Of a DNA stretch of 64,000 nucleotides, positions 1 through 64,000 are shown piece by piece. A program made the position numbers and the translations under genes. Below the pieces are notes generated by a model. That model searched no databases and was not told where the DNA came from. It worked only from the letters and a program-made list of their open reading frames with translations. Numbering within the stretch: the stretch's first letter is position 1; each line of letters opens with the position of its first letter. The DNA is from Alistipes sp. (GTDB lineage: Bacteria; Bacteroidota; Bacteroidia; Bacteroidales; Rikenellaceae), in NCBI GenBank assembly GCA_022767745.1, contig JALENN010000006.1:372001-436000 (forward strand), read 5' to 3'.

Positions 1-574
1 CGCCGTCGATGCGCAGCGTCACCGCCAGCCGCTGCGGCACCTCGGCAAAGCCGCGCGTGGTCACCGCCACGGTGCGCTGCCCGCCCGAGGGGGGTTCGAG
101 CGTCATGAACTCGTACCCCGAGCCGAAGGCCTCGACCACCACCTCGGCCACGGCGTCGGGCATCGAGAAGAACGACACCAGGTCGTACTCGCCCGCCGCC
201 AGCGTGCGGCGCTCGCACTGCGCCTCGAGCAGCGTGAAGAGGGCGCCGAGGTCGACCCTCGCGGCGATGAACTTGCGCGTCGGCGCCGCCGTGCCGTTTG
301 CCGTCACCGCCACGCTCAACTGCGCTCCCGTGTCGACCACAGCGCAGCGCTCCACGCCCTCGGGCAGGCGGTAGCTCACAACGCTGCGCAGCATGGGGGC
401 TATGTCGACCGTGCCGCCCGCCGCGGCGCACAGGGTCTTCGTGCCAAGACGCTCACCGCTGGCGGCGTCGCTCACCACGATCTCGATGTCGCCCACCGCC
501 CCCTCGGCGTCGACCGTGTAGGGCAGCGCGTCGTAGAACGACGAGTAGGATTCGGGTATTGATGTAAATTTCAT
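1..574 (-). CDS. Hypothetical protein, 3' part missing (window edge)
   Basis: An open frame runs on the minus strand from an ATG at 574 to the window edge with no stop, giving at least 191 residues. It begins MKFTSIPESYSSFYDALPY. It has no signal peptide or membrane segment, and its alternating hydrophobic pattern suggests a beta-rich protein. It follows the 134-residue gene at 626-1030 by 51 bases on the same strand and is probably co-transcribed with it. I do not recognise the family. The size and order of the pair, with no enzymatic motif, could fit a structural gene of a phage-like element, but nothing here proves that. Codon use is like the rest of the window (GC-rich third positions). 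The reading frame is well supported; the function is unknown. Confidence 0.6.
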   Translation of the reverse strand, partial: MKFTSIPESYSSFYDALPYTVDAEGAVGDIEIVVSDAASGERLGTKTLCAAAGGTVDIAPMLRSVVSYRLPEGVERCAVVDTGAQLSVAVTANGTAAPTRKFIAARVDLGALFTLLEAQCERRTLAAGEYDLVSFFSMPDAVAEVVVEAFGSGYEFMTLEPPSGGQRTVAVTTRGFAEVPQRLAVTLRIDG

Positions 575-625
575 GGTTTTATCGGTTTGGTTATGGTTCG
601 TGCAAATGATGGCCGCCGCGCGCGG

Positions 626-1030
626 TCAGAAGAATGTCACCACGCGTGCCGTGGCCGTCGCGGCCGCCTCGCCGTGGTTCGTGAGCGAACGTGTCTGCGC
701 ATGCACCTCGAGCCGCTCCACCGCCACCACCACATCGGCGAGCGACAGCGCCGTGAAGATCCCCACCGCCGCCGTCTCGAGCCGCGCGTATGCCGCGGCC
801 CTCGCCGCGGGCGACAGCTTGGCCCCCGCCTCGAGCAGATGCAGCGTCACCGTGTAGGTCATGCGTCCGTGGCGCACCCCCTCCATCGACTCGAACTGCG
901 GCGGCGCAAGCCACGCGGCGGGATATGAGGTAAGGCTCTGCGACATGAAACGCTCGTCGCCCGTGTGGAAATCGTACCCGGCGGCGACGGCCGCCTGACG
1001 GATGGCATCTGCAAGTTTCGTGTGGTTCAT
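626..1030 (-). CDS. Hypothetical protein, 134 aa
   Basis: The frame starts MNHTKLADAIRQAAVAAGYDF and ends ATARVVTFF. It is a small soluble protein without a signal peptide: an N-terminal helix of about 18 residues, then strands and a long amphipathic helix around residues 70-105. It is the first gene of a minus-strand pair with the truncated gene at 1-574. The 742-base spacer upstream shows no clear TAnnTTTG element on this strand. The family is not recognised. Phage tail-completion proteins have similar length and helix-strand make-up and also sit before beta-rich structural genes, so a mobile-element remnant is one possibility; this is a weak inference from size and order only. Confidence 0.55.
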   Translation of the reverse strand: MNHTKLADAIRQAAVAAGYDFHTGDERFMSQSLTSYPAAWLAPPQFESMEGVRHGRMTYTVTLHLLEAGAKLSPAARAAAYARLETAAVGIFTALSLADVVVAVERLEVHAQTRSLTNHGEAAATATARVVTFF

Positions 1031-1084
1031 AAAAGTCGGTTTTTATCTGTTCAACTTATCCGTTCGCGCCCCGACGCCGCACCG

Positions 1085-1227
1085 TTGTCGACAATAGTGT
1101 CGATAAACGGTCGAAAAACGTCAATAACTTTTTCACGATGCGCCGCAACGCCATGCGGCATAGATTATTGCCTACGCGGGGCATATTGTCGATAACCTGC
1201 CGTCGCCCGATGTCAACATGTTGATAA
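1085..1227. promoter_or_regulatory. Cluster of DnaA-box-like words
   Basis: TTGTCGACAA (1085-1094), TGTCGATAA (1098-1106), TTGTCGATAA (1186-1195) and TGTTGATAA (1219-1227) lie within 143 bases. Read on the other strand the last three are TTATCGACA, TTATCGACA and TTATCAACA, each one base from the DnaA box TTATCCACA. The ten-mer TTGTCGATAA recurs at 21857-21866 in the candidate origin. DnaA binding is inferred; no box here is a perfect match. Confidence 0.35.
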
Positions 1228-1662
1228 CTCCCCGACGGCTCCCCCCGCCGCAACCCGCGGCGGCGATGGTGCGCCCGCCCGTCATCAAATATTTTAACAT
1301 TCGGCCGCCGCGCCCGCTCTCTTCCCCGACGTCGGCCATATAATCGCTATACTACTGCGACTTATGCTATACAGCAACAACCCCGTCGGGCGCTTTCGAC
1401 ACGGCAAATATAATACGGCGGAATACCGCTTGTCAAGTAATTTAACAATAAAAAATCAAATAATTTGACTATAATTTTACAATAGCCTGATTTTACGGGT
1501 ATTAAGAATATTCATTTTTTTACCCTCGGCGGTGATATGCAGACGCCATCCCTTATCCCGCAGTCGCCGCCCCGCCCCCGAGGCCATTCCCGCGGGGCGG
1601 CGCAAAACCCCCGAAAACTCCCCAAAAATGACGGCTGAGGGGAGTAAAAAGCGTTGCGCGGG

Positions 1663-1692
1663 TTGTTTTTTGTTAAAATACCATTAAATTTG
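1663..1692 (+). promoter_or_regulatory. Promoter of the 1773 gene
   Basis: TTG (1663-1665) is followed after 19 bases by TAAATTTG (1685-1692), matching the Bacteroidota -33/-7 arrangement. The gene start is 81 bases downstream. Confidence 0.6.
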
Positions 1693-1772
1693 TAAAACGG
1701 CATCCGCCCGCCACCGCGCCCCGAAGCGCCCGCAGGCGCTGCCGCAAACAACCTTAAACGACCTACCGACCT

Positions 1773-2195
1773 ATGAAACGACTACTCGCCATCGTCGCCA
1801 TGCTGTTGGCCGCGCAGAGCCTCGCGGCACAGGCCCTGAGTCCCGAGGAGCTCGCCAAGCGCGCCAAACGCAAGAACCTCACCGTAAAGGAGTGGAACAC
1901 CGACTCGCAGAAGAAGACCCGCTGGCTTGACCACCTTACCGTCTACGACGAGAAGGGGCGCAAGATCGAGGAGGCCGAGTACAACAAGTTCGGCCAGATC
2001 GAGCGCGTGACGTGCGAGTACGATCCCGTCACCGACATGGTCATCAAGGAGGTTGTCTACGACGACCGCGACAAACCCGTCCGCATACGCAAGTACGAGT
2101 ACAACGACGACGGCACCAAGTGCAAGCAGTACAACTACCTGCCCAACGGCAAGCTCTACACGATAAAGATCTTCGAGTACATATTCGAGGAGTGA
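1773..2195 (+). CDS. Small secreted protein of unknown function
   Basis: The 140-residue product has a clear signal peptide (MKRLLAIVAMLLAAQSLAAQ), so it is exported to the periplasm or beyond. The mature part is charged and contains about four repeats of the type YDE-KGR, YNKFGQ, YDPVTD, YDDRDKP and YNDDGT, spaced roughly 15-20 residues apart. These resemble the short beta-hairpin repeats of YD/MORN-like secreted proteins common in Bacteroidota. No catalytic motif is visible. It has its own promoter and ends 62 bases before the VTC-domain gene, so it may be co-transcribed with the two genes that follow. Whether it works with them is unknown. Confidence 0.75.
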   Translation: MKRLLAIVAMLLAAQSLAAQALSPEELAKRAKRKNLTVKEWNTDSQKKTRWLDHLTVYDEKGRKIEEAEYNKFGQIERVTCEYDPVTDMVIKEVVYDDRDKPVRIRKYEYNDDGTKCKQYNYLPNGKLYTIKIFEYIFEE

Positions 2196-2257
2196 CGCCC
2201 GCGCCGCGCCCCCCGAGGCACGGCCCGCGCCACCCCCTCCACACCCCATCACGACGG

Positions 2258-3058
2258 ATGACCTACGAGCAGCTGAACACCCTCGCCGTGTGGCAGCGCA
2301 TGCCCACCATAGACCTCGACCGCATAGCGGCCGTGCGTCTGATGAACCGCGTCGACACCAAGTACCTCCTCGACGAGGCGTGCTGCATGCGCCTGTTCGA
2401 GATGGCCGCCGGGCAGTACTACGTGCAGGAGATCGACTCGTGCCGCGCCTGCCGCTACGAGACGCTCTACTACGACACGCCGCAGTGGGAGATGTACCGC
2501 CTGCACCACAACCGCCGCCTCACGCGCCGCAAGGTGCGCACGCGCACCTACGTCGAGACGGGAGTCTCGTACCTCGAGGTCAAGCACAAGAGCAACAAGG
2601 GACGCACGCACAAGCACCGCATACGCATCGCGGGCGACATCTTCGCCACGGCGCCGCACGATGCCGCCGCGGCCGACTTCCTCCGCGGCGAGACCCCCTA
2701 CGCGCCCGAGACGCTGACCCCGGCGCTCACGACGCGCTTCGTGCGCGTGACGCTGGTCAACCGCGCCATGACCGAGCGCCTGACCCTCGACTTCGACCTG
2801 CACTTCACCAACGAGCGCGGCGACGGCGCCACGGCCTCGATGCAGGGGCTGGTGATCGTCGAGCTCAAGCAGGACGCGCTGGCGCCCTCGCCCATGAAGG
2901 ATATCCTCGCGCAGCTGCGCGTCAAGCCCTTCAAGGTCAGCAAGTACTGCGTGGGTGAGGCCATGACCAACCCGCAGGTCAAGCACAACCGCTTCAAGGC
3001 CAAGCTGCGCGCCATCGCCAAAATGTCACTCAACGCAAACAAAACCACCACGTTATGA
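2258..3058 (+). CDS. VTC-domain (polyphosphate polymerase-like) protein
   Basis: This 266-residue protein belongs to the VTC/CYTH triphosphate-tunnel fold. Visible tunnel-type elements are RVDTKYLLD near the N-terminus, ETLYYDTP, a basic strand RRKVRTRTYVE, SYLEVKHKSNKGRTHKHR, and the late acidic/basic strand IVELKQD. In the yeast VTC complex this domain makes polyphosphate from nucleotide; the bacterial stand-alone members are annotated polyphosphate polymerase domain proteins, and their activity is mostly inferred. I chose the ATG at 2258 because the fold begins directly after it and the longer ORF-track form is an unrelated Arg/His-rich shadow. The stop overlaps the next start as ATGA, implying translational coupling with the DUF4956 membrane protein. 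No membrane segment or SPX domain is present. Confidence 0.85.
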   Translation: MTYEQLNTLAVWQRMPTIDLDRIAAVRLMNRVDTKYLLDEACCMRLFEMAAGQYYVQEIDSCRACRYETLYYDTPQWEMYRLHHNRRLTRRKVRTRTYVETGVSYLEVKHKSNKGRTHKHRIRIAGDIFATAPHDAAAADFLRGETPYAPETLTPALTTRFVRVTLVNRAMTERLTLDFDLHFTNERGDGATASMQGLVIVELKQDALAPSPMKDILAQLRVKPFKVSKYCVGEAMTNPQVKHNRFKAKLRAIAKMSLNANKTTTL

Positions 3059-3780
3059 TACAACAGGATTTCCCCGATTTCGACCCCTCTATCGCCGAGG
3101 AGTTCGGTTACGACATCGTCAACCAGCTGAGTTTTCTGGGCGTACCGCTGTGCGACACGCAGAACCTCATACACCTGCTCATGCGCTTCGCGTTCAACCT
3201 CATCGTGGCATGGATCATCGTGCGCTTCTGCTACTACCGCAAGAGCCAGCGGCGCGACTACGTGCTGACCTTCATGCTCTTCAGCTCGGCCATGTTCATG
3301 CTCATCTTCCTGATGGAGAACGTCAACCTGCAGATCGGACTGACGCTGGGCCTCTTCGCCATCTTCGGCGTCATACGCTACCGCACGGAGACGGTTCCCG
3401 TGCGCGAGATGACATACCTGTTCGTCGTCATCGCCACGTCGGTCATCAACGGCCTCGCGCTCAACATATCCTACGCCGAACTCTTCGTCGCCGACATACT
3501 CATCGTGGGCATCATGTGGCTTCTGGAGAGCCACCTTCTGCTGCGCCACACCTCGTCCAAACTGGTTCTGTACGAGCGCATCGACCTGATCGTGCCCGAG
3601 CGTCGCGACGAGATGATCGCCGACCTCGAACAGCGCCTTGGCATCAAGATCGAGAAGGTCGAGGTCGGCCATGTCGACTTCCTGCGCGACGTGGCCTTCG
3701 TCAAGGTCTACTACATGCTCTCGGAGGGCGAGCAGAACACCATCGACAACATCACCAAGCCCAACCAGTTCATACAGTGA
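3055..3780 (+). CDS. DUF4956 membrane protein
   Basis: This 241-residue integral membrane protein has a cytoplasmic N-terminus and about four hydrophobic segments: residues 45-60 (FNLIVAWIIVRF), 70-85 (LTFMLFSSAMFMLIFLM), 95-110 and 125-160. A soluble C-terminal domain of about 70 residues (from about 170) holds an alternating charged/hydrophobic region ending QNTIDNITKPNQFIQ. The motif GLFAIFGVIRYRTE is characteristic of DUF4956. It overlaps the VTC-domain gene by four bases, a pairing found widely in bacteria. This suggests that it anchors the polymerase or conducts its product, as the membrane part of the eukaryotic VTC complex does. That role is inference. Confidence 0.85.
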   Translation: MIQQDFPDFDPSIAEEFGYDIVNQLSFLGVPLCDTQNLIHLLMRFAFNLIVAWIIVRFCYYRKSQRRDYVLTFMLFSSAMFMLIFLMENVNLQIGLTLGLFAIFGVIRYRTETVPVREMTYLFVVIATSVINGLALNISYAELFVADILIVGIMWLLESHLLLRHTSSKLVLYERIDLIVPERRDEMIADLEQRLGIKIEKVEVGHVDFLRDVAFVKVYYMLSEGEQNTIDNITKPNQFIQ

Positions 3781-3820
3781 CGGCCCCGCCGCATCCGATA
3801 ACAGCGGCAGCCTTTGACGC

Positions 3821-3857
3821 CGCGCCCCCGACCGCAAACAACACGGTCGGGGGCGCG
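3821..3857. terminator. Perfect 14-bp inverted repeat (terminator-like)
   Basis: CGCGCCCCCGACCG pairs perfectly with CGGTCGGGGGCGCG across a 9-base loop. No T-tract follows; the pcrA promoter element starts 19 bases later. It probably ends the VTC/DUF4956 transcript but could act in other ways. Confidence 0.5.
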
Positions 3858-3875
3858 CCGTATGGGAAAAAGAGT

Positions 3876-3883
3876 TATCTTTG
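3876..3883 (+). promoter_or_regulatory. pcrA promoter -7 element
   Basis: TATCTTTG matches TAnnTTTG exactly. No clear -33 element is visible because the upstream positions are inside or next to the GC-rich hairpin. The ATG of pcrA is 103 bases downstream. Confidence 0.5.
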
Positions 3884-3985
3884 CAACCGCCGCGGCAGCA
3901 GACGGGCCGACACCCCCTGCCGCGGCACGGCGCACCGCCCCCGGCATGCGCCGCACACCCACACCACACACCTCAACCGCATACG

Positions 3986-6580
3986 ATGGAATCCGAAATA
4001 CTCAAGGGCCTGAGCGAGGCGCAGCGCGCCGCCGTCGTCAACTACGACACGCCGTCGCTCATCATCGCGGGCGCGGGGTCGGGCAAGACCCGCGTGCTGA
4101 CGGCCCGCATAGCCTACATGCTCGAACAGGGCATCGAGCCGCACAACATACTGGCGCTTACCTTCACCAACAAGGCCGCCGAGCAGATGCGCAGCCGCAT
4201 CGAGCAGATCGTGGGCCCCAAGTGCCGCCGCATACGCATGGGCACGTTCCACTCGATCTTCTCGCGCATCCTTCGCGAGAACGCCGAGCGCATAGGCTTC
4301 ACGTCGAGCTACACGATCTACGAGCCGTCGGATGCCAAGAACCTCATCAAGACCATCTGCAAGCAGATGAACCTCGATGACGACAAGTACAAACCCAACC
4401 GCATACTCTCGCGCATATCCTTCGCCAAGAACTGCCTCGTTACGCCCGCGGCATACGTTGCCAACGCGGCCTACGCGGCCGAGGACCGTCAGGCGCAGAT
4501 ACCCCACTTCGGCGACGTCTACGCCGAGTACTGCCGCCGCTGCAAGCAGAACGGGGCGATGGACTTCGACGACCTGCTGCTGCAGACGAACATCCTGCTG
4601 CGCGACTGCCCCGACGTGCTGGCACGCTATCAGGACCTATTCCAGTATATTCTGGTGGATGAGTACCAGGACACCAACTACGCCCAGTACGTAATCATCC
4701 GCCGCCTTGCGCTGCGCCACTCGCGCGTGTGCGTTGTGGGCGACGACGCACAGAGCATCTACTCGTTCCGCGGCGCCAAGATCGAGAACATACTCTCGTT
4801 CCGCAACGACTACCCCGAGGCGCAGGTCTTCAAGCTCGAACAGAACTACCGCTCGACGCAGACCATCGTCAACGCCGCCAACTCGGTCATCGAGCACAAC
4901 TCGCGCCGCATGGAGAAGCGCTGCTTCTCGCAGGGCGACGCTGGCGAGCGCATACGCATCATCCGCACCTACACCGACCGCGAGGAGGCCGACATGATAG
5001 CCACGGCGCTGCGCGACCGCCTGCGCTCGACGGGCGACGGCTGGGACGAGGCGGCCATACTCTACCGCACCAACAATCAGTCGCAGGCGCTGGAGACGGC
5101 ACTCCGCCGCCGCGGCATTCCCTACCGCATATACAAGGGCAGCTCGTTCTACGACCACAAGGAGATCAAGGACATGCTGGCCTACATACGCCTTGTTATC
5201 AACCCGCTCGACGACGAGGCCTTCCGCCGCGTCGTGAACTACCCCGCGCGCGGCATCGGCGACACCACGGTTGCACGCATCGACCAGATGGCGCGCGAGC
5301 GCGGCCGCTCGATGTGGGAGGCGCTCGACGAGCTTATAGCCTCGCCCGAGGCGGCGGCCGACGCCACGACGCGCGCCATCGTGCGCAAGGCGTCGGAGTT
5401 CGTCGCGCTGATCCGCTCGCTTGCCGAGACGCGCAACGAACGCCCGCTCTACGACTTCGGTCTGGAGGTTGCGTCGCGCTCGGGCATCCTGGCCCTCTAC
5501 CGCGCCGAGAACACCCCCGAGGCCACGAGCGCCATCGACAACATCGAGGAGCTGTTGAACTCGATGCAGCTCTTCCGCGAGCAGCGCGAGGCCGAGATCC
5601 GCAACGGCGAACGCACGGAGGAGGAGCAGCCCACGGTCGAGGAGTGGCTGCAGAACATCATGCTGCTTACCGACCAGGACCAGCAGGAAGAGGAGGGCGA
5701 CGGCAAGGTTACGCTCATGACCGTGCACTCGGCCAAGGGACTCGAATACAAGTATGTCTACATAGCCGGCATGGAGGAAAACCTCTTCCCGTCGCAGCGC
5801 GCGATGGAGACGCCCGACGGCATCGAGGAGGAGCGACGGCTGTTCTACGTCGCCCTCACGCGCGCCAAGTGCGAGGCCACGCTGTCGTTCTGCGAGATGC
5901 GCTTCAAGTGGGGCAACATGGAGTTCTCGCAGCCGAGCCGCTTCCTCTCGGAGATCGACCCGCAGTATGTCGACACCGACTGCGACCTTAGCCGCCGCAG
6001 CGGGAGCATGGCGGCACGCGAGGACGACGGCCGCGGCTTCGACGACTTCGACGGCTACGACCGCAGCGGCTCGGCCCAACGCTACGGGGGCCAGCGCCCG
6101 GGTTACGGCGGAGGCCAGCGGCAGAGCTATGCGGCAGGACAACGCCAGGGCTACGGACAGACTTATGGCGGCCAGCGCGGCGGCTACGGAGGCGGCCAGC
6201 GCAGCGAGGAGCGCCGCGACGGACGCACGGCCATCGAGGCCCTCCGCCACCGCTACGACGTGCGCTACCAGCAGCAGCGGCAGGCGGCCGCGGGCGGCAC
6301 GGGTACCCCGCAGCGCCCCGCAACGCCCGACCCGCGCCTTGTGGCGCAGCCGCGCCAGACCGAGAACCTGCGGCGCATACCCACCGTGCAGCGCAACGAC
6401 GCCGCGCCGGCCGGGGCGTGCGAGTATGCCGTCGGCGACAGGGTCGAACACCCGAAGTTCGGTGCGGGTACCATCACCCGCATCGAGAGCCTCACCACCG
6501 ACCACAAGGTTGTTGTCGACTTCGGCTCCTACGGCGAGAAGACCCTCCTCGCCCGCTTCGCCAAGCTGCGCAAACTGTAA
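3986..6580 (+). CDS. pcrA: ATP-dependent DNA helicase PcrA/UvrD, with Gly-rich insert
   Basis: This superfamily 1 3'-5' helicase acts in DNA repair and rolling-circle or recombination-intermediate processing in the cytoplasm. Motifs in order: Walker A AGAGSGKT (residues 28-35), VDEYQDTN (about 223), GDDAQSIYSFRGA, QNYRST, VTLMTVHSAKGLEY (about 580) and RLFYVALTRAK. The C-terminus (about 811-864, YAVGDRVEHPKFGAGTI) is the Tudor-like domain that contacts RNA polymerase in PcrA/UvrD. Between the helicase core and this domain, residues about 695-745 form an unusual linker of YGGQR/GYGGGQR repeats. I start at the ATG at 3986 (864 aa): upstream sequence in the longer ORF is Pro/His-rich and lies partly in the promoter region. 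It has its own promoter and terminator and is apparently monocistronic. Confidence 0.95.
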   Translation: MESEILKGLSEAQRAAVVNYDTPSLIIAGAGSGKTRVLTARIAYMLEQGIEPHNILALTFTNKAAEQMRSRIEQIVGPKCRRIRMGTFHSIFSRILRENAERIGFTSSYTIYEPSDAKNLIKTICKQMNLDDDKYKPNRILSRISFAKNCLVTPAAYVANAAYAAEDRQAQIPHFGDVYAEYCRRCKQNGAMDFDDLLLQTNILLRDCPDVLARYQDLFQYILVDEYQDTNYAQYVIIRRLALRHSRVCVVGDDAQSIYSFRGAKIENILSFRNDYPEAQVFKLEQNYRSTQTIVNAANSVIEHNSRRMEKRCFSQGDAGERIRIIRTYTDREEADMIATALRDRLRSTGDGWDEAAILYRTNNQSQALETALRRRGIPYRIYKGSSFYDHKEIKDMLAYIRLVINPLDDEAFRRVVNYPARGIGDTTVARIDQMARERGRSMWEALDELIASPEAAADATTRAIVRKASEFVALIRSLAETRNERPLYDFGLEVASRSGILALYRAENTPEATSAIDNIEELLNSMQLFREQREAEIRNGERTEEEQPTVEEWLQNIMLLTDQDQQEEEGDGKVTLMTVHSAKGLEYKYVYIAGMEENLFPSQRAMETPDGIEEERRLFYVALTRAKCEATLSFCEMRFKWGNMEFSQPSRFLSEIDPQYVDTDCDLSRRSGSMAAREDDGRGFDDFDGYDRSGSAQRYGGQRPGYGGGQRQSYAAGQRQGYGQTYGGQRGGYGGGQRSEERRDGRTAIEALRHRYDVRYQQQRQAAAGGTGTPQRPATPDPRLVAQPRQTENLRRIPTVQRNDAAPAGACEYAVGDRVEHPKFGAGTITRIESLTTDHKVVVDFGSYGEKTLLARFAKLRKL

Positions 6581-6604
6581 CGGACACCGAAACACGCCAT
6601 ATAT

Positions 6605-6637
6605 AAAAGGAGAGAGGTTCACCGCCTCTCTCCTTTT
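6605..6637. terminator. pcrA terminator
   Basis: AAAAGGAGAGAGG / CCTCTCTCCTTTT forms a 13-bp stem with a 7-base loop and a T-tract, 25 bases after the pcrA stop. Confidence 0.85.
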
Positions 6638-6662
6638 TGTTTTCCGCCGCACCCGAGAACCT

Positions 6663-7010
6663 CCGTAGCGCGGAGTAGCTGCCCACCTCTACACCTCCTT
6701 TGAAAAACAGTAGTAGCGCGGAGTAGCCGCCTACGCTCCACGCCGCTGCCACCGCGCCATGAAAACCGTTGTAGCGTGGAGTAGCAAACCTATGCTCAAC
6801 GCCACTACCACCGCGCCCCGAAAAAACCGCCGTAGCGCGGAGTAGCAAACCTACGCTCCACGCCACTCCCATCGCGCCATGAAAAGACCGCCGTAGCGCG
6901 GAGTAGCACACCTCGCTCTCCGCCACTCCCACCACGCCCCGAAAAGACCGTTGTAGCGCGGAGTAGCACGCCTCGCTCCGCGCCGCCTCCATCGCGCCCC
7001 GAAAAACGTT
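6663..7010. repeat. Degenerate array of six ~60-bp repeats
   Basis: The core GTAGCGCGGAGTAGC recurs six times (near 6664, 6712, 6770, 6831, 6892 and 6952), with period about 60 after a shorter first unit. Each unit continues with a Ct-rich part and ends CRCGCCnYGAAAA. Most units also contain CTCCRCGC about 14 bases after the core, able to pair with GCGCGGAG to form a small hairpin. The same core in inverse orientation occurs in the 75-bp array at 21982-22260. There are no unique spacers, so this is not a CRISPR array. Together with flanks it fills the 538-base gap between pcrA and nth. Confidence 0.75.
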
Positions 7011-7082
7011 GGAAAAGGGATAAATGGTGTTCGGAGGGGAAATGGAGTGTCCGAAATGAATACCGTTTCGCGAAAAAATTGT

Positions 7083-7090
7083 TACATTTG
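7083..7090 (+). promoter_or_regulatory. nth promoter -7 element
   Basis: TACATTTG matches TAnnTTTG and lies 28 bases before the nth ATG. No good -33 match was seen. Confidence 0.55.
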
Positions 7091-7118
7091 TACGGATTAG
7101 TATGAAATTTTTCCGCGC

Positions 7119-7805
7119 ATGACTCTCAAGCAACGATACGACGGCATCATCGGATGGTTTTCTGCCAACATGCCCGTTGCCGAGAGCGAGCTCCGTTACG
7201 ACAATCCCTACCAGCTTCTTGTTGCGGTGATGCTCTCGGCGCAGTGCACCGACAAGCGCGTCAACATGACCACGCCGGCGCTCTTCGAGGCCTTTCCCAC
7301 GCCGCAGGCTATGGCCGCGGCCACGGCCGAGGAGATCTTCCCCTACATACGCAGCATCTCCTACCCCAACAACAAGGCCCGCAACCTTGCGGCCATGGCG
7401 CGCATGCTGTGCGCCGAGTTCGGGGGCGAGGTGCCGAGCGACCTTGCGGCGCTGCAGCGCCTTCCGGGCGTGGGCCGCAAGACGGCCAACGTCGTGGGGG
7501 CGGTCATCTGGCACAAGGAGGTGATGCCGGTCGACACGCACGTCTTCCGCGTCTCGGCGCGCATAGGGCTCACGCGCGGCGCCAAGACGCCGCTGCAGAC
7601 CGAGCTGCAGCTCGAGAAGAATATCCCGCGCCACCTGCTCCCCGTGGCGCACCACTGGCTTATCCTGCACGGACGGTACGTGTGCACGGCCCGCTCGCCC
7701 CGCTGCGGCGAGTGCGGCATAGTGGCGTGGTGCCGCCACCATGCCGAGCAGACGAAGCGCAGCGAGCGCACCGCCGCGGCAGCAGACAAACAGACAGACA
7801 TATAA
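7119..7805 (+). CDS. nth: Endonuclease III (DNA glycosylase/AP lyase)
   Basis: This base-excision repair enzyme removes oxidised pyrimidines and nicks at AP sites. The 228-residue protein shows the helix-hairpin-helix LPGVGRKTANVV with its catalytic lysine, and the following VDTHVFR with the catalytic aspartate. The 4Fe-4S cluster pattern C-x6-C-x2-C-x5-C (CTARSPRC..C.....C) is complete near the C-terminus. Length is close to the E. coli enzyme (211) with a short charged tail. The start is the first ATG after a good -7 element. It lies 64 bases upstream of the S41 lipoprotein gene; no terminator is visible between them, so read-through is possible. Confidence 0.95.
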   Translation: MTLKQRYDGIIGWFSANMPVAESELRYDNPYQLLVAVMLSAQCTDKRVNMTTPALFEAFPTPQAMAAATAEEIFPYIRSISYPNNKARNLAAMARMLCAEFGGEVPSDLAALQRLPGVGRKTANVVGAVIWHKEVMPVDTHVFRVSARIGLTRGAKTPLQTELQLEKNIPRHLLPVAHHWLILHGRYVCTARSPRCGECGIVAWCRHHAEQTKRSERTAAAADKQTDI

Positions 7806-7869
7806 AACAAATTATCGGACAACGCCTTGCCGCGTGCAGGCCATATACGAGAAACAAACCAACACACTT

Positions 7870-9723
7870 ATGAACACAACAACCAACAACCTTACCGCCG
7901 GGCTGCGCCGCAGCCTCACGGTAGTCGCGGCAGCAGCCACCATGCTGTCGCTCCTTGGCTCGTGCAAGGAGAACAAGAAAACCGACGAGGACAAGAGCTT
8001 CGTCGAGGGTGTCGTTATCCCGGCCGACAACACCGCCGAGTGCTCGATGTCGGAGGCCAACATCACGGTAACCTTCCAGACCAAGGACGGCTATACGCTC
8101 GAGGTGAGCGATCCCGATATGCTCGCCATACACGCCGACGATGTCACGGGCGCTGCCGCCGGCAACCACTCGGCACGCGTCACCGTCGCCGCCAACAACA
8201 CCTCGGAAGAGCGCCAGGCCGACATCTTCATCACCGTCAAGGGCTACAACCGCACGGTGCTCTACAGCATCAAGCAGTCGGGCGGCGCCGAGGATCCCGT
8301 CGTGACGTGGGTCGACAAGCGCCTCACCAACGAGTACTACTGGCTCGACGAGTATAAGGAGAAGCGCCCGACGTTCGACTTCTCGCTCACGTACGACCGC
8401 TTCCTGTCGTCGTCGCTGCTGAGCCTCACCACCAACGAGATGGACGGCGGCCGCAACAGCGACGGTTCGCGCTACATCTACTCGTACATCGTGCGCACGG
8501 GCCCCGCAGGCTCGTCGTCGGGTACGCGCGCTGCGGCACAGACCACGGGCCTTGGACTCTACCTCACCAACACGGTATGGCAGCTCGGAGCGCAGCTCTA
8601 CGGCTTTGCCGTCGAGCATGTATACCCCGGCTCTCCGGCCGACAAGGCCGGCATCCAGCGCGGCGACATCATCTCGCAGGTCAACAGCATGGATATCACG
8701 CAGAGCAACATGGAAGACCTGTGGATGAACCTCAACTACGGCGGCTACTCGCAGGTCAAGCTGCGCAAGATCAACTGGTGGGCCGGAAGCAGTGACGAGG
8801 AGAACGCCACCGTCGACGTCGACCTCACGGCCGGCGGCTACCTCGCCAGCCCCGTGGCCTACCACGGCGTACTGGAGATGCCCGAGGCCATCGCCGACAA
8901 GCCCAACAAGATCGGCTACCTGGCATACATGGGCTTCGAGGCCGCATATGACGACGATCTGGCAGCAGCCATGGCCGACCTCAAGGCTGCAGGCGTCACC
9001 GACCTCATCCTCGACCTGCGCTCGAACGGCGGCGGTTCGGTCAACTCGAGCATCAAGCTCGCGAGCATGATCCTCGACGCCAGCTACGCAGGCAAGACCT
9101 ACGCCAAGCTGAAGCGTAACCCGCTGAACCCCTACGGCGACGACGAGTGCCTCCTCACCGAGCAGGCCACCAACCTGGGCATCAAGCACCTCTACATCAT
9201 CGCCACGGGCAATACGGCCTCGGCCAGCGAGATGGTCATTGCGGGTCTGCGCGGCCTTGACGTTCCCGTCACCATCATCGGTTCGCGCACCGAGGGCAAG
9301 AACTGCGGTATGGACGTGATGACGGCCACCATCGACCGCTACGACTACGAGTTCGCACCCATCACCTTCCTCAACTTCAACGCCAAGGACTTCAACGACT
9401 ATGCCAACGGCTTCGAGGCCGATGTCGACGTCGTGGAGTACTTTGCCGACGACGCCAACCTGTCGCACGTCAACAACTCGAAGATGTTCCCCATGCCTCT
9501 GGCACCGTGGGGCATGGCCACCTACGACATAGCGCTCTACGAGGCCATGATGCGCATCACGGGCGGCACGCTCAAGACCGAGACCGCCGAGCCGACGGCT
9601 CCCGCCGCCGTAACGCGCGGCTTCATGCCCGCCACGGTCGAGATCGCACGTCCCGAGATCCCGGGCATGACCCTCACCGAGCAGGAGCGCGACCAGATAC
9701 GCGAGGTGCAGACGCGCCGCTAA
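7870..9723 (+). CDS. S41 family C-terminal processing peptidase lipoprotein
   Basis: This is a secreted lipoprotein protease of 617 residues. After a signal peptide the lipobox LLGSC gives the lipidated cysteine, and the acidic residues after it (KENKKTDEDK) would favour surface export in Bacteroidota. Next is an Ig-like BACON-type domain (about 45-140), then a PDZ domain (about 230-300; GSPADKAGIQRGDII) and the S41 catalytic domain (about 370-520). The domain holds DLRSNGGGSV, the serine box TASASEM and the lysine about 24 residues later in RTEGKN. The ATG at 7870 is chosen because the signal peptide starts there. The likely role is processing or degradation of envelope proteins; substrates are unknown. 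The metallophosphoesterase gene follows after 25 bases. Confidence 0.9.
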   Translation: MNTTTNNLTAGLRRSLTVVAAAATMLSLLGSCKENKKTDEDKSFVEGVVIPADNTAECSMSEANITVTFQTKDGYTLEVSDPDMLAIHADDVTGAAAGNHSARVTVAANNTSEERQADIFITVKGYNRTVLYSIKQSGGAEDPVVTWVDKRLTNEYYWLDEYKEKRPTFDFSLTYDRFLSSSLLSLTTNEMDGGRNSDGSRYIYSYIVRTGPAGSSSGTRAAAQTTGLGLYLTNTVWQLGAQLYGFAVEHVYPGSPADKAGIQRGDIISQVNSMDITQSNMEDLWMNLNYGGYSQVKLRKINWWAGSSDEENATVDVDLTAGGYLASPVAYHGVLEMPEAIADKPNKIGYLAYMGFEAAYDDDLAAAMADLKAAGVTDLILDLRSNGGGSVNSSIKLASMILDASYAGKTYAKLKRNPLNPYGDDECLLTEQATNLGIKHLYIIATGNTASASEMVIAGLRGLDVPVTIIGSRTEGKNCGMDVMTATIDRYDYEFAPITFLNFNAKDFNDYANGFEADVDVVEYFADDANLSHVNNSKMFPMPLAPWGMATYDIALYEAMMRITGGTLKTETAEPTAPAAVTRGFMPATVEIARPEIPGMTLTEQERDQIREVQTRR

Positions 9724-9748
9724 ACCCGCCTACCGAAACCCATACGAT

Positions 9749-11020
9749 ATGAACAATCGCAACGCAATCGCCGCCTGTGCCTTGTGCCTGGCGGCGATCG
9801 CCGTTACGGCGCCCGATCTCCGCGCCGCGACGGCGACAACCCGACCCGCCACCATCGCCGTGGCCGACACCCCCGACACCCCCGACGAGGGGAAAAATAC
9901 CGGACAGTACCGCATCACCCACGGGCCCTACCTTCAGGGTCTCACCTACGACGGCGTGACGGTGGCCTTCACCACCTCCGACCGCGGGTTCTCGCGCGTG
10001 GAGCTGCGCCGCCGCGGCAGCGACGGGGTACGCACCTGCGTGACGGCCAGAAACGGCCTCGTCGAGGCGTGGAACACGATGAACGCCATCCGTATCGACT
10101 CGCTCGACGCGGCCACCGAATACGAGTACCGCATCGTCTCGCGCCGCATCGACCGCTTCGAGCCCTACCGCGTCACCTACGGCGACGAGGCCGCCACGCC
10201 GTGGTACCGCTTCCGCACGCCCGACCCCGCGTCGCGCAGCTTCACCTTCGTGGCCATGAACGACATCCACGACACGCCCGACAAGTGCCGCAGCCTGCTC
10301 GAGGCACAGCCCCTCGACAGCGTCGACATGGTATTCTACGTGGGCGACATGATGAACTACTTCGAGCGCGAGGAGCAGCCCTACGAGAGCTTCATCGACG
10401 TGTCGGTCGACCTCTTCGCCCGCCACAAGCCCTTTGCCGTCGTGCGCGGCAACCACGAGACGCGCGGCCGTCTGGCGCGCACCTACGACCGCTACATACA
10501 CAACACGCCCGAGGGCCGCTACTACGGTTTCTACACCTTCGGCGACACGGCCGTCGTCATGCTCGACTGCGGCGAGGACAAGCCCGACAGCCACGACGTC
10601 TACGCCGGCCTTGCGGCCTTCGACGCCTACCGCCTCGAGCAGGCCGAGTGGCTGCGCGGTGTTTTGCGCAGCCGCGAGTTCCGCCGTGCGCGCCACCGCA
10701 TCGTGCTGCTGCACATACCCCCCGTCGACGAGCGCATGGCCGTGCACGACGAGAAACTCGTGGCCGGGATGATGGAGTGGCACGGCAACGTCCACTGGGG
10801 CGAGATACTGCTGCCGCTGCTGCGCGGCACGCGCATCGACCTCATGGTGACGGCGCACCAGCACTCGTTCCACCTGCTGCCGGCGCTGCGCGGCGTACAT
10901 GACTTCCCCATCGTGATCAACGACAACCGCAGCGCGCTCACCGTACGCTGCGACGGCGGGGGCGTACATGTCCGCGCCACCGACCTCGACGGCACCGTCA
11001 AGCTCGACACCACCTTTTAG
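9749..11020 (+). CDS. Secreted purple-acid-phosphatase-like metallophosphoesterase
   Basis: The 423-residue protein has a signal peptide (cleavage near LRAATA), an N-terminal fibronectin-III-like domain (about 50-145, ITHGPYLQG through YEYRIVSRR) and a calcineurin-like phosphoesterase domain. Metal-ligand motifs are MNDIHD, YVGDMMNYF, RGNHE and VTAHQHSF, so the dinuclear site appears largely intact. The first motif has N-D-I-H rather than the usual D-x-H. It would hydrolyse phosphomonoesters or diesters in the periplasm or at the surface. It is 25 bases after the S41 lipoprotein and probably in the same operon. Its last 18 or so codons are copied just downstream (see repeat at 10987-11126). 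Confidence 0.85.
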   Translation: MNNRNAIAACALCLAAIAVTAPDLRAATATTRPATIAVADTPDTPDEGKNTGQYRITHGPYLQGLTYDGVTVAFTTSDRGFSRVELRRRGSDGVRTCVTARNGLVEAWNTMNAIRIDSLDAATEYEYRIVSRRIDRFEPYRVTYGDEAATPWYRFRTPDPASRSFTFVAMNDIHDTPDKCRSLLEAQPLDSVDMVFYVGDMMNYFEREEQPYESFIDVSVDLFARHKPFAVVRGNHETRGRLARTYDRYIHNTPEGRYYGFYTFGDTAVVMLDCGEDKPDSHDVYAGLAAFDAYRLEQAEWLRGVLRSREFRRARHRIVLLHIPPVDERMAVHDEKLVAGMMEWHGNVHWGEILLPLLRGTRIDLMVTAHQHSFHLLPALRGVHDFPIVINDNRSALTVRCDGGGVHVRATDLDGTVKLDTTF

Positions 11021-11126
11021 GGGTGTGAGAACCCGCCCCCGAGCCCTCGCGGCCCTGCCACCGACCGACGGCACCGTCAAGCTAGACACTACCTTTTAAG
11101 GGGTGTGAGAACCCGTCCCCGAGCCC
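10987..11126 (+). repeat. Tandem duplication of the gene's 3' end
   Basis: A block of about 60 bases covering the last codons, stop codon and first noncoding bases of the phosphoesterase (10987-11046) is repeated at 11066-11126 with a few changes. The second copy keeps CACCGTCAAGCT..GACAC and a TTTTAA stop but has no gene body before it. This looks like a recent slippage or recombination duplication. Confidence 0.85.
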
Positions 11127-11134
11127 CGAAAACA

Positions 11135-11173
11135 AGGCCGGCAACCCTCGCAAGAAGGTTGCCGGCCTGTTTT
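11135..11173. terminator. Convergent terminator between phosphoesterase and sppA
   Basis: AGGCCGGCAACC / GGTTGCCGGCCT forms a 12-bp stem with a 10-base loop, flanked by A-rich and T-rich sequence (GTTTTT), so it can serve both strands. Confidence 0.85.
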
Positions 11174-11195
11174 TCAGCCGTTGTCTGCCTGTCGC

Positions 11196-13007
11196 CTACC
11201 TGTCGCCGAAGCGGAAGACGTAGGGCATCATGGCATATACGCCGCGGCGTCCGATCATGCTCTCCACACGGCGGTACTCGTCGTAGAGGTCACCCAGCTC
11301 GTTGCGGGCGGTGATCTGCTCGCGCACCTTGACGTTGAGCGACGAGAGCACGGCCATCAGACCCGTCATCTCGTCCGTAAGCTCGACGATGCGGTAGTTG
11401 TCGCCCAAGCCCGCCTTGTCGATTGCCACGGCGAGGGCGGCCTTCAGTCCGCCGCAGGTATCGACCAGACCCACCTGCTGCGCCTCGACGCCCGTCCATA
11501 CGCGGCCGCCGGCCAGGTCGAGCACCTTCTCGATGGGGAGGTTGCGGCCCTCGGCCACCAGCGCCGTGAAGCGCGCATAGACGCGGTCGACGCCGCGCAT
11601 TACGGCCGCATACTCGGCATCGTTCAGGGGCTTCATGCCCGAGGCGGCATCCGAGTGGCTGTTGGTGGTGACGGCGTCGTAGGTAATGCCGAGCTTCTGC
11701 TCGAGGGCCTTGCCGAATGCGGGCAGCTGGCCGTAGACGCCGATCGAGCCGGTGAGGGTGGTGCGGTCGGCGACGATGGCGTCGGCGGGTGCCGAGATGT
11801 AGTATCCGCCGCTGGCCGCGGTCTGTCCCATCGATATTATGACGGGCTTCTTGTCGCGCAGCAGCTCCATCTGGCGCCATATTATGTCGGCGGCCAGGGC
11901 GCTGCCTCCGGGCGAGTTGACACGCACGACGACGGCCGCAATGTCATCGTCGTCGATGGCCTTCTGCAGCGTCTGCGAGAAGTCCTCCGAGTAGATGTTG
12001 TCGTCGGGGCCGCTGCCGTCGAGCACCATGCCGCCGGCATAGACGATGGCCACCTTGGGGGCGGTGAGGTTGTCGACGTCGAACGTGAGCGTCGAGGCAT
12101 AGTCGCCCAGCGACACCAGCTCTACATCCGACAGGTCGTAGTCCGTCTTCATGGTCTCCACTACCTGGTCGACATACATCAGGCTGTCGACGAACTTGTG
12201 TTCGAGCGCCTCCTGCGGCAGCATCACCTCGAGGTTGTCGGCCAGACGGTCAAGCTCCGCCGTGTCGATGCCGCGCGCCTCCGATACGGCGGCCTTCAGC
12301 ACGCCCCACATGTTGTCGGCCAGGGCCTGCGTCTGCTCGCGGTTCTCGGGCGACATGTCGGTGCGGAAGAAGGGCTCGACGGCGCTCTTGTACTTGCAGG
12401 CCGTGGGGCGCAGGATGGTCATCTCGACGCCGAGCTTGTCGATCAGTCCCTTGAAGAAGAGCGTGCTCATCGACATTCCGGCCCACTCGAAGCTTCCTTC
12501 GGGCTCGATGTAGATGCGGTCGGCCGCCGTGGCGAGGTAGTATCCCCACTGCGAGTAGACCGAGTTGTAGGCCACGACGAACTTGCCGCTTGCGGCCTTG
12601 AAGTCGAGTATCGCCTGGCGCAGCTCCTCGATAGCGGCCACCTCGGCGGTGCCGGCGCCGGCCAGGTTGATGTAGATGCCCTTGATGCGGTCATCGCTCT
12701 GCGCGGCCTCGATGGCACGCAGGGCGTTGTATAGCGTGAGCTGGCGTCCTACGCTCATCGTGGCGAAGTCGAGCTGCGACATGGGGTTTCGCGAGGGGGC
12801 GTCGACCAGGTTCTCGGCCAGGTCGATATGCAGCACGGCCTCCTCGGGTACGGCTACGGTCTCCGACTGCATGAGGCTCGAGATGCTCGAAAAGAGCCCC
12901 AGCCAGAACAGTCCCGACACTACGCTGCCCGCCACCACGGCCAGCAGCGAGGCAAGGAACACCTTGCCGAAGGAGAGATGTCTCTCCCGTTTTCTGATCT
13001 CTTCCAT
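11196..13007 (-). CDS. sppA: Signal peptide peptidase SppA (67-kDa type)
   Basis: This membrane-anchored S49 serine protease degrades released signal peptides in the inner membrane. With the ATG at 13007 (MEEIRKRERH) it has 603 residues; an ATG at 13040 would add 11. One N-terminal membrane helix is followed by two tandem S49 domains. The lysine of the dyad is in ASGKFVVAYNSVYSQ (N-terminal domain), and the serine nucleophile is in QTAASGGYYISAPAD (C-terminal domain), as in the long E. coli-type enzyme. A TATCTTTG promoter element lies about 50 bases upstream. It is the only minus-strand gene in its neighbourhood and ends at a bidirectional hairpin. Confidence 0.95.
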   Translation of the reverse strand: MEEIRKRERHLSFGKVFLASLLAVVAGSVVSGLFWLGLFSSISSLMQSETVAVPEEAVLHIDLAENLVDAPSRNPMSQLDFATMSVGRQLTLYNALRAIEAAQSDDRIKGIYINLAGAGTAEVAAIEELRQAILDFKAASGKFVVAYNSVYSQWGYYLATAADRIYIEPEGSFEWAGMSMSTLFFKGLIDKLGVEMTILRPTACKYKSAVEPFFRTDMSPENREQTQALADNMWGVLKAAVSEARGIDTAELDRLADNLEVMLPQEALEHKFVDSLMYVDQVVETMKTDYDLSDVELVSLGDYASTLTFDVDNLTAPKVAIVYAGGMVLDGSGPDDNIYSEDFSQTLQKAIDDDDIAAVVVRVNSPGGSALAADIIWRQMELLRDKKPVIISMGQTAASGGYYISAPADAIVADRTTLTGSIGVYGQLPAFGKALEQKLGITYDAVTTNSHSDAASGMKPLNDAEYAAVMRGVDRVYARFTALVAEGRNLPIEKVLDLAGGRVWTGVEAQQVGLVDTCGGLKAALAVAIDKAGLGDNYRIVELTDEMTGLMAVLSSLNVKVREQITARNELGDLYDEYRRVESMIGRRGVYAMMPYVFRFGDR

Positions 13008-13057
13008 ATTTTTCGGTTTTTCAGCTTTTATAACTTCCATTTCGGCGGAAAGATACA

Positions 13058-13065
13058 CAAAGATA
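13058..13065 (-). promoter_or_regulatory. sppA promoter -7 element
   Basis: The minus strand reads TATCTTTG, an exact TAnnTTTG, 50 bases upstream of the chosen sppA start. Confidence 0.55.
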
Positions 13066-13170
13066 GCGAAAGCCGGGCGCAGAGACAAATCGAAAACAAA
13101 GTTTTCGGATTTGACCCGGCCGAGACGCCTCCCCGCCGCGGGATGCGGTTGCCGAAAACTCTTTTTTTCG

Positions 13171-13178
13171 TACCTTTG
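13171..13178 (+). promoter_or_regulatory. Promoter -7 element of the 13230 gene
   Basis: TACCTTTG matches TAnnTTTG and lies 51 bases before the ATG. Confidence 0.55.
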
Positions 13179-13229
13179 TGGCCGTCGGCTGCGGCCGCAC
13201 GTATTTCAACCCGAGAGACAAAAGAGGAT

Positions 13230-13640
13230 ATGAGACACACCCTGCTTCCGATACTGTGCGCAGCCGCCGTGCTGACGCTCCTGCCGGCCACCGCCGCCCC
13301 CGACGGCCCCCGGCGGACTGGCGCGACGGCGGATGGCGACACGACCGTGGCCATAGCGGCACGCATCACCATACGCGAGGGACGCAGCCGCGCCTTCCTG
13401 CGGCTCTGCCGCCCGCTTGTCGAGCAGACGCGGCGCGAGAAGGGATGCCTGCGCTATGAGCTCTACCGCGACCCGCACCGCCGCAACGTGTTCTTCTTCT
13501 ACGAGGAGTATGCCGACGAGGCGGCACGCACGTTCCACTCGCAGCAGCCCTACATGGACGAATACCGTCGCCGCCGCGAGCCCATGCTCGCCGAGCCGCC
13601 GTCGGTGCGCACCCTTGTGTCTCCCGCCGCAAGAGAGTAA
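13230..13640 (+). CDS. Secreted antibiotic biosynthesis monooxygenase-like (ABM) protein
   Basis: The 136-residue product has a signal peptide (MRHTLLPILCAAAVLTLLPATAA) followed by a dimeric ferredoxin-like ABM domain: TVAIAARITIREGRSRAF, then REKGCLRYELYRDPHRRNVFFFYEEYADEAARTFHSQQPYMDEY. The pattern of E-K-GCLRYEL and FFFYEEY followed by a histidine is typical of this family. Members include quinol monooxygenases and stress proteins, so the specific reaction cannot be given. The exported location is unusual but seen in Bacteroidota. The start at 13230 is supported by the signal peptide and by the promoter upstream; the longer ORF in the track would include the promoter. Confidence 0.75.
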   Translation: MRHTLLPILCAAAVLTLLPATAAPDGPRRTGATADGDTTVAIAARITIREGRSRAFLRLCRPLVEQTRREKGCLRYELYRDPHRRNVFFFYEEYADEAARTFHSQQPYMDEYRRRREPMLAEPPSVRTLVSPAARE

Positions 13641-13694
13641 CCCCGCCACGTGCGGCAAGACCAACGCCGAAATCTTCGGGGAGACAAGGCCAAA

Positions 13695-13790
13695 GCCGAA
13701 AATTTGTGGGCGACAAGGTCAAAGCTGAAAAAGCTGAAAAAGCTGAAAAAGCCGAAAAATTTGTGGGCGACAAAGTCAAAGCCGAAAATA
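13695..13790 (+). repeat. Short direct repeats upstream of the S46 peptidase
   Basis: AATTTGTGGGCGACAA occurs at 13701-13716 and 13758-13773, each followed by RGTCAAAGCYGAAAA, and AAAGCYGAAAA is iterated four times between them. In one frame this would read as an alternating Ala-Glu-Lys peptide but without a start. It may be the relic of a coiled-coil gene or a slippage-prone leader. Confidence 0.7.
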
Positions 13791-13811
13791 TTTATTGGAT
13801 AAGGTAAATAG

Positions 13812-15920
13812 ATGAAAAGAATGAAAAAGGTATTATTTATGCTGGCGCTGCTGGGCACGATGTGGACGGCGCGCGCCGACGAGGGTATGTGGCTTCTGCC
13901 CTACCTTCAGAAGATGAACATCAAGCAGATGCGGGCCGAGGGCTGCCGCCTCACGGCCGAGGATATCTACTCGATGAACAATTCGTCGCTCAAGGACGCC
14001 ATCATCGTCTTCGGCGGCGGCTGCACGGGCGAGATCGTCTCTGACAAGGGACTCATCTTCACCAACCACCACTGCGGCTACGGCTCGATCCAGCAGCTCT
14101 CGTCGGTCGAGCACGACTACCTGAAGTACGGATTCTGGGCTTCGTCGTACGACGAGGAGCTTCCCGTTCCGGGCCTCACGGTGCGTTTCGTGCGCAGCAT
14201 CGAGGATGTCACGGCACAGATCGCGGGCAACGTGCCCTCTACCTCGGGCGAGGCCGAGCGCTCGAAGATCGTCGGCGAGAACATCGCGCTGGTGACCAAG
14301 GAGCTCGAGACGCAGAACAAGGGCATGAGCATACAGGTTCTTCCCTTCTTCGGCGGCAACCAGTACTTCGCCTTCGTGATGGAGGTCTTTCGCGACGTGC
14401 GTCTGGTAGGCACACCCCCCTCGTCGATAGGCAACTACGGCGGCGACACCGACAACTGGATGTGGCCGCGCCACACGGGTGACTTCTCGGTCTTCCGCGT
14501 CTATGCCGACAAGGACAACCGCCCGGCCGAGTACTCGAAGGAGAACCGTCCCTACGAGGCTCCGCGCCACCTCGAGATCTCGCTCGACGGCGTCCGCGAG
14601 AATGATTTCGCCATGGTTATGGGCTTCCCCGGCTCGACGGAGCGCTACATGACCTCGTACGAGATCGACCAGACGCTCGAGGTGTCGAACCCGCAGCGTA
14701 TCTTCATCCGCGGCGAGCGTCAGGAGATCATGCGCCGCCACATGGAGGCCAGCGACGAGGTACGCATCAAGTACGCGTCGAAGTATGCCGGCTCGTCGAA
14801 CTACTGGAAGAACTCGATCGGCATGTCGCGCGGTCTGGAGCGTCTGAACGTACGCGCCAAGAAGCAGGCCGAGGAGGAGGCGTTCCAGAAGTGGGCCGAT
14901 GCCAACACCCTGCCCGAGGAGGGCTACATGGAGGCCCTGCCCAAGATCCGCGAGGCCATCGAGAACATCACCCCCGCCGCCGCCTCGCAGCAGTACCTTC
15001 AGGAGGCCTTCCTGAGCGCCGTCGAGATCATCCGCAACGCTGCGCAGGATCTCGACAAGGAGCGCCTCGAGGAGTTCTTCGGCGACTACGACACGGCTCT
15101 CGACCACGAGGTTGCGCGCCGCATGTTCCGCATCGCCAGGGAGAACATGAAGCCCGAGGACCTGCCCTCGGTCTATAAGGATGTCATCGACGCGCGCTTC
15201 GGCGGCGACACCGACGCCTATGTCGACTGGCTGTACGAGACGTCGGCCTACACGTCGCTCGAGAAGGCCCTGACGCTGACCGACGAGACGCGCAAGCAGG
15301 ATCCGGCCTACGAGCTGGCCAAGTCGGTGATCGATCGCGGCAGGGAGCTGTCGGAGGCACGCCGCGAGTGGACGACGCTCTACAACGAGGGACACCGCCT
15401 CTACATCGCGGGCCTCATGCGCATGCAGCCCGACCGTGCGTGGTATCCCGATGCCAACTTCACCATCCGCCTCACCTACGGACAGGTTCTGCCCTACGAC
15501 CCGGCCGACGCCGTAACGTACAACTACTTCACCACGCTTGAGGGCGTGCTGGCGAAGGAGGATCCCGAGAACCCCACCGAGTTCACCGTCGAGGAGAAGC
15601 TCAAGGAGCTCTACCGCAAGAAGGACTACGGCCGCTATGCCGATGCCGACGGCCGCATCCACACCTGCTTCCTCGCCAACCTCGACATCACGGGCGGCAA
15701 CTCGGGCTCGCCCGTGCTCGACGGCCGCGGCCGCCTCATCGGCCTGGCCTTCGACGGCAACTGGGAGGCCATGTCGGGCGACATAGCCTTCGAGCCCGAG
15801 CTGCAGCGCTGCATCGCCGTCGACATCCGCTACGTGCTGTTCATCATCGACAAGTACGCCGGCTGCAAACACATCATCGACGAGCTGGACATCGCCCCCG
15901 TCAAGAGCCGCCGCAAGTAA
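13812..15920 (+). CDS. dpp7: S46 dipeptidyl-peptidase, DPP7 type
   Basis: This exported serine exopeptidase releases dipeptides from the N-terminus of oligopeptides, a key step of amino-acid nutrition in asaccharolytic or proteolytic Bacteroidales. The 702-residue length matches the family. The signal peptide (MKRMKKVLFMLALLGTMWTARA) precedes the catalytic histidine in TNHHCGYG (H86/87), the aspartate region DNWMWPRHTGDFSVFRVY, and the serine in TGGNSGSPV (about 628). Eighteen residues after this serine lies glycine (AFDGNWEAMSG). In Porphyromonas enzymes this position is glycine in DPP7 (hydrophobic P1) and arginine in DPP11 (acidic P1), so DPP7-like specificity is predicted. It is preceded by short repeats and followed by a bidirectional terminator. 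Confidence 0.93.
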   Translation: MKRMKKVLFMLALLGTMWTARADEGMWLLPYLQKMNIKQMRAEGCRLTAEDIYSMNNSSLKDAIIVFGGGCTGEIVSDKGLIFTNHHCGYGSIQQLSSVEHDYLKYGFWASSYDEELPVPGLTVRFVRSIEDVTAQIAGNVPSTSGEAERSKIVGENIALVTKELETQNKGMSIQVLPFFGGNQYFAFVMEVFRDVRLVGTPPSSIGNYGGDTDNWMWPRHTGDFSVFRVYADKDNRPAEYSKENRPYEAPRHLEISLDGVRENDFAMVMGFPGSTERYMTSYEIDQTLEVSNPQRIFIRGERQEIMRRHMEASDEVRIKYASKYAGSSNYWKNSIGMSRGLERLNVRAKKQAEEEAFQKWADANTLPEEGYMEALPKIREAIENITPAAASQQYLQEAFLSAVEIIRNAAQDLDKERLEEFFGDYDTALDHEVARRMFRIARENMKPEDLPSVYKDVIDARFGGDTDAYVDWLYETSAYTSLEKALTLTDETRKQDPAYELAKSVIDRGRELSEARREWTTLYNEGHRLYIAGLMRMQPDRAWYPDANFTIRLTYGQVLPYDPADAVTYNYFTTLEGVLAKEDPENPTEFTVEEKLKELYRKKDYGRYADADGRIHTCFLANLDITGGNSGSPVLDGRGRLIGLAFDGNWEAMSGDIAFEPELQRCIAVDIRYVLFIIDKYAGCKHIIDELDIAPVKSRRK

Positions 15921-15942
15921 CCGCCTGCGGCGCAGGACAACA

Positions 15943-15985
15943 AAAAAAAGATTCGCTTCCGAATGCCGGGAGCGAATCTTTTTTT
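15943..15985. terminator. Bidirectional terminator between dpp7 and the esterase
   Basis: AAAAAAAGATTCGCT pairs with AGCGAATCTTTTTTT (15 bp), giving a T-tract on both strands for the two convergent genes. Confidence 0.9.
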
Positions 15986-15997
15986 GCGCGGCCACCG

Positions 15998-16864
15998 CTA
16001 TCGCAGCGAGAGCCACTCGAGCAGCGCCTGCCGCCAGGCGTCGCGGTAGCGGAAACCCTCGCCCATGCCCCAGCCGTGGCCGCCCGAGGGGTAGATGTGT
16101 AGCGACGCCTCGATGCCCTCCTTCTTCAGGGCGTTGTAGTAGCGCGTGCTGCTGATGGGGGGCACCACCGTGTCGTCGTCCGAGAGCAGGAGTATGGCGG
16201 GCGGCGTCGTTGAGGTCACGCGCGTCTCCAGGGAGTACTCGGCACGCTCGGCCTCCGAGGCATCGGCCCCGAGCAGGTTGTCGAACGAACCCTTGTGGCA
16301 GAGCCACGCCTCACCCGTGATGACGGGATAGAAGAGCACCGAGAAGGCGGGCTTGTCGCCGTCGTCGGCAAAGGTCGAGGCGTAGGCCGCCAGATGGCCT
16401 CCGGCCGAGAATCCCATGATGCCCACGCGCGCGGGGTCGACCTTCATCTCGGGAGCCAGGCGGCGCATCGTGCGCAGCGCCTCGACGGCATCCTCCAGCG
16501 GCACCTCGCGGTGGCCGTTGGGCATGCGGTACTTCAGCACGCCGCACGTTATGCCCTTCGACGCGAGCCAGCGGGCAGCCTCGACACCCTCATAGCCCAT
16601 GCACACGACGGCATACCCGCCGCCGGGACATATCACCACGGCCTGCCCCGTAGCGACGGCGGGGTCGGCCTCGAAGATGTAGAGCACGGCCTCGCTCGTG
16701 CCTCCGATGATCATGGGGCTCTGCTCCTTCTCGGGCGCGGTTATGCCGTTCGAGTGCGGGGCCGAGTCGTTGTCCCAAATCTTTACCGTACGGCTCTGGC
16801 CGTACTCCTGTGCCGCCAGCGGCATTGCCGCCAGCGCGAGAATTGCGATAAGTATCCTTTTCAT
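15998..16864 (-). CDS. Secreted alpha/beta-hydrolase (acetyl esterase type)
   Basis: The 288-residue protein, started at the ATG at 16864, has a signal peptide ending PLAAQ. The fold shows the oxyanion motif CPGGGY, the nucleophile elbow GFSAGGHLA, an acidic residue in LLSDDDTVVP and the histidine in GGHGWGMG, so the triad is complete. The pattern matches the BD-FAE/acetylxylan esterase-like group of carbohydrate esterases and lipase-like enzymes. It would remove acyl groups from glycans or small esters in the periplasm; the substrate is not readable. It is a single-gene unit with its own TAAATTTG promoter and a shared convergent terminator. Confidence 0.88.
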   Translation of the reverse strand: MKRILIAILALAAMPLAAQEYGQSRTVKIWDNDSAPHSNGITAPEKEQSPMIIGGTSEAVLYIFEADPAVATGQAVVICPGGGYAVVCMGYEGVEAARWLASKGITCGVLKYRMPNGHREVPLEDAVEALRTMRRLAPEMKVDPARVGIMGFSAGGHLAAYASTFADDGDKPAFSVLFYPVITGEAWLCHKGSFDNLLGADASEAERAEYSLETRVTSTTPPAILLLSDDDTVVPPISSTRYYNALKKEGIEASLHIYPSGGHGWGMGEGFRYRDAWRQALLEWLSLR

Positions 16865-16912
16865 GACGCAGATGTTGGTTTCGGGGTAGGCGGCGCACGG
16901 CACCGCACAGAA

Positions 16913-16920
16913 CAAATTTA
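16913..16920 (-). promoter_or_regulatory. Esterase promoter -7 element
   Basis: The minus strand reads TAAATTTG, matching TAnnTTTG, 49 bases from the ATG at 16864. Confidence 0.55.
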
Positions 16921-17052
16921 CGAAAAAAATCCTCCCTCGCGGCCCCCTCGCGGCAAAATCGCCACATCGGGGGATTGTCCGTTTGGCCTAAAATTCGTTT
17001 CTTTGTACGTATAATGACAACGATAATGCACAAATACAAAAAATTACCTTCC

Positions 17053-17637
17053 ATGAAAACATTCGTCAACATCGCGGCGGCACTCCTCGTCGCCGCTCTC
17101 GCCGCCGTATCGTGCGGCGGCAACGGCAGCGGCAACACGGCCGGCGGCGGTGCGGCCACGCCTGCCATCGAGGTCGACGCCCTTCTGGGCGGTGCGGCCG
17201 ACCTTCTGGGCAAGGAGGTCACCGTCGAGGGTATCTGCACCCACATCTGCCAGCACGGCGGCAAGAAGATCTTCCTCATGGGCACCGACGACACGCAGGT
17301 CATACGCATCGAGGCGGGTGATGCGATCGGGGCCTTCGACGCGGGATGCGTAAACAACGTTGTGCGCGTCACGGGCCGCCTTGTCGAGGAGCGCATCGAC
17401 GAGGCCTACCTCGAGGCGTGGGAGCGCCGCGTGGCCGAGGCCACCGACAAGCAGCACGGCACGGGCGAGGGTGGCTGCACCACCGAGAAACAGGCCCGCG
17501 GCGAGTCGCAGACCGCCTCGACGGCACAGCGCATAGCCGACTTCCGCGCCCGCATCGCCGACCGCCAGGCACGCGAGGGCAAGGCCTACCTGTCATTCTA
17601 CCACGTGGCGGGCGAGAGCTACGAGATACTGAAGTAA
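17053..17637 (+). CDS. OB-fold (tRNA_anti-like) lipoprotein
   Basis: The 194-residue lipoprotein has the lipobox LAAVSC followed by a Gly/Asn-rich linker. A small OB-fold-like beta-barrel domain follows (about 40-125: LLGKEVTVEGICTHICQHGGKKIFLMG through VVRVTGRLVEE). A charged tail of about 70 residues ends YHVAGESYEILK. The CTHICQHGGKK segment has two cysteines and a histidine pair that might bind metal. The ATG at 17053 is chosen as the signal-peptide start. The next gene, a PepSY-type membrane protein, begins 13 bases later. The pair probably forms an envelope module, possibly in metal or redox handling, but no reaction can be assigned. Confidence 0.8.
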   Translation: MKTFVNIAAALLVAALAAVSCGGNGSGNTAGGGAATPAIEVDALLGGAADLLGKEVTVEGICTHICQHGGKKIFLMGTDDTQVIRIEAGDAIGAFDAGCVNNVVRVTGRLVEERIDEAYLEAWERRVAEATDKQHGTGEGGCTTEKQARGESQTASTAQRIADFRARIADRQAREGKAYLSFYHVAGESYEILK

Positions 17638-17650
17638 CACGACCCGCGAG

Positions 17651-18229
17651 ATGCAGAACGGAGAGATCATGCAGCGCGTGCGCCGATGGAGCCGCGTGCT
17701 GCACCGCGACCTGTCGTACTTCTTCACGGGAGTGCTGGTCATATACGCCGTGTCGGGCTTCATGCTCAACCACAAGAAGGACTTCAACTCCGACTACTCG
17801 ATCCGCCGCGAGCAGACGACGCTCCCCACCCCGCTGCCGCAGACGGCCGACGGCTGGAGCCGCGAGCGCGTGGCCGAGGCCATCGCCCCCTACGGCGGCG
17901 CCGCGGCCTACCTGAAACACTACTTCCCCGAGAAGGGCACGCTCAAGGTCTTCATCCGCGGCGGCAGCACCCTCACCGTCGACCTCGCGACGGGCGCAGC
18001 CACCTTCGAGTCGATACGCAAGCGCACGGTGCTGAGCGCCCTGAACCGCCTGCACTACAACCCCACGCGGTGGTGGACCATCTTCTCGGACATCTTCCTG
18101 GCCGCGCTCCTCGTCATCGTCATAACGGGCCTTGTCATGGTGCGCGGCACGAAGGGCATAGCGGGCCGCGGCGCCCTCTACCTTGCGGCAGGCATCGTCG
18201 TGCCGCTGCTCTTCATCTTCCTAACATAG
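17651..18229 (+). CDS. PepSY-associated transmembrane protein
   Basis: The 192-residue protein has three predicted membrane helices: residues 20-40 (LSYFFTGVLVIYAVSGFML), about 143-163 (IFSDIFLAALLVIVITGLVM) and 172-192. Between the first two lies a periplasmic domain of about 95 residues. The arrangement HRDLSYFFTGVLVIYAVSGFMLNH and LNRLHYNPTRWWTIFSD, with conserved histidines at the membrane boundary, is typical of PepSY-TM-like proteins related to membrane reductases for siderophore iron. It follows the OB-fold lipoprotein by 13 bases and ends at a strong hairpin, so the two form an operon. A role in metal reduction or transport is inference from the family. Confidence 0.82.
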   Translation: MQNGEIMQRVRRWSRVLHRDLSYFFTGVLVIYAVSGFMLNHKKDFNSDYSIRREQTTLPTPLPQTADGWSRERVAEAIAPYGGAAAYLKHYFPEKGTLKVFIRGGSTLTVDLATGAATFESIRKRTVLSALNRLHYNPTRWWTIFSDIFLAALLVIVITGLVMVRGTKGIAGRGALYLAAGIVVPLLFIFLT

Positions 18230-18248
18230 AGGCGGCCGCCGCAAAACC

Positions 18249-18284
18249 ACGGGCGGGGAGTTCCATAGCGGAGTTCCCGCCCGT
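18249..18284 (+). terminator. Terminator of the lipoprotein/PepSY operon
   Basis: ACGGGCGGG / CCCGCCCGT forms a 9-bp outer stem with an inner GAGTTCC..GGAGTTC arm; a short T-rich tail follows. The rest of the spacer to 18496 is AT-rich but shows no exact promoter. Confidence 0.65.
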
Positions 18285-18496
18285 TTCGTTTCCATCCTCC
18301 CCCCGCGGCCGAAAACGGTGCCTAAAATTCCCGAAAAGGGTAAATTGGGCGTAATTGTCGAATGACGGAAACAATTTTTTTATTAATTTTACGACATTGC
18401 GCGGGTGCGGGCCGTGCCGCCGCAGCAGATGCAACGGCAGCGCAGAGAGCACCCCGCACACCGATACCCGTTACTAACCTGTAAACCAGCATACCT

Positions 18497-20260
18497 ATGA
18501 AATTCACAACCGGAAAGATCCTTGCGGTGACGGCCGTCGCCGCGACGTTGCTGGCCGCATCGTGCGGCGGCAACACCACCCCTGTGGAGACCTTTGCCGA
18601 AGCGGCCGACCCCGTAGCCGCCGACTCGACGGCATGGGACGGCGTAAAGAAGGGCCTCAACGCCATGTGGGGCAGCACCGACCGCCTCTACGGCCGCTCG
18701 GTACCCCCCTCGGAGCAGGGCCCCAAGAGCATACGCCTGACGGCATGGCGCGGCGAGCGTGTCTCGGCGCAGGCCGTGCTGTGGAGCGCTTCGGGCGCCG
18801 CGGGAATAGTCTGCACGGCGGGTGACTTCACCTCCGACGCGGCCACCCTCCCCGCCTCGATAGCCACGGCGCGATTCGTGCGCTACACCATCGCCGACAA
18901 GAGCGACCCCAAGTGCATCTGCCCCCGCCCGAAGGACCACCCCGCCGTACTGCAGCCCGACATGCTCGACTCGCTCTCGCGCTTCGACATGGCGGCCCGC
19001 ACCACGCGCCCCGTGTGGATCACGGTCAACGTTCCGGCCGATGCCCCCGCGGGCATCTACCGCTCGCACATAACGGTTACGCGCGCCGACGGCTGGGGCA
19101 AGATACGCCTGCCCTTCGAGCTTGAGGTGCAGGACCACACGCTGCCCGCCGCCTCGGAGTGGCAGTACCACCTCGACCTGTGGCAGCATCCCGCCGCCGT
19201 GGCCCGCGCCGAGGGCGTGGAGCTGTGGAGCGACGCCCACTTCGACGCCCTGCGCCGCACGATGCAGCCGCTGGCCGCCGCCGGACAGAAGGTCATCACG
19301 GCCACGCTGAACAAGGACCCCTGGAACCACCAGTGCTACGACGCCTACGACGACATGATCCTCTGGACGCTGAACGCCGACGGCACGTGGAGCTACGACT
19401 ACAAGGTGTTCGACCGCTGGGTCGAGCTGATGCTCTCGCTGGGCATCGACGGCATGATCAACTGCTACTCGATGGTGCCGTGGAACAACGAGCTGGTATA
19501 TACCGACGAGGCCAAGGGTGAGAAGGTCACCGTCAAGGCCGAGCCGGGCACGCCCGAGTTCGAGCGCATGTGGACGCCCTTCCTCAAGGACTTCAAGTCG
19601 CACCTCGCCGCCAAGGGATGGCTCGAGAAGACCAACATAGCCATGGACGAGCGCTCGCCCGAGGCGATGGACGCCGCCGTGAAGGTACTCGAGAAGTGCG
19701 CCCCCGAGATGGGCTTCGCCCTGGCCGACAACCACGCCTCGTACAAGCGCTACACGATGATGCGCGACGTCTGCATCTCGCTGCAGCAGGGAGCCGACCG
19801 CGCCGACCTCGACAAGCGCCGCGAGGAGGGCTTCTCAACCACGTTCTACGTATGCTGCGGACCCCACTTCCCCAACACGTTCACCTACTCGAACCCCTGG
19901 GAGACCGAGCTGCTGACGTGGTATGGTCTGGCCGCGGGCTTCGACGGCATGCTGCGCTGGGCCTACAACTCATATCCGGCCGACCCGGCCGTCGATTCGC
20001 GCTTCGGCGGCTTCCCGTCGGGTGACACCTACTTCATCTACCCGGGCGCCCGCTCGTCGATACGTCTCGAGAAGCTCGTAGAGGGCATACAGAACGTCGA
20101 GAAGGTACGCCTGCTGCGCGCCGAGAACCCCGACGCCGTGAAGGAGGTGGATGCCGTGCTGAAGGAGATGCTCGGCGTAAACATCCTCGACCCCAAGCAG
20201 CCGTGGCTCGACCTCACCTGCCGCGCCCGCAAGGCTCTCGACGAGGCTTCGCGCAAGTAA
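18497..20260 (+). CDS. DUF4091 lipoprotein, GH123-like glycosidase
   Basis: The 587-residue lipoprotein (lipobox LAASC) has an N-terminal beta-sandwich region (about 40-200), a TIM-barrel-like centre and a C-terminal DUF4091 signature (RWAYNSYPADPAVDSRFGG...SGDTYFIYPG). DUF4091 is the C-terminal part of GH123 N-acetyl-beta-galactosaminidases, whose catalysis uses adjacent Asp-Glu residues. Here a D-E pair is present in NIAMDERSPEAM (about residue 380). The predicted role is cleavage of GalNAc or a related N-acetyl-hexosamine from host or bacterial glycans at the cell surface. It has its own terminator (20283-20319). The promoter is unclear. The specific substrate remains an inference. Confidence 0.82.
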   Translation: MKFTTGKILAVTAVAATLLAASCGGNTTPVETFAEAADPVAADSTAWDGVKKGLNAMWGSTDRLYGRSVPPSEQGPKSIRLTAWRGERVSAQAVLWSASGAAGIVCTAGDFTSDAATLPASIATARFVRYTIADKSDPKCICPRPKDHPAVLQPDMLDSLSRFDMAARTTRPVWITVNVPADAPAGIYRSHITVTRADGWGKIRLPFELEVQDHTLPAASEWQYHLDLWQHPAAVARAEGVELWSDAHFDALRRTMQPLAAAGQKVITATLNKDPWNHQCYDAYDDMILWTLNADGTWSYDYKVFDRWVELMLSLGIDGMINCYSMVPWNNELVYTDEAKGEKVTVKAEPGTPEFERMWTPFLKDFKSHLAAKGWLEKTNIAMDERSPEAMDAAVKVLEKCAPEMGFALADNHASYKRYTMMRDVCISLQQGADRADLDKRREEGFSTTFYVCCGPHFPNTFTYSNPWETELLTWYGLAAGFDGMLRWAYNSYPADPAVDSRFGGFPSGDTYFIYPGARSSIRLEKLVEGIQNVEKVRLLRAENPDAVKEVDAVLKEMLGVNILDPKQPWLDLTCRARKALDEASRK

Positions 20261-20282
20261 CACTTCTTAGTGCCAAACAGGC

Positions 20283-20319
20283 GGGACGGATGCCACGACG
20301 GTGTCCGTCCCGTCTTTTT
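20283..20319 (+). terminator. Terminator of the GH123-like gene
   Basis: GGGACGGA / TCCGTCCC (plus a wobble extension) with a 13-base loop is followed by TTTTT. Confidence 0.8.
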
Positions 20320-20413
20320 ACACCGCGGCGGCGCCGTGGCCGACCCCGCGAAGGCGGAGAGGGCATCGTGCGCGGCGGCGCAAAAAAAATATGGCCGTTT
20401 GCGATTTATCGAG

Positions 20414-20421
20414 TAACTTTG
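20414..20421 (+). promoter_or_regulatory. mrp promoter -7 element
   Basis: TAACTTTG matches TAnnTTTG, 60 bases before the ATG. Confidence 0.55.
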
Positions 20422-20480
20422 CATTGCTGCCCCCGAAAGCGGTGGCAACGACCTGAACAAGACACAAAAACAACTCATCT

Positions 20481-21536
20481 ATGGAAGAGCAGATAAGAGA
20501 AATCCTGTCGGGTGTGGTACACCCCGAGACACAGGAGAACATCGTCGCGGCGGGTATCGTCGAGTCGATCACATCCGATGGAGGCAACACCGTCGTCATG
20601 TTGTGCTTCCCCAAGCCGCGCGACCCCTTCGCCGCACGCATACGCACACAGGCACAGCAGATGATCGAGCGCGCCATCCCCGCACTGAAGGACCACCTTA
20701 CGGTGGTAGTCAAGGAGTCGGCGCCGCGGCCCCAGCCGCCGCAGCGCGAGAGCACCACAAAGAGCGTGCGCCACATCATAGCCGTAGCCTCGGGCAAGGG
20801 CGGCGTGGGCAAGTCGACCGTCACGGCCAACCTGGCCATCGCCCTGCGCAACATGGGCTACCGCACGGGTATCCTCGACGCCGACATATACGGCCCGTCG
20901 CAGCCCAAGATGTTCGGCATCGAGGGCTATGTGCCCGACGCCGTGCAGGAGAACGGCCAGGACTACATCGTGCCGGCGCAGAGCTTCGGCATCGAACTCA
21001 TGTCAATAGGCTTCTTCATCCGTCCCGACGACGCTCTGATGTGGCGCGGCGCCATGGCCACCAACGCCCTGAAGCAGCTGCTGCACCAGACGCTGTGGGG
21101 CGAACTCGACTACCTGCTTATCGACATGCCGCCGGGAACGGGCGACATACACCTGACGATAATCTCGGACCTGAAGCTCGACGGCGCCGTCATCGTCTCA
21201 ACGCCGCAGCAGGTTGCCGTGGCCGATGTCGTGCGCGGCGTGCAGATGTTCCGCCACCCGCAGGTAAACGTGCCGGTGCTGGGCATCATCGAGAACATGT
21301 CGTGGTTCACGCCCAAGGAGCTGCCCGACAACCGCTACTACATCTTCGGCCGCGGCGGGGCGAAGCGTTACGCCGCCGAGTGCGACGCACCGTTCCTGGG
21401 CGAGATACCCGTCATACAGTCCATCATGCAGGGTTCTGACGAAGGCCGCCCCTCGTCGCTGGACGACGCACAGGTCGAGCAGCACTACCGCGAAGTTGCC
21501 GCACACATTGTTGACAACACCCCCGAAAGGTGTTGA
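20481..21536 (+). CDS. mrp: Mrp/ApbC family Fe-S cluster carrier ATPase
   Basis: The 351-residue cytoplasmic P-loop ATPase loads or transfers iron-sulfur clusters to apoproteins. An N-terminal MIP18/FeS-assembly domain (about 1-90) is followed by a deviant Walker A, SGKGGVGKST (about 105). The DADIYGPSQPKMFG switch and the DYLLIDMPPGTGDIHL Walker B region come next. The usual C-x-x-C near the C-terminus is not seen: the region reads WFTPKELPDNRYYIFGRGGAKR, so cluster ligation may differ, as in many Bacteroidota members. It is the last gene before the candidate replication origin, which begins directly after its stop; no clear terminator is seen. Confidence 0.92.
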   Translation: MEEQIREILSGVVHPETQENIVAAGIVESITSDGGNTVVMLCFPKPRDPFAARIRTQAQQMIERAIPALKDHLTVVVKESAPRPQPPQRESTTKSVRHIIAVASGKGGVGKSTVTANLAIALRNMGYRTGILDADIYGPSQPKMFGIEGYVPDAVQENGQDYIVPAQSFGIELMSIGFFIRPDDALMWRGAMATNALKQLLHQTLWGELDYLLIDMPPGTGDIHLTIISDLKLDGAVIVSTPQQVAVADVVRGVQMFRHPQVNVPVLGIIENMSWFTPKELPDNRYYIFGRGGAKRYAAECDAPFLGEIPVIQSIMQGSDEGRPSSLDDAQVEQHYREVAAHIVDNTPERC

Positions 21537-21981
21537 AAAGGATGTAGAAAACCGTATGAAAACTTTCGATAACTTTTACGGCCTAAAAACGTGCTCCGAA
21601 GCAACTCACTGCAACAGAGCAGCCATGTGCGAAAGCAAATTTTCGGGCCGGAAAATATTAAAAATCTTTCACACGGTTTTCAACCGGAAATCGGGGCCGG
21701 CTTTTGAAATCTTTTCGCTGTTGATATGTGGAAAAGTTTTTCGACACAGCCCCCGATTATGTTGACAAGCCGTCGGCGCACCGCATAACCCACTCACGGG
21801 CAGTGCGGTGCCGCGCCGAGGCAAACCACTCTTATCACCAACGCCCGCAGACGAAATTGTCGATAAAATTCCCGCTCAAAAGATATCGACACTATCAACA
21901 GCCTTTATTATTAATATTCTTTATTTATTTAATTAAATAAAAGTATAAAAAAGTAAAAATCTTATGTTGACAACATTTCAT

Positions 21982-22260
21982 GGCGCGATGTGTTCGGAGT
22001 GCGAATCCGCTGCAAATCCGCGCTACAACGGTCGGATGTGCTGAAACATTTTTCGAGGCGCGATAGAAGCTGGGTCGTGATCCGCTGCAAATCTGCGCTA
22101 CGACGGTTGGATGTGCTGAAACATTTTTCAAGGCGCGATGGATGCTGGGTCGTGATCCGCGGCTGATCTGCGCTACGACGGTCGGATGTGCTGAAACATT
22201 TTTCAAGGCGCGATGGATGCTGGGCCGTAATCCGCGGCTGATCCGCGTTACTACGGTCGG
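21982..22260. repeat. Four 75-bp tandem repeats
   Basis: Units begin with GGCGCGAT at 21982, 22057, 22132 and 22207, an exact 75-base period. Each has an ATCCGC/ATCTGC pair, then GCGCTACGACGGTYGG and GATGTGCTGAAACATTTTTC; the last unit is degenerate at its end. More decayed half-units continue to about 22370. The inverse complement shares CGTAGCGC(A/G)GA and CATCGCGCCnTGAAAA with the 60-bp repeats at 6663-7010. Confidence 0.85.
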
Positions 22261-22454
22261 GGGGAATATTATATGCAGAGGTGGAATCCGCGCTGCAATG
22301 CCGGAAAGTGTTGAAATTGTATGCCGAGGGAAAATCCGTACTGCGAAGTTCAAAGACACTGAAAAATATATTCCCCTAAAAACGCGGCCACCGATATTGG
22401 TCCCCTGTTCCGCACATACCGTTCCGCGGCCGTCATTAGGGGGAGAGGTGCCGG

Positions 22455-22490
22455 ATGTTGAAATGTATGTTGAAACATATGTTGAAATCC
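22455..22490. repeat. Three 12-bp ATGTTGAAA iterations
   Basis: ATGTTGAAATGT, ATGTTGAAACAT and ATGTTGAAATCC are directly adjacent. They resemble iterons and overlap in sequence with the DnaA-box-like TGTTGAAAA word. Confidence 0.75.
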
Positions 22491-22544
22491 CGCGCGAAAC
22501 ATTTACGGGGTATATACCATAACATGTAAAAAGCTGAAGAATCA

Positions 22545-23984
22545 ATGAAACGGTTTTTGACATCACTTGTGGCGCTGTGCGCCATGCCGCTGCTGCTCTT
22601 CGGACAGGAGGAGCTGCCGTACCTCGAGGCGCGGAAGGATGCCTCGGGCCGCTACGGCTATTTCGACGAGGAGGGCAACAACGTAATACCCTGCATCTTC
22701 GACTGGGCGTTATCCTTTTCGCACAGGGATGTTGTTTCCAAAGTCAAGTCAGACGGTTTGTATTACCTGATCGACCGCAGCGGCCGTATTTTTCTGGGCG
22801 AGGGTTACGAAAACTCCCCCGATGTTTACGACCATTTCGCCTGCGTGCAGCCCGACGACGACAGCGGGCATTACATCATCGACTTTGCGGGCCGCCGCCT
22901 CTCGCCCGAGGGGTGGAGTGTCATTCCCGTCGAGCGTGACTCCTGGTACGGTGACCCCGTTCTCTTCGCGATGGCCCCCCTCGGCGACGAGCAGAACGGA
23001 TATTACCTTGCCGACTTCAGGTTCGAACCCCTCTCCGAGGTTCGTGCCTCGAAGTACCGCCACATGGTCTACTGTCCCGAGGTGATAGAGTATACCGACC
23101 GGAGTGACGGTGCCCTGTGCTACGGCGTGATGAACGCTGCGGGCGAGGTGCTTGTCGAGGCTGGGCCTGGCACTGAATGGCTTGACGAGGAGCGCCTTTC
23201 GAACCTTGACGAGTCATACGACTTGATCAGGAAGTCGGGTACCTACGGACTCTACAGCGACGAGGAGCAGAATAACGAGATGGTGTTTATCCTCTGCTCG
23301 GGTGACGGCAAGTCGTTTTTGTGCGACATCACGGGCCAGGAGGTTGTGCCGTTGCAGAAGGCCAATTCGCATCTGGCCTTCTATAAACGCAATATCAAGG
23401 ATTACATAGCACCATATCTGCGCCACCATCAGCAGAACCGCGAACGTTTCGCCGAGCGCGTTGCCGCACCCTTCGACAGCTGCGAGGCCTGGGCCCTCGA
23501 ACTTGCGCCGAAGGCCGTCCCGACGGAAAGCGTGGCTCTGGCCGACAGGAAGGAGGCCGCTTCTGACGATGGCGTGGACGGATTTTTCGGTATGGCTGCG
23601 GCCATGGCGGGCGCCACGGTCGACAGGTCGGAGCGGGAGGCTGCGGAGAAGGCGGAAGAGGCGAAACCCGTCAAGGGTGCCATCCCCGAGTCGTATGATC
23701 TCTTCTTTGCCAGCGAGAAGGGAGGCATCATCCGTCTTGTGGGTGACATGTATGCCGGTTCCAATATTTTGATGGTGTTCGACCTTAATGACAAGGTGCT
23801 CTTCACCAGCAACAGCGATATTACCCATAAGGACGGTTACTTTACGTTCCATGACATCGACGACAGCAGTGTCACGGTGAAGGTGAAGGATGACTGGAGC
23901 AGCGTCACCTTCGGTGGCAAGGTCTATGACATGTCGATGACGCGGGATGAGATGGCGCGCATGCTCGGGATATTGGCCAGGTAA
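22545..23984 (+). CDS. Secreted WG-repeat-like protein
   Basis: The 479-residue protein has a signal peptide (MKRFLTSLVALCAMPLLLFGQ). The first 300 residues carry degenerate beta repeats of the WG type (SGRYGYFDEEGNNVIPCIFD, GLYYLIDRSGRIF, GYYLADFRFEPL, GTYGLYSDEEQ). A linker of about 80 residues, rich in Ala/Glu, follows. The C-terminal domain (about 390-479; AGSNILMVFDLNDKVLFTSN through FGGKVYDMSM) is not recognised. No catalytic motif is visible. The gene is more AT-rich at third positions than its neighbours. It starts right after the candidate origin and ends at a strong hairpin, so it is a single-gene unit of unknown function. Confidence 0.78.
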   Translation: MKRFLTSLVALCAMPLLLFGQEELPYLEARKDASGRYGYFDEEGNNVIPCIFDWALSFSHRDVVSKVKSDGLYYLIDRSGRIFLGEGYENSPDVYDHFACVQPDDDSGHYIIDFAGRRLSPEGWSVIPVERDSWYGDPVLFAMAPLGDEQNGYYLADFRFEPLSEVRASKYRHMVYCPEVIEYTDRSDGALCYGVMNAAGEVLVEAGPGTEWLDEERLSNLDESYDLIRKSGTYGLYSDEEQNNEMVFILCSGDGKSFLCDITGQEVVPLQKANSHLAFYKRNIKDYIAPYLRHHQQNRERFAERVAAPFDSCEAWALELAPKAVPTESVALADRKEAASDDGVDGFFGMAAAMAGATVDRSEREAAEKAEEAKPVKGAIPESYDLFFASEKGGIIRLVGDMYAGSNILMVFDLNDKVLFTSNSDITHKDGYFTFHDIDDSSVTVKVKDDWSSVTFGGKVYDMSMTRDEMARMLGILAR

Positions 23985-24004
23985 CAGGTATTTGGAATTT
24001 TTAG

Positions 24005-24030
24005 CGGGGCGGATGTAATTCCGCCCCGTT
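24005..24030 (+). terminator. Terminator after the WG-like gene
   Basis: CGGGGCGGA / TCCGCCCCG forms a 9-bp stem with a 6-base loop followed by TTTCG. Confidence 0.75.
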
Positions 24031-24072
24031 TCGTGCGACCATATATATGCCGGCGCAGCTGCCGGTGGAACT

Positions 24073-24570
24073 ATGACTGAAAAAAACTCAATGGAACGCA
24101 GTGACGAGGAGTTCGCCCGGGTTGTGGGCCAGTACCGCGCCGTAATATACAAGGTGTGCAGCATGTACGCCGACAGCGGCGACGAGCTGGCCGACTACTT
24201 CCAGGAGGTGCTCGTCAACATGTGGCGCGGCTGGCGCAGTTTCCGCGGCGAGTGCGCCCTCTCGACGTGGGTCTACCGCGTGGCGCTCTACACGTGCGTG
24301 TCGTTCGTGCGCCGCAAGAGCTCGCGTCCGCGCAGCGTGCCGCTGCCAGTCGACCTGGGCATCGAGGCCGAGGCCGAGCGTGCTCCCATGCTGCGCGAGC
24401 TGTACCGTCTGATAGGGCGTCTGAACCGCTTCGACAGGGCTCTGATACTGCTCTGGCTCGAGGAACGCCCCTATGCCGAGATAGCCGAGATCATGGGTAT
24501 CTCGAAGGCCAACGTGGCGGTTAAGATCCTACGCATCAAGGAGCGGCTCAAGCGCATGAGCGAGGAGTGA
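24073..24570 (+). CDS. ECF-type RNA polymerase sigma factor
   Basis: The 165-residue protein has the sigma-70 region 2 (DELADYFQEVLVNMWRGWRSFRGECALSTWVYRVALYTCVSFVRR, about 36-80). A short linker and region 4 helix-turn-helix follow (LNRFDRALILLWLEERPYAEIAEIMGISKANVAVKILRIKERL, about 115-160). There is no region 3, so it is an extracytoplasmic-function sigma. The next gene, 99 bases downstream, encodes a two-helix-pair membrane protein that may control it, although it lacks a recognisable anti-sigma domain. The target regulon cannot be read here. A second ATG (MERSD) lies six codons inside. Confidence 0.93.
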   Translation: MTEKNSMERSDEEFARVVGQYRAVIYKVCSMYADSGDELADYFQEVLVNMWRGWRSFRGECALSTWVYRVALYTCVSFVRRKSSRPRSVPLPVDLGIEAEAERAPMLRELYRLIGRLNRFDRALILLWLEERPYAEIAEIMGISKANVAVKILRIKERLKRMSEE

Positions 24571-24669
24571 CGCGCGGCGGGGAACGTATTATTGGTTTAT
24601 GGTGTGCGGTGCGGCTGCGGTGTCCGTGGTTTAGGGGCAGCGGCTGCGGCGCAGGAAAGGATAACGGAG

Positions 24670-25347
24670 ATGAAGAATCTGGATATTGACGAGATAAGGC
24701 GCGAGTGGTCGGAGTATTCGCGCCGTGTTGAGGAGCGTACCGAGAGCATGGTCACGCCCGAGGCGCTGCGCCGTTCGATCGGCAGCGACGCGCGCGTGCT
24801 GCGCCGCTACGGGTGGATCAACCTTGTGGGCGGCATGGCCATCATACCCTTCATCGTGTGGTACGTGGCGCACCGGCATGGCACGGGGACATTCTTCTGG
24901 CTCTTTGTGGCGGGGCTGGCCGTGGCGGCACTCTTTTCGGTCTATCAGGTTGTAGTCTATCACCGTGCCGGACGCATCAATGCGGGCGTCGTGCAGCGCG
25001 CGGGGGCGGTTATGCGATACATGCGCATCGAGCGGCTGCTTACGATCGCCATCTACGGCTACATGTTCGGCATGCTTATGTACATGCTCGTGGGCAACAT
25101 CTTCGGCCGCGGCGGCACCGATGACGTGGCGCTGTTCGTGCGTTGCCTTGCGGCGTCGCTTGCCATATTCGCCGCGGGCGTGGCCGTTTCGTGGCGCATA
25201 ATGCGCTGGGAGCACTCGCGCCTGCAGCGCATCGACCGCGCCGCCCGCGAACTCGAGGAGTTTCTGAGCGACGGCGGCCATGACGGCACTCTCGACGGTG
25301 AGGATGCCGAGGAGGGCCCCGACGCCGCGCATGCTGCGGAGAGATGA
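24670..25347 (+). CDS. Membrane protein downstream of ECF sigma factor
   Basis: The 225-residue protein has a charged cytoplasmic N-terminal helix (DEIRREWSEYSRRVEERTESM), four predicted membrane helices (about 50-68, 76-96, 122-143, 157-177) and a basic then acidic coiled tail ending DAAHAAER. The position after an ECF sigma gene and the soluble N-terminal helix suggest that it might act as an anti-sigma-like membrane partner. The ZAS zinc motif HxxxCxxC of classical anti-sigma factors is absent. I start at the ATG at 24670; the longer frame upstream has no supporting features. The function is unknown. Confidence 0.75.
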   Translation: MKNLDIDEIRREWSEYSRRVEERTESMVTPEALRRSIGSDARVLRRYGWINLVGGMAIIPFIVWYVAHRHGTGTFFWLFVAGLAVAALFSVYQVVVYHRAGRINAGVVQRAGAVMRYMRIERLLTIAIYGYMFGMLMYMLVGNIFGRGGTDDVALFVRCLAASLAIFAAGVAVSWRIMRWEHSRLQRIDRAARELEEFLSDGGHDGTLDGEDAEEGPDAAHAAER

Positions 25348-25469
25348 TCCTGCGGCGGCGGCCCTTTTCGGCGCCTGAAGGGGAAAAGTGCGGTGCTGCG
25401 GTCGGCGGAGCGGAAAAATTCACTAATTTAGTGGCATCCGTAATTTTCCCAACCCAAAGAGTCAGTGCG

Positions 25470-27011
25470 ATGAAAGCTAACATCTTGTTGCCTGTATGCT
25501 GTCTGGCTGCGGCGCAGAGTGCGCATACGGCCATGGCCTCTCCCGGCGGCCGTGGCAGGCAGGCCAAACCCAACATAATCTACATCCTGGCCGACGACCT
25601 CGGCTATGGCGACCTCGGCTGCTACGGGCAGCAGCGTATCGAGACGCCCAACATCGACCGTCTGGCGCGCGAGGGCATGCGCTTCACCAACCACTATTCG
25701 GGTCAGGCCGTGTCGGCGCCGTCGCGTTGCGTGCTGCTGACGGGACTGCACACGGGCCACGCCTACATCCGCGGCAACGACGAGATGGCCTCGCGCGGCG
25801 ACGTGTGGAGCCACGAGGCCATGCTGGCCGACTCGACGCTGGAGGGTCAGCGTCCCGTTCCGGCCTCTACGGTGATGATACCCGCAAGGCTTAAGGAGGG
25901 GGGCTACACCATGGCCTGCATCGGCAAGTGGGGCCTCGGCTACCCGGGTTCGGAGAGCACGCCAGGGAAGATGGGCTTCGACTTCTTCTACGGCTACAAC
26001 TGCCAGCGTCAGGCCCACACCTACTACCCTCCGTTCCTCTATCGCAACGACCGTCGCGAGTATCTCGACAACGGCATAGTGGCGCCGGGCACGAAGCTCG
26101 ACGCCGGGGCCGACCCGCGCAGCGTGGAGAGCTATGCGAAGTACACGCAGAGGGATTTTGCCCCCGACCTGATGTTCCGCGAGATAATGTCGTTCGTCGA
26201 GCGCGAGAAGGATGGTCCGTTCGCGCTCTTCTGGACCAACCCCATGCCACACGTACCGCTGCAGGCGCCCGAGGGGTGGGTAAGGCATTACGTCGATAAG
26301 TTCGGCGACGAGGATCCCTACACGGGCGGCAGCGGTTACTACCCGTGCCGCTATCCGCATGCCACCTATGCGGCCATGATAAGCTATTTCGACTATCAGG
26401 TCGGATGCCTCGTGCGCCGTCTCAAGGAGCTGGGCATATATGACAACACGCTGATAATCTTCACGAGCGACAACGGTCCCACCTTCAACGGCGGCTCCGA
26501 CTCGCCCTACTTCGACAGCGCGCGTCCGTTCCGCAGCGAGGCGGGATGGGGCAAGGCGTCGCTGCGCGAGGGCGGCATACGGGTGCCGATGATAGCGTCG
26601 TGGCCGGGTGTGATCGAGGCTGGCAGCACGTCGGACCTGCTGTGCGCCTTCTGGGACATGATGCCCACGATGTGCGAGATTGCGGGTGTGGAGTCTCCCG
26701 CCACCGACGGCATCAGCATACTGCCCACGCTGCAGGGGCGCGACCGCCGTCAGCGGCACCACGAATACCTCTACTGGGAGTATCCCGAGGCTGGGGGTCA
26801 GAAGGCGCTGCGCATGGGCCGCTGGAAGGCCTTCGTCAGGGACATACGCAAGGGTGGCCGCAAGGTCGAGCTCTACGACCTGTCGGTGGACGGCCGCGAG
26901 CAGCACGACGTGGCGGCCGAGCATCCCGATGTCGTGGAGCGCGTCCTCGATATCTTCCGCGCCGAGCATACCGACTCCGATATAGCGTCGTTCAACCTTC
27001 CCGTGTGGTAG
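25470..27011 (+). CDS. Secreted sulfatase, serine-type (S1 family)
   Basis: The 513-residue type I sulfatase would remove sulfate esters from glycans or other sulfated compounds in the periplasm. It has a signal peptide ending TAMASP and the metal-ligand motif ILADDLGYGD near residue 40. The formylglycine site is S82-A-P-S-R followed by LLTG, and GHAYIRG comes after it. In the central part TSDNGPTFNGG holds Asp/Asn ligands. A serine at the modification site means activation by the radical-SAM enzyme anSME, the usual route in Bacteroidota. The C-terminal part (KALRMGRWKAFV, LYDLSVDGREQHDVA) is typical. The gene starts 122 bases after the membrane protein and ends at a strong hairpin. Confidence 0.93.
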   Translation: MKANILLPVCCLAAAQSAHTAMASPGGRGRQAKPNIIYILADDLGYGDLGCYGQQRIETPNIDRLAREGMRFTNHYSGQAVSAPSRCVLLTGLHTGHAYIRGNDEMASRGDVWSHEAMLADSTLEGQRPVPASTVMIPARLKEGGYTMACIGKWGLGYPGSESTPGKMGFDFFYGYNCQRQAHTYYPPFLYRNDRREYLDNGIVAPGTKLDAGADPRSVESYAKYTQRDFAPDLMFREIMSFVEREKDGPFALFWTNPMPHVPLQAPEGWVRHYVDKFGDEDPYTGGSGYYPCRYPHATYAAMISYFDYQVGCLVRRLKELGIYDNTLIIFTSDNGPTFNGGSDSPYFDSARPFRSEAGWGKASLREGGIRVPMIASWPGVIEAGSTSDLLCAFWDMMPTMCEIAGVESPATDGISILPTLQGRDRRQRHHEYLYWEYPEAGGQKALRMGRWKAFVRDIRKGGRKVELYDLSVDGREQHDVAAEHPDVVERVLDIFRAEHTDSDIASFNLPVW

Positions 27012-27033
27012 GTCGAGCTGGCGCTTTACGGCA

Positions 27034-27079
27034 ACGGCCGCCGTCCCCAAAGATGCAGGGGCGGCGGCCGTCACTTTTT
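27034..27079. terminator. Convergent terminator after the sulfatase
   Basis: ACGGCCGCCGTCCCC pairs with GGGGCGGCGGCCGT over a 9-base loop, with TTTTT after it. It lies between convergent genes; the minus side lacks a T-tract. Confidence 0.75.
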
Positions 27080-27093
27080 GCCCGACACGGGGG

Positions 27094-28962
27094 TTATCGT
27101 GCCGCGGGCAGTTTCGATATGCGCCATACGGTGCCCTCGATGAAGGAGAGATATACTGTTCCGTCGCTGTCGCACTCGAATCCGTTTACGGCCGAGCGTC
27201 CCACGCGGCGCACCCACAGCAGGTGTCCCGTCGCGGCGTCGACGGCAGCCACCATGCCGCGGCGCGAGGCGGCATAGACGGTGCCGAGGCTCTCGACCAC
27301 GACGCAGGGCGTGTGTTCGTATCCGAACGTGAGGTCGGTTACCCACCGCAGGCGGTAGTCGTCGGCCGTGGCGTCGACGGCTATCAGCTCGCCGTCCATG
27401 GTGCGGGCATATACGGTGGTGCTGTCGGCCGAGATGCCGAGGCTCTCGCGCACGGTGCGGTCCTTCACGCGCCAGACGGTTTCTCCCGTGGCGCGGTCGA
27501 TGGCCGTCATGCGGCGGTCGGGCGCCACGATGAAGACCCTCTCGCCCACCACCGCGGGCGAGCAGTTGCCGGGGCTGTAGAGGCGCACCGTGTTGCCGTT
27601 GTTCCAGCGCCAGAGGGGACGGCCCGTGGCGGGGTCGAGGGCGTGCAGGAAGGTGTCCCAGGCGCCGAATACGATGTCGCGCCGCGTTACCGAGGGTGCA
27701 GCCTGGCAGTAGTTGCCGACGCCGTCGTAGAGCCACACGAGGCGGCCCGTGCGGGTGTCGATTGCCTCGAACGAGCGGTAGCCGCCCTGGTAGAGTATAC
27801 CGTCGCGCACCACGCCGTTGGCCACATAGGGTCCGCGGCCCTCGTGCTGGCGGCGCAGTCGCCCGTTGCGGGCGTTGAGGGTGAGGATGCGGCCGTCGGA
27901 TGCGGGCACCATGACGCTGCGGCCCGCGGGTGCGGGGCGCGAGAAGAGGGGACCGTCGGTTGCGACGCTCCACAGCTCGCGCCCGTCGCGCTTGTCGATG
28001 GCCTTGGCGCGGCCGAGCGAGTTGCCGAAGTAGATGCGGCGGCGGTCGATGCCCAGGCGTGTGAATATCGATGCCTCGTCGCGGTGCAGCAGCTCGATAC
28101 GGTAGCCTTCGGGCTGCTCCCATGCGGCGTCCTGCCTCTCGACGGCGGGCTTGGGGCTGTCGTCCACGGCCAGTGCCTCGACAAGGGTCGCGCTGCCGTC
28201 GAGGGGCACGTTCCACTGGCGCAGCGAGTCGCGCGTGATCTCGATTAGGGTGTAGCCCTCGTCGCCGTACTCTTCCGAGGGCATGTGCAGCGAGCGGTTC
28301 ACAAGGCCGTCGATGCCCGCCGTGCGGTAGCGTTTGTAGGAGTGGTAGTGTCCGCACAGGTGCACGGCCGTGCGGTGGCGCACCAGCACGTCGGCATAGT
28401 CCTCCCAGTCGTCGATGTCCTCCGTGAGGGGGTAGTGGTTTACCGAGACGACGCGGCGGCCGGGGTTGTGCGTCAGCAGCGAGTCGAGCCACGCCAGATC
28501 CTCGTGCTTGACGTGTCCGTCGCCCATCTTCATGTAGGGGCCGCAGTTTATGCCGGCGAAGAGCGTGCCGCGCACCTCGAAGGCGAAGCGGTCGGCACCC
28601 CACAGAGAGTCGAATGTGCGGCAGGCGCTCTGCGACCAGTTGTCCTCGTGATTGCCGGGGATGACGTATGTGGGCAGGTCGATGAGGTCGAGTATCGATT
28701 TGGCGCATCGCAGCTCCTCGTCGCTGCCCTCGTTCGTAAGGTCGCCGGCGACGATGACGGCATCGGCGCGTGTGCGGTTTATGCGCTCGACGGCGCGTCG
28801 CAGGCGCGCCTCCGACTCGGCCCCTGGCGAGACGTGCAGGTCGGAGAGGAAGATTACGGTGACGGGTTTTTCGGTGGTTACGGTGTCGTGCGCCGTCTGT
28901 GCCGCTGCCGTCAGTGCAAGCACGGCGGCGGCGAGCAGTGTGATCGCTTTGCTGGGTTTCAT
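27094..28962 (-). CDS. Metallophosphatase fused to PQQ-type beta-propeller
   Basis: The 622-residue exported protein has two parts. After a signal peptide ([22 protein letters not shown]) comes a calcineurin-like phosphoesterase domain (about 35-250) with the complete motif set FLSDLHV, VAGDLTNEG, PGNHED, NHYPL and LCGHYHS. A linker leads to about seven beta-propeller repeats (about 320-620) with the PQQ pattern AIDKRDGRELWSVATDG, AIDTRTGRLVWLYDG, ALDPATGRPLWRW and AIDRATGETVWRV. The propeller may bind substrate or a partner rather than a cofactor. Both halves are in one uninterrupted frame. A strong promoter (29012-29042) drives it, divergent from the EF-G paralogue. Confidence 0.92.
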   Translation of the reverse strand: MKPSKAITLLAAAVLALTAAAQTAHDTVTTEKPVTVIFLSDLHVSPGAESEARLRRAVERINRTRADAVIVAGDLTNEGSDEELRCAKSILDLIDLPTYVIPGNHEDNWSQSACRTFDSLWGADRFAFEVRGTLFAGINCGPYMKMGDGHVKHEDLAWLDSLLTHNPGRRVVSVNHYPLTEDIDDWEDYADVLVRHRTAVHLCGHYHSYKRYRTAGIDGLVNRSLHMPSEEYGDEGYTLIEITRDSLRQWNVPLDGSATLVEALAVDDSPKPAVERQDAAWEQPEGYRIELLHRDEASIFTRLGIDRRRIYFGNSLGRAKAIDKRDGRELWSVATDGPLFSRPAPAGRSVMVPASDGRILTLNARNGRLRRQHEGRGPYVANGVVRDGILYQGGYRSFEAIDTRTGRLVWLYDGVGNYCQAAPSVTRRDIVFGAWDTFLHALDPATGRPLWRWNNGNTVRLYSPGNCSPAVVGERVFIVAPDRRMTAIDRATGETVWRVKDRTVRESLGISADSTTVYARTMDGELIAVDATADDYRLRWVTDLTFGYEHTPCVVVESLGTVYAASRRGMVAAVDAATGHLLWVRRVGRSAVNGFECDSDGTVYLSFIEGTVWRISKLPAAR

Positions 28963-29011
28963 CTTTTGGCGAAGGAGTTTTTCAATTCGGGCGCGGCATG
29001 CGCCGCCGATA

Positions 29012-29042
29012 CAAAAGTATTCTTTTTTTGCCTTTCGGGCAA
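29012..29042 (-). promoter_or_regulatory. Promoter of the phosphatase/PQQ gene
   Basis: On the minus strand TTG (29040-29042) is followed after 20 bases by TACTTTTG (29012-29019), an exact Bacteroidota -33/-7 pair. Confidence 0.65.
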
Positions 29043-29126
29043 CGGTGTGCGCCGCATTGCGGGGCCGAAGATAACGCATATTTTTCGCTTTGAAAGTTTT
29101 TATCGGCTAAATTTCGGTTTCGGTGG

Positions 29127-29156
29127 TTGGATTATAAAAAAATATTCATAACTTTA
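29127..29156 (+). promoter_or_regulatory. Probable promoter of the EF-G paralogue
   Basis: TTG (29127-29129), 19 bases, then TAACTTTA (29149-29156), one base off TAnnTTTG; the region is AT-rich. The ATG is 41 bases further on. Confidence 0.45.
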
Positions 29157-29196
29157 TAATTCGAATGTAAACCGTAAACCTAAAACTTCTTCTGAT

Positions 29197-31350
29197 ATGA
29201 AAAACTATTCAGCAAAAGAGATCAAGAACATCGTTCTCATCGGCGCGCCGGGCACGGGAAAAACTACCCTTGCCGAAGCGATGGCCTATGAGGGTAAGGT
29301 TATCGACCGCAGGGGTAGTATCGAGACGAACAACACGCTCTCGGACAACACCGATATCGAGCACGAATACAAGCGCTCGATCTATTCGACGATCCTCTTC
29401 ACCGAATTCATGGGGCGCAAGCTCAACATCATAGACTGCCCGGGATCGGACGACTTCTGCGGCAGCCTCTTCTCGGCCTTCAAGGTAGGCGACGTGGGCG
29501 TGATGGTAATGAACGCCCAGAACGGATGGGAGGTCGGCGACGAGATACAGTCGCGCTATGCCCGCATACTGAACAAGCCCGTGATCGGCGTTATCAACCA
29601 GCTGGACGGTGATAAGGCCAATTACGAGGCCATGCTGGAGGGCATCCGCGCCGCATCGCCCGTCAAGCCCGTCATCGTGCAGTACCCCGTGAGCCAGGGA
29701 GCAGGCTTCTCGTCGTTCATCGACGTGCTTATGATGAAGATGTACCACTTCACCGACGAGAACGGCACGCGCGAGGAGCTCGACATCCCCGCCGAGGAGA
29801 TGGAGCGCGCCCGCGCCCTCAACCAGGAGCTGACCGAGGCCGCCGCCGTCTACGACGACGCGCTGATGGAGCTCTACTTCGAGAAGGGCATGCTCACGCA
29901 GGACGACATCCGCTCGGGCCTGAAGCTGGGCGTTGCTAAACGCGACGTCATGCCCATCTTCTGCTGCAGCGGCAAGCGCGACATCGGCACCAAGCGACTC
30001 ATGGAGTTCATCATCAACGTAGCGCCCGGCCCGCAGTCGGCGCCCAAGTTCCTCACCACCGAGGGCGAGGAGCTGGCGGCCGACGAGACGCAGCCGGCCG
30101 TGGCGTTCGTCTTCAAGAGCCAGATCGAGCAGCACATCGGCGAGATCACCTACTTCCGCGTCATCCGCGGCAAGATCACCGAGGGCATGGAGCTTGTCAA
30201 CAGCCGCACGGGCAACAAGGAGAAGCTCTCGCAGCTCTTCGCCGTTGCGGGCAAGAACCGCATCAAGGTCACCGAGCTGTCGGCGGGCGACATCGGCTGC
30301 ACGGTCAAGCTCAAGGGCACGCGCACGAGCGACACGCTGGCCGCGGCGTCGGCTCCCGTCACCGTCGAGCCTATCGTCTTCCCCGAGCCGCGCTACCGCG
30401 CCGCCGTCAAGGCCAAGGAGCAGAGCGACGAGGAGAAGCTGGGCAAGCTGCTGAACGATGCCAAGTATGAGGACCCGACGATCCTTGTCGAGTACTCGAA
30501 GGAGTTGAAGCAGACCATCATACAGGGTCAGGGCGAACACCACCTCAACATCCTCAAGAGCCGCCTTGCGTCGGAGAACAAGATGGAGATCGAGTACTTC
30601 GCGCCGAAGATACCCTACCGCGAGACCATCACCAAGGTTGCGCAGGCCGACTACCGCCACAAGAAGCAGTCGGGCGGTGCGGGCCAGTTCGGCGAGGTGC
30701 ACATGGTCATCGAGCCCTACACCGAGGGCATGCCCGAGCCTACGCGCTACAAGGTTGCCGGCAAGGATATCACGGTCAACATCAAGGGCAAGGAGGAGTA
30801 CGACCTCGAGTGGGGCGGCAAGCTGCAGTTCTACAACTCGATCGTGGGCGGCGCCATCGACGCGCGCTTCATGCCCGCCATCCTGAAGGGTGTGATGGAG
30901 AAGATGGACGAGGGCCCGCTTACGGGATCCTACGCCCGCGACATCCGCGTGGTTATCTACGACGGCAAGATGCACCCCGTCGACTCGAACGAGATCTCGT
31001 TCAAGCTGGCCGCACGCAACGCCTTCAAGGAGGCCTTCCGCAACGCCGGCCCGAAGATCATGGAGCCTATCTACGCCGTCGAGGTGCTCACGCCGAGCGA
31101 GTATATGGGTGCCGTGATGAGCGACCTGCAGAACCGCCGCGCCATGATCATGGGCATGGAGTCGGACAAGGGCTTCGACCGCCTCAACGCCCGCGTGCCT
31201 CTGGCCGAACTGTACCGCTATTCGACGTCGCTCTCGTCGCTCACGTCGGGCGCCGCCACCTATACCATGCAGTTCGCCTCGTACGAGCAGGTACCGGCCG
31301 ACGTGCAGGATAAGCTGCTCAAGGCCTACTCCGACACCGACGAGGATTGA
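29197..31350 (+). CDS. Non-canonical elongation factor G (EF-G2 type)
   Basis: The 717-residue protein has the full EF-G domain order (G, II, III, IV, V) but an altered GTPase centre. The P-loop reads GAPGTGKTT (residues 16-24) in place of the EF-G form AHIDAGKTT. The DxPGH motif is DCPGSDDF, with serine at the place of the catalytic histidine (S84), and NKxD is NQLD (134-137). Domain IV and V hallmarks such as SGGAGQFGEVHMV, GGAIDARFMPA and PIYAVEVLTPSEYMGAVMSDLQNRR are kept. Bacteroides species have such an EF-G paralogue lacking GTPase activity that supports translation under carbon limitation and gut colonisation. This gene fits that type. It has its own promoter and a very strong terminator. 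Confidence 0.9.
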   Translation: MKNYSAKEIKNIVLIGAPGTGKTTLAEAMAYEGKVIDRRGSIETNNTLSDNTDIEHEYKRSIYSTILFTEFMGRKLNIIDCPGSDDFCGSLFSAFKVGDVGVMVMNAQNGWEVGDEIQSRYARILNKPVIGVINQLDGDKANYEAMLEGIRAASPVKPVIVQYPVSQGAGFSSFIDVLMMKMYHFTDENGTREELDIPAEEMERARALNQELTEAAAVYDDALMELYFEKGMLTQDDIRSGLKLGVAKRDVMPIFCCSGKRDIGTKRLMEFIINVAPGPQSAPKFLTTEGEELAADETQPAVAFVFKSQIEQHIGEITYFRVIRGKITEGMELVNSRTGNKEKLSQLFAVAGKNRIKVTELSAGDIGCTVKLKGTRTSDTLAAASAPVTVEPIVFPEPRYRAAVKAKEQSDEEKLGKLLNDAKYEDPTILVEYSKELKQTIIQGQGEHHLNILKSRLASENKMEIEYFAPKIPYRETITKVAQADYRHKKQSGGAGQFGEVHMVIEPYTEGMPEPTRYKVAGKDITVNIKGKEEYDLEWGGKLQFYNSIVGGAIDARFMPAILKGVMEKMDEGPLTGSYARDIRVVIYDGKMHPVDSNEISFKLAARNAFKEAFRNAGPKIMEPIYAVEVLTPSEYMGAVMSDLQNRRAMIMGMESDKGFDRLNARVPLAELYRYSTSLSSLTSGAATYTMQFASYEQVPADVQDKLLKAYSDTDED

Positions 31351-31389
31351 TAACCCCCTGCCCGCCGCCCCGCGCGGCGGAGACCCCAA

Positions 31390-31429
31390 CGGCCGCGATA
31401 CCTGCAACGGGTGTCGCGGCCGCTTTTTT
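31390..31429 (+). terminator. EF-G2 terminator
   Basis: CGGCCGCGATACC / GGTGTCGCGGCCG forms a 13-bp stem (one wobble), 7-base loop, followed by CTTTTTT. Confidence 0.9.
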
Positions 31430-31898
31430 GCGCCGCTTTTTTTGCCGCTATAGTGCCGCTTCAGTGCCGCCTTCAGTTCCGCCCGCGGCAGTCCTTTCCC
31501 GCCCGTAAGACCCTGCCCGCAGCCGCACTCCCCTTCCCTTTGCCGCAGCCATGCCTCCCCTCCTTTTCCTCGCATCAGGATCTCTCCTACCGCCTGCAAC
31601 ATGTCCGTTTTGCCATTCGCGGCCCATATTTTGCCGCCGCTGCATCTGTGCTGCCCCGCCGCCTTGTATTACCCCCTCTTTGCCGCATGCGGGCGCGCCG
31701 GCGTCGTTTTTCGGCGCGGCGTGTGCCGTTTGCGACCCGTGCACTGCGCATATCGGTCGTGCACGCGCCGCATCAGCGCCCCGCAGCGCATGCCGCAGAT
31801 GGATGGTTTGGACATTTCCGTCGCCGATGTTGCCTAAAATGCCGCGCGGCGATGCAACAAAGGGTCTGTATGATAGTCTTTTCAGTTTTTTATTGAAT
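31430..31898. other. Pyrimidine-rich spacer
   Basis: About 470 bases without a credible gene. The plus strand is dominated by C and T (CCCTTCCCTTTGCCGC, CCTCCCCTCCTTTTCC), with GTGCCGC words near the start. ORFs here lack start context and have no domain features. Similar pyrimidine-rich spacers recur at 40460, 44181, 48378 and 58018. Confidence 0.6.
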
Positions 31899-31912
31899 AA
31901 TGTTGCAGTATT

Positions 31913-31945
31913 TATATGTAAACAGCTGAAATTTTGTTATATTTG
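31913..31945 (+). promoter_or_regulatory. Promoter of the AraC-family gene
   Basis: TTG (31913-31915) and TATATTTG (31938-31945, exact TAnnTTTG) are 22 bases apart; the ATG is 53 bases downstream. Confidence 0.55.
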
Positions 31946-31998
31946 GCTATGTAACCTTCTGCTGGATAGGGACAGCAGGGTATAACATCTGAAAGCGT

Positions 31999-32934
31999 AT
32001 GAATATGGAGGGAAATGCGGCTTACCCCACGATCGTGAAATACACCGAGGACAACTACGGCGGGATACATCTGACCAGGCTTTCGCGCAATGCGCTGGGC
32101 TATGTCGTACGCGGCACGAAACACATCTACTACGGCGACATGCACTATACGGTCACGCGCGGCGACATCTTCTTCATGGGCGTGGGCAACCACTACGTCG
32201 AGAACCTGCCCGAGGAGGGGCATGCGTTCGAGCAGGTTGTGGTCTACTACTCGCCCGAGCTGCTGCGCCGCATACTTCTGCGCCTGAACATGAACTACGG
32301 CGTAAAGATAAGCAACACCCACCATTGCGACCGCTGCCTGCGCCTGAACCATGCGTCGGTGCCGGCTACGGCGACGCTGCGCAGCTTCTTCGCCCACACG
32401 GCCACCTGCCTGCAGGACGAGAACTTCACGCACGACCACACGGCCGAGACCATCAAGCTGACGGAGCTGATCTACCTCATCGTGTCGCAGCGCGACGACT
32501 GCCTGAAGAACAAGGTTCTGAGCAACGTCGACGACCAGCAGGACAACTTCGAGCAGGTGGTCTACGCCAACATCTTCCGCGACGTATCGATCGAGGAGCT
32601 TGCGGCGATGAGCAACCGTTCGCTCACGTCGTTCAAGAAGGAGTTCCGCCGCCACTTTCAGGAGCCGCCCCACCGCTGGTTCATCCGCCAGCGACTGATG
32701 CAGGCGCGCCTGCTGCTCATATCGACCACAAGGTCGATTTCGGAGATCGGCGCCGAGTGCGTCTTCCCCAACACGTCGCACTTCATCAAGCTCTTCAAGA
32801 ACGAGTACGGACAGACGCCTGCCATGTACCGCCTGAGCCACTGCGCCGACGGCAGCCGCCGCATGCTCTCCGGGAGCGCCGGGGCAGCGGAGACCGCGGA
32901 GGCCGTGGAGGCTGTGGACAGCATCGCCATCTGA
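31999..32934 (+). CDS. AraC-family transcriptional regulator
   Basis: The 311-residue protein has an N-terminal cupin-like sensing domain (about 20-100: NYGGIHLTRLSRNALGYVVRGTKHIYYGDMHYTVTRGDIFFMGVGNHYVE). The C-terminal two-HTH AraC domain spans about 190-285 (DVSIEELAAMSNRSLTSFKKEFRRHFQEPPHRWFIRQRLMQARLLL and SISEIGAECVFPNTSHFIKLFKNEYGQTPAMYR). It binds DNA as a transcription activator or repressor; the inducer is unknown. The last 30 residues are an Ala/Glu/Val-rich tail. It is monocistronic, downstream of its own promoter; no obvious target operon lies next to it, unless it acts on the phosphatase or hydrolase genes nearby. Confidence 0.92.
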   Translation: MNMEGNAAYPTIVKYTEDNYGGIHLTRLSRNALGYVVRGTKHIYYGDMHYTVTRGDIFFMGVGNHYVENLPEEGHAFEQVVVYYSPELLRRILLRLNMNYGVKISNTHHCDRCLRLNHASVPATATLRSFFAHTATCLQDENFTHDHTAETIKLTELIYLIVSQRDDCLKNKVLSNVDDQQDNFEQVVYANIFRDVSIEELAAMSNRSLTSFKKEFRRHFQEPPHRWFIRQRLMQARLLLISTTRSISEIGAECVFPNTSHFIKLFKNEYGQTPAMYRLSHCADGSRRMLSGSAGAAETAEAVEAVDSIAI

Positions 32935-33065
32935 CTCGCCCACCGCGGGCGCAACACCCCTGCCCGTGCGGATAAAAGGCATGAAAACCGTCGTGAAAAA
33001 TGTCGGGGAAAATCGGTAAATTATTTTCCGCGATTTCGGTGCGGCATAAAAATGCGCTCCGAAAG

Positions 33066-33096
33066 TTTGCACGGAACCGAAAAAAGATTATCTTTG
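33066..33096 (+). promoter_or_regulatory. Orphan promoter of a candidate small RNA
   Basis: TTTG (33066-33069), 19 bases, then TATCTTTG (33089-33096) is one of the best Bacteroidota promoter matches in the window. No coding gene follows on this strand. Confidence 0.65.
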
Positions 33097-33102
33097 TACT
33101 AC

Positions 33103-33184
33103 AGAAGTGGATTACTCACTTATTTTATAAACCTGACCAACCTGAAACGACAACGGAATATCTTTGGTATCCCGTTGTTTTTTT
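33103..33184 (+). ncRNA. Candidate small RNA (~80 nt)
   Basis: Transcription from the orphan promoter would begin near 33103 and end at an intrinsic terminator. Its stem is ACAACGG..CCGTTGT (33150-33156/33172-33178) with an inner ATATC/GGTAT arm, a 3-base loop and seven T. The 5' half is A/U-rich and unstructured (TTATTTTATAAACC), which would suit base-pairing with targets. There is no ORF with a start inside. The region from 33185 to 33396 shows nothing else beyond pyrimidine-rich sequence. The RNA is predicted only from promoter plus terminator. Confidence 0.55.
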
Positions 33185-33396
33185 GTCTCCGCCGCCTGAA
33201 AATCCCGCGGCCTCGCGTGTTCCCGTCCGCTGCCGTATGACGGGGGCGTCGCATTCCGCGACACCCCTCTGACGATCGTATCCCCCGCCCCCTGCCGACA
33301 TTCCTTCCTGCCGCCGTTTTCGGCGCCCTGCGCGGCCTTTTCACGCGTTGCGGGTACGCGGCCCTCCGCGGGACGATCCTCGGCGTAAGGGCACGA

Positions 33397-33426
33397 AAAA
33401 GGCCGTCGCCGGGGCGACAGCCTTTT
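33397..33426 (-). terminator. Terminator of the dapF/BamA-like operon
   Basis: On the minus strand AAAAGGC..GTCGCC pairs across a short loop (one C·A mismatch) and ends in a T-tract; it lies 61 bases after the stop of the BamA-like gene. Confidence 0.75.
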
Positions 33427-33486
33427 CATGCGGGCGGGTGATGCCTGCGGGCTCGGAAGGCGGGCCGTGATAACGTCGCAGGGGCG

Positions 33487-35868
33487 TCAGAAGGGATATC
33501 CCACACCGAAGTTGAGCGCCGTATTCTTCCACCGCAGGTTGTGTATCCACCGTTCGCCTGCGGGGTTGTTGGGGTTGTGGAGCTGCACGCCCCAGTCGAG
33601 TCGCAGGATTACGAACTTTATGTCGAGGCGCAGGCCGAGACCCGTGTTGAATCCCAGCTGCTTGTAGAAGCGGTTGAAGTGGAAGATTCCCTCGGCGGGG
33701 ACTTTGGTCTTGTCCATGCCCAGATACCACACGTTTCCCAGGTCGAGGAACGTGGCGCCGTGGAACATGCCCCAGATGGGGAAACGCAGCTCGACGTTTG
33801 CCTCGAGGCGTATGTCGCCCATCTGCACGGGATATGGCGTCTCCTCGACGGTGGCGTTTCCGGGTCCGAGCGTACGGGGCACCCATCCGCGCATGCTGTT
33901 GCTTCCGCCGACGTAGAAGAGGCGGTCGAAGGGCAGGGCGCTCGAGTTGCCGTATGGTACGCCGCAGCCGGCGAAGATGCGGCCCGCCAGTGCGGTCTTC
34001 TCGCCGAGGACGATCTTGCGGCTGATGCTTATGTCGCTGCGCACGTACTGCGAGTAGCGCACGCCGAGGATGTTGTAGTAACCCTCGTCGGTCTTGTGCG
34101 AGAAGGCGCGCTCGAAGAGGTTTATGAGGTTGCCCGCCGACTCGAAGTTAATGCGCATGAGCGTGGCGTTGCCGTTGAGGTTCTTGTTCTGGTTGTTGTA
34201 GACGTACGAGCCCGAGAATCCGAGTATGGCCTGCGTCTGGTAGCTCTGTCGCAGGTACTCGTTCTTGAGCGAGTTGAAGAAGGCCTCGTCGAGGTAGCTG
34301 ACGTTGATCCAGTTGAGGTCGATCGGGCGCACCTGGTAGTTGTAGCGGCCGTTGACGCTGCGCCACGAGTATGTCCACGTCGCGCGCGAGAGGTCGCGGC
34401 GGTAGTACGGGCGGTCCTGGTAGTTGAACGACAGCTCGACCTTGGTACGGGGCATGTTCACCTTTCGCGAGGTGATGTTGAACGGCAGCAGGAAGCGCGG
34501 GAACGAGAGCCCGACGCTGAGTCCCAGCTCGTTGGCCTGTCGCTTGACGGCGTTGGGGGCCTTCATGTACTCGTAGCCGACGGTGACGGCGGTGCTGAGC
34601 GACTCGATGCCGCGGAAGAGGTTTCGGTTCTGGTATCCGATTGTGGCGCTCAGGCCGTAGAAACTCGACGTGGTGCTTCCCTCGAGCTCGATGTTGAGGC
34701 CCTGCTTGAGCGTGGGCGAGCATAGTATGTAGCAGCGCAGGTAGCTCTCGCGTATGTTGCCGAAGGTCGATGCGGGGGGCGTAAAGCGTCCCTCGCCCAC
34801 GTAGTTGAGGTATGCGGTGTCGCGTCCCTCGGGCTGCGGCAGCTCCTCGAAGGCTATGCGGGCGCTGCGGAAGTAGCCGAGCGACATTATCTCGTTGTAT
34901 GTACGGTCGACGGCGGCGCTGCTGTATATGGCGTTTGGCGTGAGGGGTATGGCCGTGTATAGCACCTCGGGGTGTACGTTCGGCCGTCCGTCCGATATCA
35001 CCTTCAGGCCCTTGTAGTATGTGGTGTCGAGCAGCCGCTTGTTGCGCTGCACGCGGTCGACCGTGGGGTTGTAGTCGGGCAGCACGTTTATCTCGGCAAT
35101 GCGGTATATGGCGTTGTTGTCGCGTATGGGGCGTCCGCGGTCGTCGTATCCCGTGAGGTTGCGCTTGACGATCATCTTCACGCCCACGCGCCGCTGGCCG
35201 CGCAGCGTGTCGACAAGGTACTCGATGTTGTTGACCGAGAAGTTGTAGTATCCGCGGTTGTTGAGGTATGAGGCTATGCGTTCGCGCTCCTTGTCGAGTT
35301 GTGTTATGTCGAATATGTTGCCCTTGCGGATGAGGGTCGAGACGGTGTCGGCCTCGATTACGGCCTTGAGCGAGCGGTCGCGGAAGTCGTACGAGACGGT
35401 GTCGATGCGGTATGGTTCGCCCTGGCGCGTGCGGTAGGTGACGTAGGCGCGGTGCCGGCGGCGCGTGGTGTCGACCTCGAACGAGGCCTCCGAGGCGTAG
35501 TATCCGCGCGAGTTGAGGTATGTCTTGAGGTTGCGCGCGCTCTTGTCGGTGAGCGACATGTCGAGCAGCACGGGCTCCTCGCCCACCTTGCGCTTGAAGT
35601 TGTTCCACCAGTTCTGCTTGTCGGGGTCGGCCAGGTTGTAGGCCCAGACGTAGAAGTTGGTGCCCAGGAAACGCTTGTTGGGCGTCTGGCGCACATACTG
35701 TTCGAGTGTCGAGGGGGTTATCCGCTCCTCCTTGGGCACGTCGCGGTCGGTCTCTATGGTGACCTTCTGCAGCAGGTACTCGCCGTCGCCGAGACGCCGT
35801 GTGGCGCTGCACGCCGTGCAGAGGGCGGCGAGGGCGGCGGCTACGGCCATACGTGATATGCGTGGCAT
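33487..35868 (-). CDS. BamA/TamA-like outer-membrane lipoprotein (surface antigen D15)
   Basis: The 793-residue protein starts with a lipoprotein signal (MPRISRMAVAAALAALCTAC). The N-terminal 350 residues form several POTRA-like domains (RNLKTYLNSRGYYASEASFEVD; RERIASYLNNRGYYNFSVNNIEY; VLYTAIPLTPNAIYSSAAVDRTYNEIMSLGYFRSARI). The C-terminal part (about 400-793) is a 16-strand Omp85 barrel with the hallmark region FYVGGSNSMRGWVPRTLGPG and a terminal aromatic residue (LNFGVGYPF). It belongs to the Bacteroidota Omp85 paralogues whose precise clients are unknown, distinct from the essential BamA by its lipobox. Its ATG overlaps the dapF stop (TGATG), suggesting translational coupling. Confidence 0.88.
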   Translation of the reverse strand: MPRISRMAVAAALAALCTACSATRRLGDGEYLLQKVTIETDRDVPKEERITPSTLEQYVRQTPNKRFLGTNFYVWAYNLADPDKQNWWNNFKRKVGEEPVLLDMSLTDKSARNLKTYLNSRGYYASEASFEVDTTRRRHRAYVTYRTRQGEPYRIDTVSYDFRDRSLKAVIEADTVSTLIRKGNIFDITQLDKERERIASYLNNRGYYNFSVNNIEYLVDTLRGQRRVGVKMIVKRNLTGYDDRGRPIRDNNAIYRIAEINVLPDYNPTVDRVQRNKRLLDTTYYKGLKVISDGRPNVHPEVLYTAIPLTPNAIYSSAAVDRTYNEIMSLGYFRSARIAFEELPQPEGRDTAYLNYVGEGRFTPPASTFGNIRESYLRCYILCSPTLKQGLNIELEGSTTSSFYGLSATIGYQNRNLFRGIESLSTAVTVGYEYMKAPNAVKRQANELGLSVGLSFPRFLLPFNITSRKVNMPRTKVELSFNYQDRPYYRRDLSRATWTYSWRSVNGRYNYQVRPIDLNWINVSYLDEAFFNSLKNEYLRQSYQTQAILGFSGSYVYNNQNKNLNGNATLMRINFESAGNLINLFERAFSHKTDEGYYNILGVRYSQYVRSDISISRKIVLGEKTALAGRIFAGCGVPYGNSSALPFDRLFYVGGSNSMRGWVPRTLGPGNATVEETPYPVQMGDIRLEANVELRFPIWGMFHGATFLDLGNVWYLGMDKTKVPAEGIFHFNRFYKQLGFNTGLGLRLDIKFVILRLDWGVQLHNPNNPAGERWIHNLRWKNTALNFGVGYPF

Positions 35869-36845
35869 CAGCGACACGTTGCGTTGGGGTATTTTGCGGC
35901 CGTGGCGCGGGCGAACTGTTCGTATTCGGCAATCTCGCCGTGCATGGTCGCGGTGATGCGGGTGTCGGCGAGCGACGATCCGTCCCACATGGTGCGGCCC
36001 GTCCATTCGTATGTGGCGTTACCCGTCAGGCGAGTGGCTATGGCGCCGTCGTCGGCCACGTGGCAGCGGCAGCGCACCATGCCGCCGCGGTTGTAGACCT
36101 CGATGTCGGTGTCGGGGCGGCACAGCCCCGTCAGTACGGCGGCGGTGCTGCACGAGGTCATGGCCGTGCCGCACGAGTATGTTATGCCGGCGCCGCGCTC
36201 GTACGTGGCGGCGAAGATGGCCTGGTCGGCGACGGGGGTGTAGAGGCTGACGTTTATGCCGCGGGGGAAGAGGTGCGGCAGACGTTTTACCCGCTCGCCC
36301 AGGTCGGCGAGCAGCTGCATGTCGATGGCCTCGACGCAGGCCACGATGTGGGGGTTTCCGGGCGAGAGGGCCGTGAAGCGCAGCGCGGGGTCGAACTCCG
36401 CGATGGCGGTGGCTGTGAAACGGTCGCACCCCGCAGCCATGAAGCCGAAGTCGTCGCTGCGGGTGGCTATGGCCATCTCGGCGCCGAAGGTGGGCATCGA
36501 TCCGAATATTGGGTTGCTGCGGCTGATGGGATAGAGCCCGCGGCCCGAGGCGAGTGTGAACGAGTCGCTGTCGATATAGCGCTCGCGCACCAGGCGCGCC
36601 ACGCAGCGTATTCCGTTGCCGCACATCTCGGCCTCCGATCCGTCGGGGTTGAACATGCGCATGGCGTATGTCGTGCCGGAGGGCACGACGTATAGTACGC
36701 CGTCGCAGGGCCGCATGGCGGGCTCGGCGCAGAGGGCGCGTGCGAGTGCCGCCAGGTCGGCGGCGAGGATGTCGGGGCGGGCGACGGCGTCGACCATGAC
36801 GAAGCGGTTGCCCGAGCCGTGACATTTTATGGTGTCGATAATCAT
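35868..36845 (-). CDS. dapF: Diaminopimelate epimerase (DapF-like)
   Basis: The enzyme interconverts LL- and meso-diaminopimelate for lysine and peptidoglycan. The two cysteines of the cofactor-free racemase are present: C75 in NPDGSEAEMCGNGIRC and C225 in ERGAGITYSCGTA. With 325 residues it is longer than common DapF (about 270-280), with an extended middle region. The start MIIDTIKCHGSGNRFVMVDA at 36845 fits the family start (KMHGxGNDF), with N-R in place of the usual N-D. The codons upstream in the longer ORF overlap the promoter. It is the first gene of an operon with the BamA-like gene. A divergent paralogue with another amino-acid substrate cannot be excluded. Confidence 0.85.
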   Translation of the reverse strand: MIIDTIKCHGSGNRFVMVDAVARPDILAADLAALARALCAEPAMRPCDGVLYVVPSGTTYAMRMFNPDGSEAEMCGNGIRCVARLVRERYIDSDSFTLASGRGLYPISRSNPIFGSMPTFGAEMAIATRSDDFGFMAAGCDRFTATAIAEFDPALRFTALSPGNPHIVACVEAIDMQLLADLGERVKRLPHLFPRGINVSLYTPVADQAIFAATYERGAGITYSCGTAMTSCSTAAVLTGLCRPDTDIEVYNRGGMVRCRCHVADDGAIATRLTGNATYEWTGRTMWDGSSLADTRITATMHGEIAEYEQFARATAAKYPNATCR

Positions 36846-36905
36846 AAACTGCTGATTGTCAAAATTGTTGTGTGGCCGTCGGTTCCCGTTGGGGAAAAGA
36901 CCTTT

Positions 36906-36937
36906 CAAAGGTATAAATATTTCGTCCGACATACAAA
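36906..36937 (-). promoter_or_regulatory. dapF operon promoter
   Basis: On the minus strand TTTG (36934-36937), 20 bases, TACCTTTG (36906-36913): an exact -33/-7 pair, 61 bases before the dapF ATG. Confidence 0.7.
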
Positions 36938-37023
36938 TATTTTCGCGCGCGCGTCCTCTTGTCCGCGTGTGGGGGCGAAGTTCGCGGAAAATTGTTAATT
37001 TTACGCATCAAAACGTGTAACTT

Positions 37024-37902
37024 ATGATGAAGGAGAAATTTATTATGGCCGACGGCACGGCGCTGCACATCAGCGATTCGGGCCGCGGCGAGCGGTGTGT
37101 GGTGCTTGTGCACGGCTATCTCGAGGCCATGTACGTGTGGGACGACTTCGCGCCGCTGCTCACGCCCGAGGTGCGTGTTATCACGGTCGACGTGCCGGGA
37201 CACGGCATATCGCAGGTGCTGGGCGAGGTGCATACGATGGAGATGATGGCCGACGTCATGCGCGGCATGCTCGATGCGCTGGGCATCGCCCGCGCCACGT
37301 TCGTGGGCCACTCGATGGGAGGCTACATATCGCTGGCCTTCTGTGCGAAGTACCCCGAGCGTATGGACGGCATCGTGCTGCTCAGCTCGTCGCCCTGCCC
37401 CGACGACGAGACCAAGCGCGAGAACCGCCGCCGCGAGATCGCCCTCGTGCGTGCGGGCAAGAAGGACGTGCTGGCGCGCGTGGCCCCCGAGACGGGCTTC
37501 GCCGTGCAGAACCGCGAGCGGCTGAAGGACTACATCGAGGACCTTGTCGAGCAGGTGCACATCACCGAGGACGACGGCATCGTGGCGCTGCTGGGCGGCA
37601 TGATCGCGCGCGTCGACCAGAATGCCATGCTTCGTGCGAGCCGCGTGCCGCAGCTCTTCATCCTGGGCCGCCACGACAACTACATCCCCGTCGAGGCGGC
37701 GGAGCGCTTCGTGGCCGACAACCCGCAGGCGCAGGTGGTGTGGCTCGGCGCGTCGGGACACATGGGCTTTATCGAGGAGCCGCAGCGTTGCGCCGACGCC
37801 ATCCTGGGCTTCGTGCTTGAGGGCGACGCCCATGCCCGCATAAATGCCCGCGCGGCGGAGACCCCCGCCGGGGCGGATGCGGCGGAAGAGAAGGAACAAT
37901 AA
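37024..37902 (+). CDS. Alpha/beta-fold hydrolase
   Basis: The 292-residue cytoplasmic hydrolase has no signal peptide. It shows [16 protein letters not shown] (oxyanion strand), DVPGHGISQ and the nucleophile elbow [13 protein letters not shown]. An acidic residue lies in [12 protein letters not shown] and the histidine in [13 protein letters not shown], so the catalytic triad is complete. The family includes esterases, thioesterases and haloperoxidase-like enzymes; the substrate cannot be read. A Gly/Ala/Glu-rich tail of about 20 residues is not conserved in the fold. The next hydrolase starts 12 bases downstream, so both are likely co-expressed. Confidence 0.88.
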
Positions 37903-37914
37903 ATCCGAAAGCAT

Positions 37915-38805
37915 ATGAAAAAGATTGTGTTGATGGCCGTGGCGGCCTTGGTGTCGCTTGCCGCATCGGCCCAGAACGACTGGTCGAAGATGATGAGCCG
38001 CGTCGAGCACCACACCATCCACAGCGAGGTGCTGGGCTGCGACCGCAACTATACGGTGTTCCTGCCCGCGGGCTACGATGTGGAGAAGGATCGCCGCTAC
38101 CCCATCCTCTACCTGCTGCACGGCATGAGCGACACCGACCGCAACTGGTACGAGCGCGGCCACGTCAAGGACGTGATGGACCAGCTCGTGGCCGACGGCA
38201 CCGTCGAGCCGATGATAATCGTCACGCCCGACGCGGGCGGCATGCCCGTCGAGGAGAAGCAGAACGGCTACTTCGACATGGAGGGGTGGGCCTACGAGCG
38301 CTTCTTCTTCGAGGAGTTCCTGCCCCACGTCGAGAGCGAGTACCGCGTCGTGGGCGACCGCGCCCACCGCGGCGTTGCGGGCCTGTCGATGGGCGGCGGC
38401 GGCTCTACGAGCTACGCCCAGCGCCATTCGGACCTCTTCTGCGCCTGCTACGCCATGAGTGCGCTGATGCACCTTCCCGAGGCCGATGCTGCGCAGCTGG
38501 CCGCGGGCAACAAGTTCGCGCTGCTGACCGACGCGGTGCACCGCCTGAGCTGCGTGGAGTATGTACAGAGTGCCGACGAGGCGCGCCGTCAGGCGCTGCG
38601 CACCGTCGCGTGGTATATCGACTGCGGCGACGACGACTTCCTGCTGGACTGCAACCTCGACCTGGTGAAGGCGCTGCGTGCGGCGCACATACCCTACAGC
38701 CTGCGCGTGCGCGACGGCGGCCATACGTGGGAGTACTGGCACTCGGCGTTGTACAACGCCCTGCCCTTCTTCTCGCGCACCTTCGCCGCGGCCGACCGCA
38801 GGTAG
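37915..38805 (+). CDS. Secreted esterase (FrmB/S-formylglutathione hydrolase-like)
   Basis: The 296-residue exported enzyme has a signal peptide (MKKIVLMAVAALVSLAASAQ). The alpha/beta fold includes YPILYLLHGMSDTDRNWYERG (oxyanion loop), the elbow GVAGLSMGGGG and the late histidine in RVRDGGHTWEYWHSAL, with an acid in YIDCGDDDFLL. This pattern is typical of the esterase D/antigen 85 family and of feruloyl or xylan esterases of gut bacteria. Secretion argues against a role in formaldehyde detoxification. It is 12 bases downstream of the cytoplasmic hydrolase and may form a small operon with it. Confidence 0.88.
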   Translation: MKKIVLMAVAALVSLAASAQNDWSKMMSRVEHHTIHSEVLGCDRNYTVFLPAGYDVEKDRRYPILYLLHGMSDTDRNWYERGHVKDVMDQLVADGTVEPMIIVTPDAGGMPVEEKQNGYFDMEGWAYERFFFEEFLPHVESEYRVVGDRAHRGVAGLSMGGGGSTSYAQRHSDLFCACYAMSALMHLPEADAAQLAAGNKFALLTDAVHRLSCVEYVQSADEARRQALRTVAWYIDCGDDDFLLDCNLDLVKALRAAHIPYSLRVRDGGHTWEYWHSALYNALPFFSRTFAAADRR

Positions 38806-38895
38806 CGGCTGGCGCGTGGAGGGCGTGGCGGAGTTGACCGTGACGCGGATTGCGGCCCGTGCGGCCCGAAAAATTTGGATGCGCGGGACATAATG

Positions 38896-39011
38896 CCTAT
38901 CTTTGCCCGCCGAAAACAGTACGAGAGCGTTTTGTAATCCTCATCGGAGGGCGTGAAACAGAGCCGGATAAGATGACTGGGTAAAACCAATCTGACGATC
39001 CGGCCTTTTTT
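38896..39011 (+). promoter_or_regulatory. Promoter and structured leader with terminator upstream of the MATE gene
   Basis: TATCTTTG (38896-38903, exact -7) starts a leader of about 190 bases before the exporter. It holds a small hairpin CCTC-ATCG-GAGG and a complex terminator: GCCGGAT / ATCCGGC enclosing AGAT/ATCT, a GAC bulge and TGG/CCA around a GTAAAA loop, followed by TTTTTT (39006-39011). Termination 90 bases before the coding start indicates attenuation or a riboswitch, or a separate small RNA. It does not match a class that I can name with confidence. Confidence 0.55.
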
Positions 39012-39100
39012 ACGCCCTTTCGTCAGCGGTGGGGCCTGCGCCCGCCGTGCGGTGGGGGAACGCGACGCCGCGAGTACGCACAACTTAAAAACAGGGAGAT

Positions 39101-40459
39101 ATGGAAAGAAATGCAATCGATTTGGGCACGGTGGACGTGCCGAAACTCTTTCGCCGGATGTTCCTTCCTACTTTGTTCGGTATGTTGAGCATCTCGGCCG
39201 TAACGGCCGTCGACGGCATCTTCATCGGCCACGGCGTGGGCAGCGACGGCATTGCCGCCGTCAACCTCTGCGTGCCCGTGATGATGGTCTTCACGGGGCT
39301 GGGGCTGATGATGGGCGTCGGCTGCTCGGTCGTGGCGGCGGTGCACCTGTCGCGCTCGCAGGCGCGGGCGGCGCGCATAAACGTCACGCAGGCGCTGGCC
39401 TTTGTCTCGGCGGTGACGGTGGCCGCCACGACGCTGATCGTCGTCTTCGCGCGGCAGACGGCCCTTGCGATGGGGTCGTCGGAGCGTCTGCTGCCGCTGG
39501 TGGTCGACTACCTGCAGTGGTTCATGCCCTCGATGGTGTTCCAGATGTGGGTGTCGATCTCGCTCTTCATCATACGCCTCGACGGCGCCCCGCGCGTGGC
39601 CATGTGGTGTTCGGTGGTGTCGGCGGCGCTGAACGTCGTGCTCGACTACATATTCATCTTCCCGCTGGGCTGGGGCGTGCGCGGCGCGGCCTTCGCCACG
39701 TCGCTCAGCGTGGCCACGGGCGGCGTGATGGCGCTGGGCTACCTGCTCTTCTTCGCCCGCACGCTGCGACCCGAGAGGGTGAAGCTGAGCGCGAAGAGCA
39801 TGCGCCTTACGGCGCGCAACCTCGGCTACCAGTGCCGCATAGGGTCGTCGACGCTGCTCGGCGAGCTGACGCTGGCGATGCTCATGTACGTGGGCAACGT
39901 CACCTTCATGCGCTACCTGGGCGACGACGGCGTGGGTGCCTTCGGCGTGGCGTGCTACTATACGCCCTTCGTCTTCATGGTGGGCAACGCCATAGCGCAG
40001 TCGGCGCAGCCCATCCTGAGCTACAACTACGGCGTGGGCAACTTCGAGCGCGTGTGGCAGGCCGGCCGCCTGGCCGTGCGCACGGCCGTCGTGTGCGGCG
40101 GCGTGGTGATGCTGGTCTTCATGGCCGTGCCCGACGGGCTGGTGGGTCTCTTCCTCGGGAGCGGGGGCGAGGCGGCGCGCATCGCCATCGACGGCCTGCC
40201 CTACTTCTCGGCGGGATTCATCTTCTTCGTGGTCAACCTGGCCGTCATAGGCTACAACCAGAGCCTCGAACGTATGGCCGTCTCGACGTCGTTCGCGCTG
40301 CTGCGCGGGGCGCTGTTCCTCGTGCCGAGCTTCATGGTGATGCCCCTCGTGGCCGGCACGGCGGGCATATGGATGGCCATGCCCGTGTCGGAGTTCCTCA
40401 CGACGCTCGCCATTGTGGCCTACTACGGCGCACGCCGCATGCGCCGCCGCAGTGCCTGA
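39101..40459 (+). CDS. MATE family efflux transporter
   Basis: The 452-residue inner-membrane protein has the twelve-helix two-repeat layout of MATE exporters, which expel cationic drugs or metabolites using Na+ or H+. The N-terminal part LFRRMFLPTLFGMLSISAVTAVDGIFIGHGVGSDGIAAVNLC contains the family signature around helix 1-2. The second repeat begins near residue 230 (LGYQCRIGSSTLLGELTLAMLMYVGNVTFMRYLG) with QSAQPILSYNYGVGN, typical of the DinF/NorM superfamily. A GGGAG-like element stands six bases before the ATG, unusual for this window. The long structured leader upstream suggests ligand- or stress-dependent expression. Confidence 0.92.
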   Translation: MERNAIDLGTVDVPKLFRRMFLPTLFGMLSISAVTAVDGIFIGHGVGSDGIAAVNLCVPVMMVFTGLGLMMGVGCSVVAAVHLSRSQARAARINVTQALAFVSAVTVAATTLIVVFARQTALAMGSSERLLPLVVDYLQWFMPSMVFQMWVSISLFIIRLDGAPRVAMWCSVVSAALNVVLDYIFIFPLGWGVRGAAFATSLSVATGGVMALGYLLFFARTLRPERVKLSAKSMRLTARNLGYQCRIGSSTLLGELTLAMLMYVGNVTFMRYLGDDGVGAFGVACYYTPFVFMVGNAIAQSAQPILSYNYGVGNFERVWQAGRLAVRTAVVCGGVVMLVFMAVPDGLVGLFLGSGGEAARIAIDGLPYFSAGFIFFVVNLAVIGYNQSLERMAVSTSFALLRGALFLVPSFMVMPLVAGTAGIWMAMPVSEFLTTLAIVAYYGARRMRRRSA

Positions 40460-40755
40460 CGATTGCCGTATCGCCGCACCCTGCCCGCCCGCCAGCGCCG
40501 CCGCGCCTGCGGGCGGACTTTTTTTCTCTGCCGTCGGCTTCCTCCGCCGTGCCGCCTGCGAAACCATTTTCGGCCTGTCCTTGCCCTTCTTTTACCCCCC
40601 CCCGGCGGCATGTGGTGCCGTTGCCGCCGCATCCCCCGCTTACGGGCTGCGGCGTGGCCCCTGCCGCGGGTGCAGCGGCCGCCCCGAAACCCCGCTGCAT
40701 GGGGCCGCGGAGGGATTTTGTGCCGAAAAATTTTCCCAATCGCAATAAAATGTTG
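40460..40755. other. Pyrimidine-rich spacer before metG
   Basis: No gene is supported. The plus strand is rich in C and T (CTTCTTTTACCCCCCCCC, CCTGCCCGCCCGCC) except for an A/T-rich last 50 bases that lead into the metG promoter. A run of nine C lies near 40596-40605. Confidence 0.6.
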
Positions 40756-40763
40756 TATTTTTG
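40756..40763 (+). promoter_or_regulatory. metG promoter -7 element
   Basis: TATTTTTG matches TAnnTTTG, 66 bases before the metG ATG. Confidence 0.55.
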
Positions 40764-40829
40764 GAACAAATTATGTTTTTTACCGCCGGCGCCGTGTCAC
40801 GCGCGCCGTCATTAATCTTCAAATAACTT

Positions 40830-42872
40830 ATGGCCAAGGAGTTCAAACGTTATCTCATCACTTCGGCACTTCCCTATGCCAACGGTCCGGTGCATATCGG
40901 CCACCTGGCGGGCGTATACGTGCCGTCGGACATATACACGCGCTACCTGCGTCTGCGGGGCCGCGACGTGATCTCGGTGTGCGGCAGCGACGAGCACGGC
41001 GTGCCCATCACCATCAAGGCCCGCAAGGAGGGTGTCTCGCCCCAGGCGATCGTCGACCGCTACCACGAGATCATAAAGGATTCGTTCCGCCGTCTGGGCA
41101 TCTCGTTCGACATCTATTCGCGCACCTCGTCGCCCACGCACCGCAAGACGGCGTCGGATTTCTTCCGCAAGCTCTACGACGAGGGCAAGTTCATCGAGAA
41201 GAGCTCGATGCAGTACTACGACGAGGAGGCGCAGACCTTCCTTGCCGACCGCTACATCGTCGGCACCTGCCCCCGCTGCGGCAACGAGCGCGCCTATGGC
41301 GACCAGTGCGAGCAGTGCGGCTCGACGCTCTCGCCCGACGAGCTGATCAACCCCCACAGCGCCGTGTCGGGATCGGTTCCCGTCAAGCGCGAGACCAAGC
41401 ACTGGTACCTGCCGCTGGACCAGTATGAGGGCTTCCTGCGCGAGTGGATCCTCGAGGGCCACAAGGAGTGGAAGAGCAACGTCTACGGCCAGTGCAAGAG
41501 CTGGCTCGACCTCGGCCTGCAGCCGCGTGCCGTGAGCCGCGACCTCGACTGGGGTATCCCCGTGCCCGTCGAGGGTGCCGAGGGCAAGGTGCTCTACGTA
41601 TGGTTCGACGCCCCTATCGGCTATATCTCGGCCACGAAGGACCTCACGCCCGACTGGGAGAAGTACTGGAAGAGCGACGACACGAAAATGGTGCACTTCA
41701 TCGGCAAGGACAATATCGTCTTCCACTGCATCGTCTTCCCGTCGATGCTCAAGGCGCACGGCGGCTACATCCTGCCCGAGAACGTGCCCGCGAACGAGTT
41801 CCTGAACCTCGAGGGCGACAAGATTTCCACCTCGCGCAACTGGGCCGTATGGCTTCACGAGTACCTCGACGACTTCCCCGGCAAGGAGGATGTCCTTCGA
41901 TACGTCCTCTGCGCCAACGCTCCCGAGACCAAGGACAACGACTTCACGTGGCGTGACTTCCAGGCCCGCAACAACAACGAGCTGGTGGCCATCCTCGGCA
42001 ACTTCGTCAACCGCGCGCTGGTGCTGACGAAGAAGTACTACGAGGGCCGCGTGCCCGCCCGCGGCGAGCTTACCGACTACGACCGCGCCACCATAGCCGA
42101 GCTGCAGGGCATCCGCTCGCAGCTGGAGTCGAACATCGAGAACTACCGCTTCCGCGAGGCGCTGAAGGATGCCATGAACTTCGCCCGCATCGGCAACAAG
42201 TACCTGGCCGACACCGAGCCGTGGAAGGTTGTCAAGAGCGACCCGGCACGCGTGGAGACGATTCTCAACATAGCGCTGCAGATCACGGCCAACGTCGCCG
42301 TCGCCATCGAGCCCTTCATGCCCTTCTCGTCGGAGAAGATCCTGCGCATGCTCTCGATCGAGCGCCCGACGTGGGACGATCTGGGATCGATGGAGATCGT
42401 GGCCGCCGGCCACACCATCGGCGAGCCGCAGCTGCTCTTCGAGAAGATCGAGGACGAGGCTATCGAGCGCCAGCTGGCCAAGCTCGCCGCCTCGAAGGCC
42501 GCCAACGCCGCCGCCGAGGCTGCCTCGCACGTGCCCGAGCAGAAGGCCGAGGTGTCGTTCGACGACTTCGACAAGATGGATATCCGCATCTCGACGATCG
42601 TCGCCGCCGAGAAGGTCGCCAAGACCAAGAAGCTGCTCAAGCTCACCGTCGATACGGGTATCGACCGCCGCACCATCGTCTCGGGCATAGCCGAGTACTT
42701 CAAGCCCGAGGAGCTTGTCGGACGTCAGGTTCCCGTGCTGGTGAACCTCGCGCCGCGCGAGCTGAAGGGTATCCGCTCCGAGGGTATGATCCTCATGGCC
42801 GAGGACGTCCTGCGCGGACTGGTGATGCTGCAGCCCGAGCAGAAGGTGGGCGAAGGCTCGCAGATAGGCTGA
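40830..42872 (+). CDS. metG: Methionyl-tRNA synthetase
   Basis: This class I synthetase charges tRNA-Met. The 680-residue length is the long form. Visible are the HIGH motif in [12 protein letters not shown] (about 18-28), the zinc-binding knuckle CPRCGN..CEQCG (about 148-170) and the KMSKS-like loop KISTSRNW (about 330). The anticodon-binding helical domain spans about 390-540. A C-terminal tRNA-binding EMAP-like OB domain (about 570-680: [40 protein letters not shown]) follows an Ala-rich linker. It is preceded by its own promoter; ilvE follows after 52 bases without a clear terminator between them. Confidence 0.97.
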
Positions 42873-42924
42873 TGCACGGCAGAGTGTTTACTGAATGATA
42901 TAAAACAATGAAAATCAATATATT

Positions 42925-43941
42925 ATGAAAGCGATTGATTGGAAGGCGCTGGGCTTCGACTACATGAAGACCGACGTAAACGCCCGCTACTACTACAAGG
43001 ATGGCAAGTGGAGCGAGATGGAGATCACCGAGGATGAGTATATCAAGATGCACATGTCGACCACATGCCTGCACTACGGCCTCGAGGCCTTCGAGGGTCT
43101 GAAGGCGTTCCGCGGCGTCGACGGCAAGGTGCGCATCTTCCGCATGGATGCCAACGCGCGGCGCATGCAGTCGTCGGCACGCAAGCTGTGCCTTCCCGAG
43201 CCTACGGTCGAGATGTTCACGGCGGCCTGCTACGAGGTCGTAAAGCGCAACATCGACTATGTGCCCCCCTACGAGTCGGGCGCATCGCTCTACCTGCGTC
43301 CCGTGCTCATCGGCACCAAGGTGGGACTGGGCGTGAAGGCGTCGCACGAGGCCATGCTTATAGTCTTCTGCTCGCCCGTTGGCCCCTACTTCAAGGGCGG
43401 AATGACCACCATAAAGGTGGTTGTCGACCGCGAACAGGACCGTGCTGCTCCACGTGGAACAGGCGACATCAAGGCGGGCGGCAACTATGCGTCGAGCATC
43501 CTCTCGGGCGAGAAGGCGCACGACCTGGGCTATGCCAACGTCATGTATCTCGACGCGCGCGAGCATAAGTATATCGAGGAGTGCGGTGCCGCAAACTTCT
43601 TCGGCATCAAGGACGGCAAGTACATTACGCCCAAGTCGCCCTCGATCCTTCCGTCGATCACCAACATGAGCCTGCGCCAGCTTGCTGCCGACATGGGCCT
43701 CACGGTCGAGGAGCGCCCCGTTCCCGTCGACGAGCTCGATACGTTCGAGGAGGCCGGCGCGTGCGGTACGGCTGCCGTCATCTCGCCTATCGAGTCGGTT
43801 TACGACCTCGACACCGGCAAATCGGTAACCTATGGCAAGCAGGTGGGCAAAACCTGCCTCGCCCTCTACAACAAGCTGCAGGATATCCAGTACGGACGCT
43901 GCGAGGATACCTACGGCTGGACAACCATCGTAGAGGAGTAG
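42925..43941 (+). CDS. ilvE: Branched-chain amino acid aminotransferase
   Basis: The PLP-dependent class IV aminotransferase converts Leu, Ile and Val to their keto acids and back. The 338-residue protein has CLHYGLEAFEGLKAF near the start, the PLP lysine in GDIKAGGNYA (about 182) and the signature EECGAANFFGIKDGKYITP through ILPSITNMSLRQLAADMG. Toward the end GTAAVISPIESV binds the cofactor phosphate. A parS-like 16-mer lies inside the coding region at 43446-43461, just before the lysine codon, encoding a Pro-Arg-Gly-Thr loop. A strong terminator follows at 44056. The gene is 52 bases downstream of metG. Confidence 0.96.
   Translation: MKAIDWKALGFDYMKTDVNARYYYKDGKWSEMEITEDEYIKMHMSTTCLHYGLEAFEGLKAFRGVDGKVRIFRMDANARRMQSSARKLCLPEPTVEMFTAACYEVVKRNIDYVPPYESGASLYLRPVLIGTKVGLGVKASHEAMLIVFCSPVGPYFKGGMTTIKVVVDREQDRAAPRGTGDIKAGGNYASSILSGEKAHDLGYANVMYLDAREHKYIEECGAANFFGIKDGKYITPKSPSILPSITNMSLRQLAADMGLTVEERPVPVDELDTFEEAGACGTAAVISPIESVYDLDTGKSVTYGKQVGKTCLALYNKLQDIQYGRCEDTYGWTTIVEE
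43446..43461. promoter_or_regulatory. parS: parS-like site within ilvE
   Basis: TGCTCCACGTGGAACA: one mismatch (third base) to the palindrome TGTTCCACGTGGAACA, which fits the general ParB site TGTTnCACGTGnAACA. Confidence 0.65.
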
Positions 43942-44055
43942 GCCTATCCCCATGTCCGGGTCGCGCATACGCTCGGACTTGCGATTTTCTGCCGTTTTTT
44001 ACAGCTTTGAGTAATGCGGCGGCAGAAATTTATAAAAATAATGTTTCATAGCTGG

Positions 44056-44105
44056 AAAGTTGCCTTTTCGGGTCTTTATGACTCTGAAAAGGCAGCTTTT
44101 TTATA
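44056..44105 (+). terminator. ilvE terminator
   Basis: AAAGTTGCCTTTTC / GAAAAGGCAGCTTT forms a 14-bp stem with one wobble and a 16-base loop, followed by further T. Confidence 0.88.
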
Positions 44106-44394
44106 TGCTCCAATTTTCGCGCCGTCCGTGCAACGTCCCGCCCTTGCCCGAAATATCGCGATTTTGAACGCGTTTATTTTTTGAGCGATTTTGAGGTGTT
44201 TCGGGGTTTGTTTGTTGCTGTTGTCTTATTTTTTTGGCCCGCTTTTCTCTTTTCTCTAATTTCCCTTCTACCTCTCTTTCCTTCCTGTCTTTGCCGAAAG
44301 CTGTTGCTTTTCTCTTTTCTGTTTACTCTGCTTCGCCCCTCCCTCCCATTGCCTTGTTTTGCGATTTCTTTATTTTGTTCTGTTATTTTCTCTT

Positions 44395-44410
44395 TGTTCC
44401 ACGTGGAACA
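44395..44410. promoter_or_regulatory. parS: parS-like site
   Basis: TGTTCCACGTGGAACA, a perfect 16-base palindrome fitting TGTTnCACGTGnAACA. Confidence 0.8.
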
Positions 44411-44434
44411 TCGTTCTTCTCTCCCTTGTTAAAG

Positions 44435-44450
44435 CGTTTCACGTGGAACA
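44435..44450. promoter_or_regulatory. parS: parS-like site (imperfect)
   Basis: CGTTTCACGTGGAACA; the CACGTG core and both GTT/AAC arms are kept, with a changed first base and an asymmetric fifth base. Confidence 0.65.
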
Positions 44451-44515
44451 CTTCTGCTCAATTCATTCTACCCTCCCCTGCTCCTCAAATATCTAATTCT
44501 TTTACGCTATTCCTC

Positions 44516-44531
44516 TGCTCCACGTGGAACA
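44516..44531. promoter_or_regulatory. parS: parS-like site (imperfect)
   Basis: TGCTCCACGTGGAACA, identical to the copy inside ilvE. Confidence 0.65.
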
Positions 44532-44561
44532 ATTTGTCTCGCCTTCCTCTTTTTTTTTGTC

Positions 44562-44577
44562 TGTTCCACGTGGAACA
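44562..44577. promoter_or_regulatory. parS: parS-like site
   Basis: TGTTCCACGTGGAACA, a second perfect palindrome. Confidence 0.8.
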
Positions 44578-44664
44578 TTCCCATCAAGGATGCTTGAGAA
44601 AAGACTGATGAATGTGCTGCGGCGGGTATGCGAAAGGGAGATAATGCTGCCAAGGAAAAGGCCA

Positions 44665-44698
44665 CAAAAAACGCCCGCAATCGTAAGACTGCGGGCGT
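44665..44698 (-). terminator. mnmG terminator
   Basis: ACGCCCGCA / TGCGGGCGT (9-bp stem, 10-base loop) with A6 on its left, read as a T-tract on the minus strand, 57 bases after the mnmG stop. Confidence 0.85.
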
Positions 44699-44754
44699 GT
44701 ATCATGTTGAGATGTGCGGAATTTTGTGCGGGAAAAAAACTTTTTCCGGGGCGG

Positions 44755-46709
<1,955 letters not shown>

Positions 46710-46713
<4 letters not shown>

Positions 46714-47165
46714 TTATGCCCGTTTTTGGGCGCCGCCTCGCGTGCGGGGAACTGCGCCAGGTACTTGTCCTCCTTGCGGTGCATCTGCCGCTCGGCCGTG
46801 GGGGTCTTGTCCTTCTGTCCGCAGAGGTGCAGCACGCCGTGCACCACCACGCGGCGCATCTCCTGCAGCGGTGTCGAGCCGTAGATGCGGGCGTTGTCGG
46901 CCACGGTCTCCACGTCGATGAATATGTCGCCGCTGACGATGTGCGAGCCCTTGCGGTCGCTGTAGTCGAAGGTTATGACGTCGGTGAAGTAGTCGTGCCC
47001 CAGATACTGGCGGTTCATCTCCAGCAGGCGTTGTGCCGAGCAGAATATGTAGGTTACGTCGCCCAGCTTGTATCCCTCCTGCTCGGCCACCGAGCGCAGC
47101 CACGCTGCCGTGAGCCGCTTGTCGGGCAGACGGTAGGTGCAGGAGTCGTTGTAGTATCGGACCAT
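46710..47165 (-). CDS. ybeY: Endoribonuclease YbeY (rRNA maturation factor)
   Basis: This zinc-dependent single-strand endoribonuclease functions in 16S rRNA 3'-end processing and ribosome quality control. The 151-residue protein has the family region [14 protein letters not shown] and the metal motif [12 protein letters not shown]. The third histidine of the proteobacterial HGxLHLxGxDH form is not present at the expected place; Bacteroidota members commonly show a CG-x-x-D-K variant, so this is not by itself a sign of inactivation. It overlaps mnmG by four bases (ATGA), implying coupled translation of two RNA-modification or processing functions. Confidence 0.93.
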
Positions 47166-47231
47166 TGTCGTATGTTATCGGATTTTTTCGGTTCGTGTTC
47201 GTGGCGTCGGGCGCGCGTTGCGTTGCGGCGC

Positions 47232-48377
47232 CTATTTCTTCTTGAAGCAGTCGGCTGCGCTGAGCACCTCCTTGGGCGAGGGCGAGTAGATGCCGAATAC
47301 GAGTTTGTACTCGGGCTGCATCGTGGTGAGGTTTACCGACGAGCCGACGGTGCCCAGAGCGCCGTTTCTTGCCACTTTCTGGCCCTTGTCGACGCTTGTC
47401 GACTCGAGGTTGGCGTACGATGTTATGTACTCGCCATGTGCGACGAAAACGTCGAATTTGCCCGAAATACGGTTTCTGCGCACCTCGACCACCTTGCCCT
47501 CGTAGATCGACCGCACGGTCGCCCCCTCCGAGGCTATGATCTCGGCCATGTTCTTCTTGTACTCGCGCACGCGTCCGCCGTCGACGGGCAGATTGAGGTT
47601 CGACGTCGAGCGCGAGAACGACGCTCCGGCCGTGTTGCCCTTGGTGAGCCTGCGCAGCTGGTCGATGGCGGCGTCGAGCTGCTCCTCGCGCTGCATTTTC
47701 TCGCGCAGGGCGGCCTTCTCGCGCGTCGAGAGCTGGTTCATGGTGCGCTGTGCGGCGGCCACGTCGAGTTTCAGCTGCGTGCGCTGCGCCACGGCGCGGC
47801 TCTGTATCGAGTCCAGTTCCTGACGGCGTGCCGCCAGCTCGTCCTGCTGCTGCCCGAGGGCCGTGGCCAGCGAGTCGATGCGGCGCATGCGCTTGGCGCG
47901 CAGCGTCGCCACGGCGCGTATGTTGGCTATGCGTCGGGCCGCGTCGGAGAAGTCGCGCGAGGCGAGAAGGTATGTTATGTAGTTGTTCTGCTTGTAGTTG
48001 CGGTACGCCTCGCGTACCATTTCGGCGTAGCGGTCGCGCTCGGTCGCGAGTTCGTCGCGCGTGGCCGTTATGATCGAGTCGTTGCGGGCGATGTTGCGCG
48101 AGATGAGACCCATCTCGTTCTCGGTGCGGGTGAGGATCTGGTTGCGCGAGTCGATCTGACGCGTTATCGAGCGCACGCGCTGCTGCGCCGTCGACTTGTC
48201 GCGCTTGATGCCCGAGAGGCGTTTCTCCTCCTGTGCTATCTGCTCCTCCAGCTCGGCTATCTTGCGCCGCTGCGCCTCGATGCGCTGCTTCTCCTGCGCC
48301 GTCTGTGCCGCAGCGTGCTGCGCCGACGCCGTTACCAGCGCCGCTGTCGCCATGAGTATGTAGATTGTTCTCTTCAT
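47232..48377 (-). CDS. EnvC-like murein hydrolase activator
   Basis: The 381-residue periplasmic protein has a signal peptide (ending AAAQ), a very long coiled coil (about 28-270, with heptads such as QEKQRIEAQRRKIAELEEQIAQEEKRL) and a C-terminal LytM/M23 domain (about 290-375). The LytM metal ligands are missing: the region reads VRSIYEGKVVEVRRNRISGKFDVFVAHGEYITSYANL with no H-x3-D and no paired histidines. It should therefore not cut peptidoglycan itself but activate amidases during division, as EnvC does. The start at 48377 is set by the signal peptide. It follows the TPR gene across a 281-base spacer. Confidence 0.9.
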   Translation of the reverse strand: MKRTIYILMATAALVTASAQHAAAQTAQEKQRIEAQRRKIAELEEQIAQEEKRLSGIKRDKSTAQQRVRSITRQIDSRNQILTRTENEMGLISRNIARNDSIITATRDELATERDRYAEMVREAYRNYKQNNYITYLLASRDFSDAARRIANIRAVATLRAKRMRRIDSLATALGQQQDELAARRQELDSIQSRAVAQRTQLKLDVAAAQRTMNQLSTREKAALREKMQREEQLDAAIDQLRRLTKGNTAGASFSRSTSNLNLPVDGGRVREYKKNMAEIIASEGATVRSIYEGKVVEVRRNRISGKFDVFVAHGEYITSYANLESTSVDKGQKVARNGALGTVGSSVNLTTMQPEYKLVFGIYSPSPKEVLSAADCFKKK

Positions 48378-48658
48378 GTCGCTCGTGATACGATGCCCGT
48401 GCCGCCTTCGCCTGTGTGCGCTCTTATCAGCGCCCCACTCTTGCGCGGCCCCACTCGTGTGTGCCTGCTGCGCCCGGCCTTTGTGCACTCTCTGCTCAAT
48501 GCCCCGCCCGGCCGTCTCTTCTTGCCGGCCTTCCCAGCTTGCTGCTCCTTTACCGCTGCCCTGCTCTGCTGCCGCCTCCCCTGCCGTTCTGCAACGGGCG
48601 TTTTGGGGCTTATCGGCGGCTTTTGGCCTGCGGCTGCAGAATCGGTCGCCCCGGGGCG
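48378..48658. other. Pyrimidine-rich spacer between TPR and EnvC-like genes
   Basis: This gap of 281 bases is C/T-rich on the plus strand (CTTTGTGCACTCTCTGCTC; CCTCCCCTGCCGTTC). In related genomes a small lipoprotein gene often lies between such TPR and EnvC-like genes. No remnant of one can be read here. Confidence 0.5.
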
Positions 48659-50797
48659 TTACTTGCCGCTGCGGCGGCTCTTTCCGGCCTTTTTGGGCTG
48701 TTTGCCGTCCGTGGTCTGCTGCCCGTCTGTCTGCGGCTGCTTGAGCCGTGCCAGACGCTCCTCCACCTGCTCCTTGTCGGCACCCAGGTCGAGGGCCTTG
48801 CGCCAGTAGGTTTCGGCCATGAAGTTCTCGCCCAGGGCGTAGAGTATGTCGCCGTAGTGGAGCGGCAGCGCGGCGCTCTCGGTGCGGTCGAGCGAGAGTG
48901 CCTGACGCATGCTTGTGCGGGCCTCGTCGTAGCGTCCCAGCTCGTAGAGTATCCACGCGTAGGTGTCGATGAAGGTGGCGTTGCCCTGCTCGAGGGCCAT
49001 TGCGCGCGACGACATCTCGAGGGCGCGCTCCAGGTCGCGTTTCTCGAGCGAGAGGTAGTAGGCGTAGTTGTTCAGCACCGAGGCGTTGTCGGGATAGAGT
49101 CCCAGCGCCGTCTCGTAGGCCTCGTAGCAGCGCTTGGCCGCGGTGCGGGCCCCCATGCGGCTCTTCTCGGGGATCGAGTCGGGGCGCTCGCTGCGTCCCG
49201 AGGCGAACTCGGCTATCTGGTGGTAGGTGTCGCCGATGAAACCCCACAGCTGGCCGCGCAGCGAGTCGGTGTCGGCATATCGCAGCGCCTCGTCGAAGGC
49301 GTCGATGGCGGCATCGTAGTCGCCCTTGACGTAGAGGCGGTTTGCCTTGCGTATGTAGAGTACGGGGTCTTCGGGGAAGAGCTCGACGGCGCGCTGCACG
49401 TATCGGTCGACCGAGTCGGGCCGCTGCAGGTAGGTCTCGATGTCGATGACGGCCATGTAGTAGTCCATCTGCGGGGGCTCGTCGGCCAGATGCAGCTTGA
49501 AGTGGCGCATTGCGTTCTCGACGTCGCCGCCGGCGATGAGGTGGTCGCCGTAGAGGTCGACGACGCGCTTGTCGTCGGGATACTTGATGGCGAGGATCGA
49601 GGCCAGCGCCCCGATGTTGAAGTAGTTCTCGCCGTAGAACTTGCGGCTCGACGTGAGTCGTCTGAAGAGGCCCACCTTGCGCTCGAGCGGGAACTGCTCG
49701 TTGGCGAAGAGCAGCTTCAGGGCGGCCATGTATTCGGTCATGTCGCCGCGTTCGGTGCTGTAGTCGGCGTATGCGGCCAGGGCGTCGACGTTTGTCGAGT
49801 CCATCTCGACGGCGCGCCGCAGCGTGGCGCGTGCCAGCGAGTCGCGTCCGGCGGCGGCGTAGGCCTGCCCGAGCGAGAGGACGTTGCTCTGCTCGTAGGG
49901 TGCGGCCTCGTATGCCTCGCGCGCCTCCTCGATGGCGCGGTCATACTGCCGTGTCGTGACCAGAAGGTGGCGCTTGAGGGCGCTCAGGTACGGTATCTTG
50001 CCCAGACGCATGTCGGCCGAGTCGAGCACCGAGATGGCCGAGTACGGCTGCTGCCGCTGCTGGTAGAGTATGGCCAGTATGCGGTAGTTGTCGGGGTTGT
50101 TGGCGTCCATGCGTATGAGGCGGCGGAATACGGGCAGGGCGCGGTCGTAGTCGCCCGCCACGATGAGCGACTGGGCGTAGATGCTGGTGTACCAGCGGCT
50201 TGTGGTGTCGGTGAGGTATGCCTTGCGGGCGTATTCGATGGCGCGGGCGGGGTCGCTCTCGAGATACTGCGACGCCATCTCGTAGAGGGCCGGGGCGTAG
50301 TCGCCGTCCGCGGCGAGTGCCTTTTCGAAGAGCGAGCGTGCGGCGGCCGAGTCGCCGTATATGGCGGCGCGCTTGAGTCCGTCGGTGAAGGCGTAGGCGG
50401 CGCGCAGCGAGTCGGGTATGTCGAGCCGCGGGCGCAGCTCCTCGGGCCACGAGTCGAAGCGTCGGAGCGAGGTGTCGGCCTGCGCGGCGGCCTGCGGCAG
50501 CGTGTCGGCCGCGCGGTTTGCCTCGACAGCCAGCTGCAGTTCGGTCTGCAGGCCCGTCGCGACGCGTGTCCTGCGCCGTGCGGCGCGTTTTTTGTCGTCG
50601 CTGTCCTTCTTCTCCCGTGCCGTGGTGTCGTCGCGGGTGGTGTCGGACGCTATTGCGGCCGTGGTGCGGTATGCGGTGCCGGTGTCGGGGTGCAGCGCGG
50701 GTGCGGCGAATCCCGCCGCGATGAGCAGCACCGCCGCCGTGGTAAGCACCTTGCGATATGTTGCGCCTCTGTTCACTCTGCTTTTTCTTTCACTCAT
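48659..50797 (-). CDS. Tetratricopeptide repeat protein
   Basis: The 712-residue protein has an N-terminal membrane anchor or signal (LTTAAVLLIAAGFAAPAL, about 18-36), a charged linker and about 13 TPR-type helical repeats from residue 110 to 680. Examples are RSLFEKALAADGDYAPALYEMASQYLESDPARAIEYARKAY, DRALPVFRRLIRMDANNPDNYRILAILY and AKRCYEAYETALGLYPDNASVLNNYAYYLSL. The tail is basic (KQPKKAGKSRRSGK). TPR solenoids bind proteins; in this gene neighbourhood (next to the EnvC-like gene) they are thought to act in envelope assembly. There is no enzymatic motif. pheS lies 110 bases upstream. Confidence 0.87.
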   Translation of the reverse strand: MSERKSRVNRGATYRKVLTTAAVLLIAAGFAAPALHPDTGTAYRTTAAIASDTTRDDTTAREKKDSDDKKRAARRRTRVATGLQTELQLAVEANRAADTLPQAAAQADTSLRRFDSWPEELRPRLDIPDSLRAAYAFTDGLKRAAIYGDSAAARSLFEKALAADGDYAPALYEMASQYLESDPARAIEYARKAYLTDTTSRWYTSIYAQSLIVAGDYDRALPVFRRLIRMDANNPDNYRILAILYQQRQQPYSAISVLDSADMRLGKIPYLSALKRHLLVTTRQYDRAIEEAREAYEAAPYEQSNVLSLGQAYAAAGRDSLARATLRRAVEMDSTNVDALAAYADYSTERGDMTEYMAALKLLFANEQFPLERKVGLFRRLTSSRKFYGENYFNIGALASILAIKYPDDKRVVDLYGDHLIAGGDVENAMRHFKLHLADEPPQMDYYMAVIDIETYLQRPDSVDRYVQRAVELFPEDPVLYIRKANRLYVKGDYDAAIDAFDEALRYADTDSLRGQLWGFIGDTYHQIAEFASGRSERPDSIPEKSRMGARTAAKRCYEAYETALGLYPDNASVLNNYAYYLSLEKRDLERALEMSSRAMALEQGNATFIDTYAWILYELGRYDEARTSMRQALSLDRTESAALPLHYGDILYALGENFMAETYWRKALDLGADKEQVEERLARLKQPQTDGQQTTDGKQPKKAGKSRRSGK

Positions 50798-50907
50798 TTC
50801 ATCCTGCCGGGCCTGTTGCCGCCGCCCCCGCAGGTGTGCGTCGGGGCGTCATGCGGCCCCGCTGGCGGGGACCCGTCGGGATACTAACGTCGGCCGTGGG
50901 CGTTTTG

Positions 50908-51933
50908 TTACAGCACGCTCTCGAATTGGCGCAGGAAACGCACGTCGTTCTCGAAGTAGAGACGCAGGTCCTTGACGCCGTACTTGAGCATGGCGATTCG
51001 CTCGACACCCATGCCGAAGGCGAAGCCCGAATACTTCTTCGAGTCGATGCCGTTGGCCTCCAGAACGTTGGGGTCGACCATTCCGCATCCCATGATCTCG
51101 AGCCATCCCGTGCCCTTGCATACGTTGCAGCCCTTGCCGCCGCAGAGGTTGCACGACACGTCCATCTCGGCCGAGGGCTCGGTGAAGGGGAAGTACGAGG
51201 GTCGCAGCCTTATCGAGGCGTTCTCGCCGAACATCTCCTTTGCGAAGTAGAGCAGCGACTGCTTCAGGTCGGCGAACGATACTCCCTCGTCGATGTAGAG
51301 GCCCTCCACTTGGTGGAAGATGCAGTGTGCGCGGTACGATATGGCCTCGTTGCGGAATACGCGGCCGGGGCATACGATGCGGATGGGCGGTTTGCTGCGC
51401 TCCATGGCCCTCACCTGTATCGACGAGGTGTGCGTACGCAGCAGTATGTCGGGGTTCTTCTCGATGAAGAACGTGTCCTGCATGTCGCGGGCGGGGTGCT
51501 CGGGCGGGAAGTTCAGCGCCGAGAATACGTGCCAGTCGTCCTCGATTTCGGGGCCTTCGGCTACGGTGTATCCCATCCTCGAGAAGATCTCTACGATCTG
51601 GTTGCGCACGAGCGATATGGGGTGGCGCGTACCGAGCGGCTCCTCCGAGCCGGGGCGGGTCATGTCGCCGACGGTGGCGGCGCTGTTTTCGGCGGCCTGC
51701 TGTGCTGCGGCCTTCAGGGCGTTGATGCGCTCCTGTGCGGCCACCTTCAGTGCGTTTATGCGCTGGCCTATTTCGCGCTTGCGCTCGGGGGCTACGGTCT
51801 TGAACTCCTCCATGAGGGCGTTCAGTTCGCCCTTCTTGCCGAGTATTTTGATGCGGAACTCCTCAATCTCCGCTGCGGCCTTGGGGCTGAACTCCTCGAC
51901 GCGCTTCAACAGATCGTTGATTCTGTCTATCAT
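50908..51933 (-). CDS. pheS: Phenylalanyl-tRNA synthetase alpha subunit
   Basis: The 341-residue catalytic subunit charges tRNA-Phe with PheT, whose gene is not in this window. The N-terminal coiled coil (IDRINDLLKRVEEF...) is followed by the class II core: motif region HPISLVRNQIVEIFSRMGY and the motif 2 stretch LLRTHTSSIQVRAMERSKPPIRIVCPGRVFRNEAISYRAH. Motif 3 is GFAFGMGVERIAML. A Cys-rich segment CNLCGGKGCNVCKGTGWLEIMGCGM contains four closely spaced cysteines, commonly seen in Bacteroidota PheS. A minus-strand promoter element lies at 51993-52000, interleaved with that of the divergent patatin gene. Confidence 0.97.
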   Translation of the reverse strand: MIDRINDLLKRVEEFSPKAAAEIEEFRIKILGKKGELNALMEEFKTVAPERKREIGQRINALKVAAQERINALKAAAQQAAENSAATVGDMTRPGSEEPLGTRHPISLVRNQIVEIFSRMGYTVAEGPEIEDDWHVFSALNFPPEHPARDMQDTFFIEKNPDILLRTHTSSIQVRAMERSKPPIRIVCPGRVFRNEAISYRAHCIFHQVEGLYIDEGVSFADLKQSLLYFAKEMFGENASIRLRPSYFPFTEPSAEMDVSCNLCGGKGCNVCKGTGWLEIMGCGMVDPNVLEANGIDSKKYSGFAFGMGVERIAMLKYGVKDLRLYFENDVRFLRQFESVL

Positions 51934-51961
51934 GGCTATTTTGCGGTTTTATATATTTTCG

Positions 51962-51969
51962 TACATTTG
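51962..51969 (+). promoter_or_regulatory. Patatin-gene promoter -7 element
   Basis: TACATTTG fits TAnnTTTG, 40 bases before the ATG at 52010; it lies inside the expected pheS leader. Confidence 0.55.
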
Positions 51970-51992
51970 TAGCGTGCACGGTGGTTAGTGTG

Positions 51993-52000
51993 CAAAGTTA
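51993..52000 (-). promoter_or_regulatory. pheS promoter -7 element
   Basis: The minus strand reads TAACTTTG (exact). Transcripts from this element and from 51962-51969 would begin face to face about 10 bases apart. Confidence 0.6.
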
Positions 52001-52009
52001 CTAAAAAAT

Positions 52010-54484
52010 ATGAGAATCATCCGTTTTTTCGCACTAATTATGCTCGGTGCGGCCACGGCGGCCGCGGGTGTGGCCGCGGCGCAGGGGCGCGATGCCGCCA
52101 AGGGTGCTGCCGCACGCATGGCGGCGGAGGCCGTGTCGCCCGCCGCGGGCCGCGATACGCTGCCCGAGGGTACGGCCGTGCGTCTGGGACAGCAGGCCGC
52201 CGACCAGATCAACAACCGCCACTTCGGTGCCGATGCCCGTGTGGGCCTGGTGCTTGCGGGCGGCGGTGCGAGGGGACTCTACCACATAGGCGTGCTCCGC
52301 GCGCTGGAGGAGAACGGCATCCCCGTCGATTACGTTTCGGGCACCTCGATGGGTGCCATCGTGGCGGCGCTCTACGCCGCGGGCTACAGCCCCGAGGAGA
52401 TGGCGGCGATCGTGGCCTCGGGCGACGTCGAGCGCTGGATCTCGGGCCGCATCGACGACAAGTACCGCTTCTACTACACCGAGCGGGCCGACGGCCCCAC
52501 CATGCTCTCGGTCTATGCCGAGATGAAGCGCGACTCGGTGAGCAACAAGAACTCGCTGTCGCTGGCCCTGCCCCACGCCTTCATCAACACGGCGCAGATC
52601 GACCTGGCGCTGACGGGGCTCTTCGCGCCGGCGTCGACGGCGTGCGGCGGCGACTTCGACCGCCTGATGGTACCGTTCCGCTGCGCCGCCACCGACATGA
52701 ACGGCCACCGCGCCGTCGAGTTCTCGGAGGGCTACCTTCCGTTCGTGGTGCGCGCGTCGATGGCCTACCCGCTGGCGTTCCGCCCCGTGACCACCGACGA
52801 CGGCATGGTGCTGGTCGACGGCGGCTGCTACAACAACTTCCCGTGGCAGGTGCTCGACCGTGACTTCGCGCCCGACTTCCTCATAGGGTCGCAGTGCGTG
52901 GCCGACGACGAGTACGCCACGCAGGATTCGTCGGTCGAGCAGCAGGTGATGGCCCTCATCACCAGCCCCACGGACTATGTGCTGCCGGCGGGCCGCAGCG
53001 TGCTTATCAAGCGCGAGGTCGATGCCGGTGTGCTGGACTTCGCCGCGGGCATGGATATCATCGAGCAGGGCTACGAGGATGCCATGGCGATGATGCCCGA
53101 GCTGCTGGCGCGTCTCGACGCGCGCCGCACCCCCGCCGAGATGGCGGCACGGCGTGCCGAGTTCCGCGCGCGCTGCCCCGAGCTCGAGGTCAACGACTTC
53201 ACGGTCGAGGGGCTGCGCAAGCGCCAGAGCTACTACGCCCACACCTTCATGCACTTCGACGAGCGCCCGGGTGCGGGCGACGACAAGGGTCCCTTCGACT
53301 TCGAGACGGTCAAGGAGCGCTACTACTCGCTCATGGCCACCAACGAGTTCACGGCGAGCGCCCTCCCGTCGGTGCGCTACGACTCGGTGCGGCGCAACTA
53401 CGACATGACCTTCTACCTCGAGAGCAAGCCCCGCTGGCGGTTCCTCGTCGGCGGCAACATCTCGTCGACGGTCTTCAACCAGGCCTACGTGGGCTTCAAC
53501 TACTTCTCGGTGGGCCGCACGGCGCAGTACGCCCACGGTGACCTCTACCTCAGCCCCGTGTCGGTGATGGCGGGCATCGGCGGCCGCACGGTTATCCTCA
53601 AGCGCCGCCCGATGTATGTCGACTACGAGATGACGCTGTCGCACCGCACCACGCTGCACGGCACCTTCGGCAACATCACGCCCGTGCGCAACTCGATCGA
53701 GGCGCGCGTGAACGAGATCTTCTTCCATTCGGCCTTCGGCGTTGCGATGACGCGCAAGAGCATCGTCGAGGCGTCGGTCAACACGGGCTTCAACTACTAC
53801 GGCTACCAGGCCGACTACGACCCCCACGACACGCCCCACACCCACGACCGCTTCCGCTTCGTCGCGGGGCGCGTGGCGCTCGAGCGCAGCACGCTCGACA
53901 AGATAATCTACCCGACGCGCGGAACGAAGCTCTCGGTGTCGGCCATCGCCGTCCACGGCCGCGACTCCTACGAGAATGCCGCCACGCGCCTGTCGGGCCG
54001 CCGCGGGCAGGAGCTGCGCTCGTGGTTCGGCGGCAAGGTGCAGTGGGAGCACTACCCGGGCGACTGGCAGCGGTCGTGGTTCTCGATGGGGTATAACATC
54101 GAGGCGGTCTACACCAACCACCCGCGCTTCGGCAACACCGAGTCGACCATCCTCACGGCGCCGCGCTACGCCCCCATCTCGCACTCGAAGATGATCTACA
54201 TGCCCGACTACTTCGCCGACCGCTACCTTGCGGGCGGACTGATGCCCACGTTCGAGCTCATGCGCAGCTTCTACCTTCGGGCGAGCTTCTACGCCATGCT
54301 GCGCGACCGTACCTCGGCGCGCGACTACATGCGCTACATCAGCGACCTGACGCTGGTCTACCACACGCGTATCGGCCCCGTGAGCCTGTCGCTCACGAAG
54401 TACGACCTCGACTCGTGGAACAATATGTACGTAACCTTCAACTTCGGCTACCCCATCTTCGGCCGCAAGGCCCTCTACTATTGA
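52010..54484 (+). CDS. Patatin-like phospholipase with Omp85-type barrel
   Basis: The 824-residue exported protein combines a patatin domain (about 80-290) with an outer-membrane barrel (about 470-824), a layout known from type Vd autotransporters such as PlpD. A signal peptide (MRIIRFFALIMLGAATAAAGVAAAQG) comes first. The lipase shows the oxyanion loop GGGARGLYHIGVL, the nucleophile GTSMGAIVAAL and the dyad aspartate VDGGCYNNFPW. A POTRA-like linker (about 370-460) leads to barrel strands ending FNFGYPIFGRKALYY with a terminal aromatic residue. It would place a phospholipase at the cell surface. The barrel lacks an obvious cleavage site. The next gene starts 71 bases later. Confidence 0.92.
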   Translation: MRIIRFFALIMLGAATAAAGVAAAQGRDAAKGAAARMAAEAVSPAAGRDTLPEGTAVRLGQQAADQINNRHFGADARVGLVLAGGGARGLYHIGVLRALEENGIPVDYVSGTSMGAIVAALYAAGYSPEEMAAIVASGDVERWISGRIDDKYRFYYTERADGPTMLSVYAEMKRDSVSNKNSLSLALPHAFINTAQIDLALTGLFAPASTACGGDFDRLMVPFRCAATDMNGHRAVEFSEGYLPFVVRASMAYPLAFRPVTTDDGMVLVDGGCYNNFPWQVLDRDFAPDFLIGSQCVADDEYATQDSSVEQQVMALITSPTDYVLPAGRSVLIKREVDAGVLDFAAGMDIIEQGYEDAMAMMPELLARLDARRTPAEMAARRAEFRARCPELEVNDFTVEGLRKRQSYYAHTFMHFDERPGAGDDKGPFDFETVKERYYSLMATNEFTASALPSVRYDSVRRNYDMTFYLESKPRWRFLVGGNISSTVFNQAYVGFNYFSVGRTAQYAHGDLYLSPVSVMAGIGGRTVILKRRPMYVDYEMTLSHRTTLHGTFGNITPVRNSIEARVNEIFFHSAFGVAMTRKSIVEASVNTGFNYYGYQADYDPHDTPHTHDRFRFVAGRVALERSTLDKIIYPTRGTKLSVSAIAVHGRDSYENAATRLSGRRGQELRSWFGGKVQWEHYPGDWQRSWFSMGYNIEAVYTNHPRFGNTESTILTAPRYAPISHSKMIYMPDYFADRYLAGGLMPTFELMRSFYLRASFYAMLRDRTSARDYMRYISDLTLVYHTRIGPVSLSLTKYDLDSWNNMYVTFNFGYPIFGRKALYY

Positions 54485-54555
54485 CGGAGGCCGGCGGCGC
54501 GGGGCGAACCCGCGCCGCCGGTGTTGTCGCCGGGGCCGCGTAAACGACTACAGAC

Positions 54556-56502
54556 ATGAGACGAAGGAAAATGACGGCCCTGCTGCTTGTCGCGGCGGCC
54601 GTGGCGACGGTTGCAGCGTACGGAATTATGCTTGCGCGCCGCGCCGACATCGGGATATACCCCATGCGGCCCGACCACAGGATCGACTGCCGCGAGGGCG
54701 AGCTCTACCGCCGCCTGCTCGACCACGGGGCCGAGGGGGCCGACTGGAGCCTTCTGGACGGCACGCTGGAGTACGTGGCGGGCGAGTACGACTGCTCCGA
54801 CTTCCGTCTGGTGAACCTTGTGCGCATACTCTACGAGTACGGCGACGCGGTCCCGCAGCCTGTGATGGAGCGCATCGAGCGCACGGTCACGGGCTTCAGG
54901 TTCTGGTGGGACGACGCTGGCGGCAACTCGATGTGCTACTGGAGCGAGAACCACCAGATACTCTTCGCCTCGGCCGAATACCTGCTGGGGCGCTACTTTC
55001 CCGACGCGCACTTCACGAAGGCGGGGCTCTCGGGCCGCGCGCTGGCTGAGCGCGGCAGGCGGCGCATAGCCGAATGGCTGGAGCTGCGGTGGCGCTACGG
55101 CTTCTCGGAGTACTGCTCCAACGTCTATTACCGCGAGGACATCGCGGCGCTGGTGAACATCATCGACTACACCGACGACGAGGCGCTGCGGCGCCGTGCC
55201 TCGATCGTGCTCGACCTGCTCTTCTACGACCTCGTGTCGCACGGCCTGGGCGGGAACGTGGTGTCGGCCTCGTCGCGCGCCTACCGCGACAACCGCCGCG
55301 CCAACGACTTCGACGGCCTGCCGCGCTATCTGGGCGGCGAGGAGGGCTACATGCCGCGCTCGGCCATGCTCTACGGCCTTGCCGTCACCGGCCGCTACCG
55401 CGTGCCGCCGGTGATGGTGTCGATCTTCAACGACCGCTCGGAGCAGGTCGTAAGGCAGGACAACGGCATCGACGCGGCCGACCTGTCGCGCTGCGGCCTG
55501 CTGGGCACCGGCGAGCGGCAGGTGATGATGCAGTTCGGCATGGAGGCCTTCGTCAACCCGCCCGTCGCGGCGAACACCATGCGCGTGCTGAAGGAGAAAC
55601 GCATGTTCGGCAACGCCTTCCTCGCCGACATGAGGTGGTTCGACCTTCCGCTCGTGGGCGACACGTGGGTTATGCGTGCGCTGATGGGGCTGCTGCACCC
55701 CGTCTTCGAGGGCACGGCGCTGCAGCGCGCCAACACCTACACCTACCGCACGCGCTGCTACTCGATCTACACGGTGCAGGCGCACCATCCGGGCCTCACG
55801 GCCGACCAGCAGCACGTCTTCGGCGTCAACATGTCGGACGGCGTGTCGATCTACCACACCCACCCCGCCGCGGGGCCTGACAGCAGGCAGATGTCGCCCA
55901 ACTTCTGGGTCGGGTACGGCCGCCTGCCCCACTCGGTGCAGGAGCGCAACGTGAACCTCACGATGTACAGGATCCCCGCCCGCAGGACTATGCTCGAGGG
56001 CGAGCTGCTCGACTATACGTACCTGTTTGTCCCCGAGGCGGAGATGGACACCGTGGCGGTCGATGGCAACCGCCTCTTCGGCCGCGTCGGCGACGCCTAC
56101 TGCGCCTTCATCGCGGGCGGCCGGCTCGAACGGGCGGAGGTTGAGGGCGGCGCCATCTACATCCAGCGCGGGCGGCGGCAGTTCTGGGTCACCGAGATGG
56201 GGTCGCGCGACAGCGACGGCGACTTCCGTTCGTTCGTGGGCCGCGTGTCGGCGAACCGCTGCGCGGAGGAGGAGGGTACGCTCCGATACGAGTCGGCGGG
56301 CCGCAGCTACGCGCTGAGGTTCGGGGGCTGCTTTACGGTCGACGGCACGCCCGTCGACACCGATTACGACGGCTACGAGTCGTCGTACGTCACCGCGCGC
56401 CGCGACGACCGCGAACGGGTCTTCGCCTGCGGCGGCGACACGCTTGTGCTGAACTTTACGGATAACGTCAGGGCGTACGACTGCGCCGGGGCGGATGATT
56501 GA
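54556..56502 (+). CDS. Unidentified 648-aa membrane-anchored protein
   Basis: The protein has an N-terminal signal anchor (MTALLLVAAAVATVAAYGIML). A helical half follows (about 50-380), with WSENHQILFASAEYLLGRYFP and YGFSEYCSNVYYREDIAALVNIIDYTDD. A beta-rich half (about 400-648) includes TRCYSIYTVQAHHPGL, GVSIYHTHPAAGP and FWVGYGRLPHSVQ. An alpha/alpha-toroid followed by a beta-sandwich is the architecture of heparinase- and alginate-type polysaccharide lyases. Histidines and tyrosines at the expected join (HHP, HTHP) are consistent with this, but the family is not recognised. It ends 17 bases before the tandem ABC ATPase gene and is probably co-transcribed with it. Confidence 0.72.
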   Translation: MRRRKMTALLLVAAAVATVAAYGIMLARRADIGIYPMRPDHRIDCREGELYRRLLDHGAEGADWSLLDGTLEYVAGEYDCSDFRLVNLVRILYEYGDAVPQPVMERIERTVTGFRFWWDDAGGNSMCYWSENHQILFASAEYLLGRYFPDAHFTKAGLSGRALAERGRRRIAEWLELRWRYGFSEYCSNVYYREDIAALVNIIDYTDDEALRRRASIVLDLLFYDLVSHGLGGNVVSASSRAYRDNRRANDFDGLPRYLGGEEGYMPRSAMLYGLAVTGRYRVPPVMVSIFNDRSEQVVRQDNGIDAADLSRCGLLGTGERQVMMQFGMEAFVNPPVAANTMRVLKEKRMFGNAFLADMRWFDLPLVGDTWVMRALMGLLHPVFEGTALQRANTYTYRTRCYSIYTVQAHHPGLTADQQHVFGVNMSDGVSIYHTHPAAGPDSRQMSPNFWVGYGRLPHSVQERNVNLTMYRIPARRTMLEGELLDYTYLFVPEAEMDTVAVDGNRLFGRVGDAYCAFIAGGRLERAEVEGGAIYIQRGRRQFWVTEMGSRDSDGDFRSFVGRVSANRCAEEEGTLRYESAGRSYALRFGGCFTVDGTPVDTDYDGYESSYVTARRDDRERVFACGGDTLVLNFTDNVRAYDCAGADD

Positions 56503-56519
56503 CATATTTTTTACGAGTT

Positions 56520-57965
56520 ATGATCTGTGATACGGATGTAAGGCCTCTGATCGAGATGCGGGGCGGCATTGCCGCCGACCCTGCGCGGAGGCTTGCCGCG
56601 GCGGCCGACTTCACGCTGCGGCGCGGCCGCCATGTGGCCGTCACGGGAGGCAACGGCAGCGGCAAGAGCACGCTGGTGAAGATGGTGACGGGAGGACTCT
56701 ACCTGCGTCAGGGGAGCATCGCGTACGGCTTCCGCGAGGGCGTGCGCCTCTACGAGGCGGTGCGCACGGTATGTTTTAACGACGCCTACGGCACGGCCGA
56801 GTCGCCCTACTACTACCAGCAGCGGTGGAACGCCTCCGACCGCGCCGCATCGCCCTCCGTCGGGTCGCTGCTCACGGGGGCCGAGGCCGCGGGCGAGGCG
56901 TGGCGCGACGAGCTGTTCGGTCTGCTGGGGCTGCGGCCGCTGTTCGACCGCGAGCTGGTGACGCTCTCGAGCGGCGAGCTGCGCCGCTACCACATAGCGC
57001 GTGCGCTGCTCACGGCGCCCGAGGTGCTGGTACTCGAGAGCCCCTTCATCGGGCTCGACCCGCCGACGCGCGAGCTGCTGTGCGAGGTGATGGAGCGTGT
57101 GGCCGAACGCCTGGGCGTCACCTTCGTGCTGACGCTCACGTCGGCGTCGGAGGCGCCGCGCATGGTGTCGGAGGTCTACCGCATGGATGCCATGCGCTGC
57201 ACGGGCCCCATGGGCGTGGCCGAGGCGGTGGCTGCGGAACAGGCCGCGCGTGGCGACGAACCCCTGCCCTGCCTTCCCGCGCCGACGCACGACACGCCGC
57301 GCTACGACCGTGTCGTCGAGCTGCGCGACGCCACCATATCCTACGGCGCGCGCACCGTCTTCAGCCACCTCGACTGGCGCGTCGCCTCGGGCGAGGGGTG
57401 GAACGTCACGGGCCGCAACGGCAGCGGCAAGAGCACGCTGCTGAGCCTCGTCTGCGCCGACAACCCGCGCGCCTATGCGCTCGACCTGACGCTCTTCGAC
57501 CGCCGCCGCGGCACGGGCGAGAGCATCTGGGACATCAAGAGCCACATCGGCTACCTCTCGCCCGAGATGCACCGCGCCTTTACGGACGACGTGCCGGCTG
57601 TGGAGGTCGTCGCCTCGGGCCTCTTCGATGCCGTCGGGGGCGGCCGCCGCATCACCGACAGCCTGCGCGCCGCGGCCCTGCCGTGGATGGAGGCGCTCGG
57701 GGCGGGACACCTCGCCGGGCGCAGCTTCGTGCGCCTGTCGAGCGGCGAGCAGCGTCTGGTGCTGCTGGCGCGGGCCTTTGTCAAGGACCCCGACCTGCTT
57801 ATCCTCGACGAGCCGTTCCAGGGTCTCGACCCCGTGGTGCGGGCGCGCGCCAAACGCGTGGTGGAGGCCTTCTGCAGCCGCCCCAACAAGGCGCTGCTCT
57901 TTGTTACGCACTACCCCGAACTGCTGCCCTCGGCCATAAACCGCACCCTGCGGCTGGGCGAGTAA
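56520..57965 (+). CDS. Tandem ABC ATPase (ModF-like)
   Basis: The 481-residue cytoplasmic protein has two nucleotide-binding domains and no membrane part. NBD1 (about 1-230) has GGNGSGKST and LSSGELRR, but its Walker B reads VLVLESPFIGLD, in which the usual D-E pair is changed to E-S. NBD2 (about 260-481) has GRNGSGKST, LSSGEQRLVLLARAF and an intact LLILDEPFQGLD. So only the second site appears fully competent for hydrolysis. The layout is that of ModF/PhrA-type proteins, whose function is not settled. I use the ATG at 56520; the track's longer form begins at TTG. It follows the 648-aa gene closely and ends at a clear terminator. Confidence 0.85.
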   Translation: MICDTDVRPLIEMRGGIAADPARRLAAAADFTLRRGRHVAVTGGNGSGKSTLVKMVTGGLYLRQGSIAYGFREGVRLYEAVRTVCFNDAYGTAESPYYYQQRWNASDRAASPSVGSLLTGAEAAGEAWRDELFGLLGLRPLFDRELVTLSSGELRRYHIARALLTAPEVLVLESPFIGLDPPTRELLCEVMERVAERLGVTFVLTLTSASEAPRMVSEVYRMDAMRCTGPMGVAEAVAAEQAARGDEPLPCLPAPTHDTPRYDRVVELRDATISYGARTVFSHLDWRVASGEGWNVTGRNGSGKSTLLSLVCADNPRAYALDLTLFDRRRGTGESIWDIKSHIGYLSPEMHRAFTDDVPAVEVVASGLFDAVGGGRRITDSLRAAALPWMEALGAGHLAGRSFVRLSSGEQRLVLLARAFVKDPDLLILDEPFQGLDPVVRARAKRVVEAFCSRPNKALLFVTHYPELLPSAINRTLRLGE

Positions 57966-57990
57966 CGGCGGCGACAAACATAAAACATAA

Positions 57991-58017
57991 AAAAGGAGGC
58001 CGAAAAAGCCTCCTTTT
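57991..58017 (+). terminator. Terminator of the ABC ATPase gene
   Basis: AAAAGGAGGC / GCCTCCTTTT forms a 10-bp stem with a 7-base loop. Confidence 0.85.
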
Positions 58018-58313
58018 GTGTCTTCTGTATTTTCAGTGTCCTTTACCGTACCCTGTCCTGCACCTTTGCCTGCACCTTTCCCCGCACTCTTTCCTGCACC
58101 TTCGCCTGCACTCTTTCTGTACCCTTCTCTGCGCCCTTTCTGTGCCGTCGGCCCTGCCTTTTCCGGCACCCCGTTTGCCGCCCGAAAACCTGCGGCCCTC
58201 TTTTCGGCCCTTTTCGGGGGATATGGCTGCACGGGACGCTCCGCCTGCGGGATTTTATGCTCTCTGCCCGATGGTCCGCCAAAACCGCCATTTACGGCGT
58301 TTTGCGCGGGGCG
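58018..58313. other. Pyrimidine-rich spacer with CCTGCACCTTT repeats
   Basis: Between convergent genes, the plus strand is almost all C and T. From about 58040 to 58140 imperfect units CCTGCACCTTT, CCGCACTCTTT, CCTGCACCTTC and CCTGCACTCTTT recur about every 12-13 bases. A weak hairpin (AAAACCGCC/GGCGTTTT, 58281-58303) may end the minus-strand operon. No gene is supported. Confidence 0.6.
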
Positions 58314-60158
58314 CTATGCGAGGCTCTGCAGCTCGATCAGCTTGGCGTAGATGCCGCCGCGGGCCAGCAGCTCGGCATGGGTACCCTGCTCGGCGATGCG
58401 TCCCTGCTCGATGACAAGGATGCGGTCGGCGTTGTGTATGGTGCTCAGACGGTGGGCTATGACTATCGACGTGCGGCCCTTGAGCAGCGACGTGAGGGCC
58501 TCCTGCACCAGCTTCTCGCTCTCGGTGTCGAGGGCCGAGGTGGCCTCGTCGAGGATGAGTATCTCGGGGTTCTTGAGCACGGCGCGCGCTATGCTGAGGC
58601 GCTGGCGCTGGCCGCCCGAGAGTTTCGAGCCGCGGTCGCCGATGTTGGTGTCGTAGCCGTCGGGGGTCTGTATGATGAACTCGTGGGCGTTTGCGACGCG
58701 TGCCGCGGCCTCGATCTGCTCGTCGGTGACGTCGTTGCGGCCCATGGCTATGTTGTTGCGTATCGAGTCGTTGAACAGCACCGTATCCTGCGACACGATT
58801 CCCATGTGGGCGCGGAGGCTCTCCTGCGTGTAGTCGCCGAGGGGCACGCCGTCGATGAGGATCTGGCCGCGTGCGGGGTCGTAGAAGCGGGGTATGAGCT
58901 CGCTTATGGTCGACTTGCCGCCGCCCGAGGGGCCTACCAGGGCCACGGTCTCGCCCTTGCGCACGGTGAACGATATGTCGTGCAGCACCTCGCGCGCGTC
59001 GTCGTACGAGAAGGATACGTTGCGGAACTCTATGCTGTGGTTGAAGTGTTCGAGGGTGCGGGCATCGGGACGGTCCTCGACGCGGCTGCGGGCGTCGAGT
59101 ATCGAGAATATGCGCTCGCCTGCGGCCAGGCCCTGGTTGATGTTCGCGAACTGGTCGATCAGGGCGCGCAGCGGGCGCGTTATCTGCGAGAAGGCGGCGA
59201 TGTAGGCCACGAACCACGATGCCGACATCGAGCCGCGCATGACGAGCATGCCGCCGAAGATGAGCACCACCGATATGGCCGTTATGCCGAGGAACTCGCT
59301 CATGGGCGATGCGAGCTGCTGCTTGCGCGCCATCGAGAGCAGTATCTCCGACATGCGGGCGTTCACGACGCTGAACTTGCGGCGCATGTAGTCGAAGGCG
59401 TTGTATCCCTTCACTATCTTCACGGCCGAGAGCGACTCCTCCATTATGCTGACCATGTCGCCCATACGCTCCTGTCCCTCGCGGGCGGGGAGACGCAGGC
59501 GCTTGACTACGGCGCCTATGACGAATGCCACCAGCGGCAGGTAGAGCACCGAGAAGAGCGTGAGCTCCCACGATATCTTGAGCATCATTACGATGTATCC
59601 GACGATGAGGAACGGCTCGCGGAAGAGCACCTGCAGCGTGTTGGTGATGCAGAACTGCACCATCATCACGTCGGAGGTTATCTTCGACATTATGTCGCCC
59701 TTGCGCTGGTCGCTGAAGTATCCTATGTGCATTCCCATCGTGTGAGCGAACATCTCGTTTCGCATCTTCTCGAGGGTGCGCATTCGCATGGTCTCGACGG
59801 TCATTGCCCCGAGGTAGCGGAAGAGGTTGCTGAGCAGGTTCGAGGCGATGAGTATTGCCGAGAGCAGCATGAGCAGGTACGTTATGTTGAACTGCTCGCC
59901 GAAGACGGCGGTGTAGGCGTAGCATAGCACCTCGTTCAGACACTCGCCCGAGAGGCGTATGCGCGGCATCTCGTATGTGGGAACGAAGGTGTATCCGTCG
60001 GAGAAGAGCGAGCTCACGATGGGCATTATCATCGTGTAGGTGAAGGTGTTGAATACGGCGTGCAGCACCGAGTAGAAGAAGTAGGGCACGGTGTATCGGC
60101 TCAGGGGCCTTGCGAAGCCCAGCAGACGCCAGTAGGTTTTCAACATCGTAATTTTCAT
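58314..60158 (-). CDS. ABC exporter, permease-ATPase fusion (MsbA-like)
   Basis: The 614-residue half-transporter has six membrane helices in the N-terminal 330 residues (LSRYTVPYFFYSVLHAVFNTFTYTMIM; ITYLLMLLSAILIASNLLSNLF; EPFLIVGYIVMML; LTLFSVLYLPLVAFVIGAVV). A C-terminal nucleotide-binding domain has Walker A GPSGGGKST, signature LSGGQRQRLSIARAVL and Walker B ILILDEATSALD, then the H-loop IVIAHRLSTI. Proteins of this type export lipids, lipid A precursors or drugs as homodimers. It begins 20 bases after the DHH phosphoesterase gene on the same strand and is probably translated from the same mRNA. Identity with the essential lipid A flippase is plausible but not proven. Confidence 0.92.
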   Translation of the reverse strand: MKITMLKTYWRLLGFARPLSRYTVPYFFYSVLHAVFNTFTYTMIMPIVSSLFSDGYTFVPTYEMPRIRLSGECLNEVLCYAYTAVFGEQFNITYLLMLLSAILIASNLLSNLFRYLGAMTVETMRMRTLEKMRNEMFAHTMGMHIGYFSDQRKGDIMSKITSDVMMVQFCITNTLQVLFREPFLIVGYIVMMLKISWELTLFSVLYLPLVAFVIGAVVKRLRLPAREGQERMGDMVSIMEESLSAVKIVKGYNAFDYMRRKFSVVNARMSEILLSMARKQQLASPMSEFLGITAISVVLIFGGMLVMRGSMSASWFVAYIAAFSQITRPLRALIDQFANINQGLAAGERIFSILDARSRVEDRPDARTLEHFNHSIEFRNVSFSYDDAREVLHDISFTVRKGETVALVGPSGGGKSTISELIPRFYDPARGQILIDGVPLGDYTQESLRAHMGIVSQDTVLFNDSIRNNIAMGRNDVTDEQIEAAARVANAHEFIIQTPDGYDTNIGDRGSKLSGGQRQRLSIARAVLKNPEILILDEATSALDTESEKLVQEALTSLLKGRTSIVIAHRLSTIHNADRILVIEQGRIAEQGTHAELLARGGIYAKLIELQSLA

Positions 60159-60178
60159 CGCGCGGGCTTGTTATCGGT

Positions 60179-61207
60179 TCAGAGGAGTCCTTCGGCGGCG
60201 AATTCGTCGACGGCGCGTTCAAACCGGGCGATTGTCTGTGCCATGGGCTCGAACGACTTTCCGCCTGCGGCGTTGCGGTGGCCTCCGCCGTTGAAGTAGC
60301 GGCCCGCGAAGAGGTTGACGTCCACATCGCCGCGCGAGCGCAGCGACACGCGTATGAAGTCGTGGTGCTCGATGAATATGGCCGACATCTTCATCTTCTT
60401 GATTGTGAGGGGGTAGTTTACGAAGCCCTCGCTGTCGCCCTGCTGGAACCAGTATCGGCGCATCTCCTCCTCGGTGAGCGACATGTGGGCCACGGTGCCG
60501 CGGCGCAGGATGCGCATCTTGCGGTTTATGACATATCCGAAGAGGCGTGCGCGCCCCTCGGTGAACGAGTTGTAGACGTTGTTGTAGATCGTGGGCACGT
60601 CGATGCCGGTCTCCACGAGCGCGGCCACGGCGTGGAAGAGGTCGGGCGTGAGGAACGAGAACGAGAAGTTGCCCGTGTCGGTCATCATGCCTACGTAGAG
60701 CACTTCGGCCTGCGATTTCGATATGCTCTGCCGGCCCCACAGCGCCTCGATTATGCGGTAGATGAGGTAGCACGTGCTCGACGACTCGGGGTGCGAGAAG
60801 CTCAGGTCGAAGGGCTCGGTGGGGTTGAGGTGGTGGTCGATGAGGATGCGCCGTGCCGAGGTGTTTGCCGCTATTACGTCGCTCAGGGCGTCGAGGCGCG
60901 AGAGCGAGTGGAAGTCGAGGCAGAATATGAGGTCGGCCTCTTCGACGGCGCGGGCGGCGCGCTGCTCGTCGTCATGCTTGAAAATGACGATGTCGCGTAT
61001 GCCGGCCATCCAGTCGAGGTAATAGGGGTATTTGTTGGGTACGATGCACGTAACGGTGTGGCCTGCGCGGCGCAGGGCCTCGGCCCACGCGAGCGACGAG
61101 CCTACGGCGTCGCCGTCGGGATTGGTGTGGGAAAGTGTGACGATCTTGCGCGCCGGCGAGGCGAGCAGTTCGCGCAGGGCCTCTATGTCGGGACGAGATA
61201 ATTCCAT
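60179..61207 (-). CDS. DHH-family phosphoesterase (NrnA-like)
   Basis: The 342-residue cytoplasmic enzyme belongs to the DHH-DHHA1 group that degrades nanoRNA, pAp or cyclic dinucleotides. Metal motifs are HTNPDGDAVGSSLAW, LDFHSLSRLD and LIDHHLNP (DHH), followed by GMMTDTGNF. The DHHA1 substrate-binding motif is GGGHRNAAGG near the C-terminus. The ATG at 61207 is chosen because the family begins there and the longer frame contains the promoter region. It is the first gene of an operon with the ABC exporter; a TACCTTTG promoter is at 61230-61237. The exact substrate (oligonucleotide versus pAp or c-di-AMP products) is not decided by sequence. Confidence 0.92.
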   Translation of the reverse strand: MELSRPDIEALRELLASPARKIVTLSHTNPDGDAVGSSLAWAEALRRAGHTVTCIVPNKYPYYLDWMAGIRDIVIFKHDDEQRAARAVEEADLIFCLDFHSLSRLDALSDVIAANTSARRILIDHHLNPTEPFDLSFSHPESSSTCYLIYRIIEALWGRQSISKSQAEVLYVGMMTDTGNFSFSFLTPDLFHAVAALVETGIDVPTIYNNVYNSFTEGRARLFGYVINRKMRILRRGTVAHMSLTEEEMRRYWFQQGDSEGFVNYPLTIKKMKMSAIFIEHHDFIRVSLRSRGDVDVNLFAGRYFNGGGHRNAAGGKSFEPMAQTIARFERAVDEFAAEGLL

Positions 61208-61466
61208 TGTCAGAAGTTTACCGAGACTGCAAAGGTAGTAAAAACTTCGCCAATTCCCATAATGGGAGGTGCTTTTTGTCGCCGTGCGGGCGATTGTAGT
61301 GGAGTTTCGGAACAGTTTTGACGCGCTTGCACCGCCGTGGGCTTGTGTGTATTGAAGAAATTTTATAAATTGCGTCACCGTTGCCCCCGCCCCGCCGCCG
61401 CGGCGGGATGCGGGCTCCGCACGGCACCTAGAAACCAACTGCAAACCTGATAAAACCACTTGTCTG
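61208..61466. other. Divergent spacer between NrnA-like and GH101-like genes
   Basis: On the minus strand TACCTTTG (61230-61237) is an exact -7 element 23 bases upstream of the NrnA-like start. The plus side has an AT-rich patch near 61356-61371 but no exact promoter. Nothing else is seen. Confidence 0.55.
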
Positions 61467-62954
61467 ATGAAGAAAATCATTCTCCCCGCCCTTGCCGCGT
61501 CGTTCGTGCTGGGCGCAGCGGGTGCGGCCACGGCGCAGGAGCGCGCCGCGGTCGACACGGTCTATTTCCAGCCAAAGAAGGACTTCGTGATGCACGTGAC
61601 GCCGCGTCACGACTACTCGCAGACCTACGTCACCAAGCTCTTCATGGCGCAGGCCAACTTCGACGGCCGCTACAAGCGCCGCGACAACGGCACCACCACC
61701 GTCCGCATGACCTGCGAGCAGGCCGTCGAGATCATTCGCGGCATGGACAACATCACGCTCGGCATGCCCAAGATCGTCTACCTCGTGGGCTGGCAGTACA
61801 ACGGCCACGACTCGAAGTACCCCGCCTTCTTCGACGGCAACTACGCGCTCAAGCGCCCGCAGGACCGCACGGCGCTCGAGAGCCTGCGCTGGGTGATGGC
61901 CGAGGGCAAGAAGTACAACACCTCGGTGTCGGTGCACATCAACATGATCGACGCCTACGAGGACAGCCCCCTGTGGGACAAGTACGTCGAGAACGACGTC
62001 ATCTCGCGCACCGAGTACGGCGCCATCCGCGGCGGCGAGTGGGGCTACCCCATCAGCTACGCGCAGGAGTGGAAGCTGGGCTTCACGCAGCAGCGCCTCG
62101 ACAAGCTGCTTGAGATCCTGCCCATACAGGAGGCCGGCACGATCCACATCGACGCCTTCCACTCGGAGGTTCCGCAGCCCGTGAAGAAGGAGGACGGCAC
62201 GTGGGGCATCGAGATGCAGTCGCCCATAAGCCCCTACCTCGGCTTCACGCGCGAGGACGAGATCGAGGCGCAGCGCAACATCATCAAGTACCTCGACTCG
62301 AAGGGTGTCGACGTCACCACCGAGGGCATCCCGCAGGGCGAGCTGCTGGGTATCTTCGACGGCTACCAGACGATGGGCTGGTGGTTCGTCGGCCGCGACA
62401 TCTACATGAACTACACGGCGCAGCAGATGTGCGGCGGCTACGACCCCTACAGCGGCGAGTGGGGCCGCCTCTTCGGCACGAACCTCAACGCCGAGCACGT
62501 CTTCCTTGAGGATCGCCCGCTGGCGGAGTCGTTCGCCGATTTCAAGGGCAAGTTCTGCACCATGACCGCCATCTTCAACTACCTGAACCGCTTCGACCGC
62601 AAGTACCGGGTCGAGGGCGGCGGCTATTACGCCGTGCAGTTCTCTGACGGCGTGCGGTCGGAGGTCGACAACGGCCGCTACATGATAAGCAAGGACGGCG
62701 TCATGATGGTCGACGACAACGACCTGCTGCTGCCAGCGCTGTGGCTCGACTCTCCGAGCATGATCGCCTACAGCGCCGACGGATACAAGAAGCGTACGTG
62801 GGAGCTTCCCGAGGGACAGTTCACGGCATCGAAGGTGGCCGTCTACCGCGTCGACGAGAACGGCCGCGAGCTGGTGGGCCACAAGAGCGTCGCCGGCGGC
62901 AAGCTGACCCTCTCGCTCGCCCCCAACGAGATGCTTCTCATAACGCAGGAGTAG
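61467..62954 (+). CDS. GH101-like glycoside hydrolase (endo-alpha-GalNAc-ase type)
   Basis: The 495-residue exported protein has a signal peptide ending ATAQ and a barrel domain resembling the catalytic core of GH101 endo-alpha-N-acetylgalactosaminidases, which remove core O-glycans from mucin-type proteins. The nucleophile candidate D229 is in IHIDAFHSE and the acid/base candidate E286 in VTTEGIP. Before them come VHINMIDAYEDSP and GGEWGYPI. The short C-terminal beta domain (about 410-495) is a typical alpha-amylase-like tail. True GH101 proteins are usually over 1,000 residues with added domains, so this is a minimal version and the substrate may differ. It has a strong terminator and stands alone. 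Confidence 0.78.
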   Translation: MKKIILPALAASFVLGAAGAATAQERAAVDTVYFQPKKDFVMHVTPRHDYSQTYVTKLFMAQANFDGRYKRRDNGTTTVRMTCEQAVEIIRGMDNITLGMPKIVYLVGWQYNGHDSKYPAFFDGNYALKRPQDRTALESLRWVMAEGKKYNTSVSVHINMIDAYEDSPLWDKYVENDVISRTEYGAIRGGEWGYPISYAQEWKLGFTQQRLDKLLEILPIQEAGTIHIDAFHSEVPQPVKKEDGTWGIEMQSPISPYLGFTREDEIEAQRNIIKYLDSKGVDVTTEGIPQGELLGIFDGYQTMGWWFVGRDIYMNYTAQQMCGGYDPYSGEWGRLFGTNLNAEHVFLEDRPLAESFADFKGKFCTMTAIFNYLNRFDRKYRVEGGGYYAVQFSDGVRSEVDNGRYMISKDGVMMVDDNDLLLPALWLDSPSMIAYSADGYKKRTWELPEGQFTASKVAVYRVDENGRELVGHKSVAGGKLTLSLAPNEMLLITQE

Positions 62955-63001
62955 CACTCTGCGGCCGCACGGCTCTCCCCGAGCCCCTTCCCTGCCCACA
63001 G

Positions 63002-63035
63002 TCCCGACACGCCGCGGCGTGCCGGGATTTTTTTT
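63002..63035 (+). terminator. Terminator of the GH101-like gene
   Basis: TCCCGaCACGCCG / CGGCGTGcCGGGA (one internal mismatch) is followed by eight T. Confidence 0.88.
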
Positions 63036-63132
63036 CGGCCGTGTCCGTACATGCGTCCGCCGTCGGATCGGTCCTTCCGGCCGGAAACTGACTAAAAAAC
63101 AGTAAATTTACCCGTTGCAGACGTTTTTTTCG

Positions 63133-63140
63133 TATCTTTG
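63133..63140 (+). promoter_or_regulatory. Promoter -7 element of the DUF3857 gene
   Basis: TATCTTTG (exact) lies 25 bases before the ATG at 63165. Confidence 0.6.
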
Positions 63141-63164
63141 TAAACAACCTAAATGCCAACCACC

Positions 63165-64000
63165 ATGAAACGCACGATTATTGCCCTTGTCGCAGTGCTT
63201 GCAGCGGGTATTTTGGCGGCACATGCGCAGCGCTATCCCAAAAAGTATATCGAGGTGCATAAGTATGGCAAGGTCACGCCTGCCGAATTCGATGAAAGTA
63301 CGTATCCCGAGTCGGTGCGGGATTACGATGCCGTCATACTGGAACATACCGACGATATCTTCTTGGAGGTGGATTCGACATATAGCAAAGGCTTCGACGG
63401 GAAACCTCAATGGATAAAATACTACAATTACTATCGCACCGAACGTTACAAGATAAAGATCCGAAAGGAGTCGGGCCTGAAATATGCCGATATCGAGCTG
63501 CTGCACCGGCATATTGCCAAACCTACGGACCATGTAGGCTTCCTTTACGGGGTACAGGGGGTGCACATACAACATGAAGAGGGACAAGGTCGTCGACAGC
63601 AAGTTGAAACCGCGCCATATATCAAACCGCATGCTCGATGATTCGACCCAGCAGATCTCATTCACCATGCCTGATGTGGCCGTGGGGTCGATAATCGAGT
63701 ATGAGTTCGAGCGGAAGTATGTTTCGACCTACCCGATTGACAGGGAGGTGATTCTGCAGCACGACCGGCCGATATTGAAGAGCCGGTGTATAGTTTCGAT
63801 GGCATATTGGAACAGTAACCTGGATGTGTTCAAGGCGTTTCTGTCAGACTGTTACGGGGACATCCCGTACCGTACCGAAAACGGCTTCTACGGGAGACAT
63901 TTCAGGACAAATTATGTCGAGGGAATGCCCGAATGGACATGTGACGATCCGTTCGGCATGCGCACCAATTTGTCATACCGCATGCCATCGAGGCCAGATA
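63165..64000 (+). pseudogene. DUF3857 secreted protein with frameshift, 3' part missing
   Basis: The frame opens with a signal peptide (MKRTIIALVAVLAAGILAAHAQ) and continues through LKYADIELLHRHIAKPTD and FLYGVQG. It then runs into an unrelated tail and a stop at 63641. From about 63562 the plus-one frame is open to the window end and reads CTYNMKRDKVVDSKL, SFTMPDVAVGSIIEYEFE and beyond, the continuous DUF3857 pattern. The switch coincides with a run of five G (63557-63561); with four G the two parts would join in frame. This is either a frameshift mutation, a phase-variable tract or a read error. DUF3857 proteins often carry a transglutaminase-like domain later on. The third positions are more A/T-rich than in the window at large. 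Confidence 0.75.

Follow-up and report, generated by a model that had tools for sequence, protein, structure and literature searches.

We found that the MATE exporter gene at 39101 in the 64,000-nucleotide stretch of Alistipes sp. DNA analysed here (the window) is preceded by a structured leader that is very probably a transcription-terminating riboswitch of the guanidine-IV/Gd4v superfamily, most likely an orphan riboswitch of the Gd4v type, here in a Bacteroidales form that carries a second pseudoknot. This assignment comes from the comparison of sequences and predicted folds. The leader is in all likelihood functional, a real element and more than a product of chance. The gene that it would regulate is also matched by NCBIfam MATE models, none of them above cut-off, and the coordinates of all features are collected in Table 1.

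Table 1. Features of the leader and its gene, in window coordinates
Feature	Position	Strand	Details
Bacteroidota-type promoter	38874..38905	+	TTTG 38874-38877, 20-nt spacer, -7 element TATCTTTG 38898-38905
PK2 5' strand, GUUUUG	38929..38934	+	pairs with 38982-38987
Hairpin P1, CCUC-AUCG-GAGG	38939..38950	+	loop AUC 38943-38945 is the PK1 5' strand; invariant in 15/15 genus sequences
Linker stem LS, candidate antiterminator	38950..38965	+	GGC 38950-38952 with GCC 38963-38965
Terminator hairpin P2	38963..39004	+	GCCGGAU 38963-38969 with AUCCGGC 38998-39004; 5' base common to LS
PK1 3' strand, GAU	38972..38974	+	pairs with AUC 38943-38945; extendable to UCAUC/GAUGA; invariant here
D2 hairpin on terminator, UGG-GUAAAA-CCA	38978..38989	+	UAAAAC 38982-38987 is the PK2 3' strand
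U-tract of intrinsic terminator	39005..39011	+	from sequence; T at 6 or more of the 8 positions past the hairpin in 69/79 homologues
MATE family exporter, 452 aa, regulated gene	39101..40459	+	Pfam MatE 1.6e-27

The promoter was called with the -7 consensus TAnnTTTG, the Bacteroidota type that the genome's promoters have; a sigma-70 promoter scan gave nothing useful. TAnnTTTG lies 5' of 43 of the 79 homologous leaders of the same subtype, against 1.8 expected in shuffles, at a median of 20 nt before GTTTTG. The RNA from 38904 to 39020 has a predicted folding energy of -45.4 kcal/mol, compared with a mean of -28.0 for shuffled sequences (z -4.9), and none of 200 shuffles was equally stable. The promoter match, the fold and the homologous leaders confirm the -7 element and structured leader before a MATE gene that had been proposed in a sequence-only reading of this DNA. 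U6 (39006-39011) comes after the terminator hairpin (38963-39004) and ends 89 nt before the ATG. The reading was also right about the terminator, but the 3-base bulge that it placed there belongs to an outer extension (38949-38954/39012-39017). A simple terminator scan with a loop limit of 8 nt missed this terminator, whose apical part is probably too large for that limit. The outer helix itself (GGGCGU 38949-38954 with ACGCCC 39012-39017) wraps the terminator and spans the U-tract, was seen only in the closest relatives (L002, L003 and L041), and could form in the read-through RNA alone.

Fifteen leaders, each directly 5' of a MATE gene, were retrieved from 121 genomes of the genus. About 50 positions are invariant in these 15 sequences, with variation in the linker length and one stem. 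A covariance model (R1) matched 23 of 180 genus genomes at 83 bits or more and, elsewhere in the order, had 11 more matches with E under 1e-9, from other genera and families. When the window was withheld from model building, the resulting model (R2) found one site in it, the leader itself (65 bits, E 2.9e-15); the next-best hit there was the reverse complement of the leader, at 19 bits. We also scanned 84,980 species genomes with the pattern CTCATCGGAGN{6,36}GGATAAGATG and obtained at least 120 stretches, whose hosts, among those listed, were mostly gut Bacteroidales and gut Bacillota. This set was picked by the exact core, so the invariance of those bases within it is by construction, whereas in the genus and order searches it is independent. 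The core, CUCAUCGGAG-linker-GGAUAAGAUG-terminator, is shared by gut Bacillota and by many families of Bacteroidales, and model-based searches without the exact pattern added members of Selenomonadaceae, Veillonellales and Clostridia. Pattern matches in Gordonia, Chloroflexi, Enterobacter, Pantoea and a few others had neither structure nor context and were rejected as chance.

Such very high sequence constancy can reflect protein recognition too, and a regulator that recognises the invariant loops could in principle govern termination. We regard a protein-binding leader as extremely improbable, however: one core stands before unrelated exporters across two phyla, no common neighbouring regulator was noticed, and the architecture is that of a known ligand-binding class.

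The helices of the leader were assessed in 42 diverse sequences. The P1 core CUC/GAG is present in 40 of them, with a gap in the other two. P2 has 37 double-change cells and is 95.2% paired, against 39-52% when the strands are slid; its inner pairing (AAG with CUU) is broken in the window. The linker stem LS, in which the bases after P1 (GGC, GGU and others) generally pair with the 5' base of P2 (GCC, ACC and others), has 29 double-change cells and is 92.5% paired, against 39-51% when slid, although in the window it amounts to just 3 bp. Alignment columns 44-48 are common to both helices. Because P2 and LS use one strand, they are mutually exclusive, as terminator and antiterminator, and this generic feature of transcriptional riboswitches is thus present with both partners covarying.

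The sequence-only reading had staked its proposal of a riboswitch or attenuator for small-molecule export on covariation or conservation in relatives. Both are clearly there, with the invariant positions in the genus and with P2 and LS covarying across phyla, and the covarying helices, the genus invariance and the constant placement before exporters support that proposal. A plain constitutive terminator, or an sRNA that does not switch, would suit the strong intrinsic terminator fold, but it does not fit a covarying alternative helix, and MATE homologues of the same genus that are leaderless need no such element; we find this explanation scarcely credible.

The loop of P1 and the GAU within P2 would form a first pseudoknot, PK1, which shows no variation inside the window's own subtype. 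Elsewhere its partners change together, as judged by eye and not by statistics, to GCU or GCC with GGC (L261-L265, L296) and to UUUU with AAAA (L169). In a leader truncated ahead of the P2 3' strand, UCAUC/GAUGA folds around LS, a predicted fold that would provide what the antiterminated state requires.

A second pseudoknot, PK2, is suggested by the pairing of GUUUUG 5' of P1 with the UAAAAC loop of D2. Exact GTTTTG at a fixed position occurs in 64 of 64 MATE-linked loci with a GGGUAAAAC-type loop and in none of the 44 without it, so that the 108 loci hold no exact discordance; the strand was scored at a fixed position because a looser definition is confounded by the promoter TTTTG. The four remaining mismatches are not exact GTTTTG, and three of them resemble that promoter sequence. 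The state of the D2 loop has changed at least eight times on the MATE tree, and an independent-pairs test allowing one strand mismatch gave five concordant and no discordant pairs, a number too small to be significant by itself. With each of the loop variants UAGAAC, UAAAGC and UGGAAC, pairing with GUUUUG is preserved if G-U pairs are allowed. The PK2 subtype, to which the window belongs, makes up about half of the scanned loci listed, all or nearly all of them in Bacteroidales. Members without PK2 carry other D2 hairpins at the same place, for example CGGGUGCGCCCG, and in several Bacteroidales the -7 element is immediately 5' of P1, which leaves no room for the 5' strand.

From these comparisons PK2 appears to define an undescribed structural subtype in Bacteroidales. 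A bolder reading, which we think unlikely, is that the subtype is a distinct class in the guanidine-IV superfamily, in which PK2 would close a new pocket for a ligand unlike guanidine or that of Gd4v and control MATE efflux in dominant gut genera.

The same segment could also act as an attenuator coupled to translation. A Met-Thr-Gly-stop micro-ORF (38973-38984 in the window) begins at the invariant AUG in GAUAAGAUG, and ribosomes stalled on it by an antibiotic would free the exporter gene; MTG followed by TAA or TAG is found in 78 of the 79 GUUUUG-subtype leaders, and the targets are drug exporters. In the wider family, however, the frame is not conserved: reading from this AUG gives anything from 3 to 100 codons, with unrelated residues. 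One locus (L133) lacks the stop yet keeps the PK2 pairing. The GUUUUG strand and the covarying helices would also be left unexplained. We therefore hold this attenuator to be very improbable, and the micro-ORF is probably incidental to PK1 and PK2.

Returning to the riboswitch reading, the first downstream gene is a MATE exporter in 129 of the 162 distinct loci listed, and a few of the remaining loci are MATE genes missed through a wrong ORF choice. The other first genes encode MFS exporters, a GNAT protein (L169), DUF554 and ABC-F proteins and a cytidylate-kinase-like protein; searches in Dialister/Megasphaera and Selenomonadaceae likewise found the core before MFS, MATE, DUF554 and ABC-F genes. 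The MATE, MFS, GNAT, DUF554 and ABC-F targets are of exporter or detoxification kinds. Within the genus, the leader is found with MATE homologues that share 56-100% identity with that of the window. Those 44-56% identical (L314-L328) are related proteins with the same promoter type, but they have no leader RNA and their -7 element lies close to the ATG. The leader therefore tracks one exporter clade.

Two further gene contexts were observed. Cytidylate-kinase-like genes (PF13189) lie directly 3' of the leader at L140 and L260, with an apparent MATE frame next at L140. In Selenomonadaceae, genes for DUF554 membrane proteins follow the core at L219 and L222 (Pfam check at L219), possibly as a new exporter or a ligand-related gene.

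The sequence-only reading had named no class for the leader. The nearest is now the guanidine-IV/Gd4v superfamily (PMC7736828, PMC9788692), although Rfam searches with covariance models still gave no relevant family at gathering or permissive thresholds. As no Rfam family matches, we assign the leader by described features, not by alignment score, as a likely member or close sister of Gd4v. According to the accessible text of Lenkeit et al. (2022; PMC9788692), Gd4v is a guanidine-IV variant and an orphan riboswitch for which many compounds were tested and none proved to be the ligand, and we found no later report of one in the literature after 2022. The same text describes two hairpins joined by a pseudoknot, the 3' hairpin being the terminator, with an extra D2 hairpin; conserved nucleotides D1, D3 and D4 that differ from guanidine-IV, where D1 is G; gut-enriched hosts in Bacteroidetes and Firmicutes; and genes for PRK07324 transaminases (commonest, over 50%), GNAT and MATE proteins. 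The leader resembles this description in its two hairpins (P1 and P2) with U-tract and PK1 strands, in the D2 hairpin on the terminator, in the mostly gut Bacteroidales and Bacillota hosts among matched records, and in having MATE and GNAT targets. It differs in PK2 (GUUUUG with UAAAAC) and the covarying LS, which are absent from the accessible text, where one pseudoknot is named. As to transaminases, we saw no PRK07324 gene among the 162 loci read, and transaminase-linked Gd4v members sought in Dialister/Megasphaera and Selenomonadaceae were not found there.

The leader would also share with guanidine-IV (mepA/GGAM-1; PMC7736828, PMC11611296) a loop-to-terminator pseudoknot that competes with the terminator, and transcriptional control of MATE and other exporters. 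Guanidine-IV RNAs are commonly 5' of MATE (MepA-like) genes (PMC12186494), and given this general likeness of architecture the leader could be a true guanidine-IV riboswitch that senses guanidine, its ligand there, with the MATE protein exporting it. We judge this improbable. The leader has D2, a feature of every transaminase-linked Gd4v RNA and of no sugE-linked guanidine-IV RNA in the accessible text of PMC9788692; Gd4v RNAs bind guanidine poorly or not at all according to the same text; and Bacteroidetes are not among the guanidine-IV hosts given in the accessible part of Lenkeit 2020. The published association with sugE was not seen either, with no SMR (sugE) gene among the 162 loci with the core. 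Sequences upstream of SMR (sugE) genes in Clostridia were considered as real guanidine-IV leaders and rejected; by eye, the recognisable ones looked like guanidine-I (ykkC) RNAs.

Two divergent forms of the core were noted. In Megasphaera/Veillonellales relatives and some Oscillospiraceae, a nested second aptamer-like unit (CGGAGG ... GGAUAAG-like) in the terminator stem replaces D2 (L243, L244, L245, L246, L248, L296, L144, L124 and L169, also L092, L130 and L158), often with another loop pairing, GCC/GGC or UUUU/AAAA; this would be a tandem switch before MFS, MATE, GNAT and ABC-F genes. A Clostridia sub-branch (L261, L262, L263, L264, L265 and L281) precedes MATE genes and has GCUCGGAGGGC / GGAUAAGGC together with a conserved hairpin in the linker, AUCAUUC...GAAAUGA; it may be guanidine-IV itself or another variant.

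The Gd4v-type riboswitch that we favour would most likely turn transcription ON, so that an amine- or guanidine-like gut metabolite is exported. The candidate switch elements, P2, LS, their common strand and the co-occurring PK2 strands, were drawn from the comparisons made here, as were the exporter targets. RNA polymerase would make P1 first, then the linker and the GGAUAAGAUG strand. We infer that a ligand then binds; in its presence the P1 loop AUC would dock on GAU (PK1), LS would keep hold of the GCC strand and GUUUUG would clamp the D2 loop (PK2). With all three formed, P2 would be unable to close and the MATE gene would be transcribed. In the absence of ligand, P2 would zip and reclaim the GCC and PK1 strands, and transcription would stop at U6. 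This ON polarity is presumed from guanidine-IV, in which a ligand-stabilised PK1-type pairing blocks terminator closure (PMC12186494, PMC11611296). The MATE protein would export either the ligand or a toxic gut compound related to it; the amine- or guanidine-like chemistry of the ligand is suggested by the Gd4v literature.

The finding adds a large and clearly delimited collection of leaders, linked almost exclusively to MATE exporters, in Bacteroides, Parabacteroides, Prevotella, Alistipes and their relatives. Several of the hosts are cultured, and the leaderless MATE homologues can be used as controls. The LS antiterminator and PK2 are two testable structural claims, and the search for the ligand is narrowed to exported gut compounds. 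If PK2 alters specificity, this would be a further example of a single RNA scaffold acquiring new ligands in evolution.
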